The translations under genes were made by a program, and so were the position numbers. The notes below the pieces were generated by a model. It ran no database searches, was not told where the DNA came from, and was given only the letters and a program-made list of their open reading frames with translations. Positions 1-55,182 of a stretch of 55,182 bases of DNA are shown here, piece after piece. Every line of letters begins with the position of its first letter. The stretch's first letter is position 1. This stretch comes from Nanobdellota archaeon (GTDB lineage Archaea; Nanobdellota; Nanobdellia; Woesearchaeales; JAHIVG01): the NCBI GenBank assembly GCA_018816705.1, contig JAHIVG010000032.1, forward strand, positions 1-55,182. The letters are read 5' to 3'.

Positions 1-2
1 AC

Positions 3-2150
3 TCAGAGTTCTGCAACCCAGATTACTATATGCCATACGTTGAGGATATAGCATTCCAGCCCTATACAGGGCCGTTCTACAAGACTGAGGAATCATGCCA
101 CATAATCGAATACTACAGCGTGGACAACTTCGGTCATGAGGAAGTGCACAAGTGGCAGTGTGTCTTTGTTGACGACACAGCGCCGACGATAGAGAAGACA
201 ATTGGGCAACCCCAACTGACAATAAATGATACAACCTGGATATCACAAGAAACAGCAATCACACTGAATTGCGAGGACGTCGGACCCCACCCGGTGGGCT
301 ACGAGAGCTTCCTGTTCAGATATAGGGTTAGCGATGACTGCACCACATGGGGCGATTGGACAACCTGGGCACCTGCTTCAGGGGACTTCTATTTCCCTGA
401 AGACTCCTGCCACGAGCTGGAGACCAAGTGCGCTGACGCCCTTGGCAACGAAGGTGACATGATAAGCGAGATAGACATCGTAGATACTGCATCGCCCATA
501 ACGACCAGGACGTTCCTCGGACCTTTCCATGAGGACAGTGGCGTAAGATGGATTGATTCCGTGTCGACCATAGAGCTGACCGCAGAGGATCAGGATCCGC
601 ACCCAGTAGGGGTTGACGAGATCTACTATCGGGTCGCCTTGGTTGATGACATCAACTGCCTCGAAGAGTGCATGCCCGTGCGCGAAGATGGCGGATGGAA
701 CACCTATGAGGGTGCCTTCGGCATCGCGCAGGAATCATGTCATATGATTGAATACTATGCAGATGACCTGCTCTGGAACGCAGAACCGATCCAGACTGAC
801 TGCGTCTTCGTGGACAAGACAGGACCCGATGTGAGCACCTGGTTCATGGGCCCGCAGTACAACGTCGGTGACATCTGGTGGATCAACTTCGAGACAGAGG
901 TCGAGATGTCCGCAGTGGACCCAGAACCGCACCCTTCAGGGCTTGATACCCTGTGGTACAGGATCAGCAGAGTTGCAGATGGGGCATGTGAGGACGTCGA
1001 ATTATGCCAGGAGACTGAGGTCACAGGCGACTGGACCCTAGCAGAAGGCCAAGACGTGCACATTACAGAGGAATCCTGCCACCTGATCGAGGTCAAGGCC
1101 ATCGACAACGTGGAGAAGCAGACCATCTACAAGCGGTGCGCATATGTGGACAACACAGCACCGAACACAGACAAGACCGTGGGCGAGCCGAGCGTGATAA
1201 TGACGGATTACAACTTTCATTACTACGACGTCAACTGCGCTGAGACCGACTGCTGGAGAGTAACGCTATTGACTCCGGTCGACATGAGCTGCAACGACCC
1301 TGAGCCCCACCCTGTGGACAACTCGGACGTCTGCTTCATGTACGGAGTGGACGGCGAGGACATGACCGAGGAGAAATGCGGATACTACGCTGGTGAGATG
1401 GGAGAGGACGGCTACTGCTGCGTCAGCGGCGAGATAGAATCATTCTATTTCACCGAGCAGACAGAGCACAACCTGGCCTTCTATTGTGTCGACTCATTGG
1501 GCAACAAGGGCGCCGTGGATGACGAGAAGTTCAAGGTCGAGGAGACTGCCTTTGACATCCAGCTGAACAGGAAGTGGAACCTGATATCTACGCCTGTAAG
1601 GCTGCTTGATGACAACATCGAGCTCGTGTTCGACGGCGTGGAAGACCAGCTGATGTCAGTGTGGACTTACGATGCGGTCAACGGTGAGTGGTATGCCTAT
1701 TCCCCGGGAAGCCCGGCAAACAACCTTGAAGAGATGCTGCCAGGATGGGGCTATTGGGTGCTTATGAATGACCCAGCTACCCTGACCATAGGTGGCAGCC
1801 TGATGCAGGAAGGCCCGGGAGCGCAGCCCCTGAAGGAGATACAGGGCGATGCGTGGAACCTTGTGGGATACTATGGTGCTGAGGGCATGGAGAGCTACGA
1901 AGGTCCTGCAGGCAACGGGAAGACCGCAAAATGCGAGTTCTACTCCCTGATGAACAACCAAATAACCATTCCATTTACATCTGTGAATGGCTATTGGGAA
2001 CCGAGCAATCCTCCAAGTGCCTGGTATTACCCAACTGAGTTTGACAACTTGGATCCTGGGGCAGGATACTGGGTGTATTTCCAGCATGACGGTAACTTTG
2101 TTCCGCCAACTACTTGCGGTTATAATGGTGGGGGACCGCATCAAGTTTAA
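3..2150 (+). CDS. Large secreted repeat protein, 5' end outside window
   Basis: The reading frame is open from the window edge (codons in frame from base 3), so the N-terminus and any signal peptide are missing. The visible 715 residues contain repeats of roughly 100 residues. Each combines an E/D-SCH motif (ESCHIIEYY, DSCHELETK, ESCHMIEYY, ESCHLIEVK), a phrase like VDNTAP or VDKTGP, and a DP/EPHPxG motif. This is the pattern of Ig-like bacterial/archaeal surface repeats with conserved Cys and His. After about residue 520 a different Trp/Gly-rich tail begins (NRKWNLISTPV, then two GYWV boxes). No C-terminal membrane helix follows, so surface attachment must rely on another route. It ends 130 bases before the next surface protein. 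Function is unknown; adhesin or S-layer-associated protein is inferred. Confidence 0.85.
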   Translation, partial: SEFCNPDYYMPYVEDIAFQPYTGPFYKTEESCHIIEYYSVDNFGHEEVHKWQCVFVDDTAPTIEKTIGQPQLTINDTTWISQETAITLNCEDVGPHPVGYESFLFRYRVSDDCTTWGDWTTWAPASGDFYFPEDSCHELETKCADALGNEGDMISEIDIVDTASPITTRTFLGPFHEDSGVRWIDSVSTIELTAEDQDPHPVGVDEIYYRVALVDDINCLEECMPVREDGGWNTYEGAFGIAQESCHMIEYYADDLLWNAEPIQTDCVFVDKTGPDVSTWFMGPQYNVGDIWWINFETEVEMSAVDPEPHPSGLDTLWYRISRVADGACEDVELCQETEVTGDWTLAEGQDVHITEESCHLIEVKAIDNVEKQTIYKRCAYVDNTAPNTDKTVGEPSVIMTDYNFHYYDVNCAETDCWRVTLLTPVDMSCNDPEPHPVDNSDVCFMYGVDGEDMTEEKCGYYAGEMGEDGYCCVSGEIESFYFTEQTEHNLAFYCVDSLGNKGAVDDEKFKVEETAFDIQLNRKWNLISTPVRLLDDNIELVFDGVEDQLMSVWTYDAVNGEWYAYSPGSPANNLEEMLPGWGYWVLMNDPATLTIGGSLMQEGPGAQPLKEIQGDAWNLVGYYGAEGMESYEGPAGNGKTAKCEFYSLMNNQITIPFTSVNGYWEPSNPPSAWYYPTEFDNLDPGAGYWVYFQHDGNFVPPTTCGYNGGGPHQV

Positions 2151-2280
2151 CTGTTTGGCATAAATTTTATTTTTTTTCTCTTTTATTATAAAAACGGGTG
2201 AAAATTGCCAAGTTTAGGGGTTTATCATCCGTAAGTAATAAATATAACCTAATAATTAACCTATGATTTGGGGATAAAAC

Positions 2281-3804
2281 ATGAAAATACGTCCAAGTAT
2301 CAGGTTGCTGGTGTTTTTGCTAGTCATCAGCATTGCTTCAGCCCAGCTCGGGGTCCCATGCCGTTATTATGGGACAGTAACCGTCAATAATTACACGCTG
2401 GCGAGCAACCTCATAATCACTGCCCAGATAGACGGGGGCGATGTGGGTTACACTGTCAGTGCTGATGGTGTTTATGGAATGCCGCCCGCAGACAATTTTG
2501 ATATCGAATTTGAAGATTTGGATTGGGAGGGAAGAACAGTCAATTTTTACATATTGGGCACATCAGCGGGCCAGTCCGTGTTCAACAGCGGTGCTTTCAA
2601 GGAAGTGGACCTTTCAGTCGACGGCGTGGTGTGGTGCGGTGATCTGATATGCATGGATGGCGAAAGCTATGCCAGCTGCCAGAGCGACTGTCCGACATCA
2701 AACGATGTGGTGGCGCAGAGCATCTCATGGAGCCCTGAATATCCCCTTATAAACCAAAGCGTGAGCTTCACCTTCACAGTGAGGAATGACGGCCCTTCAG
2801 CAGTCAACTTCTCCAATGCCGTAAACTTCGGCGACGGCCTCACAGGATCTTTCAATGCCGCAGAACTTGCACCGGGAGCGGTGCGCACATATACACGGAA
2901 CTTCATAGTCTATGATACAGAAGGGACTTACACGATAAGCCTTGATGCTGACTCGGGCAATGCATTGGACGAGTCAAATGAGGCAAACAACCACCTCAGC
3001 AGGCAGCTTATCGTCATAACTGAGGACACTGACATAGTCGATGTCTCCGCCAATAACATAACCACTGGATCGGCTGTTGTGAACAAGGCTGTGAGCATAA
3101 GCTTCACGGTCAGGAACCTTGGGACAGGGAATGCCAGCTTCACGAGCGCCTTGGACTACGGAAACGGCGCCACGGGCAGTTTCGAGGCGGTAAACCTGGC
3201 TCCTGGAGGAACCTATACCTTCACCAACAGCATGACATATAATGCGATCGGCAACTACAATATCACCCTAACTGCAGACTCCGGAGGCGTACTGGTTGAG
3301 GAGAATGAGGACAATAACCTCCTCATCAGGACGATAACGGTCAATGAGGCGCCGGGCAGCGAACCTGAGCCCGGAAACAACAACCCCAGCGGTGGCGGCG
3401 GTGGCGGTGGAGGCAGTTATACACCTCCTGTCCAGAACCAGACCACGACAACTGTCATCACATGCACACCTGAATGGGACTGCACAGACTGGCTTGACTG
3501 CTTCAACAACAGGCAGAAACGCGTTTGTGTCGACACTAACACATGCGGCACAGATGAGGGCAAGCCAGAAATAATTAGGGACTGCGAGGCAGAACCGATA
3601 CCCACAGTGACTGCAGACGGAGAGGTCCTTGCACAGGCAGGCACAGAGGACCAGGGCGGAAGCCCGAAGGGGAGCAGGTCCTTCCTTGAGCTCATAACAG
3701 GAGCCGTAGTGGGCGGCGGGACAGGGTCATGGGTACTGGCAGCAGTGCTGGCAGCCTTCGTGGCAGGCCTTCTAATAGTGTATTTCAGGCTGAAGAAGAA
3801 GTGA
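2281..3804 (+). CDS. CARDB-type surface protein with Cys-rich module and C-terminal anchor
   Basis: 507 residues. The N-terminal signal peptide is clear (LLVFLLVISIASA, cleavage near AQL). Two adhesion-like beta repeats follow (about 145-245 and 255-355), each with the CARDB pattern: VxNxGxxxxxF, LAPGxxxTxT, then D..N.DExNEANN. A Gly-rich linker (about 370-380) leads to a WDCxxWxxCxNxxQxRxCxDxxxCGT module resembling thrombospondin type-1-like repeats of archaeal surface proteins. The C-terminus is a transmembrane helix (WVLAAVLAAFVAGLLIVYF) ending RLKKK inside the cell. The start is the first Met, after AACCTAATAATTAACC and a TATA-like AATAAATATAA upstream. A T-rich tract (CTGCTTTTTTT) just after the stop is a likely terminator. 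Ligand unknown. Confidence 0.88.
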   Translation: MKIRPSIRLLVFLLVISIASAQLGVPCRYYGTVTVNNYTLASNLIITAQIDGGDVGYTVSADGVYGMPPADNFDIEFEDLDWEGRTVNFYILGTSAGQSVFNSGAFKEVDLSVDGVVWCGDLICMDGESYASCQSDCPTSNDVVAQSISWSPEYPLINQSVSFTFTVRNDGPSAVNFSNAVNFGDGLTGSFNAAELAPGAVRTYTRNFIVYDTEGTYTISLDADSGNALDESNEANNHLSRQLIVITEDTDIVDVSANNITTGSAVVNKAVSISFTVRNLGTGNASFTSALDYGNGATGSFEAVNLAPGGTYTFTNSMTYNAIGNYNITLTADSGGVLVEENEDNNLLIRTITVNEAPGSEPEPGNNNPSGGGGGGGGSYTPPVQNQTTTTVITCTPEWDCTDWLDCFNNRQKRVCVDTNTCGTDEGKPEIIRDCEAEPIPTVTADGEVLAQAGTEDQGGSPKGSRSFLELITGAVVGGGTGSWVLAAVLAAFVAGLLIVYFRLKKK

Positions 3805-3908
3805 TGTTTCTGCTTTTTTTATGATATATACCATTTTTCCGGGAACCTTGCGATATTTTCTGATACCAAAACATAACATTTAAATATCAGCTACATATCC
3901 TATAAGTC

Positions 3909-4226
3909 ATGCTGAAACAGATCAATGTGAGGCTTCCCGTATTACTTGTTGAAAAAGGGGAAGAACTTGTACGGAAAAGGGGCTATGCCAACATCCAGGA
4001 CCTCATACGCTGTTCATTGCGCGAGGAGATCGATGCCTTCGAGCAGGAGGAGGCACTGAGGAAGCTGGATAGCTTGAGAGGGATAGCCACCGGAGAACCC
4101 ATCACAAAAGAGGAGAAGGAAAGGATAGCAGAAAATATGACCGAAGAAAAATCTAATGAGATGATGAAAAGGTACTCTGGACCTCTTCGGGGAAAAGGAT
4201 CCTCAAAAGATAAGAGAATTCATTGA
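3909..4226 (+). CDS. Ribbon-helix-helix (CopG-like) regulator, probable antitoxin
   Basis: 105 residues. The N-terminus (QINVRLPVLLVEKGEELV then YANIQDLIRCSLREEI) matches the beta-helix-helix DNA-binding fold of CopG/Arc antitoxins. The remainder is charged and helical, as expected for a toxin-neutralising tail. A TATA box (CATTTAAATATC, about 3877-3888) lies near 25 bases before the ATG, so the mRNA is probably leaderless. Its 3' end overlaps a convergent PIN gene by 74 bases. Antitoxins of VapBC pairs usually sit upstream on the same strand, so pairing with the PIN protein is inferred from adjacency. Confidence 0.75.
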   Translation: MLKQINVRLPVLLVEKGEELVRKRGYANIQDLIRCSLREEIDAFEQEEALRKLDSLRGIATGEPITKEEKERIAENMTEEKSNEMMKRYSGPLRGKGSSKDKRIH

Positions 4227-4578
4227 AGTCTTTCTTGTTCCTTGTGACCAGGCAGTCGGCTTGGCCTTTCAACGCAAGTACCAGATGAAGCGTATCTGAT
4301 AACGATTTTCCTTTGAGAATCCGGGCTCGGATTAAGTCTTTTTCTGTGATATGGATTATTTTGTGGAAAAGGATAGTCTCCAACATATGATTGATGAACG
4401 ATTGGTCAATCTTTCCCTCAAGCTCCTTCAATACCAGTATCGATATCAAGACTTCAATCTTTCCTGACATGGCTAATCTGAAGAACTGATAAGCGTGTTC
4501 CCCCAAGTGCTTAGAAGGCTCTTTGCGGTCGAAGAAGTAATCCAAGAACACATTGGTGTCGACGTAAGCTCTGATCAT
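4153..4578 (-). CDS. PIN-domain ribonuclease, probable toxin (VapC-like)
   Basis: 141 residues from the preferred start MIRAYVDTN; an upstream Met at 4608 would add ten residues but breaks the usual PIN N-terminus. Acidic metal-binding residues are visible: D in AYVDTNVFLDYFFD, E in VLKELEG, D in SLSDTLHLVLAL, and D in VTRNKKDF. This is the complete PIN quartet of Mg-dependent ribonucleases. It converges on and overlaps the RHH gene. Either it is the toxin of an unusually arranged pair or the two genes are independent. There is no strong ribosome site. Confidence 0.78.
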   Translation of the reverse strand: MIRAYVDTNVFLDYFFDRKEPSKHLGEHAYQFFRLAMSGKIEVLISILVLKELEGKIDQSFINHMLETILFHKIIHITEKDLIRARILKGKSLSDTLHLVLALKGQADCLVTRNKKDFNEFSYLLRILFPEEVQSTFSSSH

Positions 4579-4663
4579 TCGGTGTAAGCTAATCTGATTA
4601 TTTATCAAACTTAAGCAGGATTTTTCGGAAAATCTATTGATTAAACCGGATTTTTTCAGAGAA

Positions 4664-4675
4664 ACCTTTTTAAAC
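4664..4675 (+). promoter_or_regulatory. TATA box of the tRNA-Ser gene
   Basis: CTTTTTAAAC lies about 27 bases before the first base of the tRNA acceptor stem, the normal spacing for an archaeal TATA box. An A-rich stretch before it could hold the BRE. Confidence 0.6.
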
Positions 4676-4698
4676 CAGGGATATTAACTCTCATTTAC

Positions 4699-4868
4699 GC
4701 CGCGGTGGCACAAATCGAGCTGTTACTGCAGCCGATGTGCAGTCTGGTACTGCGCCGGCCTTGAGTCGAGGCAAGCCAGCCGGTTCCCGCAAGGGTCTCC
4801 TGGAAACCGTTTGTGGAAGCAATGGTTGGGGAATTCAAACCCAAAGGGTGAAAGTCCGGGCCGCGGCG
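4699..4868 (+). tRNA. tRNA-Ser(TGA) interrupted by four introns
   Basis: Exons are 4699-4713, 4743-4765, 4778-4803, 4834-4839 and 4855-4868 (84 bases). The acceptor stem is GCCGCGG/CCGCGGC with discriminator G73, as for Ser. The D stem is GCA/TGC with A14, GG18-19 and A21. The anticodon stem is CCGGC/GCCGG with loop CTTGAGA, anticodon TGA. There is a long variable arm CCC-GCAA-GGG, and a T stem CCTGG/CCGGG with loop TTCAAAT. Introns lie at about 15/16 (29 nt), 37/38 (12 nt), 53/54 (30 nt) and 59/60 (15 nt). Each has a 4-bp central helix with flanking 3-base bulges cut after the second base. Examples are CTTG/CAAG with AG|T and CC|A at 37/38, TCCT/GGGG with GG|A and AA|T at 53/54, and TTCA/TGAA with AA|C and AG|T at 59/60. 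The inner helix at 37/38 is absent (bulge-helix-loop form). The 15/16 boundary is the least certain. CCA is not encoded. A long open frame across it is not coding. Confidence 0.88.
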
Positions 4869-5543
4869 TTATTCTACCTTCGCCCTGATATCTCCGATGA
4901 GCATGTGCTCTGCCTGTGTGTCCACGCTCCGATACTTGAGCTTGGGCCTGCTTTGGAAATATTCATACAAGGGCAGGTTGGATTGGCATCTCAGTTTGAA
5001 TGTGGCCGCATCGCCGTTCCTCAGCCTGCAGTCTTCGTTGTCAGGCAGGCATATCGTGTCAGCACCGCCCGGGAAAGGGACTTGTATGCTCTGGATAACA
5101 TATCCTGCGTCGCATTCATCACCAGGATCCTGGCCTACGGCCTGAGAGGCGTCGAAGCTGATGTCATAGCCTAATGAATTCTTTAGTGTGAAAGTTATTA
5201 CCCCATCTTTCTGGATCATGGGCTTCTCGATGCAGTCTGTGCCGGCAGGGAAGAGGCAGGTTTCTGGCAGCATATTCGCAGGGCTGATAACGCCAAAATA
5301 TGCCATGGCGCCGATGAATGCCAAGGAAATAGGGGTCAATATAACTCCGACCCCTCCCATTATGATGCCGGCGATGGATAGTCCCTTCCCGCCGAGCTCC
5401 TTGTTCTTCCCTAGCTTGACCAGAGATATGATACCGAAAACAATGGCAAGGATGGCTAAGATGATATTGATGCCGGGCAGCCACACTAAAACCAATGCTA
5501 GTATTCCTAAAACCAACGATGCTTTCGCAAGACCTTGGGTCAT
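4869..5543 (-). CDS. DUF4190-like membrane protein with exported C-terminal domain
   Basis: 224 residues. The N-terminal 90 residues hold about three hydrophobic helices (ASLVLGILALVLVW, ILAILAIVFGIISLV, GIIMGGVGVILTPISLAFIGAMAYFGVI) with the KLGKNKELGGKGLSIAGI loop typical of DUF4190-like proteins. The rest (about 95-224) is a Cys-containing, beta-rich domain starting LPETCLFPAGTDC, as seen in archaeal membrane proteins with pilin-like ectodomains. A strong ribosome site (GAGGTGA) precedes the ATG. The stop codon directly abuts the 3' end of the convergent tRNA-Ser. Function unknown. Confidence 0.75.
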   Translation of the reverse strand: MTQGLAKASLVLGILALVLVWLPGINIILAILAIVFGIISLVKLGKNKELGGKGLSIAGIIMGGVGVILTPISLAFIGAMAYFGVISPANMLPETCLFPAGTDCIEKPMIQKDGVITFTLKNSLGYDISFDASQAVGQDPGDECDAGYVIQSIQVPFPGGADTICLPDNEDCRLRNGDAATFKLRCQSNLPLYEYFQSRPKLKYRSVDTQAEHMLIGDIRAKVE

Positions 5544-5653
5544 GATGTCACCTCATTTATCAATCATGTACGACTTAAATATATAAACCTTATTGAAAAC
5601 CGCAACATTTAAAACATCTCAGGTCTCCAGAAGATAAAAAAGGGAGGTGCGCC

Positions 5654-6319
5654 ATGACGCTTCTGAATACGATCGGAGAAGAGATAGTTACGCAGTTCGA
5701 GGATTTCATAGTATTCACCAAGGAGACAGCCCCCAACATAATCATTGCATTGTTAATCACCCTCGCAGGCTACTTCCTCGCCAAGTTCCTGGGATACCTC
5801 ACCCAGAAGATACTCTACAAGCTCAACCTGGACAAGAAGCTCAGGAGGCCGGACCTCAAGGACAGCCTCGGAAAGATATCCTTGGCCAAGTTCTTCGGCA
5901 AGACGGTCATGTGGGCCGTGTTCCTGCTCTTCCTCACCCAAGGATTACAATACCTGCCGTTCGGCATATTCACGGGGCTTTTCAGCAAGCTCATCCTATG
6001 GCTGCCAAAGCTGATATTCGGAGTCGTCGTCATAATATTCGGCATAATCCTGATAGACTTCATCAGCTACAAGGTACTGGATGTCAAGTGGCGGTACGGC
6101 GGCTTCACGGTCCAGGTGGTGAAGGTTGTGCTGATCATCGCCATCGCGGTAACCGCAGTGGACCAGCTCGGCGTAGACATCTCCTTCCTCAAGACGCTGT
6201 TCCTGATAGTGTTCGGAGCATTCGCCCTGATGGCATCACTGGCGTTCGGCATAAGCATGGGCTTCGGCCTGAAAGATGACGCCAAGAAGTGGGTCCACAG
6301 GCTGAAGAGGAAGAGATGA
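5654..6319 (+). CDS. Small MscS-family (conserved TM helix) membrane protein
   Basis: 221 residues with about five membrane helices: residues 28-50, 83-100, 112-135, 150-170 and 178-200. The motif AVDQLGVDISFLKTLFLIVFGAFALMASLAFGISMGFGLKD is the TM helix repeat of MscS-related channels, but the large cytoplasmic beta/vestibule domain of full MscS is missing and the tail is only KKWVHRLKRKR. It may be a pore-only channel or a membrane scaffold. GGAGGTG precedes the start. The stop overlaps the next start as ATGA, so translation is coupled. Confidence 0.75.
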   Translation: MTLLNTIGEEIVTQFEDFIVFTKETAPNIIIALLITLAGYFLAKFLGYLTQKILYKLNLDKKLRRPDLKDSLGKISLAKFFGKTVMWAVFLLFLTQGLQYLPFGIFTGLFSKLILWLPKLIFGVVVIIFGIILIDFISYKVLDVKWRYGGFTVQVVKVVLIIAIAVTAVDQLGVDISFLKTLFLIVFGAFALMASLAFGISMGFGLKDDAKKWVHRLKRKR

Positions 6320-7104
6320 AGAAGTGGTCAGAATACTTCGTGGACAACGAAAACATAGCTCTATACGAACAGGTGTTCAAAGACCTGCACATCATCGACT
6401 GTCACACACACCTCGGTAATGACATAGACGGCCACAAGCAGAGCATTGCCAGGCTGATCAGGGAGATGGACCGCCTGGGCATAGAGAAGTCCATATCTTT
6501 CCCGCTGAACACGGGCGGCGAGTACCACAACGCCAATAACTTGGTTCTCAACGCTCATAAGAAGTACACTGACAGGATAATACCGTTCTTCAGGCTTAAC
6601 CCTCACACCAACTGGAAGTCAGAGGCCAAGCTCAGGGTGGAGCAGGGCTTCAAGGGAGTGAAGCTGCACCCGCGTAGCCAGCACTTCAAGATAAGCACAG
6701 CCTCCAAGATATTCGGGATGGCCGAAGACAATGACCTCATGGTGATGGTCCATACCGGCCTGGGAGTGCCGAGCCTGGTGGACGACCTGAAGAAGATGGC
6801 GAAGCTCTATCCGAAGCTGAGGATGATGCTCGGCCACTCGGCTTTCATCGACCTCAACGAGGGCATAAGAGAGCTTGGCAGGTTCAAGAATGTCCGGTTC
6901 GAGATATCCACAATAAAGATCTTCGACCTCTTTGCGCTCTTGAAGAAGATACCTCCTGAAAAGATATTGTTCGGTTCTGACACGCCTTATTACGACCCCC
7001 AGCTGTCCATCGAGATGCTCCTGGACACAGCCCTGATGGTCGGCAAGAAGCCGCAGGAGATAAAGAAGATACTGGAGTTCAATGCCAGGGGGTGGCTGGA
7101 GTGA
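6316..7104 (+). CDS. Amidohydrolase-2 family TIM-barrel hydrolase
   Basis: 262 residues from the ATG overlapping the previous stop (GAGGAAGAG ribosome site). Metal-binding motifs of the amidohydrolase_2 family are in order: IIDCHTHLG (HxH on strand 1), GVKLHPRSQHF, VMVHTGLG, MMLGHSAF (His) and ILFGSDTPY (Asp on strand 8). Such enzymes hydrolyse or decarboxylate cyclic or aromatic substrates on one metal. The substrate cannot be read from sequence. Its position behind a channel-like gene and before a small unknown gene, all overlapping, suggests one transcript. Confidence 0.8.
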   Translation: MKKWSEYFVDNENIALYEQVFKDLHIIDCHTHLGNDIDGHKQSIARLIREMDRLGIEKSISFPLNTGGEYHNANNLVLNAHKKYTDRIIPFFRLNPHTNWKSEAKLRVEQGFKGVKLHPRSQHFKISTASKIFGMAEDNDLMVMVHTGLGVPSLVDDLKKMAKLYPKLRMMLGHSAFIDLNEGIRELGRFKNVRFEISTIKIFDLFALLKKIPPEKILFGSDTPYYDPQLSIEMLLDTALMVGKKPQEIKKILEFNARGWLE

Positions 7105-7445
7105 AAGAGCTGAGATGGCTGCTCCAGAAGATCACAGGTGACAAGGAGAAGACCATAATCTACCTCCGGCTGTACTATGACCTGGTCATCGCCTACGACC
7201 ACATGAATGCCAAAGGCTATCAGAGGTCCTTCAACTACCTTGCGATCGTGCTGAACAATACCAAGGAAGCCATGAGCGGCGAGGAGCACTACCTCGGCAA
7301 TATAAGATCATTGGTCAAAGAGGTCCATAAGGACAAGGCAGCCATCGTGAGGCAGCTGAAGAAGGGCTCTATAGACCCGCTTAGGGTCAAGACCAAGCTC
7401 CACTTCGCGCAGAACATCTGCATTCTTAGGATATTGAAGGCGTAG
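7101..7445 (+). CDS. Small helical protein of unknown function
   Basis: 114 residues from a GTG that overlaps the previous stop (GTGA). A GGGGGTGG ribosome site sits about 8 bases upstream; an in-frame GTG at 7092 is the alternative. The sequence is helical and charged (ELRWLLQKITGDKEK, YLRLYYDLVIAYDHM, KLHFAQNICILRILKA) with no Cys/His metal site. It is the last gene of the three-gene channel/amidohydrolase operon. No family recognised. Confidence 0.6.
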   Translation: MKELRWLLQKITGDKEKTIIYLRLYYDLVIAYDHMNAKGYQRSFNYLAIVLNNTKEAMSGEEHYLGNIRSLVKEVHKDKAAIVRQLKKGSIDPLRVKTKLHFAQNICILRILKA

Positions 7446-7566
7446 GTATTAGAGGAGTAGAATGTAATATTTTTGGACAATGATAGTAATTTTCAATAAT
7501 TATTATGGGCTAAAAAGATGAAAGAGGCTCAAATATTAAAGTAAATGAATTTGAAATAGAAATATG

Positions 7567-7920
7567 TTACATCTTTTCCTTTGCAGATATTGCTACTGAT
7601 TCACTTCCGCTTAACAAATAAACCCATACATCTTTTCCAATCATACCTTGTGAAGAAGCGGCTCCTAAATCCTTTTGTAATCCCTTTGCATCACTTGGAA
7701 GGTTTAATGTAACTGTAACCCATCCAGAACGCTCAGATTCTTCTGGTGTTTCACATAATATTCTCAAACCACCATTTTCTAACTCATTACAACCTGAGAT
7801 TGAATAATCCCAAGGCTTTATATATGTTCCTTGACGCCTGTATTGCATATACCTCTGTACAAGCAGCATATGGGGTGAAGTGTAATATATGTCCGGGCCA
7901 TTTTCTATTTCTTCGCGCAT
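7567..7920 (-). CDS. Hypothetical protein, AT-rich
   Basis: 117 residues with clearly lower GC than its neighbours. No signal peptide or membrane helix. Mixed alpha/beta composition with a CNELENGGLRILCETPEE segment and a C-terminal GMIGKDVWVYLLSGSESVAI strand pattern. A TATA box (GATTTAAATATTA, about 7945-7957) sits so close upstream that the leader must be very short. Not recognised; base composition suggests a recent arrival or relaxed constraint. Confidence 0.5.
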   Translation of the reverse strand: MREEIENGPDIYYTSPHMLLVQRYMQYRRQGTYIKPWDYSISGCNELENGGLRILCETPEESERSGWVTVTLNLPSDAKGLQKDLGAASSQGMIGKDVWVYLLSGSESVAISAKEKM

Positions 7921-8044
7921 GGTATCACTTTCAATAGAATACCGAACTAATATTTAAATCTTTTGGTTTTGTGACTACCGGATAATAGTAAATTACGTGA
8001 TAGGGCGGCAAACCATCTCATACCTCATTGGAAAGCTCTCAAAC

Positions 8045-8890
8045 CTACCGTTTCCTGGTCACTCTCAAGACCCCCCAAACAATCGCTATCACCACGGCCC
8101 ACGGCAGCACCATGAACAGCAGGCTCAGCAGGGAATTGATGCTGCTGACAAGCGATCTTATCAGGCCGGAGAACTTTACGAAGGCGATACCGGCATAACC
8201 AGAAGGCTTCTCTGATATGGACAGATAAACAGTGGTGTAGTCGATGCGCTTGTCGAGGTTCTCTAAAGACTCTTCCAGGACCTTTATCCTGCGTTCCTGG
8301 TCGAAGATGCGGTCATTCAGGTCGATCTTGTCCTCGACCTTGTCTGCTTCGAGGTACATGGCCTCATACCGGGCCAGGCGGTCCTTCTCGAGCTGTATCT
8401 CAGTCTCATAGTCAAGGTAGCGCTCTGTCACGTCCTGAAGGTTCTCGTTGAAGGACTTGACCTCTCCGAGGCCCCTCAGCTGTGAGACGATAGAATCATA
8501 TTTTGCGGTCTCGACCTTGAGGGTGTAGGAACCGACCTTTGTGGGAAAGCTCTCGGTGTCGCGCTCATAGACATTCTCATTAAGGATGAACGAGCCGGTG
8601 GAGCTGACGATAGACTTGAGTTTCTGCTCGGCAATCTCAAATGTTCCCCTCTTGACCTCAGAAGAGAGCCCGGCAGTCTTGGTCACCTTGCGCTCTTCGA
8701 CCTCTGGAGCGAAATCGCCTTGCGGAGAAGGTGCACCCCTGAACATGGCGGATTCCATCTGCATATCCAATCCCGCGAGCTTGCCGCCCAACAGAGGGCT
8801 TGACGTGTTCATGGCTGCCAGGATGACAATTACGGCTAGGATGAGGAGCCAGTTGTCCTTGAGAGACTTCAGTTGCTTCTTGATCGACAT
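8045..8890 (-). CDS. DUF4349-like membrane-anchored coiled-coil protein
   Basis: 281 residues from the ATG placed 6 bases after GAGGTGATG. Residues 13-30 form an N-terminal membrane helix (WLLILAVIVILAAM). The ectodomain follows the DUF4349 order: a beta segment (FEIAEQKLKSIVSSTGSFILNENV, GSYTLKVETAKYDSIVSQLRGLGEV), then a coiled coil (about 165-225: YLDYETEIQLEKDRLARYEAMYLEADKVEDK). A second membrane helix near 250-272 (LLSLLFMVLPWAVVIAIVWGVL) ends with RVTRKR. The family is widespread and uncharacterised, thought to act at the envelope. A longer open frame to 9352 lacks coding character. Confidence 0.8.
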   Translation of the reverse strand: MSIKKQLKSLKDNWLLILAVIVILAAMNTSSPLLGGKLAGLDMQMESAMFRGAPSPQGDFAPEVEERKVTKTAGLSSEVKRGTFEIAEQKLKSIVSSTGSFILNENVYERDTESFPTKVGSYTLKVETAKYDSIVSQLRGLGEVKSFNENLQDVTERYLDYETEIQLEKDRLARYEAMYLEADKVEDKIDLNDRIFDQERRIKVLEESLENLDKRIDYTTVYLSISEKPSGYAGIAFVKFSGLIRSLVSSINSLLSLLFMVLPWAVVIAIVWGVLRVTRKR

Positions 8891-8984
8891 TAACATCACC
8901 TCAAAGAGCTTTAAGGTGAGGGGGTTAAAAAGTGTTTCGATGACTACAAACATAACAAAACATAAAAATATCAAAAAATCCTTA

Positions 8985-9152
8985 ATGAATGTGAAAAAGA
9001 GGAAAAAGCGAAAGAGCCAGAAGGACGCCCTGAACAGGGACAGTTCGCTCGGCATGTTTGTCCAGGAGCAGGCAGAGCGCAAGAAGGAAGTGCAGGAAGT
9101 GGAGGACATGGCCTTCAGGCAGCTAAGGCGCGCAACAGCCAAAAAGCCTTGA
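8985..9152 (+). CDS. Possible small basic coiled-coil protein
   Basis: 55 residues beginning MNVKKRKKRKSQKD and continuing with a Glu/Lys/Gln-rich helix (FVQEQAERKKEVQEVEDMAFRQLRRATAKKP). Codon choice resembles neighbouring genes, which favours a real gene, but no ribosome site is seen and an in-frame ATG at 8940 is an alternative. Divergent from the DUF4349-like gene. Could bind nucleic acid through its basic N-terminus; that is a guess. Confidence 0.45.
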   Translation: MNVKKRKKRKSQKDALNRDSSLGMFVQEQAERKKEVQEVEDMAFRQLRRATAKKP

Positions 9153-9250
9153 TATCCCTTCGGCTCTGTAAAAAATGAATTTCCCCTACAGATTTTCAAC
9201 AGCGCCTTACCCTTTAAATAATTTTCGCAAACACAAGGAATAACCGAAAG

Positions 9251-9361
9251 GTTTATATATGATATCCGCATTCTGTATTTAAAAGTTTGGTAATTAGGGG
9301 TATACAGTAATATAACAACTGCAGAGTGATAATCGTCTGCAATCGTCTGCAATTGATCACT
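9251..9361 (+). promoter_or_regulatory. TFB promoter with direct repeat inside an inverted repeat
   Basis: Two TATA-like boxes (GTTTATATAT 9251-9260 and GTATTTAAAAG about 9275-9285) precede TFB. Downstream, AATCGTCTGC occurs twice back to back (9331-9350), enclosed by AGTGAT (9325-9330) and ATCACT (9356-9361). This could be an operator or a leader hairpin for a general transcription factor gene. Confidence 0.5.
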
Positions 9362-9386
9362 ATCATTATTGACCGGGGGGATCCAT

Positions 9387-10316
9387 ATGCACTCACACTA
9401 TGTAAAGAAATGCCCTGAATGCGGCGGTATTAACCTATTCTGGAACAAGGAGAAGGGAGAGATAATCTGCAAGGACTGCGGCCTCGTGGTCGAGGAACGC
9501 ATGGTGGATTTTGAGCAGGAATGGCGTGAGTTCGATTCTACATCAGCTGACAAGCTGAGGCGTACAGGCGCCCCCATGAGCTATACCCAGTACGACCAAG
9601 GCTTAGGCACTGAAGTCGGAAGGAAATCAGACCTCTACATGCTCGGCAACAGGGACAGGAACAAGTTCTTCAGGCTCAGGAAATGGCAATACCGCATCTC
9701 GACAGCCATAGAACGCAACCTCAAGCTGGCGCTGGCAGAGCTGAAGAGGGTATCGAGCTTCCTCAAGCTACCGTCCTCTGTTGAAGAGGAATCAGCCAGG
9801 ATATACACCCTTGCGGTCCAACGCGGACTGGTCAGGGGAAGATCAATGGAAAGCGTCGTAGCAGGAGCGCTATATGCCGCCTGCAGGAGACACGACGTGC
9901 CTAGGACGTTGGACGAGCTTTCTGAAGCGTCAGGCATAGACAAGAAGGAGATAGGCAGGACCTACAGGTTCGTGACCCGTGAATTGGGCATAACCATATT
10001 GCCAAGCAATCCGGCTGACTACATCGCACGCTTCGCATCCGCCCTTAAGCTGTCAGCAGAGACCCAGAGCAAATCCATAGAGATCCTGGAGAAAGCGCAG
10101 AAGGCAGAGCTCACCTCAGGAAGAGGACCGACAGGCATCGCAGCTGCAGCACTTTACGTGTCAGCCCTGATACACGGCGAGAAGCGCACCCAGAGAGAGG
10201 TTGCAGATGTGGCAGGCGTAACAGAAGTCACGATCAGGAACCGCTACAAGGAGCTCCTGGACAGGCTCAAGCTCGAGAAAGAGATAAAGAAGACCAAGAA
10301 GAAGAAAAGGGATTAG
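9387..10316 (+). CDS. tfb: Transcription initiation factor B (TFB)
   Basis: 309 residues; start ATG after GGGGGGATC. The zinc ribbon is intact (CPECGG near residue 9, CKDCGLVV near 27). The B-reader/linker region follows (EWREFDS, RTGAPMSY, YDQGLGTEVG). Two cyclin repeats come next, about 115-200 and 210-300, the second with a helix-turn-helix (TQREVADVAGVTEVTIRNRYKEL) that reads the BRE. It recruits RNA polymerase to TATA/TBP promoters. The tail is Lys-rich. Length is normal for the family. Only one TFB is present in this window. Confidence 0.96.
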   Translation: MHSHYVKKCPECGGINLFWNKEKGEIICKDCGLVVEERMVDFEQEWREFDSTSADKLRRTGAPMSYTQYDQGLGTEVGRKSDLYMLGNRDRNKFFRLRKWQYRISTAIERNLKLALAELKRVSSFLKLPSSVEEESARIYTLAVQRGLVRGRSMESVVAGALYAACRRHDVPRTLDELSEASGIDKKEIGRTYRFVTRELGITILPSNPADYIARFASALKLSAETQSKSIEILEKAQKAELTSGRGPTGIAAAALYVSALIHGEKRTQREVADVAGVTEVTIRNRYKELLDRLKLEKEIKKTKKKKRD

Positions 10317-10347
10317 TAATTCTGAAGAAAGGGGTGGGTAGGTCTAT

Positions 10348-11280
10348 ATGACAAATAGGATCATCGATATAGAGGTAGGCAAGCTGATGGCTGTGACAGA
10401 CCTCCATGGCAACTGGCAGGACTACCGGAGATCAAAGGAGCAATTCGCCAGCCTCAACAAGGACGGCAATGCAGACATATGCGTCTTTCTCGGAGACATC
10501 ATCCATGCTTACCCAGACCAAGAGGACCGCTCCAAAGAGATAATCGATGATTTGATGGCATTGGGGACGAACAAGCCAGGCTCGCCATACATCGCTGTCA
10601 TGGGCGGCCATGAGATGGCTCCGGTATATCACATGAATCTGTTCAAGCAGGACAAGGATACAGGCATACCATACGAGTTCAGCAAGGCCTTTGAGGACGC
10701 GATCAAGGATGACAGGCAGAAGTATGTGGACTTCCTGAAAGATATGCCCTTCGCAGTAAGGACAGCCGGAGGGGTGCTGCTATTGCATGCAGGCGCAACA
10801 CAGATAATCGGCGAGGATCGACAGGAAGCTTATAAGGTGACATATCAGAGCTTCTCCAACTGGGACCATGATGCCATGCTACGTCAGCTGGTGATGACTG
10901 CGGAAAGGATGGGGGAGCCGATTCAGACAGATGATTTCAACCCATCATTAGGAAAACACCTTGAAGATAATTGGACCGGAAAGGTCCTCTGGGAATTCTT
11001 CATGAACAGCAACGAACGAGGATCTCAAGGCGTTAATTATTTCAGCCATATCCCAGGATTCCTCAAGTTCATGGGCACAGGGCATCCAGGCCTGGACATG
11101 ATGGTGACAGGGCATCTTGCAGTGAAGAAGGGTGTCCAGGTGGTCTGCGATGAGCAGTTGAGGATATCTTCCAGCCTCGGAGCGGTATCAGACCTTGATA
11201 AGCACCTCCTTCTGTTCGGCGCATCGAAGAGATATGAGAATGCGGATGAGCTGGCAAAGAATTGCAGGTGGCTGTATTAA
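10348..11280 (+). CDS. Calcineurin-like metallophosphoesterase
   Basis: 310 residues. Metal-site motifs in order: TDLHGNW (D-x-H), FLGDIIH (GD), MGGHEMAP (in place of the usual GNHE), LLLHAGA and MVTGHLAV (GH). This arrangement fits the PPP-like Ser/Thr phosphatase or diadenosine-tetraphosphatase branch, but the Asn of GNHE is replaced by Gly, so activity is less certain. GGGGTGGG precedes the ATG. It lies 31 bases after TFB on the same strand, and its stop overlaps a convergent membrane protein by 4 bases. Confidence 0.82.
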   Translation: MTNRIIDIEVGKLMAVTDLHGNWQDYRRSKEQFASLNKDGNADICVFLGDIIHAYPDQEDRSKEIIDDLMALGTNKPGSPYIAVMGGHEMAPVYHMNLFKQDKDTGIPYEFSKAFEDAIKDDRQKYVDFLKDMPFAVRTAGGVLLLHAGATQIIGEDRQEAYKVTYQSFSNWDHDAMLRQLVMTAERMGEPIQTDDFNPSLGKHLEDNWTGKVLWEFFMNSNERGSQGVNYFSHIPGFLKFMGTGHPGLDMMVTGHLAVKKGVQVVCDEQLRISSSLGAVSDLDKHLLLFGASKRYENADELAKNCRWLY

Positions 11281-11603
11281 AGGAAAATGCCTAGAAGCAT
11301 CAGGGCCAGCGAGAACAGCACGATGAAGAGCATCTGCACCACCCAGACAAGCAGGGCCCGTATCCAACCAATATCAAACATGACCTTGTAGACCAGGAGA
11401 AGGACGATTATGCCCAGTATCCAGCCCCAAGTGAGGAACCAGGACTGCACAGACGCGAACACGACCGCCACCAGGATATTCACCAAGAAGACCTTTAGGA
11501 GCGAGGTCCGCTTGCCCAGTATGTTGACAGCTAGGTAGAGCGGCAGGGCTGATACTACTGCCAGCAGCACATAGACAATGATTCTCATCGCAGTATCGAG
11601 CAT
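11277..11603 (-). CDS. Small membrane protein with about four helices
   Basis: 108 residues, nearly all hydrophobic: helices near 7-25, 36-55, 57-74 and 82-106, with short basic loops (GKRTSLLK). No motif recognised. A TATA element (CTTTAAATAAC, about 11620-11630) close to the start codon suggests leaderless transcription. Convergent with the phosphoesterase. Confidence 0.65.
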   Translation of the reverse strand: MLDTAMRIIVYVLLAVVSALPLYLAVNILGKRTSLLKVFLVNILVAVVFASVQSWFLTWGWILGIIVLLLVYKVMFDIGWIRALLVWVVQMLFIVLFSLALMLLGIFL

Positions 11604-11679
11604 GGCAGGGGGATATCACGGAGTTATTTAAAGTTTGCTCTGATAATATTTTTCTATATTGAAATTAATTCAACCAAAA

Positions 11680-11690
11680 GCTTTAAATAT
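11680..11690 (+). promoter_or_regulatory. TATA box of the Pop5-exosome operon
   Basis: GCTTTAAATATC sits about 70 bases before the first gene of the six-gene operon, leaving an untranslated leader of some 40 bases containing a purine-rich stretch (GAGAGAGAGAAAAAGGGAG). Confidence 0.55.
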
Positions 11691-11755
11691 CTCTGGGCTT
11701 TTACCTCACTTGAGAGAGAGAAAAAGGGAGCAAACCTTATTCTCGATATAGGTGT

Positions 11756-12082
11756 ATGGAAATCAAGATAAAACCATTAAGACCAGCACACAAGGAAAAG
11801 AAACGATACATCGCCATGGAAGTCATGGGAAACACTTCAAAATCCGCATTGATAATGGCCATGAACAAGGCCCTTCTCGACTATCTGGGCGAGCTCGGAC
11901 TAGCCCAGGCTGGAGCCTTTCCCCTGCCTGAGACATACACAAAAGACGGCATCGTGGTAAGGACAGCGCACAATTACGTCGACCATGTCAAGGCGGCTTT
12001 CACGATGACAGACGGCATCATATTACAAACAAAAGGAGTGTCGGGCCTGATAAGCAAGGCGAAGGCCCTGATAGGAGGATAA
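11756..12082 (+). CDS. rnp2: RNase P protein component 2 (Pop5)
   Basis: 108 residues, normal for archaeal Pop5. Recognised by the N-terminal KKRYIAMEVMG strand, the NKALLDYLGELGLAQAG helix and the core IVVRTAHNYVDHVKAAFTM. It supports the RNase P RNA in 5' maturation of tRNA. It is the first gene of the exosome/proteasome operon, a position known in other archaea, and ends two bases before psmA. No RNase P RNA gene was recognised in this window. Confidence 0.85.
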   Translation: MEIKIKPLRPAHKEKKRYIAMEVMGNTSKSALIMAMNKALLDYLGELGLAQAGAFPLPETYTKDGIVVRTAHNYVDHVKAAFTMTDGIILQTKGVSGLISKAKALIGG

Positions 12083-12084
12083 AA

Positions 12085-12810
12085 ATGCAACCGGTACAGC
12101 ATCAGATGATGGGTTACGATAGAGCAATAACTATGTTCAGCCCAGACGGCAGGCTGCTCCAGGTGGAGTACGCAAAGAAGACCGTAAGGCAAGGCTCCAC
12201 AGCCATAGGCATGGTCTGCAAGGACGGAGTGCTATTAGTCACAGACAAGAGGATAGTGGACAAGCTCGTGGTGCCAGAGGCAGTTGAGAAGATATTCCAG
12301 ATAGACGACCACATAGCTGCAACAGCATCAGGCATAATCAGCGACGCCCGCGTGCTGGTTGAGAGGGCGCAAGTCAAGGCCCAGCAGCACAGGGTCACGT
12401 TCGACTCACCGATCGACACGCTCAGCATAGTCAAGGACATATCAAACCTCAAGCAGCTCTGCACCCAGAGCGGCGGCCTGAGACCATTCGGAGTCTCCCT
12501 GCTCATAGGCGGAGTGGAGAACGACTCTGTCAAGCTATTCGAGACAGACCCCACAGGGATATACTTCCAGTACAGGGCCTCTGTCATAGGCGAAGGTGAG
12601 ACAGAGGTGGAGGAGATGCTCCACAAGGAATTCAAGGACGACCTCACGATCGACGAGGGCATCAAGCTCAGCATGAAGGCCCTCAAGAAAGTCCTGGGAG
12701 AGGAGTTCAAGGCAGAACGCCTCGAAGTCGTGACCATCACCAAGAAGGACAAGAAGTTCACGAGACTGCCCAAGGACGAGCTGGCAAAATACATCTCAAG
12801 GAAGAAGTGA
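12085..12810 (+). CDS. psmA: 20S proteasome alpha subunit
   Basis: 241 residues. The N-terminal alpha signature GYDRAITMFSPDGRLLQVEYAKKTVRQGSTAIGM is intact, followed by VLLVTDKR and the RAQVKAQQHRVTF segment. Alpha subunits form the outer rings and gate of the 20S core and do not carry the catalytic Thr. The N-terminal HQMMGYDRA can act as the gate and supports the chosen ATG. The catalytic beta subunit is not in the window. AGGAGG precedes the start. Confidence 0.96.
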   Translation: MQPVQHQMMGYDRAITMFSPDGRLLQVEYAKKTVRQGSTAIGMVCKDGVLLVTDKRIVDKLVVPEAVEKIFQIDDHIAATASGIISDARVLVERAQVKAQQHRVTFDSPIDTLSIVKDISNLKQLCTQSGGLRPFGVSLLIGGVENDSVKLFETDPTGIYFQYRASVIGEGETEVEEMLHKEFKDDLTIDEGIKLSMKALKKVLGEEFKAERLEVVTITKKDKKFTRLPKDELAKYISRKK

Positions 12811-12814
12811 TAAC

Positions 12815-13522
12815 ATGAGCCTCAACGTAAGCAAGGAGAAGCTGCACATCAACGTGGCACGGCTCAAGAAGGCAGGAGATGTCTTCGAGGTCGTAGTAGA
12901 CCCTGACAAGGCCATGGAATACAGGCAGGGAAAAGCCGACTTAAGCGACGTGATACAATCGGACGAAGTGTTCCACGACGCCAAGAAAGGGGAGCTCGCA
13001 TCAGAGCAGCTCATGCAGAAGGTCTTCAACACCGATGACAAGGACAAAATCATAGAAGCCATAATCAAGCACGGCGAGATACAGCTCTCGGGCAATTACA
13101 GGACCAAGATGCTCGAAGAGAAGGTCAAGCAGATAGTGAACCACATACATCGGAACGCGATCGACCCCAAGACAGGCTATCCGCATCCTCCTGACAGGAT
13201 CAGGAACGCGATGACGGCAGCCAAGGTCCACGTCGACGACCAGAAGAGCGCTGAGGAACAGATACCGGGCATAGTCAAGGCCATCAGCTCTGTGCTGCCG
13301 ATCTCGATCGAGGTCAGGAAGCTCGAGCTCGTGATACCGGCAGAGTACGGCGCCAAGTGCTACTCAACGATCAAGGGCATGGCAAGGATAATGACAGACC
13401 GATGGATGAACGACGGCTCATGGCACGGCCAGGTCGAGGTTGCAGCCGGTCTACAACAGGAGTTGTTAGACAAGCTCAATGCGATGACACACGGTAATAT
13501 TACAACAAAGATCATGGAGTGA
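12815..13522 (+). CDS. Ribosome maturation protein SBDS
   Basis: 235 residues with the three SBDS domains. The N-terminal FYSH domain includes VARLKKAGDVFEVVVDPDKA and SDVIQSDEVFHDAKKGELAS. The middle helical domain includes KIIEAIIKHGEIQLSGNYR and HRNAIDPKTGYPHPPDRI, a family hallmark. A ferredoxin-like C-terminal domain ends the protein. SBDS works with the EF-2-like GTPase to release the subunit anti-association factor aIF6 in late large-subunit assembly. It lies between psmA and rrp4, its common archaeal neighbourhood. Confidence 0.95.
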   Translation: MSLNVSKEKLHINVARLKKAGDVFEVVVDPDKAMEYRQGKADLSDVIQSDEVFHDAKKGELASEQLMQKVFNTDDKDKIIEAIIKHGEIQLSGNYRTKMLEEKVKQIVNHIHRNAIDPKTGYPHPPDRIRNAMTAAKVHVDDQKSAEEQIPGIVKAISSVLPISIEVRKLELVIPAEYGAKCYSTIKGMARIMTDRWMNDGSWHGQVEVAAGLQQELLDKLNAMTHGNITTKIME

Positions 13523-13527
13523 AGAAA

Positions 13528-14211
13528 ATGGGAAAAATGATAGCAAATGACAAAGACATCGTAGTACCAGGTGAGAACCTGGCAGAAGGCATGGATTTCC
13601 TACCAGGCTTCGGCACATACAGGGACGGCGATAACATCGTGGCCCTGATGGTGGGCCAGCTGAGGATATCAGGGAGAGCGCTGAAGATAGTGCCTCTCTC
13701 AGGGAAGTACGTGCCCAAGAAAGACGACTTAGTGATAGGTAATGTGACTGACATAACCTTCAACGGATGGCTCATGGACGTGAACTCAGCTTATCATGCC
13801 ATGCTCCCTATGAAGGATGCTACGAGCGACTTCATAACCAGGGGTGCAGACCTCACCAAGTACTTCAAGATAGGTGACTGGGTAGCTACCCAGATAACCA
13901 ACGTCACCTCGCAGAAACTTGCGGACGCGACAATGAAGGGACCAGGCCTGAAGAAGCTCACTGGCGGAAGGATAATCTACGTCAGCCCGAGCAAGGTGCC
14001 GAGGATAATCGGCAGGCAGGGCAGCATGGTAAGCCTGCTGAAGAACACGACAGGCTGCAGGATAGTGGTAGGCCAGAACGGCGTGGTCTGGGTGGACGGA
14101 GACCCCCAGAAAGAACAGCTGGCCAAGGACGCCATAAGGCTGATCGAGCAAGAAGCCCATACGCAAGGCCTCACTGAGAAGATACAGGCATTTTTAGGTG
14201 GATCAAAATGA
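13528..14211 (+). CDS. rrp4: Exosome RNA-binding subunit Rrp4
   Basis: 227 residues; the ATG at 13528 has GGAGTGA at good distance, while an in-frame GTG at 13519 is possible. Order: N-terminal domain (DIVVPGENLAEGMDFLPGFGTY), S1 domain (about 60-135, VGNVTDITFNGWLMDVNSAYHAMLP), and KH domain (about 145-200) with IIGRQGSMVSLL carrying the GxxG loop. Rrp4 caps the exosome ring and feeds RNA to Rrp41/Rrp42. The stop overlaps the Rrp41 start (ATGA). Confidence 0.95.
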   Translation: MGKMIANDKDIVVPGENLAEGMDFLPGFGTYRDGDNIVALMVGQLRISGRALKIVPLSGKYVPKKDDLVIGNVTDITFNGWLMDVNSAYHAMLPMKDATSDFITRGADLTKYFKIGDWVATQITNVTSQKLADATMKGPGLKKLTGGRIIYVSPSKVPRIIGRQGSMVSLLKNTTGCRIVVGQNGVVWVDGDPQKEQLAKDAIRLIEQEAHTQGLTEKIQAFLGGSK

Positions 14212-14912
14212 CTTACACAAAAAGATTAGACGGAAGGGAGATGGACCAGTGCAGAGAGATGGAAGCCAAGGCCGGAGTGATCGGCCGGGCAGACGGATCA
14301 GCCATGTTCCGCACGGGCAAGACCATCGCATACGCAGCAGTCTACGGCCCAAGGAACCTTTTCCCGAGATTCCTGCAGAACCCTGAGAAAGGCATACTCA
14401 GGGTCAACTACAACATGATGCCATTCTCATCCAAGGGAGAGAGGGTACGGCCAGGAGGCAGCAGGCGCTCGAAAGAGATAGCCTTCGTGACAAAGAATGC
14501 CCTCCTTCCGGCACTTGACCTCAGCGAGTTCCCGAACTCAGTGGTGGACGTGTTCATCGAGCTTCCACAGACAGACGCAGGCACGAGATGCGCAGGCATA
14601 AACGCCGCAGCCATAGCCCTTGCTGATGCAGGCATACCCATGAAGGACTTCGTGGCATCTGTGAGCGTCGGCAAGGTCGACGGGACAGTGGTCCTGGACC
14701 TGACCTATGACGAGGAAGCGTACGACGGTCCGGTAGCAGACATACCGATAGCGATGCTGACGAGGTCAGGAGAAGTAACACTCTTGCAGATGGACGGCGA
14801 AGTGAACAAGGAGGACATGAAGAAGATATTGCAGCTCGGCCAGAAAGGCATAAACGACATACACAAGCTGCAGGTCAAGGTCCTCAAAGAAAAGTATCAG
14901 AGCGGTGAATAA
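14208..14912 (+). CDS. rrp41: Exosome catalytic subunit Rrp41
   Basis: 234 residues of the RNase PH fold. Phosphate/RNA-binding and catalytic features are present: AYAAVYGPRNLFPRF, MMPFSSKGERVRPG with the Arg pair RR following, LPQTDAGTRCAGINAA, and VADIPIAM with the catalytic Asp context. It degrades RNA 3' to 5' with phosphate as one half of the Rrp41/Rrp42 hexamer. Translational overlap with rrp4 upstream; rrp42 begins directly downstream. Confidence 0.96.
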   Translation: MTYTKRLDGREMDQCREMEAKAGVIGRADGSAMFRTGKTIAYAAVYGPRNLFPRFLQNPEKGILRVNYNMMPFSSKGERVRPGGSRRSKEIAFVTKNALLPALDLSEFPNSVVDVFIELPQTDAGTRCAGINAAAIALADAGIPMKDFVASVSVGKVDGTVVLDLTYDEEAYDGPVADIPIAMLTRSGEVTLLQMDGEVNKEDMKKILQLGQKGINDIHKLQVKVLKEKYQSGE

Positions 14913-14913
14913 G

Positions 14914-15690
14914 ATGAACAAAGAACTAAAACAGCACCTCATACTCGCGCTGGACAAGCAGGTAAGGTATGACGGAAGGAAAGACAAGCTGGCCTATAGG
15001 GACATCAAGGTGAAGACAGGGATCTCTGTCAACGCAGAAGGCTCGGCAGAAGTGACCTTAGGCAAGACAAGGGTCTATGCCGGGGTCAAGATGGCCATCG
15101 AAGAGCCGTTCCCTGACAAGCCAGATAATGGGATGCTCATGGTCGGAGCGGAGCTATTGCCTCTGTCAAACCCTAATTTCGAATCAGGTCCTCCTGGAAT
15201 CTGGGCCACTGAGATAGCTCGGGTCGTGGATCGGGGCATAAGGGAATCAGGACTGATAGACCTGCCGACGCTCTGCCTCGAGCCGGGCAAGAAAGTATGG
15301 GCAGTACTGATAGATATAGTCACGATAAATGATGAAGGCAACCTGCTTGATGCGGCAGCCCTGGCTGTGTATGCTGCCCTGCAGAACACGGTCTTCCCCA
15401 AGTTTGATGGTGAGACTGTAGAGTATGGCGTGAAGACAGACAAGAAGCTGCCTTTGAATGACAAGAAACCCATTGCGGTAACAGTCTACAAGGTGGCGAA
15501 CCATTTCTTCGTCGACCCGAACACGGACGAGGAGAAAGCCTACGACGCCAGGCTGACTGTCGTGACGAGTGATGACAACACCATCTGCGCCATGCAGAAG
15601 GGCGGAGAGACGCCCCTCACCCAGAAAGAGGTGGAGGACATGGTCGGCATAGCGATGGACAAGGGGAAGGAGCTGCGTAAGCTCGTTTAA
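14914..15690 (+). CDS. rrp42: Exosome non-catalytic subunit Rrp42
   Basis: 258 residues from the ATG after GGTGAATAAG. RNase PH fold with VRYDGRKDKLAYRDI, SAEVTLGKTRVYAGVK, GAELLPLSNPNFESGPP and AVYAALQNTVFP, all typical of Rrp42; it lacks the catalytic Asp motif of Rrp41. It completes the ring and contributes to RNA binding. A T-rich tract (TTTAATTTTTTTCAC) right after the stop is the likely terminator of the six-gene operon. Confidence 0.95.
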   Translation: MNKELKQHLILALDKQVRYDGRKDKLAYRDIKVKTGISVNAEGSAEVTLGKTRVYAGVKMAIEEPFPDKPDNGMLMVGAELLPLSNPNFESGPPGIWATEIARVVDRGIRESGLIDLPTLCLEPGKKVWAVLIDIVTINDEGNLLDAAALAVYAALQNTVFPKFDGETVEYGVKTDKKLPLNDKKPIAVTVYKVANHFFVDPNTDEEKAYDARLTVVTSDDNTICAMQKGGETPLTQKEVEDMVGIAMDKGKELRKLV

Positions 15691-15766
15691 TTTTTTTCAC
15701 TTCATACTTGCAACCCTAATCTAGGCCTCGGTTCTTAATATGGACTGCTGGGTGCGGTTTTCTATT

Positions 15767-15846
15767 GTACACTAAAGTGTACTAAATAATACAAAAAAGT
15801 GTAAAGCTTTATATATAAACAGTCATTTTATACACATTGGTGTATA
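15767..15846 (+). promoter_or_regulatory. Twin palindromic operators around the HEPN/MNT TATA box
   Basis: GTACACT-AA-AGTGTAC (15767-15782) and TATACAC-ATTG-GTGTATA (15829-15846) share the half-site TACAC/GTGTA and flank a TATA box (CTTTATATATAAA, 15808-15818). A lone half-site AGTGTAAA lies between them. Occupying both sites would block TATA access, as expected for an autoregulated toxin-antitoxin promoter. Confidence 0.7.
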
Positions 15847-15866
15847 ATTTGGTAGAAGAAAAGCAA

Positions 15867-16361
15867 ATGTTCGAAGAGGTAAAATTAACTACAGAAGAAG
15901 CCTCGAGATGGATTGCGTTCCATGACAATGCCTACAAAGAAGATCAGGAAATGGCTGATAAAGTGCTTACGGATTCTCCGAGGTGGTCGATCATAATGGC
16001 CTACTATTCAATGCACAACATCAGCAAGCTCTATCTGGCAAAGGTACATAATCTCAAGATAAGCGGAGAGAATGTGCATGCGAAAACACTGTTCTTCATC
16101 TCTAAATATGCCAAGAAAGACAGCAAAAAGATAATCCCGCTATTAGAGCAGGCAAAGCAGGAGTATGAAGCAATCACCTCATCGAGTGTTTGGGTGATTC
16201 CCAGGCTGCTGTCAAAGGGCAGGGATGAAAGGACAAAAACGCAATATTATGACGCCGCTAAGGCAGAAAGATCAAGGATGGAGCTCATGAAAGCAGCGCA
16301 ATATTTCATGGACAATTTCATGAAGCCCTACATAAAAATAATGGGTGGATTATGCTATTAG
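15867..16361 (+). CDS. HEPN-like protein, probable toxin of HEPN/MNT pair
   Basis: 164 residues from the ATG; TTG codons at 15837 and 15849 would extend it. All-helical, with AYYSMHNISKLYLAKVHNLKI, ENVHAKTLFFISKY and YFMDNFMKPY, fitting the HEPN fold; the classic RxxxxH catalytic motif is not clear (R and H are present as separate residues). HEPN proteins pair with minimal nucleotidyltransferases, and the next gene, overlapping by 10 bases, is one. Toxin activity is inferred from this pairing. Confidence 0.7.
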   Translation: MFEEVKLTTEEASRWIAFHDNAYKEDQEMADKVLTDSPRWSIIMAYYSMHNISKLYLAKVHNLKISGENVHAKTLFFISKYAKKDSKKIIPLLEQAKQEYEAITSSSVWVIPRLLSKGRDERTKTQYYDAAKAERSRMELMKAAQYFMDNFMKPYIKIMGGLCY

Positions 16362-16942
16362 ACATATGCTTCGGGAGCAAATCCGCATGGAGGATATTAC
16401 TGCTCTATGGCGAGTCGCCCGGCGCAGGGTTCACTAGGCAGGATATCCGGAACCACACGAAATTGGGGAACAGGGCCTTGTCATTCGCATTGAAGAGGTT
16501 GGTCTCATTCGGCATCCTGGTGAGGGGCAAGGGAGAGCTGCCCTTGGCTGTCTACAAGCTGAATAAGGAGAATAAGTACAGCCAGGACATGCTCAATCTG
16601 CTGCAAAAGGAGAGGCAGGACCTAAACCAGTTGCCCTATAATTTCAGCATCATCGCAAGGGAATTCTCAAGAGAGGCAATCGATACAGTCGATGTTAAGA
16701 GCATATACCTGTTCGGCAGCGTTGCCAAGGGGACCTACAGGGATGACTCTGACATCGATTTTGCTGTCGTGGTGAAAGAGAAGGATCCGAAGGATGACAT
16801 GGCAACCAATGCGATATCCGACAGGCTGTCAGCAAGATACAAGAGGAAGATACAATGCTTCATGATAACAGAAGAGCAATTAGGCAAAAAAAGGACAAAG
16901 TTTGTCGAGGAGATACTGAAGCACGGCATCAGACTGGCTTAG
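16352..16942 (+). CDS. HTH-nucleotidyltransferase (MNT) fusion, probable antitoxin
   Basis: 196 residues. The N-terminal winged HTH (about 5-65: FTRQDIRNHTKLGNRALSFALKRLVSFGILVRGKG) could bind the palindromes upstream. The C-terminal minimal nucleotidyltransferase (about 95-196) has the signature YLFGSVAKGTYRDDSDIDFAVVV with GS and the DxD pair. MNT antitoxins are known to AMPylate HEPN toxins; here the added HTH would give autoregulation. The third catalytic acid is uncertain, perhaps around KIQCFMITEE. Confidence 0.8.
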   Translation: MLLDICFGSKSAWRILLLYGESPGAGFTRQDIRNHTKLGNRALSFALKRLVSFGILVRGKGELPLAVYKLNKENKYSQDMLNLLQKERQDLNQLPYNFSIIAREFSREAIDTVDVKSIYLFGSVAKGTYRDDSDIDFAVVVKEKDPKDDMATNAISDRLSARYKRKIQCFMITEEQLGKKRTKFVEEILKHGIRLA

Positions 16943-17058
16943 GGGTGATGTTGGCCATTTAGTTAGAACTTATTCTGTTTTGGTTGATGGTTAAATATTT
17001 ATATCAGTAGGATAATGGATGTTAAGGGGTGACTTAAATCAAAAGGTTGATATTTTAG

Positions 17059-17442
17059 ATGTTAATTATCGTAATTCTCACTTCATGTAATGATCAAGAG
17101 CCATCAATAGTTGATCCATCTAGTAAAATTCAAGACCGTTTATGGAATTATGTGACCTCCAATGAAACAGAATATCCGGATTATCTTGTGAATGAGGATG
17201 GTACATATAATATTATTATTTTATGTCATGAAAATATTCATGTTGATGAATGTAAAGGTAGGATTGAAAAATATGGCTTGATTACTAGACATCGTTGGGA
17301 AAATGTATTTGATGTATCGATTAATCCTAATAATATAATTCCTTTAGCAAATGAGCCTCTAATCAAGTATATTGAAGAAGGCAATTTTCCTACAGGACTT
17401 GATCCAATAACAGATAATGAGGTTTTGCCTATTGAGAATTGA
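17059..17442 (+). CDS. AT-rich hypothetical, possible short lipoprotein
   Basis: 127 residues, much lower GC than its neighbours. It begins MLIIVILTSCNDQ: a very short hydrophobic run before a Cys that resembles a lipobox, so the signal may be truncated or the start misplaced (an in-frame stop lies just upstream). The body is soluble and acidic with two Cys (LCHENIHVDECKGRI). A TATA-like GTTAAATATTTATATC lies near 16990. No family recognised; composition suggests transfer. Confidence 0.45.
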   Translation: MLIIVILTSCNDQEPSIVDPSSKIQDRLWNYVTSNETEYPDYLVNEDGTYNIIILCHENIHVDECKGRIEKYGLITRHRWENVFDVSINPNNIIPLANEPLIKYIEEGNFPTGLDPITDNEVLPIEN

Positions 17443-17557
17443 TCAAATATTCCCGAAAATAAGTGTAGACTTACCACTTAATAAGTCCTCATCAAATTAC
17501 TGGTTCAAATAGTATAGAAATCAGGAAAACCAAATATTAGTCATCCTGATTTGATAA

Positions 17558-20500
17558 CTACAGCTCCCCCTCAGACCTGCTCAGGACCTGCTCAACAGCA
17601 GCAGGGTCCCATCCTTTTTCTTTTAACATGTGCCTTATCTGGTCCTTGTTGAGGCCTTTCTCGAGGGCGTCGTGGACGAAAGATTCTAGTTCGGTCGGGA
17701 TGCCGCTCTCCATCGACGGCAGTCCATCTAATTCCGGGAGCTCCTCAGCCATGTGTTCTGGAGCTTCGACCGTTGGCTCAGCATTCTTCGCGACATAATG
17801 TTCGTGGTCAGCGCGCGCCTTTCTCTTAGCAAGCTCCTTGAAGGGATGCTTCTTCACCTTCTTCAAAGCTACCACACCAAGTCCGATCAGGGCCAGGATA
17901 CCGACGACCAGTATGATCCAGACATAGCTCTCTTTGTCTTCAGGCACATCATCATCAGCTGGCGGCCCAGGGATGAAGACGTCTGGCTCATCGTCTTCTG
18001 GCGGCTCAACAGGATCATCAATCGGCGGTGCCGGCTGCCTGATGACTATCGCAAAAGCACTGAAACCCGGCGTTATCGCCCTATAGGTAGCGTATAGCTG
18101 GCTGTCAGCTATCAGCGAGGTGGTCAGTTCCTGCCAGCCGTTGTCATAACGCATCAGCACGACTTCCTTACCGCCTTGCTTGGGGATTACGAAGGTTATC
18201 GAGGCATGCTTGATCTCACCAAAGGCCAAAGGCTCGAAATCATAATAGGCAAGGACCTCACCCTCGGGCTTGGGTGTGAAGCGGGTGATCTTGCTGAGCC
18301 TCAAAGAAGGGCTGCTCGCACCATCCTTGAACTTCACGGACACACTCCTTATGTCAAAGCCCTCCTCATAAATGGTCCATATCGCAGACTCGTCAGGGTT
18401 GATGAAGCCCCATCTCTTCTCGATATAGCTGGGCTCGAACGGCACATGCGGCTGGTAAGGCCCCTGGGAATCTGATTTCTTCCTCAGCCAGAACTTCAGG
18501 ACCATTGTCTTCTTCTTCCCGTTCATGTCACTCGCTATGATCTTGATGGAATTGTTGTTCCAGGCCAATCCTTTATCACCAGTGAGAGTGATGCTGCCTT
18601 CCTTGCCCAAGGTTATCAGCCTATTATATGGCCTGTTGTTTATGGAATAGCTGACATTGGCGATCTCATCCGTCGTGACCTTGAACCTGGTCTCCTTGTT
18701 ATAGCTCTCTAGCTCAGAGTCATGCTCCGGCACGGTGGTTATCGTCGGAGCAGCCTGGTCATCCACGGTGAAGCGGTAGTTGACCTGCCGTGTGTTGCCA
18801 GCCGGGTCCCAACACCTGAGGAATACGTCCTGGTCGCCGTTCTTGAGGACATAGCCTGGAAGCGTGCCAAGCAGCCTCGAGGAGAAATCACTGGCCTGGT
18901 CGAACTCGTATGAGCTGCCGAGGAAGTCATACCTGCAGGCAACGGGCTCGTTGGTGGTCCAGGCAAGGTACACGAAGTCGCTGTAGTCGATTTCCGCATC
19001 CGGTGATGTCATCTCTATAGTCGGGGCTATCGTGTCGTGGCTGATGATGATACCGGAGAAATGCGCAAGGGAGACCTCTGTCTCAGTGCCAGCATCATAA
19101 CAAGGCGGGCTGCCGCAACCGGCAAGCCTCTCAAGGCTCTCCCCGTCGATGTACAGCAGTTCCCTGTCCTGGGCAGGCACATCAGTGGGGAAGACCACGC
19201 TGGCGCTGTACGATCCATGGCCCAGGAAGTCTCCTGCGGATGAAAAGATAATAGAAGATTCCACAGTGGTGCCGTGCTCCTCGACGAGGTCTTCTATGGC
19301 CGAATCAGCGTCTGAGACCGAGAAAGGGCTGCCCCAGGATGCTTCCATGCCGTTGAAGCTGTCGATTATCGCAGTGGCCTGGCCGCTGACCGTACCGGCA
19401 GTGTACGGAAAGGTAATCCTTATCGTGAACTCATCGTTGATGTCGACCGCATTGTCGTTCGAGACATCGATGCCCAGGCTGTCAAAGACCTTGACCTGCG
19501 TGATGAACGGGTTGTCTGACATGAGGCTTTGGGTCCAGGCCAGCATGTCCAAGGGCAAGGCCACATAGAACACCTGGGTGTCCATGCCCGTGTTGCCGAG
19601 GTCGTCCTCAGCATAAAGCTTGAGCACCTGCCGGCCGCTCTGGATAATCTGGAGCCCGACAGAACTCGTGCCGAGCGGGATATCGACTTCAGTCCCGCCG
19701 TTGAGAGTGTAATGGACTGATACAGCGTCATCACCGACGCTGAACGTCATGGTGGTCGTGTCCTGTGTGAGCGGGTCGTCCTGGGTGTTGGCGGGCCCGG
19801 TGATGTCCACAGCAGGGGGCGTGCTGTCATAGGTGAAGCCTGCGTACAGCTCAAAGGGATTGTCCGCCATGTCGAAGACAGTGATGAGAACGGAATAAGC
19901 CCCATCATCAAGCGGGTCTGAGCCCTCGAAGCGCCAGCCTGTCTCGGTACCGAGGTTCTCTCCGAAAGGAGATTCTGCAATGACCTCTTTGACGCCTGCG
20001 CCGTCATCCCAGGCAGTGCCCTGCAATTGCGCTGTGCCGGTCTGCCTCGGCGCAGTGGTGGATGAGCCTCCAGGGGGCATCCTGTCCAGGGTGATGGCAA
20101 ACGAATCATAAGAATCCGGCTCGTTGCCTGAACCGTCGATACAGATGACGTGCCAGGTGTGGGGGCCGTTAGCCAGATCCACGCCCCGGAAAGAGGCTGT
20201 GCCTGCCTGGAATACCCTGGTCTCCTTAGGCTGGCCGTCGATGTATAAGGCGCAGCTGAGCTCCTGGTCCAGGTTGTCCTCCACGCTGAAAGTGAAGGTA
20301 ACGGCTGAGTTCATATAGCTGTCATCCTCGGGGGTGAGAAGCTCTACAGTCGGGGGAGTGTTGTCGAGGAATGAGACCTCGAGTTCTTCAGACTCTCCGA
20401 CGTTGCCAGCATAATCCCTTCCACGGATGGAGAACGAATGGGTCTGCTGGGCATCCCCTGCAAGGCTATGATAGGTCAGCTCTGTAGTTGATGAATCAAA

Positions 20501-21514
20501 ATCCTCAGTGCTGATCTTCACATCATTCTTCATCAGGGAGGCATTGTGGATGGTCTCATCCCAATCTACTGAGAAAGTAATATCATCCCCTGTGTCCTGG
20601 GGCCCTGTAGGCCCTGAGATCTGTCCAGGGGTGGGCTTTGTGATGTCTATGATGAAGTCCCTATCGAGCGTAGACTGCTCATTGCCGGAATCATCGCTGC
20701 ACTCAAGGTGCCAGGTGTGCTGGCCGGGCTCCAGGTTCAGGTTGAACAGGTGCTGGCCATCAGAGGCAGAGGACTGCTGTGAGCTGTCGATATGCAGGAT
20801 GCAGGTCACGAAGGTGTAGGCGTTGTCTTCTGTAGTGGCCCTTATGGTGAGTTGCTGCGAGTTTATCTGGGCATCATCCGGGGGCCATAGCGCTGATATC
20901 TCAGGCGGAGTGTTATCCGTCAGGTAGACCTGCATCTGGCCGGATGACGCTGAGTGCTGTACCTTGTCGATGGCCGTGACCCTGAAGGAAAGATATGTGA
21001 GGGCGTCCTCAGTGTCTGTGGGATAGCCGAAGGTCACGTCGCCTGCCCAAGGCTTCTCCTCATAGAGTACAGAGCCGACATAGAGCTTCTGCTTCGATGG
21101 ATTGGCCTCTGTCCAGTAGGTCCTTATGGGGATTATGCCGCCTGCAGGGAACTCGGCTGGAGTGTTGTGGCTGAGGAAGACAGGGTCTGTGAGGTCAACT
21201 GTCAGTGTGCGTTGCCCAGAGCTCCCTGTGTCGCCGTCCATGTCAAGGCAGTCGACCCGCCAGGTGTGCGGCCCTTCGGTGAGCTGCCGGTTGAAGCTGC
21301 CGCCTCCCGCAACAGATATCTGGTCCACCTCTGTGCCGTCGATGAATAAGGAGCACGTGAAGGCATCTCCGTCGCCGCTGACAGTGAAGCTGAAGACCAC
21401 CTGTGCGCTGCCTGTATAGAGGTTGTTGGCAGGAGAGGTTATGGTTACCGTCGGGATGTCTGCAGCGCCAGCTGCAGTAGCGAGCAAAAGCAGTGTCAGC
21501 AATACTCGGAGCAT
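17558..21514 (-). CDS. Giant Ig-repeat surface protein with PGF-pre-PGF-like region and membrane anchor
   Basis: 1318 residues. Signal peptide LRVLLTLLLLATAAGAA. Successive Ig-like repeats open with phrases such as DNTPPxVxLLTP and carry SCxLYIDG plus GPHTWHVxCxDxxGN. A later part (about 660-800) has a different beta domain. A segment near 1020-1130 (SVSVKFKDGASSPSLRLSK, FEPLAFGEIKHASITF) resembles the PGF-pre-PGF domain. A Pro/Asp-rich stalk leads to one membrane helix (IILVVGILALIGLGVVAL, about 1200-1220). A cytoplasmic tail ends with a compact helical unit (LNKDQIRHMLKEKGWDPAAVEQVL) resembling a UBA-like three-helix domain. AAAGAGGT precedes the ATG. Probably an adhesin or S-layer partner. 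Confidence 0.88.
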   Translation of the reverse strand: MLRVLLTLLLLATAAGAADIPTVTITSPANNLYTGSAQVVFSFTVSGDGDAFTCSLFIDGTEVDQISVAGGGSFNRQLTEGPHTWRVDCLDMDGDTGSSGQRTLTVDLTDPVFLSHNTPAEFPAGGIIPIRTYWTEANPSKQKLYVGSVLYEEKPWAGDVTFGYPTDTEDALTYLSFRVTAIDKVQHSASSGQMQVYLTDNTPPEISALWPPDDAQINSQQLTIRATTEDNAYTFVTCILHIDSSQQSSASDGQHLFNLNLEPGQHTWHLECSDDSGNEQSTLDRDFIIDITKPTPGQISGPTGPQDTGDDITFSVDWDETIHNASLMKNDVKISTEDFDSSTTELTYHSLAGDAQQTHSFSIRGRDYAGNVGESEELEVSFLDNTPPTVELLTPEDDSYMNSAVTFTFSVEDNLDQELSCALYIDGQPKETRVFQAGTASFRGVDLANGPHTWHVICIDGSGNEPDSYDSFAITLDRMPPGGSSTTAPRQTGTAQLQGTAWDDGAGVKEVIAESPFGENLGTETGWRFEGSDPLDDGAYSVLITVFDMADNPFELYAGFTYDSTPPAVDITGPANTQDDPLTQDTTTMTFSVGDDAVSVHYTLNGGTEVDIPLGTSSVGLQIIQSGRQVLKLYAEDDLGNTGMDTQVFYVALPLDMLAWTQSLMSDNPFITQVKVFDSLGIDVSNDNAVDINDEFTIRITFPYTAGTVSGQATAIIDSFNGMEASWGSPFSVSDADSAIEDLVEEHGTTVESSIIFSSAGDFLGHGSYSASVVFPTDVPAQDRELLYIDGESLERLAGCGSPPCYDAGTETEVSLAHFSGIIISHDTIAPTIEMTSPDAEIDYSDFVYLAWTTNEPVACRYDFLGSSYEFDQASDFSSRLLGTLPGYVLKNGDQDVFLRCWDPAGNTRQVNYRFTVDDQAAPTITTVPEHDSELESYNKETRFKVTTDEIANVSYSINNRPYNRLITLGKEGSITLTGDKGLAWNNNSIKIIASDMNGKKKTMVLKFWLRKKSDSQGPYQPHVPFEPSYIEKRWGFINPDESAIWTIYEEGFDIRSVSVKFKDGASSPSLRLSKITRFTPKPEGEVLAYYDFEPLAFGEIKHASITFVIPKQGGKEVVLMRYDNGWQELTTSLIADSQLYATYRAITPGFSAFAIVIRQPAPPIDDPVEPPEDDEPDVFIPGPPADDDVPEDKESYVWIILVVGILALIGLGVVALKKVKKHPFKELAKRKARADHEHYVAKNAEPTVEAPEHMAEELPELDGLPSMESGIPTELESFVHDALEKGLNKDQIRHMLKEKGWDPAAVEQVLSRSEGEL

Positions 21515-21553
21515 ATAGATACCTCTTTTTAAATCAATTCTTAGAATGAGAGT

Positions 21554-22459
21554 TTATATAGTTTTTGGTACTAGGAATCCACTCTCAAAATAATCCTTGA
21601 TCCCAGCTTTGATGTCCCACTTCGGGGCGAAGCCGAGCATCTCCTTGGCAAGTGTCATGTCGCACTCGGTGTAGTCCTGGTATTTGCCCACATACGGGTT
21701 GTCGAAGTACTCAGGCTCCTTGTCCATGCCCAAGGTGTGGTTGAGGAGCTTGATAATGTCGTTGAAGGTCGTGGTTTCACCTGAGCCGCAGTTCACTATG
21801 CAAATCTGCTTTGCCTTCGCAGCCAGGAGGTTCGCAGTGACCACATCCTTGACATAGATGTAGTCGCGCTTCTGCTCTCCATGCTTGAATATCCTCGGGA
21901 TGCCGGTCTGCATCTGCTGGGCCAGCTGCCAGATCATGGTAGCACGCTTGCCTTTGTGGTCCTCCCTGGGTCCGTAGACGTTGCAATACCTCAGGCCGAC
22001 GAACAGGACATCTGGATATTGTTTCTGCATCTTTATCGCTATCTTTTCCATCTCGACCTTTGACTCGGCATAAGGATTCAGTGGCTTCAAAGGCTGGTCC
22101 TCCTTGTAAGGTGCTGGACCGTCGCCGTAAATAGCAGTGCTGGAAGCATAGATTATCTTCTTGCAGCCCTGGTCAATCATCCTCTTGTACAGCTCTTCTG
22201 TTGAGTCCACGTTGGCCCGGAACATCTCCTTCCTGTCCATCAGCGTGGTGTCATTGTTGGCTGCCTGGTGGAAGAGGACATCTATCTTGCCAATTGCCTG
22301 CCAGTCGATGCCGATGAAGCTCGGGAGGAGGCATTTCACTTCAGGTATTTTCTGCTCGCCCATGGCACCTGTGATGACTACGTCATGCTTATCCTTGAGG
22401 AGTTGCAGCGCTAGGTTGGAGCCGATGAAACCTGTCCCGCCTGTCACGAGGCATCTCAT
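21554..22459 (-). CDS. NAD-dependent sugar-nucleotide epimerase/dehydratase
   Basis: 301 residues, extended short-chain dehydrogenase. N-terminal TGGTGFIGSNL binds NAD; DVLFHQAA, ASSTAIYGD and YAESK (catalytic Tyr-Lys) follow, then HGEQKRDYIYVKDV, a block shared with ADP-glycero-manno-heptose 6-epimerases and GalE-like enzymes. The exact sugar cannot be told. It likely feeds glycan synthesis for surface proteins such as the adjacent 1318-residue protein. A TATA box just upstream (TTTTATAAACC) points to a leaderless mRNA. Confidence 0.85.
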   Translation of the reverse strand: MRCLVTGGTGFIGSNLALQLLKDKHDVVITGAMGEQKIPEVKCLLPSFIGIDWQAIGKIDVLFHQAANNDTTLMDRKEMFRANVDSTEELYKRMIDQGCKKIIYASSTAIYGDGPAPYKEDQPLKPLNPYAESKVEMEKIAIKMQKQYPDVLFVGLRYCNVYGPREDHKGKRATMIWQLAQQMQTGIPRIFKHGEQKRDYIYVKDVVTANLLAAKAKQICIVNCGSGETTTFNDIIKLLNHTLGMDKEPEYFDNPYVGKYQDYTECDMTLAKEMLGFAPKWDIKAGIKDYFESGFLVPKTI

Positions 22460-22521
22460 AAGGTAAGTTGTGGGGTATTGGTTTATAAAATTTTATATAT
22501 GACCTGCATAAAGGAGATGTC

Positions 22522-23133
22522 ATGGATGAAGAATATGAATGGGAAGAATTTGCAGATATGGCAATAGCTGAGTCAAAGGCATTCTTGCATACCGAGAAAC
22601 GTCTGGTGAAGAATCATCACAAGCTGATCGACAGGCTGCAGGCCTGGGACCACATCTTCGCCCACCTGGACGAGAGGCTGCCGGCTGAATCGCACCTGCA
22701 TGAGCTGTTCGGAGAGATACGGGTCAAGCTTTTGGAAATAGACCAGCTGGTGACAGAAGGGAGGCTGAAGGAGCTCAGGCTGATGAAAGAGGAGAAGAGA
22801 GATATCAAGATGCTCAGGCGTGACGTCAAGCACAGGAACTGGAAAGCCGTAAAGCAGGATGTCCAGGCAGAAACCGAAGAGGAGAGAGAAGTTAAGGACC
22901 TTCAGATGGAGGAGCTCCAGGAATTGCATGAGAGATTCAGGGAGCTGACAGGACTGCTGGAAGGCAGCGAGCTGAAAACAGCGATAGATGAAGACCTGGG
23001 CAAGCCCAAGGAGAAGCACGAGTTCGAGGACAAAGTGCATTATTACCTGGTGCAGATGCACAGGTTCTTCGCTGTCTACGAGACTGTGTTCAGGCACCTC
23101 TGGGAGAAGGAAAAGCTTAAAAACCCAGCCTGA
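22522..23133 (+). CDS. Charged helical protein of unknown function
   Basis: 203 residues, almost wholly helical and charged, with a likely coiled coil (about 60-145, LLEIDQLVTEGRLKELRLMKEEKRDIKMLRRDVKHR and EEREVKDLQMEELQELHERF). No membrane segment. AAGGAGATG ribosome site. It shares a divergent AT-rich promoter region with the epimerase. Its last codons contain the TATA box of tRNA-Glu. Not recognised. Confidence 0.65.
   Translation: MDEEYEWEEFADMAIAESKAFLHTEKRLVKNHHKLIDRLQAWDHIFAHLDERLPAESHLHELFGEIRVKLLEIDQLVTEGRLKELRLMKEEKRDIKMLRRDVKHRNWKAVKQDVQAETEEEREVKDLQMEELQELHERFRELTGLLEGSELKTAIDEDLGKPKEKHEFEDKVHYYLVQMHRFFAVYETVFRHLWEKEKLKNPA
23115..23124 (+). promoter_or_regulatory. TATA box of the tRNA-Glu gene
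   Basis: GCTTAAAAAC lies about 28 bases before the first tRNA base and inside the 3' end of the preceding gene. Confidence 0.5.
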
Positions 23134-23149
23134 ACCAACATATTTCTAC

Positions 23150-23410
23150 GCCCCGTTAGTGTAGTCCGGCCTCAGCTTAGGCTGCCGGAGAATCATCTCG
23201 CCCTCTCGCGACCGAGCCAGGTCTGGAGATAGGCGAGGACTCGGGTTCGAACAGCTTTTTGCAGATGCAAACCCGAAGAAATGTTGAAAAGCATTTCTTG
23301 GGCCCCGGACTGTGTCCGTGGGAACCTGGGAAAAAACAGACGGGGGGATATTAGCTTTGCTCAATCCCCCGGGCTTAGTTTCCCAAGTGTCGAAAGTCCC
23401 GGACGGGGCA
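23150..23410 (+). tRNA. tRNA-Glu(CTC) interrupted by three introns
   Basis: Exons are 23150-23171, 23191-23208, 23231-23251 and 23397-23410 (75 bases). The acceptor stem is GCCCCGT/ACGGGGC with discriminator A. The D arm after splicing (GTGTAGTCCGGCCAATCAT) matches the usual archaeal tRNA-Glu. The anticodon stem is TCGCC/GGCGA with loop CTCTCGA. The T stem is TCGGG/CCCGG with loop TTCGAAT. The D-loop intron (19 nt) is a textbook BHB: CCGG/CCGG central helix, bulges CC|T and AG|A, inner helix CAGC/GCTG. The 37/38 intron (22 nt) uses CTCT/GGAG with bulges CG|C and AT|A. The 59/60 intron (145 nt) uses TTCG/CGAA with bulges AA|C and AG|T. The long intron is rich in hairpins. CCA is not encoded. 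An antisense open frame over the gene is not coding. Confidence 0.92.
23252..23396 (+). other. 145-nt structured intron in the tRNA-Glu T loop
   Basis: Inside the intron are stems AGAAATG/CATTTCT (23278-23298), GGAC/GTCC (23307-23317), and GGGGGAT/ATCCCCC (23343-23370), the last nested inside a GGGAA/TTCCC pairing. No open frame. It may be an RNA on its own after excision, but no box C/D pair or H/ACA tail was recognised. Confidence 0.6.
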
Positions 23411-23486
23411 TTTATTCTCAATTATGTCAATCCATCGCATAATTTATAAATAATCGAGAATTCCCCCCTCATTGTTGGGGTTTAAG

Positions 23487-24281
23487 GTGGCTGACGAGAG
23501 CGATTTTTCAAAGCTATGGAGAAGCGCATACAGGTTATTGGACGAGATAGGCAGGCCCATCGCCGAGGATCCCGAGGCAAATAACCATAGAATTGAGATA
23601 TTGGAGAAAATCATCGGTGTTCTTGACAAAGCGATGAAATATTCACCGACAAATCCCGAATTTTTCTATTTCAGGGCTCAGATGTATCAGAGTCTGGGCA
23701 GGTATGAAGAAGCGCGCATCAATTACGATGAAGCAGTGGACCAATTGGGGATACGAAAGATCCTGGCTGATGAAGAAGAAGTGCTCAGGATGATCCGCGA
23801 GGCAAGAGGAGGAACTACTGGATATCGTTTTCCCGAGATCCTTGATAGGAGGGCCCAGGTGCTGATCGTGCTCGGCAAAGCAGAAGAGGCTCTTCAGGAT
23901 CTTGATATGATACTCAGGATAGAAGACAACTTCATGTTCCATGTGACCAGGGGCTTTGCCTTAAATAAATTGGGGAGATATGGTGAAGCGGTGACTGCGC
24001 TCGATGAATCAGTTGAGTTATATGATAATCCAAGGATACACTCATTGCTAGGTGATGCCTATTCTGGAATTGGCCAAAAAGGGAAGGCCATCGAACATTA
24101 TGAACATGCCATTGAATTGTATGAAGGAGATGAATGGCAGGGTGCAGGCGAATCATACATTCCTGTCGTAAGGGCTCAAAGGGGATTGCACTCATTGGGT
24201 GTGAAATTTGAAAAGGATTATGAGAGAAGGGGTCTCGAAATGAATCTCATCAATCCAGAGTATCTGAAAGCGCTAGAATAA
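23487..24281 (+). CDS. TPR-repeat protein
   Basis: 264 residues from a GTG 8 bases after GGGG; a TTG at 23472 is possible. Tandem 34-residue helix pairs are visible: NPEFFYFRAQMYQSLGRYEEARINYDEAVDQLG, GYRFPEILDRRAQVLIVLGKAEEALQDLDMIL, FMFHVTRGFALNKLGRYGEAVTALDESVEL and RIHSLLGDAYSGIGQKGKAIEHYEHAIELY. TPR arrays scaffold protein contacts; the partner is unknown. TATA box AATTTATAAA at 23441-23450. Confidence 0.82.
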   Translation: MADESDFSKLWRSAYRLLDEIGRPIAEDPEANNHRIEILEKIIGVLDKAMKYSPTNPEFFYFRAQMYQSLGRYEEARINYDEAVDQLGIRKILADEEEVLRMIREARGGTTGYRFPEILDRRAQVLIVLGKAEEALQDLDMILRIEDNFMFHVTRGFALNKLGRYGEAVTALDESVELYDNPRIHSLLGDAYSGIGQKGKAIEHYEHAIELYEGDEWQGAGESYIPVVRAQRGLHSLGVKFEKDYERRGLEMNLINPEYLKALE

Positions 24282-24290
24282 GACAAAGGC

Positions 24291-27200
24291 TTATATCTTC
24301 AAGCTCACGACCTTGCTCATGCCGTGCTCGTTCATGCTGACGCCGTAGAGGATTTCCGCGTCGGAGATGATTGTGTCGTTGTGGGATATCATCAGGTACT
24401 GCGCGTTCTCGGCATACTTCTGCACCAGCTTGCCGAGCTTCTCAGAGTTACGCTTGTCCAAGGCGGCATCTACCTCGTCGAGCACATAGAACGATGCCGG
24501 TTCATGCTCCTGTATGGAGAATATGAAGGCCAGGGCCGTAAGCGTCTTCTCCCCGCCGGACAATGACCTGATGTCGAGGTACTTCCTGCCTGTTATCTTC
24601 ACCCTTATCCTTACCCCTTCATCGAAGACCTGCTCAGGGTTCTCCAAGACGAGCTCTGCGTTGCCTTTGGTGGTCAATGACGAGAAGATGGTCTGGAACT
24701 GGCCCTGGATCTGGTCAAAGGTCTTCATGAACAGGTCCTTTTTCTTGGTCTCTATCTCGTTCATCATCATCATGACATCTTCCTTCTCCTGGCTGAGCTT
24801 CTCCTTCTTCTTCATCAGCTCCTTGTACTCCTTCTCGACATGCTCGTAGATCTCCAAGGCCTTCAGGTTGACGTTGCCGATGTTGGCCAGCCGCCTCTCG
24901 AAGTTTGATATCTCTGTCTTGAGCTGCTCGATGGGCTTGTCCACTATCTTCACGTCCCCGTACTGCTGGTTCTCGTGCTCAAGAGCTGCAAGCTCTGCCT
25001 TCAGCCTGGCGATGTCAAGCGAGATGGCGTTCATGCGATGCTCTGCAGTCCTTATCTGCTCCTCCTTCTTGATTATGCCGGTCTCGACCTTCTGTATCTC
25101 ATCAGCGGCCTTGTTCCTCTTGTTGAACAACGCCTTGAACTTAGAATAGAATGCGTTCTCAGCCTTCTCCTTGTGCTCAAGGTCAGTCTCCTGCTTCTTT
25201 ATCCTGGCAGCGAGCTCCTTCATCTCCTTCCTGAAGTCCTCATCCTCCTTATCGTGCTGCTTCAGGACGCGGTTGATGTTCTCCTTCTCCGGGCTGAATA
25301 TGGTCTCAAGCTGGGTCTGGTTCGACTTGACCTCTGCCTGGACCTGGAGCAGCTCCTCCTTGAGCTCTGACCTCTTGGACTCGAAAGCGTTCAGCTCTGC
25401 AAGCTTTATCGGGCTCCGCAGGTCAGTTATCGTGGCCCTGAGCTGGTTCTTCTTCATCTTCAGATCGGCCAATTCCTTGTTGACGCCAGTCACCTGCTCA
25501 TGGATAGTGGCCAATTTCTTTTCAGCGTCCTTCAGCCTGGTGTCAAGGTCCTTCTTCAGGGTCTTGGAAGCATCCAGATCCCCATCTTCGAGGTGGAGGC
25601 TCTTCTCCATCTTGATTATCTCCCCTTCCAAGGTGGCCTTGTCCTGGCGGAGCTTGGCTATCTCGTCATCAGAGGCCTTCTTCTTCTTCTCAAGCCTGCT
25701 GACGATGCTCTCAAGGCCGGACAGCACCTCTTCTTTCTTCACCAGGTTGGCGGTTATCTCCTTCTGCTGGAAGCCGGTATGCCTCTCCTTGTGCCTGAAG
25801 CCGCCCTGCATCGCGCCAGAGAGCTCGCAAAGATCACCGTCGAGCGTGACCATCCTGTATCTTCCTATGCCGATCCTGCGCGCGACATCTATGGTGTCAA
25901 CCACGACGGTGTTGCCGAAGACGTAAGAGAAGATCTTCTTGAACTGGGGATCATACTTGACAAGGTCAACGGCCCTGCCTACGACGCCGTTCGCTGTAGG
26001 CAACGGCTTCAGCGGCTCGCCCCTTATCCTGTTCAACGGCAAGAATGTAGCCACGCCGAAGCGGTTCTGCTTGAGGAACTTGATGCACCTGGAAGCTGTC
26101 TCCTCATTATCCACGACTATGCTCTTTATCCTAGGCCCTGCAGACACATCGAGCGCAAGTGAATACTCGCTCTTCACCTGGCCGAGCTCTGACACCATGC
26201 CATGGACCCCTCTGAACCTGGACTTGTTCTCCAGGACCTTCTGCACAGCCGTGCCAAGGGATATCTTCTCCCTCAGCGAGGCCTGCTGGGCCTTGAGCCT
26301 GGCGAGGTCCTCCTTGGCTGCCAAGAGGCTGTTCCTGGCGTTGCCGAGCTGGGCAGCTATCGATGAGTCCTCATTTATCAGTGTGTTGAGCCTGAGAGTT
26401 ATCTTCTTGAACTCCTGGCGTCTGGCCTTCAGGTTCTGCAGCTCCACCTTGTGTTCCTTGGCCAGGCTGAGCACCTTGTCCATCTGCTCGTCTATGGATT
26501 GCATCTGGTACTCTATCCGGTCCTTCTCCCTCATGAGATCCTGCTGTTCCTCCCTGAGCTCAAGGATCCTCTTCTGCTTCTCCTCAGCCCGGTTGTCCAG
26601 GTCCTCCATCTGCTTCTCTATGTCGCCTGCCTCGTCCAGCTTGGAGTCCTTACGGAACATCTTGATGTTGCCTTCCACCAATGAGAGGTCCTTCTTGATG
26701 CGGTCCTGCTGGTGTGTAAGCTCGGTCTTGCTCTTCTCGATGAAGCCGATCCTCTCCTCGATCTCCGAGAGGCTCTTCTGGAGATGGTTCTTCCTCTGGG
26801 CAATCCTGCCTATCTCTGTCTCGCACGAGCCTATCCGGGTCTTGTTGGTGGCGATATCCACCCTTATCTTCTCCACCACCTTGTGGATCACGATCTGGTC
26901 CTTGTCACCCCGCTTCTCGACCTGCTCGTTCAGATCCTTTATGACCTTGTTCCTCTCCTCCACGTCCTGCTTCAGTTTGGTGATCTGGGCCTGTATCTTG
27001 TCTATCTCGGTCTTCCTCTCGGCGTGGAGCTTGCTGTTTTGGCTCAGCTTGCGTTCCCTCTCCTTCATCTCATGATGGAGGAGCGAAGCCTTGTTCTGCT
27101 TTATCTTCGTGCCTGCCTCCCTGTACTTGATGGCCTGGTCCCTCTCCTTCTGGAGCTCGTTTATGTAAGTGCCACGCTCCTTGAGGATGATTTCTGCCTC

Positions 27201-27770
27201 GCCTATCCTGCCATCCACGCGCTCCAGCTCACGCAACGCCTTGTTCTTCTTATCCTCGTAGACAGAGATACCTGCTATCTCCTCTATGACCTTGCGGCGC
27301 TGGTCAGTGGACATCTCGACAAAGCGGACGATATCACCTTGAAGGATTATGTTGTACCCGTCAGGGTTTATCTTGGCGATGCTCAGAAGCTCGAGTATCT
27401 GCTGCCTGGTCCTGGTCTTGTCATTTATCTTGTAAGTGGACTGCCCACTGGGCTTGACAATGCGGGTTATCTTGACGTAAGGTTCTTCCGTAGGAAAGGT
27501 CTTGTCAGTGTTGTCGAAATAGATCGACACCTCACCGCGCTTGGCAGGCTCCTTCTTCTTGCCGCCGTTGTAGATCAGGTTAGCGGCGCGTTCTGCACGC
27601 ATCTCCTTGGAGCTGCCCTTGCCCAGAACGAAACACAACGCGTCCAGGATGTTGGACTTACCGCTTCCGTTCGGTCCGAGCACTACGTTGAAGCGCTCGC
27701 CGAAAATCAGCTCAGTCTTGAAGGCGAAGCTCTTGAATCCCGACATCACCATGCGCAAAATTCTCGTCAT
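24291..27770 (-). CDS. smc: Chromosome segregation ATPase SMC
   Basis: 1159 residues from MTRILRMVMSGFKSF, preceded by AGAGGA; a further in-frame ATG at 27800 adds ten residues unlike SMC starts. Walker A GPNGSGKSN (about 32-40), first long coiled coil (about 170-500), hinge (about 505-670, including GVHGMVSELGQVKSEYSLALDVSAG and the Gly-rich turn NGVVGRAVDLV), and second coiled coil (about 680-1010). The C-terminal head has the LSGGEKTLTALAF signature and Walker B FYVLDEVDAALD. It organises and segregates the chromosome as a dimer. ScpA/ScpB partners are not in the window. Antisense open frames up to 446 codons are coiled-coil shadows. Confidence 0.97.
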   Translation of the reverse strand: MTRILRMVMSGFKSFAFKTELIFGERFNVVLGPNGSGKSNILDALCFVLGKGSSKEMRAERAANLIYNGGKKKEPAKRGEVSIYFDNTDKTFPTEEPYVKITRIVKPSGQSTYKINDKTRTRQQILELLSIAKINPDGYNIILQGDIVRFVEMSTDQRRKVIEEIAGISVYEDKKNKALRELERVDGRIGEAEIILKERGTYINELQKERDQAIKYREAGTKIKQNKASLLHHEMKERERKLSQNSKLHAERKTEIDKIQAQITKLKQDVEERNKVIKDLNEQVEKRGDKDQIVIHKVVEKIRVDIATNKTRIGSCETEIGRIAQRKNHLQKSLSEIEERIGFIEKSKTELTHQQDRIKKDLSLVEGNIKMFRKDSKLDEAGDIEKQMEDLDNRAEEKQKRILELREEQQDLMREKDRIEYQMQSIDEQMDKVLSLAKEHKVELQNLKARRQEFKKITLRLNTLINEDSSIAAQLGNARNSLLAAKEDLARLKAQQASLREKISLGTAVQKVLENKSRFRGVHGMVSELGQVKSEYSLALDVSAGPRIKSIVVDNEETASRCIKFLKQNRFGVATFLPLNRIRGEPLKPLPTANGVVGRAVDLVKYDPQFKKIFSYVFGNTVVVDTIDVARRIGIGRYRMVTLDGDLCELSGAMQGGFRHKERHTGFQQKEITANLVKKEEVLSGLESIVSRLEKKKKASDDEIAKLRQDKATLEGEIIKMEKSLHLEDGDLDASKTLKKDLDTRLKDAEKKLATIHEQVTGVNKELADLKMKKNQLRATITDLRSPIKLAELNAFESKRSELKEELLQVQAEVKSNQTQLETIFSPEKENINRVLKQHDKEDEDFRKEMKELAARIKKQETDLEHKEKAENAFYSKFKALFNKRNKAADEIQKVETGIIKKEEQIRTAEHRMNAISLDIARLKAELAALEHENQQYGDVKIVDKPIEQLKTEISNFERRLANIGNVNLKALEIYEHVEKEYKELMKKKEKLSQEKEDVMMMMNEIETKKKDLFMKTFDQIQGQFQTIFSSLTTKGNAELVLENPEQVFDEGVRIRVKITGRKYLDIRSLSGGEKTLTALAFIFSIQEHEPASFYVLDEVDAALDKRNSEKLGKLVQKYAENAQYLMISHNDTIISDAEILYGVSMNEHGMSKVVSLKI

Positions 27771-27891
27771 CGTATCCTCTTTTGCAGTGTCACTGGACAA
27801 CTATCGGGTGATAGTGAGCTTTATAAAGTTTTCCCTGCAATTTTTTTTCACATCCGCAAAACTTATAAGATACTTGGGCATACTTGGCCAC

Positions 27892-29130
27892 ATGTTCTCC
27901 CGCTGGTTCAAGAAAAAAGAGGAGAGGGTCAAGGTCAAGGAAGACTCGCTCGAGCAGTGGTTCGGCAAGCAGGAGCAGGAATTCTTCAAGGACATGTTCG
28001 ACCTGATAAGAGCCAAGCGCGAGGGGCTGAAGGAATCGATTACAGGGATTGAGACCGCCCTGAAAGCCTTGGAGGCAGCACAGCTCAAGAACAAGAAGAT
28101 ACCTGAACGGGCCTATCATGCCATGCAAGGCAACCGCAATTTCTATGTCAGCAGGATGAGGCAGTTCATCCAAGGCCTGGATTTCCCTAAGGGCCCGCAG
28201 GAGCTGATGAACTACTGTGATGGTTTTGCGGAGAGGACGACCAGCCTGGGCAAATCCACGATGAAAAGCTACTATGTGTTGCAGGAGTTCTTCGCCAACG
28301 AGTCATCAAAGGTTGCACAAGGCCTGAAGCAGCTCGAATCCTCTGTGAAAGGGATCGGAGACTCGATCAGGAGCTCGAAATTCCCCAAGATGATGATGCT
28401 CAGGGCAAAGATCAAGGAGTATCAGCAGCAGAAGGATAGATATGCCTCACTGAAGGGCATGCAGGAAAAGGCCGAAGCAGAGCTCAAAGGCCTCAGGAAG
28501 GAGATGGAGACAGACGAGAAGGACAGGCATGAGATAGCCACCAGCAAGGCCATGGAAGAATGCGCGCTGCTTGAACAGAACGTCAAGAGCATGGCAGGCA
28601 GGGTGAAGGACATGGAGCTCGAGCTCCAGAGCAAGTTCTCGCCCCTCGAGGCGGCGATGAAGAAGTACGAGCGCATGACGCTGAAGGACAGCCTGATCAG
28701 ACGCTATCTAGAGTCACCGGTAATGGCGCTGCTGAGTGACAGCGATTTCTTCATAGCACCAGAGCTCGAGAAGATGGGCCAGGCCATAGGGCAAGGCAAG
28801 CTCGAGCTGAAAGACAAGAAGAAGGAAAAGTCCTTGGCAGCCATAAAGGCATTGCCCCGGGGAGACCTTGTGGACTTCGTGGGTCATTACAAAGGGGTCG
28901 AGGATGAGCTCAAGCAGTTCCAGCAGAAGCTAAAGGGATGCCAAGTGATCAAGGACCTGAATGCGGTAATAGACCACATCGGCGAGCTCAAGATGAAGGA
29001 GGAGGCGGCAAGCAAACGCCTCAAGGATATAGGGCAGCAGCTAGATGCCCTTGATATAAAGGCCTTGAAGGATGTTCTCGAATCACAGCTCAGCCAGCTG
29101 CTGGACAAGGCAGTCACCCTAGGAGATTAA
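27892..29130 (+). CDS. Coiled-coil protein divergent from SMC
   Basis: 412 residues starting MFSRWFKKKEERVKVKED. A TATA box (ACTTATAAGA, 27861-27870) about 28 bases before the ATG indicates a leaderless mRNA. Helical throughout, with a coiled coil near 165-260 (KIKEYQQQKDRYASLKGMQEKAEAELKGLRKEMETDEK) and another at the end (KMKEEAASKRLKDIGQQLDALDIKALKDVLESQL). No membrane segment or nucleotide site. Its place head-to-head with smc suggests a chromosome- or division-related role, but this is inference; the family is not recognised. Confidence 0.75.
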   Translation: MFSRWFKKKEERVKVKEDSLEQWFGKQEQEFFKDMFDLIRAKREGLKESITGIETALKALEAAQLKNKKIPERAYHAMQGNRNFYVSRMRQFIQGLDFPKGPQELMNYCDGFAERTTSLGKSTMKSYYVLQEFFANESSKVAQGLKQLESSVKGIGDSIRSSKFPKMMMLRAKIKEYQQQKDRYASLKGMQEKAEAELKGLRKEMETDEKDRHEIATSKAMEECALLEQNVKSMAGRVKDMELELQSKFSPLEAAMKKYERMTLKDSLIRRYLESPVMALLSDSDFFIAPELEKMGQAIGQGKLELKDKKKEKSLAAIKALPRGDLVDFVGHYKGVEDELKQFQQKLKGCQVIKDLNAVIDHIGELKMKEEAASKRLKDIGQQLDALDIKALKDVLESQLSQLLDKAVTLGD

Positions 29131-29208
29131 TATTCTCGAAAATATATACTACAAAATATAAAGATTTATATAGATATTTTTCCAAGAAATGGTCTGAGGG
29201 GGCCCATA

Positions 29209-29670
29209 ATGTCCAGTAGCAACTTTTTTGAGAAAGTAGGGCAGATATTCGGCAAGATACTGTTTGAAGAGACTTCTAAAAAGACTGTCCCAGCTCCGAA
29301 AAAGGTGAAAAAGAGGCCTATGCCTAAGAAGAAGCCGAGAAAAGTCATTATACGCAAAAAGACAGCCAAAAAGGCCAAGAAAATGTCTAAAAAGGCTGTC
29401 AAGCGCAAGAAAGCCAAGCCCAAGCCGAAGAAGCCAAAGGCTAGGCCGAAGAAGGCTGCCCGCAAGCCTGTTATGAAAGTAAAGAGGCCGGTCAAGAAGA
29501 AACCAGCCAAGAGACCTGCAAGGAAGCCCGCGCGGAAGCCTGCAAAGAAGAGACCGGCTCCGAGACCTAAGGTCCCCAAGAAGAAAGAGATCCCCCCTAT
29601 GCCTGCACCATGGAGCAAAGTGACCAAATACAAGAAGGTCAAAAGAGACTACTACTATTATCAGTTCTAG
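29209..29670 (+). CDS. Lys/Pro-rich basic protein, histone-H1-like tail
   Basis: 153 residues. A short ordered N-terminus (NFFEKVGQIFGKILFEET) precedes some 100 residues of Lys/Arg/Pro/Ala repeats (KKAKKMSKKAVKRKKAKPK, RPARKPARKPAKKRP), ending WSKVTKYKKVKRDYYYYQF. Such tails bind DNA or RNA non-specifically. Promoter AAAGATTTATATAGA at about 29159-29173. An antisense frame of 158 codons over it is a shadow of the Lys-rich repeats. Possible chromatin protein; composition rather than homology supports this. Confidence 0.75.
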   Translation: MSSSNFFEKVGQIFGKILFEETSKKTVPAPKKVKKRPMPKKKPRKVIIRKKTAKKAKKMSKKAVKRKKAKPKPKKPKARPKKAARKPVMKVKRPVKKKPAKRPARKPARKPAKKRPAPRPKVPKKKEIPPMPAPWSKVTKYKKVKRDYYYYQF

Positions 29671-29713
29671 TAATCATGATTAGTTCTAGTATCGAATGAT
29701 CAGTTCTGGTATC
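29660..29713. repeat. Three AGTTCT(A/G)G direct repeats
   Basis: AGTTCTAG at 29663 and 29682 and AGTTCTGG at 29702, spaced 19-20 bases, with ATC/ATT before each. They begin at the stop codon of the basic protein and lie between convergent genes. Role unknown. Confidence 0.5.
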
Positions 29714-29764
29714 ACCTGGACATATATATCATGTGCTTAGCCTAGGAGCAGCAGTATGATTAGG

Positions 29765-30244
29765 TCAATTGCTGCAGATCACCGTCTCGGTATAAGTATC
29801 CCATTTCTGGTCCCCAAGATGCGGCTCAACACTCGGTCCGGTCCTACGACAATTGACCTCACCAGAATATTCATAGACCGTATCATAACAAGGATTAATA
29901 TGTGTTATTGTGTCCATGTATTGGAGATCTGTGCAGCTTCCGTCAGTGCTCTCATAATAATACACCCTCTGCTTGACCTCCTCTGCAATGCAATGGCTGT
30001 AGCCGTGGTCAATACAGAAAGTATGCCCGTCAACACCGCTGTCCTCTTCATTAACCGGAAATACCTGGAACAGGAGGGGGTTGGTTTGCGGCTCGTCATA
30101 ACCCCCGCCGCCCCCTCCGCCAGGAGCTTGGACCTGATAAGTGCGGTAGCCGGCGTTGCCGACGATGAAGCCGAAAGAGAACACGGCTATCGCAATCATG
30201 AATATCATGGAGAAATAAATCCAGAACTTCTCAGGCAGGGTCAT
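29765..30244 (-). CDS. N-anchored extracellular protein with Gly-rich linker
   Basis: 159 residues. Membrane helix 8-31 (FWIYFSMIFMIAIAVFSFGFIVGNAGY), then a Pro/Gly linker (APGGGGGGGY) and an outer domain with six Cys (FCIDHGYSHC, SCTDLQYM, NPCYDTVY, NCRR, ICSN) that may form disulfides. GGTGATC precedes the ATG. No homologous family recognised. Confidence 0.65.
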   Translation of the reverse strand: MTLPEKFWIYFSMIFMIAIAVFSFGFIVGNAGYRTYQVQAPGGGGGGGYDEPQTNPLLFQVFPVNEEDSGVDGHTFCIDHGYSHCIAEEVKQRVYYYESTDGSCTDLQYMDTITHINPCYDTVYEYSGEVNCRRTGPSVEPHLGDQKWDTYTETVICSN

Positions 30245-30335
30245 GGGATCACCTCGGGTTTATGGTATCCTCTTTCAGACAATTCCTTTTTATAATTTTC
30301 TAAAAATCCCGGCGTTCATCAAGGAAGTACTTAGG

Positions 30336-30380
30336 CTCCGAATCGCTGTCCACCCGATCCCCCACCCGCCCCCATATAGC
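30336..30380. repeat. Single copy of the C-rich ATCGCTGTCC repeat
   Basis: CGAATCGCTGTCCACCCGAT followed by runs of C and ATATAGC. It matches the units at 33013 and 51959 in layout (CTCGCT/ATCGCT, then YCCxCCC, then C-rich, then ATATA). Confidence 0.5.
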
Positions 30381-30443
30381 ATGCCTATGAAGCAATTGTG
30401 TCATCTGAGGCGTTGCCGAGCTATCAATAGAATTCCCTAAATC

Positions 30444-31031
30444 TCAATTCTTCCCCTTATACCTGCCCCTGGCTTCGACCTTCTCCAGGCGATTCAGGGT
30501 CAGCTTGGCATGGCTGGCTTTCTTCTCGTAGGCCTTGACCACCCTGTCGAAAGCTTCGTCAGCGATGTCCCAGTGCTTCGACTTCAGGGCCTGTTTGAGG
30601 AGATGCAGGTCCACAGCCTTGTCCTCTGCCTTCTCCGAATAGAAGCTCAGGCCGAAGTCGATGAGATAAAGCTCACCTGAAAGTATCATATTAGAGGTTG
30701 TGAGGTCGCCGTGGATCACGCCCTTATTATGCAACTCAGCCACCATGTCACCGATTGCCTCGCAGACAGCTATTGTATGCCGGGTGAGGACGTCCCTGAC
30801 CTTAGAGCCATCGATCTTCTCCATGGTGAACGAGAAGTCCTCATGGCTGAATAGCTTGGGGACCTTCATGCCTTCCAGCTTCTCCAGCAGCCTGAACTCC
30901 CTCCTGTTCCTCTGCTTCCTGAGGCGCAGGTCTATGTCCGGGTGCCTATAGCCTTTCTTCAGCCGTTTCTTGACTAACTGGCCTTTCTTTTCATATATCA
31001 CAGCCTCCGCGCCGAACGAAACCTTCCTCAT
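30444..31031 (-). CDS. bud32: Bud32 (Kae1-associated) atypical Ser/Thr kinase
   Basis: 195 residues. Compact kinase with an N-terminal Gly-rich/ATP region (FGAEAVIYEKKGQLVKKRLKKGYRHPDIDLRLR), the Bud32 hallmark RKQRNRREFRLLEKL, catalytic loop VIHGDLTTSNMI and metal site LYLIDFGLSF; the C-lobe is short. The C-terminal RYKGK matches the Bud32 tail. It activates Kae1 in the KEOPS complex that makes t6A37 in tRNA. Kae1 is not adjacent here although the two are fused or neighbouring in many archaea. Confidence 0.92.
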   Translation of the reverse strand: MRKVSFGAEAVIYEKKGQLVKKRLKKGYRHPDIDLRLRKQRNRREFRLLEKLEGMKVPKLFSHEDFSFTMEKIDGSKVRDVLTRHTIAVCEAIGDMVAELHNKGVIHGDLTTSNMILSGELYLIDFGLSFYSEKAEDKAVDLHLLKQALKSKHWDIADEAFDRVVKAYEKKASHAKLTLNRLEKVEARGRYKGKN

Positions 31032-31098
31032 AACTCATGGATAGATAGAAACATTTTTATAAATTTGCATTTAATTTCATGATTTAGAGGTGATGGGC

Positions 31099-31284
31099 AT
31101 GGAAAAGGATGAGGCGGAGAAGAGTGAGAGTGAAGAGAGCATCTACAACGAGGATTCCAGGGAAGAGCTTCTCGACGACGATGAGCTGACCCCGCAGGAG
31201 GAGGCCTTCATGAAGGGCTACGACGATGCTGAAGAAGAGGGAGAGAAGAAGAAAGAGGGAGAAGAAGAGGAAGTGGAAGAATAG
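31099..31284 (+). CDS. Small acidic protein
   Basis: 61 or 62 residues, extremely Glu/Asp-rich (SEESIYNEDSREELLDDDEL, then EEEGEKKKEGEEEEVEE) with one ordered patch TPQEEAFMKGYDDA. GAGGTGATG gives a ribosome site at the proper distance from the ATG at 31099. Its last 67 bases are antisense to the convergent ACT-domain gene. The TPQEEAFxxGY patch suggests a conserved small family, but none is named. Confidence 0.6.
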   Translation: MEKDEAEKSESEESIYNEDSREELLDDDELTPQEEAFMKGYDDAEEEGEKKKEGEEEEVEE

Positions 31285-31898
31285 CCCAGGAGACCCAGGA
31301 CCTTGCCCAGGTCGTCTTTCTGGATCACGATGATCGTATCTGTCCAGCAGCTCATCTCCTCAATGATGTTTATGCCGCGTTCTGAGAACAACGAGAACAG
31401 GTAGCCGACGAAGCCCGGTGTGTGCTCAAGCTCGTGCGGACTCTTCAGTATCAGCTCGACATGGCCTGAGCTGAGGTTGACAATATATTGCTTGAAAGTC
31501 TTCTTTATCAGCGGAGCGAAGTCATCCGATGTGATTATCGTGATCCCGTTGGCGCCCTCGACCACATGCAGGCCGGAGCGTCTCTTCCTGATATCCTTCT
31601 GGAGCGAGAGCATGGCCTGCGGGGGGGAATGCCTGTCTACGACCGCAACCGTTATGCCGGTGTTCACGCTGAGGGCGCTCCTCTTCAGCAGGGAGACAAT
31701 CTTCTGCTCTGAGCCGGCATCCTTCACCTTGTAGCGCCGGCACGCAACCAGGACGGCATCGAAGTTCTTAGGCTTCAGCTTGAGCTGCCTGATGATCTCC
31801 CTCGCCAGCTTGGAGTAGGAGACTACTCCCTTTGACAGTGCCTGCCGAAGGGTTTGGTTCTCGTCCAGGTATCGCCAGACAGCCTTGGTGATGTTCAT
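31218..31898 (-). CDS. ACT-domain regulatory protein
   Basis: 226 residues. The N-terminal helical part (KAVWRYLDENQTLRQALSKGVVSYSKLAREIIRQLK) resembles a helix-turn-helix. Two ACT-like segments follow: near 110-135 (VVEGANGITIITSDDFAPLIKK) and 140-205 (VNLSSGHVELILKSPHELEHTPGFVGYLFSLFSERGINIIEEMSC). ACT domains bind amino acids; the next gene downstream on the other strand is argF, so an amino-acid-sensing role is conceivable. The last 20 residues (Ser-rich, SSSSPSFFFSPSSS) are the antisense of the acidic gene and probably disordered. Confidence 0.75.
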   Translation of the reverse strand: MNITKAVWRYLDENQTLRQALSKGVVSYSKLAREIIRQLKLKPKNFDAVLVACRRYKVKDAGSEQKIVSLLKRSALSVNTGITVAVVDRHSPPQAMLSLQKDIRKRRSGLHVVEGANGITIITSDDFAPLIKKTFKQYIVNLSSGHVELILKSPHELEHTPGFVGYLFSLFSERGINIIEEMSCWTDTIIVIQKDDLGKVLGLLGYSSTSSSSPSFFFSPSSSASS

Positions 31899-32055
31899 GG
31901 AGGGTAGGCAGCATTCAAGATATATAAATGTTTCTTTTCGGACAAAATTGTCCTATTTGTTGAAATATGGTCACAAGGCTTATAAACCGGGCAACAATCC
32001 CATAGTAAAACATAAAAACAGCCTCCTCTCCTTCAGGAGCAAGGAGGGGATGAAC

Positions 32056-32985
32056 ATGCACCTGCTCAGCCTAAAAGACTGGAAACCTGGACAGATAAAG
32101 GATATCATCGAGAAAGCGATTGAGATCAAGGCGAAGCCTGAAGACTACAAGACAGCGATGAAGGACAGGACACTGCTGATGATCTTCGAGAAGCCCAGCC
32201 TCAGGACAAGGCTCAGCTTCGAGGCAGGCATGACCAAGATGGGAGGCCACGCAATATTCTACAGCGTCAAGGACTCCCCGCTCGGCAAGAAGGAGACGAT
32301 CCATGACACGGCCAAGACCTCTTCGAGGTATGTCGACATCATAATGGCCCGCCTGCTGAAGTTCAAGGACGTCAAGGACCTCGCGAAGAACAGCGACGTG
32401 CCGGTGATGGACGCGTTAAGCGACGAGAACCATCCCTGCCAGATAATATGCGACCTCATGACGGTCCAAGAGAAGAAAGGCAGCCTGAAAGGTCTCAAGC
32501 TATGCTATCTCGGCGACGCAGAGAACAACGTCACATACTCGCTGATGCACGGCACCGCGTTGATGGGCATGCACATGGCCATAGGTTGCCCTGACGACAA
32601 GACCTTCATGCCGAAAAAGGAGAAGATTGCTGAAGCAGAAGAGATTGCCAAGGCGACAGGAGCGACGCTCAAGATACACCATGATGCAAAGGCTGCTGCC
32701 AAGGACGCAGACGTGGTCTACACCGACTCATGGATGTCATACCACATCCCTGCAGAGCAGATGGAGGAGAGGAAAAAGCAATTGATGCCGTTCCAGGTCA
32801 GCACAGACGTGATGAAGGTCGCTGCGAAGGACGCGGTGTTCATGAACTGCCTGCCGGCCATGAGGGGCATGGAACAGACAGCCGACGTGATAGACGGGCC
32901 GCAGAGCATCGTCTTCGACCAGGCAGAGAACAGGATGTGGGCGCAGAACTCCATCATGCTGTATTTGCTGGGGAAGTTGACGTAA
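32056..32985 (+). CDS. argF: Ornithine carbamoyltransferase
   Basis: 309 residues from the ATG 6 bases after GGAGGGG; a Met two codons earlier is possible. Carbamoyl-phosphate site FEKPSLRTRLSFEAG, then RYVDIIMARL, ENHPCQIICDLMT (HPxQ) and MNCLPAMRG. The usual OTCase SMG loop (DVWxSMG) is instead TDSWMSYHIP, so ornithine recognition may differ in detail. It makes citrulline from ornithine and carbamoyl phosphate. A TATA box CTTATAAACC at 31979-31988 drives it. argG and argH follow. Confidence 0.88.
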   Translation: MHLLSLKDWKPGQIKDIIEKAIEIKAKPEDYKTAMKDRTLLMIFEKPSLRTRLSFEAGMTKMGGHAIFYSVKDSPLGKKETIHDTAKTSSRYVDIIMARLLKFKDVKDLAKNSDVPVMDALSDENHPCQIICDLMTVQEKKGSLKGLKLCYLGDAENNVTYSLMHGTALMGMHMAIGCPDDKTFMPKKEKIAEAEEIAKATGATLKIHHDAKAAAKDADVVYTDSWMSYHIPAEQMEERKKQLMPFQVSTDVMKVAAKDAVFMNCLPAMRGMEQTADVIDGPQSIVFDQAENRMWAQNSIMLYLLGKLT

Positions 32986-33012
32986 GGTCACCGCGCCAAA
33001 TCCGGAATTATT

Positions 33013-33175
33013 ACATGTCCCCGACTCGCTGTCCGCCCGAACCCCCGCCCACCACATATATGTGTACATGTCCCCACTCGCTACCCTCCCAATGCCCGCC
33101 CGCCAAAAACACATACTTTGGCCCCATTATACTGGACCACCCAATCCCCCGCCCATCTCCCTGAATGTTGCCTTT
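33013..33175. repeat. Tandem C-rich repeat element before argG
   Basis: Two units each starting ACATGTCCCC(G)ACTCGCT (33013 and 33066), separated by ACATATATGTGT, and followed by C-rich stretches and GAATGTTGCC. The same order occurs at 51959-52138. This 255-base spacer otherwise shows no gene. The complementary strand is G-rich and could form G-quadruplexes. Confidence 0.6.
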
Positions 33176-33254
33176 GCAGCCGTATTGTTGAGGCGATATC
33201 GTCCGCAATGATGTGAGGCATTAGAATCACAATCAACCTAGATGGAGGAATATC

Positions 33255-34493
33255 ATGAAGAAACCCAAGACAGCCACGTATGAGGCAGACCCTGGAGAGG
33301 TAAGCAAGGTATTGCTGCTATTCTCCGGCGGGCTGGACACCACCATCCTCATGAAGTGGATCCAGGACATGTACAAGACAGACGTGATTACCTTGACGCT
33401 AGACCTCGGCCAGCCAGGCATAGACCTCAAGGAGGTCAAGCAGAAAGCCCTGAAGCTCGGAGCGCTGAAGGCATATGTCATCGACGCCAAGAAAGAGTTC
33501 GCAGAGCACTACATATCGAAAGCCATCAAGGCAAACGCCCTCTACCAAGGCCAGTACCCCCTTTCTACTGCAATCGGAAGGCCGCTGATATGCAAATACG
33601 CAGCAGAGATCGCAGAGAAGGAAGGCTGCGACGCAATAGCGCACGGCTCGACCGGCAAGGGAAACGACCAGGTCCGCCTAGATGCAGGCATAATCACCCT
33701 CAACCCGAAGCTGAAAGTCATCGCCCCAGTGAGAGACTATGACCTCACCCGTGATGTGGAGATAGACTTCGCAAAGAAGCACAACATACCAATCGCGCAC
33801 CACAAGATGTCGCAGTATTCGACAGACGAGAACATCTGGGGCAGGAGCATAGAATGCGGAATACTCGAAGACCCGAGCAAGGAACCACCAAAAGACATCT
33901 ACCTCATGTCCATCCCGCCAGAGTTCGCGCCCGACAAGCCGGAAACCATCACCCTGGAGTTCGAGAAGGGCATCCCAATAGCTCTGGACAACATGAAGAT
34001 GGAATTGAACAAGCTGATAGAGAAGCTGAACCTGATCGCAGGAAAGCATGGCATAGGCATGGTGGACATGGTCGAAGACAGGATTGTCGGACTGAAGTCA
34101 AGAGAGATATACGAATGCCCGGCAGCCATCACCATACTCACCGCGCACAAGGACCTGGAGAAGTTCACCTGCACCATACACCAGAACAGCCTCAAGCCGG
34201 TCATGGACCAGAAGTGGTCAGAGATGGCATACTACGGGCTGTGGTACGATCCGCTGATGGGGTCCTTGAACGCCTTCATCGACAAGGCCAACGAGAAGGT
34301 AACAGGCATGGTGAAGGTAAAATTATTTAAAGGAACCGCGACTACCATCGGTAGGTCGTCTCCTTATGGATTGTATGACCACAAGCTGGCAAGCTATACC
34401 AAGGGGCAGACCTTCAACCAGGCTGCTTCGACCGGCTTCATAGAGCTGTGGTCATTGCAGACGAAGATGGCCAACCAGATCAAGGAGGGATAA
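33255..34493 (+). CDS. argG: Argininosuccinate synthase
   Basis: 412 residues. The PP-loop ATP motif LLLFSGGLDTTI lies near residue 20; SGGLDT is diagnostic. Further blocks: YPLSTAIGRPLICKYAAEIA, IAHGSTGKGNDQVR and YSTDENIWGRSIECG. It joins citrulline and aspartate using ATP. GGAGGAATATC precedes the ATG. The adjacent unknown gene starts 2 bases after its stop. The N-terminal 15 residues are a short extension before the usual start of the fold. Confidence 0.96.
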   Translation: MKKPKTATYEADPGEVSKVLLLFSGGLDTTILMKWIQDMYKTDVITLTLDLGQPGIDLKEVKQKALKLGALKAYVIDAKKEFAEHYISKAIKANALYQGQYPLSTAIGRPLICKYAAEIAEKEGCDAIAHGSTGKGNDQVRLDAGIITLNPKLKVIAPVRDYDLTRDVEIDFAKKHNIPIAHHKMSQYSTDENIWGRSIECGILEDPSKEPPKDIYLMSIPPEFAPDKPETITLEFEKGIPIALDNMKMELNKLIEKLNLIAGKHGIGMVDMVEDRIVGLKSREIYECPAAITILTAHKDLEKFTCTIHQNSLKPVMDQKWSEMAYYGLWYDPLMGSLNAFIDKANEKVTGMVKVKLFKGTATTIGRSSPYGLYDHKLASYTKGQTFNQAASTGFIELWSLQTKMANQIKEG

Positions 34494-34495
34494 AG

Positions 34496-34876
34496 ATGGC
34501 GGGAATCGGGACAGTGGTCAGAAAAACGACTGAGCAGATAGTGATAGACGCATCTGCAGATCCGAAGATGATGGTCCTGATGAGGGCAGGAGAGGAGGAT
34601 GCGGAAGCAAAAGACCTCGTCATGCTGCCTTCAGGCAAGTACGTCCCAGTCAACATATGGACCCGGGGCGGGAAGACAAGGGTTCTCAGGGACGGCCCGG
34701 GCGGCCGGACCAAGGAAAGCCTGGAATCAGTGCTGGAGAATAGGGCTTTGTACCTGGCAGAGGTCAGGCCAACCAGGACAAGCCATGCAATATCCCCTTA
34801 TACCGAAATGGCCTCAGACGGACAGTTCTTCTGGGGAGACTGGTATGCACCCGGAGAGCGGCCGAAAGGCAAGTAG
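34496..34876 (+). CDS. Unknown protein between argG and argH
   Basis: 126 residues; ATG after GGAGGGATAAAG, 2 bases beyond argG. Soluble, mixed alpha/beta, with GKYVPVNIWTRGGKTRVLRDGPGGR and a Trp-rich end (FFWGDWYAPGERPKGK). No Cys/His metal site. Co-transcription with argG suggests a link to arginine or nucleotide metabolism. No family recognised. Confidence 0.7.
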   Translation: MAGIGTVVRKTTEQIVIDASADPKMMVLMRAGEEDAEAKDLVMLPSGKYVPVNIWTRGGKTRVLRDGPGGRTKESLESVLENRALYLAEVRPTRTSHAISPYTEMASDGQFFWGDWYAPGERPKGK

Positions 34877-34882
34877 AATCAT

Positions 34883-34894
34883 TAACTTTTTTAA
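34883..34894 (+). promoter_or_regulatory. Internal TATA box before argH
   Basis: AACTTTTTTAAAT lies about 28 bases before the preferred argH start, so argH could be made from its own leaderless transcript as well as by read-through. Confidence 0.5.
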
Positions 34895-34918
34895 ATGAGC
34901 ATCCATAAGGTAGTCATC

Positions 34919-36220
34919 ATGCCCAAGCTCTGGAACAAAGGCAAGGACGACAAGGAAGTCGAGGATTTCACAGTTGGAGATGACCACTTCCTCGACCAGG
35001 AGCTCTTACAATATGACTTGATCGCCAGCAGCGCCCACGCCAAAGCATTGCGCAAGGCCAAACTCATATCCGAAGAAGAGCTTAAGAAGCTCCTCACCGG
35101 GCTGAGGCAGATAGGCGAGGCAGCAGAGAACGGCCAGTTCACAATCCTGAAAGAGGACGAGGACTGCCACACAGCCATCGAGAACTTCCTCACCAAGAGG
35201 TTCGGCGATGCAGGCAAGAAGATACACACAGGCAGGTCGAGGAATGACCAGGCATTGACCGCAATCCGGCTCTACGAGAAAGACAGCCTGCTGAAAGCAG
35301 CAGACGCAACCTTGAACCTAGCAAACGAGCTCATAACGTTCTCAAAGAGGCATTCCACTACAATAATGCCCGGCTACACCCACATGCGGCAGGCCATGCC
35401 GTCATCATTCGGGCTCTGGGCAGAGGCATTCGTTGAGATACTGATCAACGAGATGACCACCATCAAGTCAGCTTATAAGCGCATCAACTCTAACCCGTTA
35501 GGCAGCGCAGCCTCATACGGGACAGACTTGCCGATTGACAGGGAATACACATCAAAGCTGCTCGGGTTCAGCAACGTACCCAATCCTTTGGCAGCAGCGA
35601 ACTCAAGAGGGAAGGATGAAGCGATGCTGATATCTGTCATGCACCAGATCATGCTCAGCCTCAGCAGGATGGCGACAGACCTCATGCTGTTCTCCACAGA
35701 GGAATTCGGATATGTGCAACTGCCGGAAGAACTGTGCACCGGCTCGTCGATGATGCCGCAGAAGAAGAATCCAGATGTTCTCGAGCTGACGAGAGCAAAG
35801 ACAGCGGTAGTGCAAGGGCATTACGTGACCGTATCATCGATAGTCAAGGACCTGCCCTCCGGCTACAACCGCGACCTGCAGCTCACCAAGAGGCCGGTCA
35901 TGGAGAGTTTTGACATCACCCTGAGCTCACTCGCTATCATGAAGCGGATTGTCAAGGAACTTAAGGTCAACAACAAGCGATGCCTCTCCGCATGCAGCCC
36001 AGGGCTCTGGGCAACTGAAGAAGCAGACAAGCTTGTCAAGGGAGGCATGCCGTTCAGGCAGGCATACAAGGAAGTCGCCAGCAGGCTGGATAAGCTCAAG
36101 AGGCCGGCGAAGCCGATAGTGCCGAAGCTGAAATCCAGGCGATTGATTGAGCTGCTCGGAGAGGAAAGAAGGCTTTTGGTAGGAGAACAGGAGAAGCTTC
36201 AAGGTAAATTGAGATTCTGA
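34919..36220 (+). CDS. argH: Argininosuccinate lyase
   Basis: 433 residues from MPKLWNKGKDD; an ATG 24 bases upstream would add residues unlike family starts. Blocks in order: IHTGRSRNDQALTAIRL (catalytic region 1), MPGYTHMRQAMPSSFG (with the general-base His) and the fumarase/aspartase signature GSSMMPQKKNPD. It cleaves argininosuccinate to arginine and fumarate, completing the pathway begun by argF and argG. Confidence 0.95.
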   Translation: MPKLWNKGKDDKEVEDFTVGDDHFLDQELLQYDLIASSAHAKALRKAKLISEEELKKLLTGLRQIGEAAENGQFTILKEDEDCHTAIENFLTKRFGDAGKKIHTGRSRNDQALTAIRLYEKDSLLKAADATLNLANELITFSKRHSTTIMPGYTHMRQAMPSSFGLWAEAFVEILINEMTTIKSAYKRINSNPLGSAASYGTDLPIDREYTSKLLGFSNVPNPLAAANSRGKDEAMLISVMHQIMLSLSRMATDLMLFSTEEFGYVQLPEELCTGSSMMPQKKNPDVLELTRAKTAVVQGHYVTVSSIVKDLPSGYNRDLQLTKRPVMESFDITLSSLAIMKRIVKELKVNNKRCLSACSPGLWATEEADKLVKGGMPFRQAYKEVASRLDKLKRPAKPIVPKLKSRRLIELLGEERRLLVGEQEKLQGKLRF

Positions 36221-36250
36221 TAACCCTATCTTTCCACTTTCGATGGCCTT

Positions 36251-36640
36251 TTTATTGAAAATCTCGCCTTTTCGAGATTTTCCAGGGGATATTTGAATAC
36301 GAAGAAATGCGTAGCATTTCTTGTACACAAAATCTTTGATTTTGTTGTACCCCACCCTTCAGGGCGAGACGCTCAAAAACGAAGTTTTTGGCGTGCCAGA
36401 AATCTCTTGGATTTCTGTGCATTTTCAATTCCAAACACTCGCTTATAAGTGCGAGGAGCGTAATACACCTACCTTGAGGTCGGTGGTAGCTCCGAGCGGC
36501 GAGTGTTTGTTATACAGAGAAGGCGCAATACCCTTGCCTTAAGGCAAGGGATGTAGCGCCTTCTTGTATCCTAAAAATTCGCTTGTAAAAGAAAGCGTCC
36601 GGTCATACCCCACCCTTTAGGGTGGGGTCGGACGCTTTCG
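36251..36640. repeat. Cluster of at least eight hairpins in a gene-free block
   Basis: The 517-base gap between argH and PEP synthase holds no gene. It contains perfect or near-perfect hairpins in series: 36257-36282 (GAAAATCTCG), 36302-36322 (AAGAAATGC), 36327-36345 (ACAAAATC), 36369-36394 (ACGC-CAAAAAC) and 36397-36417 (CAGAAATC). Three larger two-storey ones follow: 36432-36509 (CAAACACTCGC arms), 36519-36563 (GAAGGCGC arms with inner CCTTGCC-TTAA) and 36591-36639 (GAAAGCGTCCG arms with inner ACCCCACCC-TTTA). ATTGAAAAT (36254) also pairs with ATTTTCAAT (36421), closing the first five into one domain. The CCCACCC-TTTA-GGGTGGG type hairpin is common at IS200/IS605 ends. Could be an RNA, a recombination site or a decayed element. 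Confidence 0.75.
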
Positions 36641-36737
36641 GCGGATTTTTATGATTATACAGCCGACTTCATCATATGTATTAGTAACTTTTTCTTAACC
36701 AAGATCACGGCGCCGGGGTAAAGAGAAATGAAAAAAA

Positions 36738-39152
36738 CTAATGTTTTCTGGCCAGCTGCTTCTCCTTCTCGGCTATCCTGACCATGGTACTGACGACAGT
36801 GTCAGGATTCAGTGAGATGCTGTCGATGCCGCACTCCACCAGGAACTCTGCGAAGTCAGGGAAATCGCTCGGTGCCTGGCCGCAGATGCCTATCTTGCGG
36901 TGATGGTGCTTCGCGACCTTGATGACGGTCTCTATCAGGCGCTTGACAGCGTCGTTCCTCTCGTCGTAGATGGATGATACCAGCTCTGAGTCGCGGTCCA
37001 GACCGAGGGTGAGCTGCGTGAGGTCGTTCGAGCCGATGGAGAAGCCGTCGAATATCTCGCAGAACTGGTCTGCCAAAATGACGTTGCTCGGGATCTCACA
37101 CATGACATAGACCTCGAGGCCGTGCACGCCCTTCTTCAGGCCGTTCTTGTTCATCTCGGCGATGACCTTCTTGCCTTCGTCTACTGTGCGGCAGAAAGGA
37201 ATCATGACCTTGACGTTCTTCAGGCCGAACAGCTCCCTGACCTTCTTCAGGGCCATGCATTCCAGGGCAAAGGCCGCCCTGTACTTCGGACTGTAATACC
37301 TGGAGGCTCCGCGCCAGCCGATCATGGGATTGTCCTCGATGGGCTCATACTCTCTCCCGCCGATCAGGTTTGCGTATTCATTGCTCTTGAAGTCTGAAAG
37401 CCTGACGATGACATCCTTGGGATAGAAGGCAGCGCCGATCATCGCCACACCCTCTGCAAGCTTGTCGATGAAGAACTGCTTCTTGTCCTTGTAGCCGTGG
37501 GTTATCTGCTCGATCTCAGCCTTGACCTTCTTGTCCTTGATGGAGCTGAAATTTATCAAGGCCAGCGGGTGTATCTTTATGTGGCTGTTGATGATGAACT
37601 CCTCCCTTGCCAGCCCCACTCCGTGGTTGGGAAGGAAGCTCGATGCAAAGGCCTGGTCCGGAGTGCCTAGGTTCATCATTATCTTGGTGTGGGTCTTGGG
37701 TATGGTGTGCAGGTCTATCTTCTCTATCCTGAAATCCAGCAGGCCCTTGTAGACGAATCCTTCCTCGCCTTGTGAACAGTCTACTGTTATGCCCTGGCCT
37801 GACTTTATCTTGGATGCGCCGTCGCTCGTGCCTACGACGCAAGGGATGCCGAGCTCTCTCGAGATTATTGCCGCATGGCAGGTCCTGCCGCCCCTGTTGG
37901 TCACGATGGCTGAGGCTATCTTCATTATCGGCTCCCAGTCCGGGTCGGTCATGTCTGTAACCAATACCTGGCCCTGCTTGAACTTGGCGATGTCATGCAC
38001 GTTCATTATGACATTTGCCAGGCCGCGGCCGATCTTAGCGCCAACGCTCTTGCCCTTCACCAGGACAGCGCCTTTAGCCTTCATCTTGTACTGTTCGATG
38101 CACGAGAAGTCCTTCTGGGATATGACTGTCTCAGGCCTGGCCTGGACAATGAACAGCCTGTTTGTCTTGCCGTCCTTGGCCCATTCCATGTCCATGGGCG
38201 TGAACTTGCCGCGCCTGCGGCTGTAGTGCTGCTCTATTATGCAGGCCCACTTCGCCAGGGTCAGTATCTCGTCGTCGCTGAGGACGAACCTGTCCCGGTC
38301 TTGCTGGGGCACGGGTATGTTCTTAGTGGTCTTGTGGCCGTCATGCGCATAGACCATCTTGATCTTCTTGGATCCGACAGACTTGGATATGATCGGTCTG
38401 TAAGAGCCGTGCAGGGTCGGCTTGAAGATGTAATACTCATCCGGGTTCACAGCTCCCTGGACCACGTTCTCACCCAGGCCGTATGCAGCGGTCAAGAAGA
38501 CCGCATTGGAGAATCCTGACTCTGTGTCGATGGAGAACATCACTCCTGAGGATGCCATGTCAGACCTGACCATCTTCTGCACGCCGATGCTCAGCTTCAC
38601 TGAGAAATGGTCGAATTTCTTGTCATGCCTGTACGATATCGCCCTGTTCGTGAACAATGAGGCAAAGCATTTCTTGCAGGCATCGATGAGCTGGTTGACC
38701 CCTACTATGTTTAGGTAGGTCTCCTGCTGCCCGGCAAAAGAGGCGTCAGGCAGGTCCTCTGCTGTTGCAGAGCTCCTCACAGCGACGTCCGTGTTGGGGC
38801 CGTACTCCTTCGAGAGCTTGGCGTAAGCTTCAGCAATGGCCTTTATCAGCTCGGCAGGGAACTCAGCGTGCCTGATTATCTCCCTGACCGCTGCGCCCCT
38901 ATCAGAGAGGTTCTTCATGTTATGGGTATTGAGGCCCTTCAGCGCCTGCCTTATCTTCAGCCTCACGTCGGCCTTATCGAGGAGATAGTCGTATGCATAA
39001 GCGGTTATTGCGAAGCCGTTCGGGACCGCAACCCCTTTGGTGTGCAGCTGACGGTACATCTCGCCCAGGGAAGCGTTCTTCCCGCCTACAATAGGGACGT
39101 CGTCTATGCTTAGCTCGTTGAACCAGAGAATGAACTTGTGTGTTTTCATCAT
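36738..39152 (-). CDS. ppsA: Phosphoenolpyruvate synthase (pyruvate, water dikinase)
   Basis: 804 residues, the usual length. The N-terminal ATP-grasp domain has VGGKNASLGEM and VAVRSSATAEDLPDASFAGQQETYLN. The phosphohistidine domain has GGRTCHAAIISRELGIPCVVG (His near 426). The PEP/pyruvate barrel ends with GICGQAPSD, whose Cys (about 757) is the proton donor. It converts pyruvate plus ATP to PEP, AMP and phosphate for gluconeogenesis. Start ATGATG after GAGGTGG. It is divergent from a GAPOR gene, pairing gluconeogenic and glycolytic control points. Confidence 0.96.
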   Translation of the reverse strand: MMKTHKFILWFNELSIDDVPIVGGKNASLGEMYRQLHTKGVAVPNGFAITAYAYDYLLDKADVRLKIRQALKGLNTHNMKNLSDRGAAVREIIRHAEFPAELIKAIAEAYAKLSKEYGPNTDVAVRSSATAEDLPDASFAGQQETYLNIVGVNQLIDACKKCFASLFTNRAISYRHDKKFDHFSVKLSIGVQKMVRSDMASSGVMFSIDTESGFSNAVFLTAAYGLGENVVQGAVNPDEYYIFKPTLHGSYRPIISKSVGSKKIKMVYAHDGHKTTKNIPVPQQDRDRFVLSDDEILTLAKWACIIEQHYSRRRGKFTPMDMEWAKDGKTNRLFIVQARPETVISQKDFSCIEQYKMKAKGAVLVKGKSVGAKIGRGLANVIMNVHDIAKFKQGQVLVTDMTDPDWEPIMKIASAIVTNRGGRTCHAAIISRELGIPCVVGTSDGASKIKSGQGITVDCSQGEEGFVYKGLLDFRIEKIDLHTIPKTHTKIMMNLGTPDQAFASSFLPNHGVGLAREEFIINSHIKIHPLALINFSSIKDKKVKAEIEQITHGYKDKKQFFIDKLAEGVAMIGAAFYPKDVIVRLSDFKSNEYANLIGGREYEPIEDNPMIGWRGASRYYSPKYRAAFALECMALKKVRELFGLKNVKVMIPFCRTVDEGKKVIAEMNKNGLKKGVHGLEVYVMCEIPSNVILADQFCEIFDGFSIGSNDLTQLTLGLDRDSELVSSIYDERNDAVKRLIETVIKVAKHHHRKIGICGQAPSDFPDFAEFLVECGIDSISLNPDTVVSTMVRIAEKEKQLARKH

Positions 39153-39217
39153 TCCACCTCTTTTAGAGCAAAAACCCGTTTCAGGCTTTATAAAGTTTTG
39201 TATTTATTGAAAAAGGG

Positions 39218-39310
39218 TTACACCTTCCCGAAAATCTTCAGGAGGAGAAAGATTACGATGGCGATGATGATCACTATCAGGGCGACCTTGGTGTCGAGAT
39301 GGCCTCTCAT
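39218..39310 (-). CDS. 30-residue single-helix membrane peptide
   Basis: Reads MRGHLDTKVALIVIIIAIVI followed by FLLLKIFGKV and a stop. One membrane helix with positive ends. A TATA-like CTTAAATATT lies about 30 bases upstream on this strand, consistent with leaderless translation. Too short for homology; supported by composition and promoter only. Confidence 0.5.
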   Translation of the reverse strand: MRGHLDTKVALIVIIIAIVIFLLLKIFGKV

Positions 39311-39420
39311 GACATGTCTTTATGATAAGAAATATTTAAGCGTTTGGTATCCTTCATACAGAAGTAATTCGGATAAACTTTAAATACCAATGACCATGTG
39401 AAAGTATAAAAGAGGCCAAA

Positions 39421-41292
39421 ATGCTCAATCAGAAAGCGCTCAGGATCGATGCAGGCACCGGTAAGTTCTCAGTAGACGAGGTCAGGGATGAGAAGATACT
39501 CGGCCCGGTGGATTTCAGCGTCTACGAGATCCAGAGACAGAAGGACGCGTTCTGCTTCGGATCAGGGCCGTTGGCAGGCTCGATCATACCCGGAACGAAA
39601 AGGATGATATTCTGCGGGTTCTCACCGTTGTGGGAGAGCTTCTACATCTCCACCATGGGCGGGGCAGCTGACGTCTTCCACGCGACAGGCCTGAACTATG
39701 TCTCAATAACCGGAAGCAGGGATAATCATTCGGTCATGAAACTCAACAGCCAAAGCGGCAAGATCAAGGTAGACTTCGTCGACGTGGACCCAGAGCCCAT
39801 ATGGAACGATTACAACGGGCAGAAAGGCACATATGCACTGCAGCAGTACTGCTATGATAATTATGGGAAGGAATTCAAGAGGTGCAGGATCCTGGCGACC
39901 GGGCCGGCTGCCATGAAGACCAAGGCAGGAGCCATCCTCTCAGCACCCATCGTGAACGACGGCATATCTCCTGTCGACTGCTGGGCAGGACGCGGCGGCC
40001 TTGGAAGCAAGCTGTTGCAGGACCACAAGATAGTCGCGGTCATCTACGGCGGGGACTTCGAGGACGCAGATGAGATGACCCATGACAAGGATGAGATAAA
40101 TAGGCTGTTCCAGGAGAAGTACCAGAAGATCATGATCGCCGAGACCGTATCGACGACGAAGAAATACCGGTTCGATCCTGAACTGGGCACTGGCGGCACG
40201 TTCGGTGTGAACTTTCTCAAGCTCGGCAGCTGGATGTTCTCCTTCAACTACAGCTCAATATATTTCCCTGACGAGAAACGGAAGCAGATACATGAAGAGT
40301 TCATACTCAAGCACTACCACAAGCAGTTCAACGAAGAGACGATAGACAAGAAGCAGTTCAAGCAGTGCGGGGAGAACTGCCCTGTGGTCTGCAAGAAGAT
40401 GAACAACGAGTTCAAGAAAGATTACGAGCCGTACGAGTCCATGGGGCCGAACTCTGGAGTCTTTGACCAGAGGGGCGCTGAGAAGCTGAACAGGCAAGCA
40501 GACACCATGGGCTTCGACGCCATCCAAATAGGAAGTGTGATATCCTGGATCATGGAACTGTTGGTCAAAGGCATGATAAAGAAGGAGGATTTTGGGCTCA
40601 CGAAGGATCCGAAGTTCGATGCTGACAATTTCGACGTGGTGAATGATTCCATGCACAACGCAGAGCTCGGCGTGGAGATAATCGACATGATACTCTTCAG
40701 CGACAAGGGAGCGGTGTTCAGGGACGGCATACGCGAGGCTGCGAAGCAGCTCGACAAGAAACTGGGGATTAAGTCAATCAATCTTGCAGCTTTCATACCC
40801 CACAACAAGCACGGCTGCATGGTGCCGAACCAGTACTGGACGCCGGGAATGTTCTCGCCCATGCCGATAATGGGCAAATACTTCGAGTATTACGGAGCAG
40901 GCTTCTTCCCTCCGCGCGAGCTGGGCAGGAAGAACGTGGAGCGCATGGCCAAAGAGCTCTACATGGACAACACCGGCATGTGCAGGTTCCATAGAGGCTG
41001 GGCCGAGGAGATCATCGAAAAGATAGTTAATGACCTGTTCAAGATGGATCTCAACTACTTCGAGCACCACAAGAGGCTGGCACGGATGATAAACATGGGC
41101 AACAAGGCGGTGTTCTGGGAGTCCGAACGCGTTATTGACCTGATCAAGGGATACCTCGAGAAGATGCACGCCGAGGACAAGGAGAACGCCGAGCTGAATT
41201 CCTGGGTGGAGAAGTTCAGCAAGGACAAGATGGCAGCCGCCAAGGAGTATTGGGACGAGCTTCTTGCAGGGATCAATGAAGGCATGGCATAA
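39421..41292 (+). CDS. gor: Glyceraldehyde-3-phosphate:ferredoxin oxidoreductase (GAPOR), tungstopterin enzyme
   Basis: 623 residues of the aldehyde ferredoxin oxidoreductase family. The 4Fe-4S ligands are C316, C320 and C324 (QCGENCPVVCKK) plus C521 (NTGMCRFHRGW). Blocks SGPLAGSIIPG, STMGGAADVF, LATGPAAMKTKAGAI, WAGRGGLGSKLL, YEPYESMGPNSG and DTMGFDAIQIG agree with the GAPOR branch as recalled from Pyrococcus rather than AOR or FOR. It oxidises glyceraldehyde-3-phosphate directly to 3-phosphoglycerate, reducing ferredoxin. TATA box CTTTAAATACC at 39378-39388. Branch assignment within the family is likely but not certain. Confidence 0.88.
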   Translation: MLNQKALRIDAGTGKFSVDEVRDEKILGPVDFSVYEIQRQKDAFCFGSGPLAGSIIPGTKRMIFCGFSPLWESFYISTMGGAADVFHATGLNYVSITGSRDNHSVMKLNSQSGKIKVDFVDVDPEPIWNDYNGQKGTYALQQYCYDNYGKEFKRCRILATGPAAMKTKAGAILSAPIVNDGISPVDCWAGRGGLGSKLLQDHKIVAVIYGGDFEDADEMTHDKDEINRLFQEKYQKIMIAETVSTTKKYRFDPELGTGGTFGVNFLKLGSWMFSFNYSSIYFPDEKRKQIHEEFILKHYHKQFNEETIDKKQFKQCGENCPVVCKKMNNEFKKDYEPYESMGPNSGVFDQRGAEKLNRQADTMGFDAIQIGSVISWIMELLVKGMIKKEDFGLTKDPKFDADNFDVVNDSMHNAELGVEIIDMILFSDKGAVFRDGIREAAKQLDKKLGIKSINLAAFIPHNKHGCMVPNQYWTPGMFSPMPIMGKYFEYYGAGFFPPRELGRKNVERMAKELYMDNTGMCRFHRGWAEEIIEKIVNDLFKMDLNYFEHHKRLARMINMGNKAVFWESERVIDLIKGYLEKMHAEDKENAELNSWVEKFSKDKMAAAKEYWDELLAGINEGMA

Positions 41293-41355
41293 AATGCATA
41301 AAACTTAAATTCTAGAGCTAGCTACTCCATTGAAAAATGCTTGGGGTTGATATGG

Positions 41356-42090
41356 ATGGAAAATGTAGATTCTGAAGTGCCATTGCATGAGACAGGCAAA
41401 AGGAGGACGGGCATCGCTGCAGGTATGTTGACAGTCGCTGCGTTGGAGTTGATGGCTGTCCAGGGTTGCGATTTGGGTTTTGGCAGATATAGACATTTCA
41501 TGGTCGACCTGGATGACCTGCACAGAAGGACTGGTTTTTATGACATGGTGCCGAAGGAGATATTGCAGCCTGATGAACTGGGTAATTATACCTCCTGCAT
41601 GTATGTAGGCGACAACGGAGCGATATTTTCCATAGAGATGCACCCAAAAACCATCGATGGGATTGACGTCAAGCTCATAATAGATGACAGTGTCCCGGTG
41701 GGGGAGGATGCTGATTGGTATCCTCCTGCACGCGAGTGCCCCCCGCATGACCTGGTTTATGATCAGGCTAGATTGGAAATATCAGTGTTGCAGGACTTTA
41801 AGAGTGGCGGCGGTTATTGGCTGCCCTCCATGATCGCGACATGGGACGATTCTGGCCTGAACTTGGAATTACCACACCTTGATCAACTTCCTCCATCATT
41901 GGACAGATACATTGCTAAGTTGAGCTATGAGGGGACTGAGTGGATCCCACAGCATGTCATGGATGAGGCATTCATGAATGTGGAACAGTTGAAAAAAAGA
42001 CCCTGGAAATTCGTCAAAGAGATATCTCCAGCTGATAAGAATGCCTTCGAGAAAAGGAACTGCCCTAGATATCTTCAGCATGGTCGGTGA
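41356..42090 (+). CDS. N-anchored exported protein of unknown function
   Basis: 244 residues from the ATG after GGGG; open frame extends 15 bases upstream through a TTG. After a charged 15-residue lead (KRR), a hydrophobic stretch IAAGMLTVAALELMAVQGCDLGF ends at a Cys, so it may be a membrane anchor or lipoprotein signal. The ectodomain is acidic, with PPARECPPHDLVYDQARLEISVL and GGGYWLPSMIATWDD. First gene of the unknown-gene island after GAPOR. No family recognised. Confidence 0.65.
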   Translation: MENVDSEVPLHETGKRRTGIAAGMLTVAALELMAVQGCDLGFGRYRHFMVDLDDLHRRTGFYDMVPKEILQPDELGNYTSCMYVGDNGAIFSIEMHPKTIDGIDVKLIIDDSVPVGEDADWYPPARECPPHDLVYDQARLEISVLQDFKSGGGYWLPSMIATWDDSGLNLELPHLDQLPPSLDRYIAKLSYEGTEWIPQHVMDEAFMNVEQLKKRPWKFVKEISPADKNAFEKRNCPRYLQHGR

Positions 42091-42096
42091 TGATTT

Positions 42097-42264
42097 ATGT
42101 TTGATATCAACATAAAGACACTGCAGATGCCGCCTGCCGAGATTCCGGATAGCGGGACATTCGATCATCAAAAGGAGGCATGCGGGCCTGTTCTTGGCCA
42201 AAATGGTGTCAACGAAGACAATCCCAGGAAGGGCTGGGCGTCAAAGAAGGAGATATTCGGATGA
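42097..42264 (+). CDS. 55-residue unknown protein
   Basis: Begins MFDINIKTLQMPPAEIPDSG and ends GWASKKEIFG. A GGTGATG ribosome site lies 6 bases upstream, the start is 6 bases after the previous stop, and its stop overlaps the next start (ATGA). Gene packing is the main support. No membrane helix or motif. Confidence 0.6.
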   Translation: MFDINIKTLQMPPAEIPDSGTFDHQKEACGPVLGQNGVNEDNPRKGWASKKEIFG

Positions 42265-42872
42265 ACGATGAAGCATGGGTGCCAGAAGAGAGTCCGACAA
42301 GAAGGGATGCGACAGAATTCGACAAGCCGTTCACCAGGAAGAGGGTCGGGATTGCAGCATTGGTCTCAATCATTGTTATTGCCGGAACTCATTATATTAC
42401 TCATAGGAAACCCGAACCAGGACGGATAGAGCGCCCTTCATTCAATTATGAATTGCAGCTCTCATATGATGAGGCGCGCAACCTGTTCGCGCATTACGGC
42501 CTTGATGAGGATGTCAGCCAATACCTTGATGAGTTGATACAGGGAAATGCTAATAGTCTGAGGTTTGGCGGGAAAGGTGATGACCAGTATGCGATACTCG
42601 AAATGCCATTAAGGACCGAAGGGGAGGATCTGACCTGGTTCGTCTACAAGATCTATGACACCGACTTGATGGATGCACGCTTGCATGTCTATAGTAAGAT
42701 TCAACAGACTATAAAAGCCAAGTTGAGGGATTACAATTGGAACGTGACTTCTGATTCGGTGTTCGAAGACGCCTCATTGGACCTGCTGCTCGTCCCCGGT
42801 GACCTGGAAGACTTCAACCCGAAAAAACTGTTCAAAGATAGGAAGAAGGCCATCGAACATGGCACGTATTAG
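42261..42872 (+). CDS. Single-helix N-anchored protein of unknown function
   Basis: 203 residues. Basic-flanked membrane helix (TRKRVGIAALVSIIVIAGTHYITHRK, about 28-48), then a soluble acidic domain of about 150 residues (LSYDEARNLFAHYGLDEDVSQYLDELIQG; FVYKIYDTDLMDARLHVYSKI). Translationally coupled to the 55-residue gene. Topology (short N-terminus inside, domain outside) is inferred from the positive-inside rule. Confidence 0.65.
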   Translation: MNDEAWVPEESPTRRDATEFDKPFTRKRVGIAALVSIIVIAGTHYITHRKPEPGRIERPSFNYELQLSYDEARNLFAHYGLDEDVSQYLDELIQGNANSLRFGGKGDDQYAILEMPLRTEGEDLTWFVYKIYDTDLMDARLHVYSKIQQTIKAKLRDYNWNVTSDSVFEDASLDLLLVPGDLEDFNPKKLFKDRKKAIEHGTY

Positions 42873-42931
42873 GATGGGTGCCAACTCCCTTTTATCGTTA
42901 AATTAATATCCTTCGCCGATTTTACCATACC

Positions 42932-43225
42932 ATGGCACATTTCCCCAGGTTCCCTGGCACGGAAAAGTCTGTCATAGACAAGGAAGTCATCAGATTCTTG
43001 AATGATCTGCTCGGCCAGGAAGGGAACGAGGGAAGGCTCGGCTTCGGTAACCCTATTCCAAGCCCTACGGGCAAGCGAAGCTATGAGATCAAGCCACACC
43101 CTCCCACCAGCATAAAAGTGGTAGTGCACACCAAGACTGGGCATCAGGACTTCTACTTGAAGATCAACCCTACATATTATGAAGCCCTCAAGGCCTTTGT
43201 CGAGGGCTATAAGCCACCTAAGTAA
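42932..43225 (+). CDS. Small soluble unknown protein
   Basis: 97 residues starting MAHFPRFPGTEKSVIDKEVI; the C-terminus IKVVVHTKTGHQDFYLKINPTYYEALKAFVEGYKPPK gives beta-beta-alpha. No signal peptide. A TATA-like TTAAATTAATAT lies about 30 bases before the start. Same-strand member of the island. Not recognised. Confidence 0.6.
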   Translation: MAHFPRFPGTEKSVIDKEVIRFLNDLLGQEGNEGRLGFGNPIPSPTGKRSYEIKPHPPTSIKVVVHTKTGHQDFYLKINPTYYEALKAFVEGYKPPK

Positions 43226-43289
43226 TTTCACTATCCCCAAGTAGTCAATAACCGAAAGGTTTATAAATTGGGGTCTGTTCAGCGCTGGC

Positions 43290-43919
43290 ATGGGAGACTA
43301 TTTTCATGTTCATCCGGAATGCAGCCAGGGCAAGGTATTGAGCGATGTCTCTGGCGGGATACAGGACTTTCTAGACGAGCACGGCAAGAACATAGCTTAT
43401 ACAGGTGTAATCAGTGGAACTGTACTGGCCATCTGGGGGCTGACAGGAAGTGATAAGCCGGATGTGCAGACAGAGGTCATAGGCCAGCTGACAGCGCCAG
43501 AGGCGCAGGCTCATGGCCTGGCCTGGAACTGGGACCAACAGGGGATCAATATCAAGGATATAGGAGAAGGCAGGTATGTTGTTTATAAGGAGAATGATGG
43601 GAAGGATCTGGTCATGCTGTTCCAGGCAGCGGACGGCAATTTCATGATACAATGCGTCGACGAGAACTACGACGACAACACGCCTGATGAGCCGTTCACC
43701 GTCGATAAGGTGGTAATATACGATCCAGCCAACGCCAAGTTCATCGGGATGCTGGGCGGCAAGCCATACTTTGACCTGACACAAGAGATCAATGGACGAG
43801 AAGCGGTCGAGGAAGCGCCAATAGACGCTGAAGGCATGGAACTGTGGGCCCAGATAATTGCAGGAGAGAAAAAAGCAGTGCTAAGGCACCGCAGGACCGG
43901 AAAGATAATCGAATTCTAA
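43290..43919 (+). CDS. N-anchored unknown protein
   Basis: 209 residues. A hydrophobic segment near 36-51 (IAYTGVISGTVLAIWGLTG) follows a charged N-terminus with HVHPEC. The remaining 150 residues are acidic with repeating beta-strand patterns (GRYVVYKENDGKDLVMLFQAADGNFMIQCVDENY; KVVIYDPANAKFIGMLGGKPYFDL). TATA box GTTTATAAATT (43259-43269) about 25 bases before the ATG. Convergent with the M50 protease gene, overlapping by 4 bases. Confidence 0.65.
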   Translation: MGDYFHVHPECSQGKVLSDVSGGIQDFLDEHGKNIAYTGVISGTVLAIWGLTGSDKPDVQTEVIGQLTAPEAQAHGLAWNWDQQGINIKDIGEGRYVVYKENDGKDLVMLFQAADGNFMIQCVDENYDDNTPDEPFTVDKVVIYDPANAKFIGMLGGKPYFDLTQEINGREAVEEAPIDAEGMELWAQIIAGEKKAVLRHRRTGKIIEF

Positions 43920-44494
43920 GCAGTAAGGGCGATCTGTCCGAAAAACAATAATAGCGCGAATCCTACTGTGAAACCATAAGCTACCTTGCTCCATCTCAAT
44001 ATCTTGGCTCCGTCGAAGAAGCCGAAGGGTATCAGGTTGAACAGCGCCAGCCAGGAGTTGATGTAGAAGCCGAACCATCCGATGACTTTTAGTGTTCCCA
44101 CGCCGAAGATATAGAAGTTCAGGAAGAACAATGCCAGGACGAGGCTCGAGAGCGGGCCCATCAAGGAGATCTTGCCGTACTGTGGAAGGGTGGCTCTTCC
44201 TCGTATTATCACAGCTCCAGGCGCGGCGAAGACGATGCCTGCGAAAGCCGCCAACAGGACTGCCAAACCTAACATGGAGAAATTTGCCCTGAACTCTGCG
44301 AAGCAGCCGTAGTGCTGCGCCAGGAGCTTATGAGACAGTTCATGTACAATAAAACCTACTCCCACTGTGGCGGCGGCTATCATGAAGCTGGCAGCCAAGC
44401 TGCCAATATCCAATAGGAAAGCGAAAGCTAACGATATCGCTGCCCATGAGAGGGCGAGGTGCTTCAGCTCATCAGCAGAGAAGGCGAGCCTCAT
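43916..44494 (-). CDS. M50-family (site-2-like) intramembrane metalloprotease
   Basis: 192 residues, about six membrane segments. Zinc motif VHELSH (HExxH) in helix 2 and the third ligand region NLIPFGFFDG near the C-terminus, both intact; no PDZ domain. Such enzymes cut membrane-anchored proteins within the bilayer. It is the last gene of a seven-gene minus-strand operon of small unknown proteins and lies next to three plus-strand N-anchored proteins, which could be substrates (inference). Confidence 0.85.
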   Translation of the reverse strand: MRLAFSADELKHLALSWAAISLAFAFLLDIGSLAASFMIAAATVGVGFIVHELSHKLLAQHYGCFAEFRANFSMLGLAVLLAAFAGIVFAAPGAVIIRGRATLPQYGKISLMGPLSSLVLALFFLNFYIFGVGTLKVIGWFGFYINSWLALFNLIPFGFFDGAKILRWSKVAYGFTVGFALLLFFGQIALTA

Positions 44495-44610
44495 CTTGTC
44501 CTCCTCGGGCCGCCCTGCTTATACGGATTGTACCTGCCTTTGGCCTTCTGGGAGGTCTTCTCCTCAGGGTACTGCTCGTCATGCGCCTCATCTGGCTCTT
44601 CTTCTTTCAT
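44491..44610 (-). CDS. 39-residue charged protein upstream of the M50 gene
   Basis: Starts MKEEEPDEAHDEQYPEEKTS and ends KGRYNPYKQGGPRRTR: acidic N-terminal half, basic C-terminal half. Its stop overlaps the protease start (ATGA). A purine-rich GAGAGATCG lies before the ATG. Supported by coupling and composition. Confidence 0.55.
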   Translation of the reverse strand: MKEEEPDEAHDEQYPEEKTSQKAKGRYNPYKQGGPRRTR

Positions 44611-44660
44611 AGCGATCTCTCAGCATTAGTCATTAATAAACATATCGAAGAAATCATCCC

Positions 44661-44936
44661 TTAGGTCCGGCCCTTATCGAGGCGCCGGAGATAGTCTATC
44701 GTCGGGACCTCCAAGATGCGTCCGCTCTTCCTTATATGCCTTGCGATCCTTTTCGCATCAACACTGTCCCTGGCGGCCTTGCCCTCAATGAATCTCTGAC
44801 TGAGGATAAGCTCATCGATTGTCCTGTCATGCTGCTGCTCTGGTGTCATGCCCCCTGTATCAGGCTCTTCTTCTTCACGAGTCGCATACAGTCCTATATC
44901 CAGGGTGTGGTATATCCGGTCAGTCAATGTGTTCAA
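44661..44936 (-). CDS. Paralog 4 of the DxGLYATPDD small-protein family
   Basis: 91 residues with IYHTLDIGLYATREEEEPDTGG, the most divergent copy: the TPDDGEVP block has become TREEEEPD. It ends GRILEVPTIDYLRRLDKGRT, corresponding to GxIxEPPxTLAxxI in the siblings. Overlaps the upstream paralog by 17 bases. Soluble; function unknown. Confidence 0.65.
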   Translation of the reverse strand: MNTLTDRIYHTLDIGLYATREEEEPDTGGMTPEQQHDRTIDELILSQRFIEGKAARDSVDAKRIARHIRKSGRILEVPTIDYLRRLDKGRT

Positions 44937-45198
44937 CCTCGGGCGATTTGCGTGTCGTCCATCTAATCTTGTCTGCCAAGGTTCCAGGAGGTTCGATATC
45001 GCCTGGAATGTGTTGGGTGATTATCATCAGTGCAAGTGAGTCTCTTGCTGCTTCCTCTATCTCGTCCATCCTGGGATCAGGCCTGGAAGTGCTCTCGAGG
45101 AACTGCCTCCTGTCCTTCTCTGTCCAGCCGTTTCCGCCAGGGACCTCGCCATCATCCGGCGTTGCATAAAGTCCTATGTCAGGTGGTGTGTATATCAT
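44920..45198 (-). CDS. Paralog 3 of the DxGLYATPDD small-protein family
   Basis: 92 residues: MIYTPPDIGLYATPDDGEVPGG, then FLESTSRPDPRMDEIEEAARDSLALMIITQHIPGDIEPPGTLADKIRW. The start overlaps the stop of the upstream copy by 4 bases. It shares an identical 39-base stretch (45138-45176) with the neighbouring copy (45407-45445), evidence of recent duplication or gene conversion. Confidence 0.7.
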   Translation of the reverse strand: MIYTPPDIGLYATPDDGEVPGGNGWTEKDRRQFLESTSRPDPRMDEIEEAARDSLALMIITQHIPGDIEPPGTLADKIRWTTRKSPEVEHID

Positions 45199-45467
45199 CC
45201 TTCAATATCAGGCGGTCCTTCCAGCTTGCGCCGAATCCTCTCAGCAAGGGTGTTCGGAGGCTCTATTATCCTTCCCATAGGTTGGCGGACAATCATTTCG
45301 TCAATTTCATTCCATTTGGTGGCTTCTACCATCCTATCCATAAGCGGGTCATCTATCGTCACAGACTCCAAGAACTTTCGGGCCTCTTCTGGTGTATAAC
45401 CTCCAGCAGGGACCTCGCCATCATCCGGCGTTGCATAAAGTCCTAAGTCAGGTGTCTTGTATCTCAT
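45195..45467 (-). CDS. Paralog 2 of the DxGLYATPDD small-protein family
   Basis: 90 residues: MRYKTPDLGLYATPDDGEVPAGG, then FLESVTIDDPLMDRMVEATKWNEIDEMIVRQPMGRIIEPPNTLAERIRRKLEG. The conserved Gly-Leu-Tyr-Ala-Thr-Pro-Asp-Asp core and the EPPxTLAxxIR tail define the family. No signal peptide or metal site. Confidence 0.7.
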   Translation of the reverse strand: MRYKTPDLGLYATPDDGEVPAGGYTPEEARKFLESVTIDDPLMDRMVEATKWNEIDEMIVRQPMGRIIEPPNTLAERIRRKLEGPPDIEG

Positions 45468-45512
45468 TGTTTGTCACCGAAGATTTATCGATTTTTCGGG
45501 GTGCCCTTATAC

Positions 45513-45731
45513 TTATGCATCGCTTATGGGCAGCCGAACTCCCCATCCGTTTGGTTCCCTGATGATGTGGGGATCATTGTGGGGGATGGGCTCGATTCGT
45601 GATATGCCGTTAAGGATGTCATCAAGGATCCTTCTCCTCTTCTCTTCCCTTTCATCCATATGAGTACCAGCGGGATCCGGATTTTCTTGTGAAAAATAGA
45701 GGCTGACCATAGCTTCAGGGGACTTATACAT
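45513..45731 (-). CDS. Paralog 1 (divergent) of the small-protein family
   Basis: 72 residues from the ATG that overlaps the upstream stop (start after GGTGAAGAAC). MYKSPEAMVSLYFSQENPDPAG corresponds loosely to MRYKTPDLGLYATPDDGEVPAG, and HIIREPNGWGVRLP to the EPPxTLAxxI tail. A longer frame to 45980 overlaps the upstream gene and lacks coding character. Membership in the family is likely but weaker than for the other copies. Confidence 0.55.
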   Translation of the reverse strand: MYKSPEAMVSLYFSQENPDPAGTHMDEREEKRRRILDDILNGISRIEPIPHNDPHIIREPNGWGVRLPISDA

Positions 45732-46287
45732 GTTCTTCACCATCCACGACGTCGCTGATGTCATTTCCTTCAGGCTTTGTTTTCTTGTCTCCTGCGCCTG
45801 CCTCCGGTCCCTGGAAGAACATCTCCCCAGATATGGCGGGCCACTGTATCCCCCGCCTATTTCCGGGCCGTTCCTCTGGATGCTGCGCATAATAATCCAG
45901 AATCTTATTATAGACATCTTGTTGTCTCCTCTGTTTCTCTGCCGGGGGCATGCTAGAATTCTCAAGCTCATAAAATTCATTGTGGAGACCTGATAGGACG
46001 GGATCCGGCCTTGATTGTCCGGAGGCAGGCAGGAGGTCTCGTCTCCAGGAAGGTCTCATGGCATCATGTAATCCTGAAGCCCTTTCAATCGTCTGCTGCT
46101 TGGCCCGTGGGCTCCTGTGAGCATGTCTGATAAGGTATTTCTGGGACTCATACCATTGGGCATCAGGCTTCTGTTGCCTCTGCTGCATGGGATTCGGGAC
46201 CCGCGAGGGATTCCCCGCCCGGTGGCGGTAACCAGGTTCCCGTTCCAACATCTCAAGGATTCTCGAGCCACGATTATTATATTTCAA
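45724..46287 (-). CDS. First gene of the seven-gene operon, unknown, TTG start
   Basis: 187 residues. The start is TTG with a strong GGTGATG site 5 bases upstream; no ATG alternative upstream. Arg/Gln/Pro-rich and hydrophilic (RQQKPDAQWYESQKYLIRHAHRSPRAKQQTIERA; FYELENSSMPPAEKQRRQQDVYNKILDYYAQHPEERPGN). No membrane helix. TATA-like TTTATAAA boxes lie upstream (about 46320-46350). Not recognised. Confidence 0.6.
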   Translation of the reverse strand: MKYNNRGSRILEMLEREPGYRHRAGNPSRVPNPMQQRQQKPDAQWYESQKYLIRHAHRSPRAKQQTIERASGLHDAMRPSWRRDLLPASGQSRPDPVLSGLHNEFYELENSSMPPAEKQRRQQDVYNKILDYYAQHPEERPGNRRGIQWPAISGEMFFQGPEAGAGDKKTKPEGNDISDVVDGEEHV

Positions 46288-46383
46288 TCACATCACCTTT
46301 GAAGAAGAGTAAATCCGATGTTTATAAAATTTGCCAGGGGGTTTATAAAGCCTGTAAATCACCCCGCAAAAAACCACAAAGTT

Positions 46384-46393
46384 TATATATGAT
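46384..46393 (+). promoter_or_regulatory. TATA box of the first C-terminal-module surface protein
   Basis: GTTTATATATG lies about 65 bases before the ATG; a second AT-rich box (CTTTTAAATAG, 46403-46413) is closer. GGGGTAATAACATG gives a ribosome site. Confidence 0.45.
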
Positions 46394-46449
46394 TTTTAAC
46401 TACTTTTAAATAGTATAGCATAATATTATGAAAATCACGGGGTAATAAC

Positions 46450-48483
46450 ATGAAGGCGGTAATATACGGAATAATCTTGATAATGCTGGCTAGCATGGCA
46501 TCAGCAGACATAACCATCAATCCTGCCACGGTGGCCAGGGAGGCAGCCATCGGCGGCAGCATCAAGGTATCGATGGACATCACCAACAACGAGGCCACGA
46601 ACATAACCCTGGGCAGCCTCCAGAACAAGCTCAATCTCACGGGCAGTCAGGAGCATGCAGTGGTCAACCTCCAGCTCTCAAGCACTGCCCTGACCATAGA
46701 GCCTGCGCAGACAGGACAGCTCAACTACACCTTCACAGTGCCATTCCTGTACGCTGACGATTATCAAGGCATATACACCGTCACCTTCGGGGCGGTAGAC
46801 TACGACCAGACCCTCACATTGACGGTCAACGAGAGCCCTGAGTTCATGCTGGACCCCGACGATGTGATAGACGTCCTCCAAGGGGAGACAGGCATAATGG
46901 AATTCGACTTCGACAACACCGGCAACACAGACTTCAACATGCAGCTGCAGCTGATGACATTCACGAAGGGGACTGACACCCTCAGCGGCACACTGTCAGA
47001 CAGCACATTCCTTCTGGAATACGGCAACGAAGTTAGCCAGAACGCCACCTTCGTCGTCCCGAGCGGCCAGGCAGCCGGAACCTATACAGGCAACCTCAAG
47101 ATGACCAGCGAGCACGGCACAAAAAATGTCTCCCTCACGGTCAACGTGATAGCGCCCACCACACAGCTCAAGCTCGAGCCTTCCACGATCGAGATCGACG
47201 CAGGCGTGAACGAGACCTTCTCATACACATTCATCGTGAACAACACAGGAACAACAGACCTCAACGGCCTCTCGGTAACGTTGACAGGCCTCAGCGGGTT
47301 CAGCATATCATTCGACCACGACACAGTATCAGTCCCCAGCGGAAGCACGCAGAACGTAAAGATTTCAGGAAGGGTACCTGATGACGAGGACCCTGGAAGC
47401 AAGACCGGAACCGTTACAGTGAGCAATGCCGATGCTTCGGCTCAGCTGACCATCAGCTTGGACGTCAAGAGCATGCTCTACATAAACGACCTGGACATCT
47501 CGGTCGGCGGGGAATCACACAACAACGTGCATGACGGCGAGACCATAGACAAGGAAGCAGAGCCCATGGACACGGTCATATTCGACGTCAGCGTGAAGAA
47601 CCGCTTCAGCTCCTCTGTGGACAAGGACATCAGCGAGATATCAAACGTATTTGTGCGGCTAACTATAGAGGATATAGATGACGGCGACGACTGGGAGGAA
47701 GAATCCGGAGATTTCGACCTGGAAGCCTCCAAGACCCATAGGGAGACCATAAGGTTCGAGGTCCCTCTCAAGGTGGACCAGAAGACCTATACTGCCCGCA
47801 TATACATAGAAGGTGACGACGGGAACGACGTCACGCATTCAGAGGAGTGGGAGGTCGAGCTCAAGGTGGACAAGGAGAGCCACCGCCTGAGGATAATGAC
47901 GGCAGACCTGAAAAGGCAGACAGTCAAGTGCGACAGGTCGAACGAGCTGACCATTGAGGTCATAAACATAGGCTCGACCACTGAGGATGAGACCTACATA
48001 ACCGTGAAATCGCCGAAGTTCGACTTCAAGGTCTTCGAAGGGCCGCTGGAGCTCACCACAGACCCTGATGACGACGACAACTCATTCACGGCCACATATC
48101 CGTTCACCATACCGAGCACGCTCAGCACAGGGACGATCCCGTTAGAGATAAGGGCATACTATGACAGCGACATACTGTCAGATTTCAGGAGCCTCAACTT
48201 CGTATTGGAGGCATGCACAGGAGACGAGCCGGATGAACCGGATGAGCCTGAAGAGCCGGATGAGCCTGAAGAGTCCGGAGAGGACGATCAAGATACACCT
48301 CCTGGCCAGGAAGGGCCATTGCCTCCTGGCGGAGAAGGGCCGCCTACCACTGTCATGAGGGACACGACTGAAAGCGGAGGCCTCAGGGCAAGTGCCAACT
48401 ACATGCTCATATTGGTGCTGGCGATAATCATAGTACTATCAGTGGTCGTAATAACAGCTTTCAAGCTGGCAGGCAAGAAGTAG
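46450..48483 (+). CDS. Surface protein with beta repeats and C-terminal anchor
   Basis: 677 residues. Signal peptide VIYGIILIMLASMASA. Residues about 20-340 hold three or four CARDB/NPCBM-like beta domains (LDPDDVIDVLQGETGIMEFDFDNTGNTDF; LEPSTIEIDAGVNETFSYTFIVNNTGTTD). Residues about 345-595 are a module shared with the next gene (SHNNVHDGETIDKEAEP, TIEDIDDGDDWEEES, VDKESHRLRI, KCDRSNELTIEVINIG). A Glu/Asp/Pro stalk and a membrane helix (YMLILVLAIIIVLSVVVITAF) follow, ending KLAGKK. Probably part of the cell envelope. Confidence 0.88.
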   Translation: MKAVIYGIILIMLASMASADITINPATVAREAAIGGSIKVSMDITNNEATNITLGSLQNKLNLTGSQEHAVVNLQLSSTALTIEPAQTGQLNYTFTVPFLYADDYQGIYTVTFGAVDYDQTLTLTVNESPEFMLDPDDVIDVLQGETGIMEFDFDNTGNTDFNMQLQLMTFTKGTDTLSGTLSDSTFLLEYGNEVSQNATFVVPSGQAAGTYTGNLKMTSEHGTKNVSLTVNVIAPTTQLKLEPSTIEIDAGVNETFSYTFIVNNTGTTDLNGLSVTLTGLSGFSISFDHDTVSVPSGSTQNVKISGRVPDDEDPGSKTGTVTVSNADASAQLTISLDVKSMLYINDLDISVGGESHNNVHDGETIDKEAEPMDTVIFDVSVKNRFSSSVDKDISEISNVFVRLTIEDIDDGDDWEEESGDFDLEASKTHRETIRFEVPLKVDQKTYTARIYIEGDDGNDVTHSEEWEVELKVDKESHRLRIMTADLKRQTVKCDRSNELTIEVINIGSTTEDETYITVKSPKFDFKVFEGPLELTTDPDDDDNSFTATYPFTIPSTLSTGTIPLEIRAYYDSDILSDFRSLNFVLEACTGDEPDEPDEPEEPDEPEESGEDDQDTPPGQEGPLPPGGEGPPTTVMRDTTESGGLRASANYMLILVLAIIIVLSVVVITAFKLAGKK

Positions 48484-48594
48484 CCACCACTTGGAGACAC
48501 ATATTATTAACTACTGAAATATGATAAAAAAGGGAAAGATTTAAATATGAGTGAATGATAATTCACTCCATTTCACTGTACGGAGGGGTATAAT

Positions 48595-50772
48595 ATGAAG
48601 TATATAATCGGACTGGTTATGTTTATAATGATAGCTGGACTAGTAACAGCAGCCGACTGCGGCGTAACCCCATGCAGCTGCGGGGACACAGTCACAGCTG
48701 ACTACACCATGGCAAGTGACCTAACAGGCTGTGCGGGTGATGGGCTGATGATTGGCGCCGACAGCATAACGCTGGACTGCGCCGGTTTCATGATAAAAGG
48801 CACCGATGCCAGCAATTCCAAGGGGATATCAATGGAGGAGCTTGATGATATCACAGTCACTGACTGCACTGTGAAGGACTTCTCGATCGGCCTATACATA
48901 AATGCGAGCGATGCCGTGATAACTGGCAGCAACATGACCGACGGCGATGTCGGCATCGAACTGTTCAACAGCGAAAAAAGCCAGATAACAAGCACCATAC
49001 TAGAGCATAATGATGATTTCGGCGCTAAGCTGACGAACTCGACCGAGAATAAGTTCTCGAACAATAAGTTTGTAGACAACGGAGTGAACGCCCAAGAGGA
49101 TGCATTATCCTTATTGAACATATGGGACGTGAGCCTATCAGGCAATTCCTGGGATGACTTCGTCAGCAATGACGGGTATCCTTACACCTATGTCATATCA
49201 GGCGCGGGCGACGGCGTGGATAACCACCCGGTCTGGAACTTCACGATACATGCTCCGGAGCTAAAGCTGGTAGCATCGGTCACTGTTAACGAATCAAAGC
49301 AGGTGTCGATACAACTGGCGGCAACAGATGCCGACGGAGACACCCTGACATACTCATCCAACGCAGGCAAGGTCATCAACAGCACTTTCTCGATGAACGC
49401 CAACACAGGCCTTTTCCAGTGGACGCCGACATACAATGACGCAGGGGTATATCACATGGTATTCAACGTCACAGACGGCACATTCTGGACAGAGAAGACA
49501 TCGACGATAACGGTCGTCGACATCAACCGTGATCCCAGGATCACCAGCACACCGGTCACCACAGCTTACAAGGATACCCTGTATGGATACCAAGTCACAG
49601 CCGTGGACGACGACGGTGATGCACTCACATACACGCTGAACGCCACTAACGTGAACATCACGATGTCGACAGGAGGCAAAATAAGCTGGACCCCGGGCAC
49701 GAGCGGCAGAAGTGAGCACATAGCAGTCAGGGTAGCGGACGGCAGAGGGGGGATGGCCACCCAGAGCTACACACTGACGGTGAAGGAGCCGACCAAGCTC
49801 GCCATACAGAAGGTCAACGTCAAGGTGGACGGCAAGTCGCACAACGACATCACCGATGGCGATACCATCAAGAAGGATGCCCTGCCGGAATCGAACGTCA
49901 AGGTCAAGGTATATGTAGAGAGCCTCTTTAATGGTGACATAGACGCCGAGGACATCGACATAGAGAACATACTCGTGACGGTCACCATCGCAGGGATAGA
50001 CGACGGCGACGACCTCGAGGAGGAAAGCAATGAGTTCAACCTCAGGCCGGGGAAGGAGAAGAGCGTAGAGTTCAGTTTCGACCTGCCGCTGTACATCGAC
50101 GAGGGCACCTATGACGTGGACATCCTGGTCGAGGGAGAGGACGAGAACAACAACGACCACGAAGTCGTCTGGCAGCTCCAGCTCAACGTGGAAAAGGACA
50201 ACCACGACCTGGTGATAAGGGATGCTAAGGTTTCACCCAACATACTCACATGCTCAAGGACAGCCGAACTGAGCTTCGACGTGATCAACCTGGGACAGCA
50301 AGACGAGGATCAGATCAGGGTGACTGTAGAGAGCGCGGACCTGGAGCTCGCTTTTGAGGAAGAGGACATCGAGCTCTACTCAGGCGACACCAAGGACGAC
50401 ACAACCTACTCCAAATCATTGACGATAAACGCCAAGGACCTGGACATCGGCGTCTACAGCATCTCGATAAAGGCCTACTACGACACCACAAAATCAGGGG
50501 ACTCAGAGACAGTGCAGTTCCAGGTGGCAGAGTGCACAAGCACAAGGCCACCAACCACTCCGCCCCCTGACGAAGGCGACGGAGAGGAGGGCACAGACCT
50601 TCAGGTCGAATACATCCCCATAACCACGCCTCCGGCGACAACTGCACAGCCTGTCGATAGTGGAGAGGGGCTGAACTTCGGGGAGGGCGGCCTGTACATC
50701 GTGCTGCTCATCGTGCTTATGGTCGCTGTCGTGGCCGCGATAGTGATGGCATTCGCCGCACTGAAGAAATAA
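48595..50772 (+). CDS. Beta-helix/cadherin-like surface protein sharing the C-terminal module
   Basis: 725 residues. Signal peptide YIIGLVMFIMIAGLVTA. Residues 20-190 form a right-handed beta helix (DSITLDCAGFMIKG, GISMEELDDITVTDCTVKDF, NNKFVDNG). Two cadherin-like Ig domains follow (about 215-395) with DADGDTLTYS and DDDGDALTYT calcium-type motifs. Residues about 400-645 match the module of the previous gene (SHNDITDGDTIKKDALPES, TIAGIDDGDDLEEES, VEKDNHDLVI, TCSRTAELSFDVINLG). A Thr/Pro stalk and membrane helix end AALKK. TATA box GATTTAAATATG about 60 bases upstream; GGAGGGG ribosome site. Confidence 0.9.
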   Translation: MKYIIGLVMFIMIAGLVTAADCGVTPCSCGDTVTADYTMASDLTGCAGDGLMIGADSITLDCAGFMIKGTDASNSKGISMEELDDITVTDCTVKDFSIGLYINASDAVITGSNMTDGDVGIELFNSEKSQITSTILEHNDDFGAKLTNSTENKFSNNKFVDNGVNAQEDALSLLNIWDVSLSGNSWDDFVSNDGYPYTYVISGAGDGVDNHPVWNFTIHAPELKLVASVTVNESKQVSIQLAATDADGDTLTYSSNAGKVINSTFSMNANTGLFQWTPTYNDAGVYHMVFNVTDGTFWTEKTSTITVVDINRDPRITSTPVTTAYKDTLYGYQVTAVDDDGDALTYTLNATNVNITMSTGGKISWTPGTSGRSEHIAVRVADGRGGMATQSYTLTVKEPTKLAIQKVNVKVDGKSHNDITDGDTIKKDALPESNVKVKVYVESLFNGDIDAEDIDIENILVTVTIAGIDDGDDLEEESNEFNLRPGKEKSVEFSFDLPLYIDEGTYDVDILVEGEDENNNDHEVVWQLQLNVEKDNHDLVIRDAKVSPNILTCSRTAELSFDVINLGQQDEDQIRVTVESADLELAFEEEDIELYSGDTKDDTTYSKSLTINAKDLDIGVYSISIKAYYDTTKSGDSETVQFQVAECTSTRPPTTPPPDEGDGEEGTDLQVEYIPITTPPATTAQPVDSGEGLNFGEGGLYIVLLIVLMVAVVAAIVMAFAALKK

Positions 50773-50948
50773 CAACCTTTTATTTTATTCTTCATTTTTT
50801 CTCCTTATGGACTTCTTGAAGAGGGAGCTCGACGTGGTCTACAGGAAAGACCATTCGGGGGTCATATGTCTCTTACACTAAATCCTGGTCGACGAGGCAA
50901 ATAAGAAATTGGAAAGAAATAAAAAAAAGATTGACTCAATGGTCAACC
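50773..50948. other. Spacer with a possible gene remnant
   Basis: A 24-codon frame from ATG 50807 to 50881 (MDFLKRELDVVYRKDHSGVI...) has neighbour-like codon use but no ribosome site and stops early. It could be the 5' stub of a decayed gene. T-rich stretches after 50772 are a likely terminator. Confidence 0.3.
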
Positions 50949-51044
50949 TTATCTCTTTTTCTTCTTTTTAGTCTTCTTCTTCTTTGTCTTCTTTTTAGCT
51001 ATCTTCTTTCGTACGACTTTCTTCTTTGTTTTTCGTGCAGCCAT
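50949..51044 (-). CDS. 31-residue Lys-rich peptide
   Basis: Starts MAARKTKKKVVRKKIAKKKT and ends with further Lys/Thr and KKKKKR: 22 of 31 residues are Lys or Arg. A good ribosome site (GAGGTGA) lies 6 bases before the ATG, and a TATA box (TTTAAATATAAG on this strand) is upstream. Resembles a free histone tail; may neutralise nucleic acids. The strong initiation signals support a real gene. Confidence 0.7.
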   Translation of the reverse strand: MAARKTKKKVVRKKIAKKKTKKKKTKKKKKR

Positions 51045-51279
51045 TGGAATCACCTCTTTCCGTTCCGCGTAAAGCAAACACGCTAGTCTTATACTCACAA
51101 CTTATATTTAAATAGTTTTTGGTTTTTGTGAAGTGAAAAATTTATTTACAAAGATTTGTCGACGGTAACAAAATATTTTTTGAAGGCCATAATGATAATA
51201 TTTTTCATGCGCATGATTTTTAAGAAAAAAATTCTCTGACGGTAAAGAATATTTTCAGAAAAAATATTTTATCGCGTAT

Positions 51280-51492
51280 TCATACGAATCCGACATCAGG
51301 CAGCCGTCTCTTGACCGCGATGGGTATCACGCCTTCCTTGAACTCAATCTTAGCGATCTCGATAGGATTGAACTTCAGCTGCTCGAGCTGTTTCTTCGTG
51401 ATCTTCACGAGGAACGGGGCTCCCATGGATATCTGCAGCGCCCTGGCGCCGATGATGCGCGCCTTCTCATACTTCGTATAAACCTCTTCCAT
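51280..51492 (-). CDS. rpoK: DNA-directed RNA polymerase subunit K
   Basis: 70 residues from [12 protein letters not shown]. The Rpb6/omega core is plain: [25 protein letters not shown], then [24 protein letters not shown]. It helps assemble and stabilise the polymerase. A TATA box (ATTTATATACAAG on this strand) about 27 bases upstream of the ATG indicates leaderless mRNA; an open frame further upstream to 51588 is not part of the gene. Divergent from the SWIM-finger gene. Confidence 0.95.
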
Positions 51493-51577
51493 AGGGGCAA
51501 TGGCGGTGAGTGCTTGTATATAAATGTTTCTTTGGATAAAGGCAAGATTATTATACTGTGTCGGATAATCCAGTGAC

Positions 51578-51916
51578 ATGAAAGTCATCCAGGTCAGGGC
51601 GACTTACAAGGTCGAGTCTGAGTCGAGAGCCGGCAAGTATTACTCGGTCACATTAGAGCACCTGCACTGCGACTGCCCGCACTTCATGGTCCGGTTGAAG
51701 AAGACCGGCGGGGAATGCAAGCACATCAAGGCAGCAAGGGAATTCATAGCGGCCAAACGCAGTCCGAAGAACAACAAGATATTGGATTTCATAAGGGAAC
51801 AAGGAGAAGTGGATGTCATCACCCTCATCGACCGCTTCGATGAAGCGACGGTGAACGAGCTGATACGCAAGGGAGACATCATGGAGCGGAACGGAAAGAT
51901 ATCGTCGATGGATTGA
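51578..51916 (+). CDS. SWIM zinc-finger protein
   Basis: 112 residues. The N-terminal SWIM finger reads [20 protein letters not shown] (CxCx(n)CxH), preceded by YSVTLEHLH strands. The C-terminal half is a small helical domain ([38 protein letters not shown]) like a winged helix. SWIM fingers bind DNA or proteins, often with recombination or helicase partners; the role here is unknown. It shares a divergent promoter region with rpoK. Confidence 0.85.
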
Positions 51917-51958
51917 GTAAAATTCTTAAGCACCGCATGCCGATCAATAATATTCTAT

Positions 51959-52138
51959 TGCCCCAACTCGCTATCCACCTACATTATATTACCACATTAT
52001 ATGTGTACATGTCCCCACTCGCTACCATCCCAATGCACCCACACGCCCCCATGCAGGTTGCCTTGAAAGACAGCAGTACATTAGGCATCGATGTGCCCCA
52101 CCCTCCACCCTCCTAATGCTCATCCACATTAATGTTGC
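51959..52138. repeat. Second copy of the tandem C-rich element
   Basis: Units begin CCCCAACTCGCTATCC (51961) and ACATGTCCCCACTCGCTACC (52007), with ACATTATATGTGT between, a C-rich tail and ATTAATGTTGC at the end. This repeats the layout at 33013-33175; the ACATGTCCCC...CCCAATGC block is almost identical in both. Confidence 0.65.
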
Positions 52139-52184
52139 ACGTGCGTCAACGCGACAGCGAAGGCACATAAGTAGCCCTTCAACA

Positions 52185-52304
52185 GGCTCTGTCCTAAATC
52201 AGGTTCATTTTGGCCCTCTCCCTGTCTACTGGTCCTTCTCTCAGTCTTAACACCTGATGGGTCGGCCCAAAATGAATCTTCCCTTATAGATTTAGGACAG
52301 AGCC
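52185..52304. mobile_element. 120-bp MITE-like element with 16-bp terminal inverted repeats
   Basis: GGCTCTGTCCTAAATC (52185-52200) and its exact complement GATTTAGGACAGAGCC (52289-52304) bound the element. Inside, TTCATTTTGG-CC (52204) and GGCCCAAAATGAA (52264) form a second inverted pair. CCTTCAAC occurs on both sides (52176-52183 and 52305-52312), a likely 8-bp target duplication. No transposase inside. It sits directly before the TATA box of alaS. Confidence 0.85.
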
Positions 52305-52315
52305 CCTTCAACCAA

Positions 52316-52326
52316 AAGATTTATAT
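52316..52326 (+). promoter_or_regulatory. TATA box of alaS, abutting the MITE-like element
   Basis: AGATTTATATC lies about 27 bases before the ATG at 52350, giving a leaderless mRNA. The element's right end is only about 10 bases upstream, so the BRE region now partly derives from the target duplication. Confidence 0.6.
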
Positions 52327-52349
52327 CATCATCCTAACGACCCAATGGC

Positions 52350-54863
52350 ATGGACGACAAGCAGCTCAAGGCGGAGTTCAGGGAGAAGGCATCCAAGAAG
52401 CCGGAGCTGTACTACGCTGTCGGCGTCCTGAAAGAACAGGGCTATGAACGTAAGGTTTGCCCAAGCTGCAAGAGATTCTATTGGAGCATCGGCAAGGACA
52501 CATGCGGGGACCCCGCATGCTCAGGAGGATACAGGTTCCTCGACGGGACGCCGGCGAAGAAAGAGATGGACTATATCAAGGTCTGGAAGGAATTCGCCAA
52601 GCACTTCAGGAAGAGGGGATACAAGCCCATAAAGCGCTATCCCGTGGTGGCCAGATGGAGGGATGACACAGACTTCGTCCAGGCATCCATCTACGATTTC
52701 CAGCCCTACGTGGTCAAGGGCGAGATAGAGCCGCCCGCAAACCCGCTCGTCGTGCCGCAGTTCTGCCTGCGCTTCAACGACATAGACAACGTCGGCATGA
52801 CCGGCGCGCATTTTACCGGCTTCGTCATGATCGGGCAGCACGCATTCATGCCGCCCGACAAGTATGACCAGCCAAAATACTTCAGGGACATCCACTCATG
52901 GCTGTCCAAAGGGTTGGGGCTGCCGAACGAGGAGATAACCTACCACGAGGACGCATGGGCCGGCGGCGGCAACTTCGGGCCGTGCATGGAATTCTTCAGC
53001 CGCGGCCTAGAGCTCGGAAACCAGGTCTACATGTGGTACGAGAAGACAGCGACGGGATATGAGGACCTGAAGATAAAGGTCCTGGACATGGGCATGGGCC
53101 ATGAGCGCAACGCATGGTTCACGCAGGCAAAACCGACCGCTTATGAATCCACCTTCCCGACGGTGTGCAAGTACATGTTCAACAAGACAGGCATAAGGCC
53201 TGACAGCGAGATGATCAAGAAGTTCATGCCATACTCCGCATATCTCAACGTGGACGAGGTGCCGGACGTCAACAAGGCCTGGCAGGACGTAGCTGAGAAG
53301 ATCGGCGTAGGGGTAAAGGATCTCAGGGAGCAGATCAAGCCGCTCGCAGCATTGTTCAGCATAGGGGAGCACATGAGGTCGCTGCTGGTGGCCTTCTCCG
53401 ACGGGGCGTTGCCGAGCAACACGGGCGGGGGATATAACCTCAGGGTGCTGTACAGGAGATCATACAGCCTGCTGAAGGAGCACGGCTGGGACCTGAGCTT
53501 CATCAAGCTCTGTGAGCTCCACGCAAAATACCTTGACCCCATTTTCCCTGAGCTGGACGACCAATTGGACGAGGTCAGCGAAATCCTCGACGTGGAAGAG
53601 AAGAAGTATATCGAGATGAGGAGGCGCAGCAGGGGGCTGATCAGCAAGATGCTGCAGGGCCCGATCACCACCGAGACGCTCATAAAGGCGTATGACAGCC
53701 AAGGCATCAACCCCCAGCTCGTGGCCGAAGTGGCCAAGGAGGAGAAGAAACACATAAAGATACCGGATGACTTCTATGCAAAGGTAGCGAGCCTGCACGA
53801 CAAGGTATCTGAGACAGCCACCAAGCGCGCTGCCCCTCCAGAGATAAGAGGCCTCGCAAAGATGGACCTGGCGCCTACCCAAGGGATGTATTTCAACGAT
53901 TACAGGCATGTAACGGGCAAGGCAAAGGTGATACTGACTGCAGCGCAGTATGTCATCCTAGACAAGACCCTGTTCTACCCTACATCCGGCGGTCAGCTGC
54001 ACGACATCGGCACTATGAACAGCATCAACGTCATCGACGTCTTCAAGCACAACAACCTTATCATCCACAAGCTCGAGAAGACACCAGGATTGATGCCAGG
54101 CAGCACGGTCTCTATCATTGTGGACATGGAGAGGAGGAGGCAGCTGGCGCAGCACCACACAGCCACGCACATAATCGGGGCCGCAGCCAGGAATGTTTTG
54201 GGAAGGCATGTCAACCAGGCAGGCGCATCTAAGACCATGGAGAAGGCCACCCTCGACATAACGCATTACGAGGGCCTGAGCAATGACGAGATCAAAGAGA
54301 TAGAAGAGAGATCAAATAAGATCGTCAAGAAGAACCATCCTGTACAGCTGTCGTTCATGCCGCGGGCGAAGGCAGAGCTGCAGTACGGCATGGGCATATA
54401 CCAGGGCGGAGCCGTGCCGGGGAAGCTGTTGAGGATAGTGAACATCAAGGGTGTGGACGTGCAGGCATGCGCGGGCACGCACGTGAACTCGACCGGAGAG
54501 GTCGGCAGCGTGAAGATACTCAGGAGCTCGAAAGTGCAGGACGGCATCATAAGGCTGGAGTTCTCAGCAGGGGCTGCGAAGCAGGAGAAAGAGGTGGAGG
54601 AGACAGCGCTGCTCGCTGACACAGCGTCGCTGCTGGGATGCGAGCCGGACCAGGTGCCTGCGCGGGCAGAGGAGCTTTTCAAGAAGTGGAAGGTCAAGGT
54701 GAAGAAGGGCAGGGAGGTCGAGCCAGGGCTCTCATCGACGGAAAGGGCAGAGGGCGACACCAAGAAGCTGTTGGAGAAGACCGCAGACATATTGAAGACC
54801 CAGGCAGAGCACGTGCCGAAGACGGTGAAAAGATTTCTTACAGACCTAAAAGATAAACTTTAA
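52350..54863 (+). CDS. alaS: Alanyl-tRNA synthetase, archaeal type
   Basis: 837 residues, somewhat short for archaeal AlaRS. An N-terminal zinc ribbon (CPSCKRFYWS, DTCGDPAC) is archaeal. The class II core follows with VPQFCLRFNDIDNVG (motif 2 region), FFSRGLELGNQVYMWY and GMGHERNAWF. The editing domain has AQHHTATHIIGAAARNVLG (HxxxH) and the ACAGTHVNSTGEVG site. The C-terminal C-Ala domain is reduced. It charges tRNA-Ala and clears mischarged Ser/Gly. Start chosen by promoter distance. Confidence 0.95.
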   Translation: MDDKQLKAEFREKASKKPELYYAVGVLKEQGYERKVCPSCKRFYWSIGKDTCGDPACSGGYRFLDGTPAKKEMDYIKVWKEFAKHFRKRGYKPIKRYPVVARWRDDTDFVQASIYDFQPYVVKGEIEPPANPLVVPQFCLRFNDIDNVGMTGAHFTGFVMIGQHAFMPPDKYDQPKYFRDIHSWLSKGLGLPNEEITYHEDAWAGGGNFGPCMEFFSRGLELGNQVYMWYEKTATGYEDLKIKVLDMGMGHERNAWFTQAKPTAYESTFPTVCKYMFNKTGIRPDSEMIKKFMPYSAYLNVDEVPDVNKAWQDVAEKIGVGVKDLREQIKPLAALFSIGEHMRSLLVAFSDGALPSNTGGGYNLRVLYRRSYSLLKEHGWDLSFIKLCELHAKYLDPIFPELDDQLDEVSEILDVEEKKYIEMRRRSRGLISKMLQGPITTETLIKAYDSQGINPQLVAEVAKEEKKHIKIPDDFYAKVASLHDKVSETATKRAAPPEIRGLAKMDLAPTQGMYFNDYRHVTGKAKVILTAAQYVILDKTLFYPTSGGQLHDIGTMNSINVIDVFKHNNLIIHKLEKTPGLMPGSTVSIIVDMERRRQLAQHHTATHIIGAAARNVLGRHVNQAGASKTMEKATLDITHYEGLSNDEIKEIEERSNKIVKKNHPVQLSFMPRAKAELQYGMGIYQGGAVPGKLLRIVNIKGVDVQACAGTHVNSTGEVGSVKILRSSKVQDGIIRLEFSAGAAKQEKEVEETALLADTASLLGCEPDQVPARAEELFKKWKVKVKKGREVEPGLSSTERAEGDTKKLLEKTADILKTQAEHVPKTVKRFLTDLKDKL

Positions 54864-54888
54864 ATATCAATCCCCATAAGTGAAGTGT

Positions 54889-55011
54889 GTGAAAAGGGAG
54901 GACATCATTCTGCCACCTGAATTAAAAGAAATCGAGACCATCTTCTCAGAAATATCAAAGCTATTTCGCAAGAGGATGAAACTGTCGTATGATAGGTATA
55001 GAGGGCTTTGA
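54889..55011 (+). CDS. 40-residue basic protein, GTG start
   Basis: Starts (GTG)KREDIILPPELKEIETIFSE and ends RKRMKLSYDRYRGL. A TATA box (CTTTAAATATC, 54858-54868) about 28 bases upstream fits a leaderless mRNA beginning at the GTG. Helical and charged, no motif. Supported by promoter position and composition. Confidence 0.5.
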   Translation: MKREDIILPPELKEIETIFSEISKLFRKRMKLSYDRYRGL

Positions 55012-55118
55012 TTATCCTGTGTGCTTGGCCTGATTTCTTGTTTGTTTTCAGAAAATGATTGATTATCTTTTCTGTTAGGTGCGCTTTGTCCTTACTTTCC
55101 TTGTTTTTTCCGGTTCTT

Positions 55119-55182
55119 TCACGTAGCTATCGCTAGCTCTTTACGCTTTAGGGTGACGAGCTGGTACAGGTTAAAGGCGAAG
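55119..55182 (-). CDS. C-terminal fragment of a gene entering from the right edge
   Basis: Twenty residues (FAFNLYQLVTLKRKELAIAT) then a stop, open to the window edge. The FNLYxLVTLKR phrase recalls C-termini of IS4/IS5-type transposases, but this is too short to assign. The 107 bases before it (55012-55118) hold nothing recognised. Confidence 0.3.
   Translation of the reverse strand, partial: FAFNLYQLVTLKRKELAIAT

Follow-up and report, generated by a model that had tools for sequence, protein, structure and literature searches.

A tRNA-Ser(UGA) gene probably assembled from five exons in a woesearchaeal archaeon

Can a tRNA gene broken into five exons by four introns, one of the exons only six bases long, still be a working gene? 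The question is raised by bases 4699–4868 of the window, the term used here for the whole 55,182-nucleotide stretch of DNA that was analysed. The initial annotation placed a tRNA-Ser(TGA) gene of this kind at the locus and ascribed it to a DPANN-like archaeon. The window is contig C74 of a 1.74-Mb draft genome (G000) in 114 contigs, which is 94.4% complete. Relatives of the alanyl-tRNA synthetase (AlaRS) encoded in the window belong exclusively to Candidatus Woesearchaeota, with identities of 46–55%; the host is therefore a DPANN archaeon of the Woesearchaeota, in keeping with the early impression.

A serine tRNA in five pieces

No tRNA is called by either ARAGORN or Rfam in the unspliced window. 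When the inserts at 4714–4742, 4766–4777, 4804–4833 and 4840–4854 are cut out, an 84-nucleotide product emerges which ARAGORN recognizes as tRNA-Ser(tga) with a complete cloverleaf, whereas the unspliced locus yields no call. The product adopts a type II fold: an acceptor stem GCCGCGG/CCGCGGC, a D stem of 3 bp, an anticodon stem of 5 bp, a long variable arm and a canonical T loop, together with the anticodon TGA and the conserved T8, A14, G18G19, A21, T33 and TTCRA. All five exons are colinear within 170 bases, and the gene is thus neither split nor permuted. The layout of the locus is as follows.

4665..4676, +, TATA-like promoter CCTTTTTAAACC, approximately 25–32 bases upstream of the tRNA
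4699..4713, +, exon 1, tRNA positions 1–15, GCCGCGGTGGCACAA; agrees with the intronless orthologs
4714..4742, +, intron 1 at 15/16, 29 nt; helix GCAC(A) with (T)GTGC; relaxed, no outer helix
4743..4765, +, exon 2, tRNA 16–37: D loop, 3' strand of the D stem, 5' strand of the anticodon stem, anticodon TGA; from ARAGORN and orthologs
4766..4777, +, intron 2 at the canonical 37/38 site, 12 nt; helix CTTG with CAAG; from the parser and the minimum-energy fold
4778..4803, +, exon 3, tRNA 38–53: 3' strand of the anticodon stem, variable arm, 5' strand of the T stem; from ARAGORN and orthologs
4804..4833, +, intron 3 at 53/54, 30 nt; TCCT with GGGG, inner helix AACC with GGTT, no outer helix; from the parser
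4834..4839, +, exon 4, tRNA 54–59: TTCAAA, six bases belonging to the T loop; seven other genomes have TTCRAA here
4840..4854, +, intron 4 at 59/60, 15 nt; TTCA with TGAA, the T stem as outer helix, inner CC with GG
4855..4868, +, exon 5, tRNA 60–73: T60, 3' strand of the T stem, 3' strand of the acceptor stem, discriminator G73; from ARAGORN and orthologs

The same solution is reached by a parser that performs a beam search with general tRNA positions only and requires a 4-bp central helix for each intron. Left free, it gave these four introns and no others as its top-scoring solution, at 68.9; at 399 random starts in the window with T at position 8 the mean was 17.5 (sd 7.5) and the maximum 41.7. 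A class I reading of the locus with five introns scored 65.8 and was rejected. The coordinates first proposed for the gene thus prove exact over their 170 bases, and the four insertion sites at 15/16, 37/38, 53/54 and 59/60, as well as the 84-base type II product with its canonical T loop and long variable arm, are upheld by ARAGORN and the orthologs, the sites by the free parser too.

The 4-bp central helix of archaeal bulge-helix-bulge (BHB) introns is present at all four junctions, a result obtained in none of 200,000 shufflings of the intron letters. With the cut drawn after the second base of each bulge, a 3-nt bulge flanks this helix on either side in introns 2, 3 and 4, as had been claimed for three of the sites; intron 1 is better drawn as a 5-bp helix, GCACA/TGTGC, with a 5' bulge of 2 nt (2 or 3 nt being possible). 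By the strict definition of the motif, two 3-nt bulges with helices on both sides, intron 4 complies once intron 3 is removed, intron 2 has a minimal inner part, and the outer helix is absent from introns 1 and 3. Minimum-energy folding of the excised contexts produced the ideal motif only for intron 2 (4-bp helix, 3-nt 3' bulge, anticodon stem), and the shuffle z-scores of the folds, −0.7 to −1.6, are weak and insufficient alone to convince.

Covariation provides better evidence for the splice helix than these z-scores. In 25 introns at 59/60, the combination at base 57 and intron base −6 is A/T in 18 cases, G/C in six and G/T in one: A57 faces T in 18 of 18, and G57 faces C in six of seven, the remainder being G-T (Fisher P = 4e-5, a value that is indicative only, as the cases include paralogs and related genomes). 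The T-loop introns were chosen by T stem, acceptor stem and a terminal AG followed by T only; many of the loci came from a pattern that required a pyrimidine at −6, without specifying its partner at base 57. At 53/54, both T48-A and C48-G pairs occur (TCCC/GGGA, CCCC/GGGG).

By analogy with known pathways, the TATA-box promoter would give rise to a single precursor of approximately 170 nt; the archaeal splicing endonuclease would cut four short BHB-type introns out of it, and the ligase RtcB would join the five exons. In the predicted pairing, intron 1 engages the 5' strand of the D stem and intron 3 that of the T stem, so that these arms would fold only after intron loss. Intron 4 appears to be the T-loop counterpart of the intron commonly found in the anticodon loop. 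The T stem, which serves as its outer helix, would form once intron 3 has gone, and this requirement suggests that intron 3 is removed before intron 4.

Orthologs and the tRNA set of the genome

Intronless tRNA-Ser(TGA) genes of 84 nt are found in three genomes of the order, G092, G042 and G059, and align gaplessly with the spliced product at 73, 74 and 72 identities of 84, respectively. Two further orthologs are partly interrupted: the G085 gene has introns at 15/16, 37/38 and 59/60, and the G025 gene at 53/54 and 59/60. Each of the four insertion sites is consequently occupied by an intron in the gene for this isoacceptor from another genome. The introns of the orthologs vary in length and sequence and agree in position and splice geometry. 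These intronless and partly intron-bearing genes bear out the identity of the gene, the number and positions of its introns and its product. The 15/16 intron recurs in the Ser(GGA) gene of G007 and in both Ser(GGA) genes of contig C65 of the host genome, and 53/54 introns with the geometry of intron 3 are present in G025, G011, G342, G316, G075, G242 and G293.

A pattern describing a six-base exon between 53/54 and 59/60 introns matched eight of 353 genomes, the target and seven others, and parsing gave no tRNA in one of the seven (G154); G075, overlooked by the pattern, makes seven other genomes with a six-base TTCRAA exon. The minute exon read from the target alone is thus real and recurrent. 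Four-intron tRNA genes were also encountered elsewhere in the order, namely Ser(GGA) of G011, Val(GAC) of G242 and Ser(GGA) of G342, all with the six-base TTCRAA exon. The initial annotation considered four introns exceptional: this stands against the published literature and fails within the order, where there are at least three further four-intron tRNA genes.

In the host genome itself, the 27 parsed tRNA genes contain 49 introns between them; Ser(TGA) has the highest number, and two genes have none. This census was compiled by searches and from selected loci, its sample is biased towards 59/60 introns, and several of its isotype names are provisional, that of L099 in particular. Nearly all the recovered tRNA genes are disrupted, most of them multiply, and a 59/60 intron occurs in approximately 18 (L085–L102 and others), Ser(TGA) included. 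In this sample the T-loop introns at 59/60, with a 3' end of YGRRAG directly before T60, rival the 37/38 position in frequency. The four-intron state is an extreme of a tRNA gene set with heavy intron gain.

Nine tRNAs exceed the Rfam cut-off in the host genome, and a search with RF00005 at E up to 10 added just a few candidates; relatives give 6 to 39, many of them 30–39. This range suggests that comparable effects may extend to several lineages of the order. The 3' end of the unspliced locus, GTGAAAGTCC, has many short BLAST matches; RNase P RNA was considered as their source and rejected, because the inspected matches are 3' ends of tRNA-Ser genes with 59/60 introns.

A spliced-query search revealed no second Ser(TGA) gene in the host assembly (approximately 94% complete), which disposes of the check proposed at the outset for another such gene in this assembly. 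Apart from short matches and pieces of the target itself, it hit Ser(GCT), a tRNA-Tyr and both Ser(GGA) genes on contig C65. TCA codons are present in all seven window genes counted. As no other Ser(TGA) was found and TCA codons are in use, the gene is probably essential. Of the 18 tRNAs of the genome that were inspected upstream, most are preceded by a TATA-like box at a comparable distance. Near the tRNA, the window also contains two small overlapping genes, 3909–4226 (+) and 4153–4608 (−); the latter is PIN-domain-like by eye (DTNVFLDYFF), and the two possibly form a toxin-antitoxin pair.

A separate peculiarity concerns tRNA-Ser genes nested within one another. At 12428–12803 of contig C65 (L044:1429–1804), a tRNA-Ser gene holds a second, complete tRNA-Ser gene within its variable arm. 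The pattern occurs in eight of 353 genomes from six families, the host included, and the control gave 0. The outer gene is complete in six of the eight (L044, L127, L129, L132, L133 and L134); in L128 (G015) and L131 (G309) its 3' half was not seen within approximately 330 bases, and it may be a 5' remnant. In G000, G133, G154, G344 and G094 the acceptor stem of the outer tRNA differs from that of the inner one and each is still paired, which argues that both tRNAs may be in use. In G000 the inner gene lacks a TATA box of its own. Inserts at L127–L134 share the layout GGATAC, arm a, inner tRNA, arm a', second hairpin, GTATCC, and a search of their junctions found no common strict BHB. Speculatively, processing of the ends of the inner tRNA would leave the outer tRNA as two halves held by arms a/a', in the manner of a split tRNA. 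Some inserts in woesearchaeal tRNA genes thus appear to harbour whole tRNA genes.

Weighing the readings of the locus

The locus is very probably a functional tRNA-Ser(UGA) gene with four introns and its own TATA-box promoter, spliced from one precursor, as far as can be judged from its sequence and that of its relatives. One might instead see a decaying pseudogene, that is, insertions accumulating in a redundant tRNA-Ser(TGA) while an intact copy lies in the missing 6% or so of the genome. The draft state of the assembly, with 114 contigs and 94.4% completeness, lends this some room; every stem is intact, however, splice geometry is found at all four inserts, orthologs keep introns at the same sites, a promoter is present and the same kind of interruption affects most of the other tRNAs recovered from the genome, so that decay is a very unlikely explanation.

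There is a slighter chance still that the gene has fewer than four introns or other boundaries, for instance with introns 3 and 4 as one insert or intron 1 bounded differently. The motif of intron 1 is indeed irregular and its ends are ambiguous by one base, giving a length of 28 or 29 nt. A single insert in place of introns 3 and 4, on the other hand, would take away the TTCAAA that the T loop requires, and the same 6-nt exon is flanked by two introns in seven other genomes; the alternative complete solutions of the parser also score lower. Least weight of all attaches to an assembly or sequencing artefact in the draft contig. The sequence is known from one assembly, and the matches of the BLAST survey include no relative of the same genus, but misassembly does not produce four brief insertions that fall precisely on splice sites and form proper helices, and a paralogous Ser(GGA) gene on contig C65 likewise has introns at 15/16 and 59/60.

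Splicing machinery and known systems

How the four-intron gene would be spliced is a puzzle in itself. The host genome encodes RtcB and one splicing endonuclease gene (PF01974) of approximately 178 amino acids, with both N and C domains, whose best PDB match is 3iey_A, the alpha subunit of Nanoarchaeum equitans. The PF01974 search detected no beta subunit in this genome, though a diverged one may exist. In alignment, the endonuclease is without an insertion found in the N-terminal part of 3p1z_B, which is taken to be the crenarchaea-specific loop; an (alpha beta)2 enzyme of Thermoproteales type bearing that loop was accordingly not found. Among 60 relatives, too, one PF01974 gene per genome is found almost without exception, mostly in open frames of approximately 160–260 codons. 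The loop has been described, and loop-bearing alpha-beta and epsilon enzymes accept relaxed motifs (PMC6379350). Since the accepted scheme ties relaxed motifs to such enzymes, the relaxed introns 1 and 3 sit awkwardly beside a loopless endonuclease.

The literature covered gives three as the maximum number of introns per tRNA gene (PMC8450103, PMC4033280, PMC3293823, PMC4090602), in agreement with the background from which the annotation started. Thermoproteales such as Pyrobaculum resemble the target in having several BHB introns per gene, many of them non-canonical, with a maximum of three (PMC8450103, PMC4033280); the target differs in its four introns, its DPANN host and a single alpha-type endonuclease without the crenarchaeal loop. 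In soil Asgard archaea (Atabeyarchaeia, Freyarchaeia) 92–95% of tRNA genes likewise have introns, more than half of them several (PMC11291895); these belong to another phylum, and the main text of that study, which states no per-gene maximum, leaves room for a four-intron gene. The red alga Cyanidioschyzon merolae, in the part of the source covered, has up to three introns in the D, anticodon and T arms (PMC9602550), and the tRNA genes of an alga cited in PMC4090602 also have up to three; both are eukaryotic, with at most three introns reported in the text covered. Nanoarchaeum equitans shares the DPANN affiliation and supplied the closest endonuclease structure, but has split tRNAs and an alpha-beta endonuclease, whereas in the target the exons are ordered at one locus and beta is undetected. 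Literature searches on four-intron, disrupted or nested tRNAs in DPANN archaea returned nothing relevant. Four introns thus exceed the published maximum of three per gene in the literature covered, which for the soil Asgard archaea means the main text.

More broadly, it seems rather probable that some Woesearchaeales lineages possess tRNA sets more interrupted than the Thermoproteales figures covered here, and that in them a gene holds as many as four introns, a six-base T-loop exon recurs and a lone alpha-type endonuclease does the processing. If true, this would break the proposed rule that couples a broad intron repertoire to an alpha-beta or epsilon-type enzyme with a specificity loop. A four-intron gene with a six-base exon would probe the limits of the archaeal endonuclease, both in the smallness of exons and in the relaxation of the motif, in a lineage for which only a plain alpha subunit has been found. 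It would also explain why standard tools recover so few tRNAs in such genomes, as with the nine above the Rfam cut-off here: the 'missing' tRNAs of DPANN genomes may be intron-riddled genes rather than losses.
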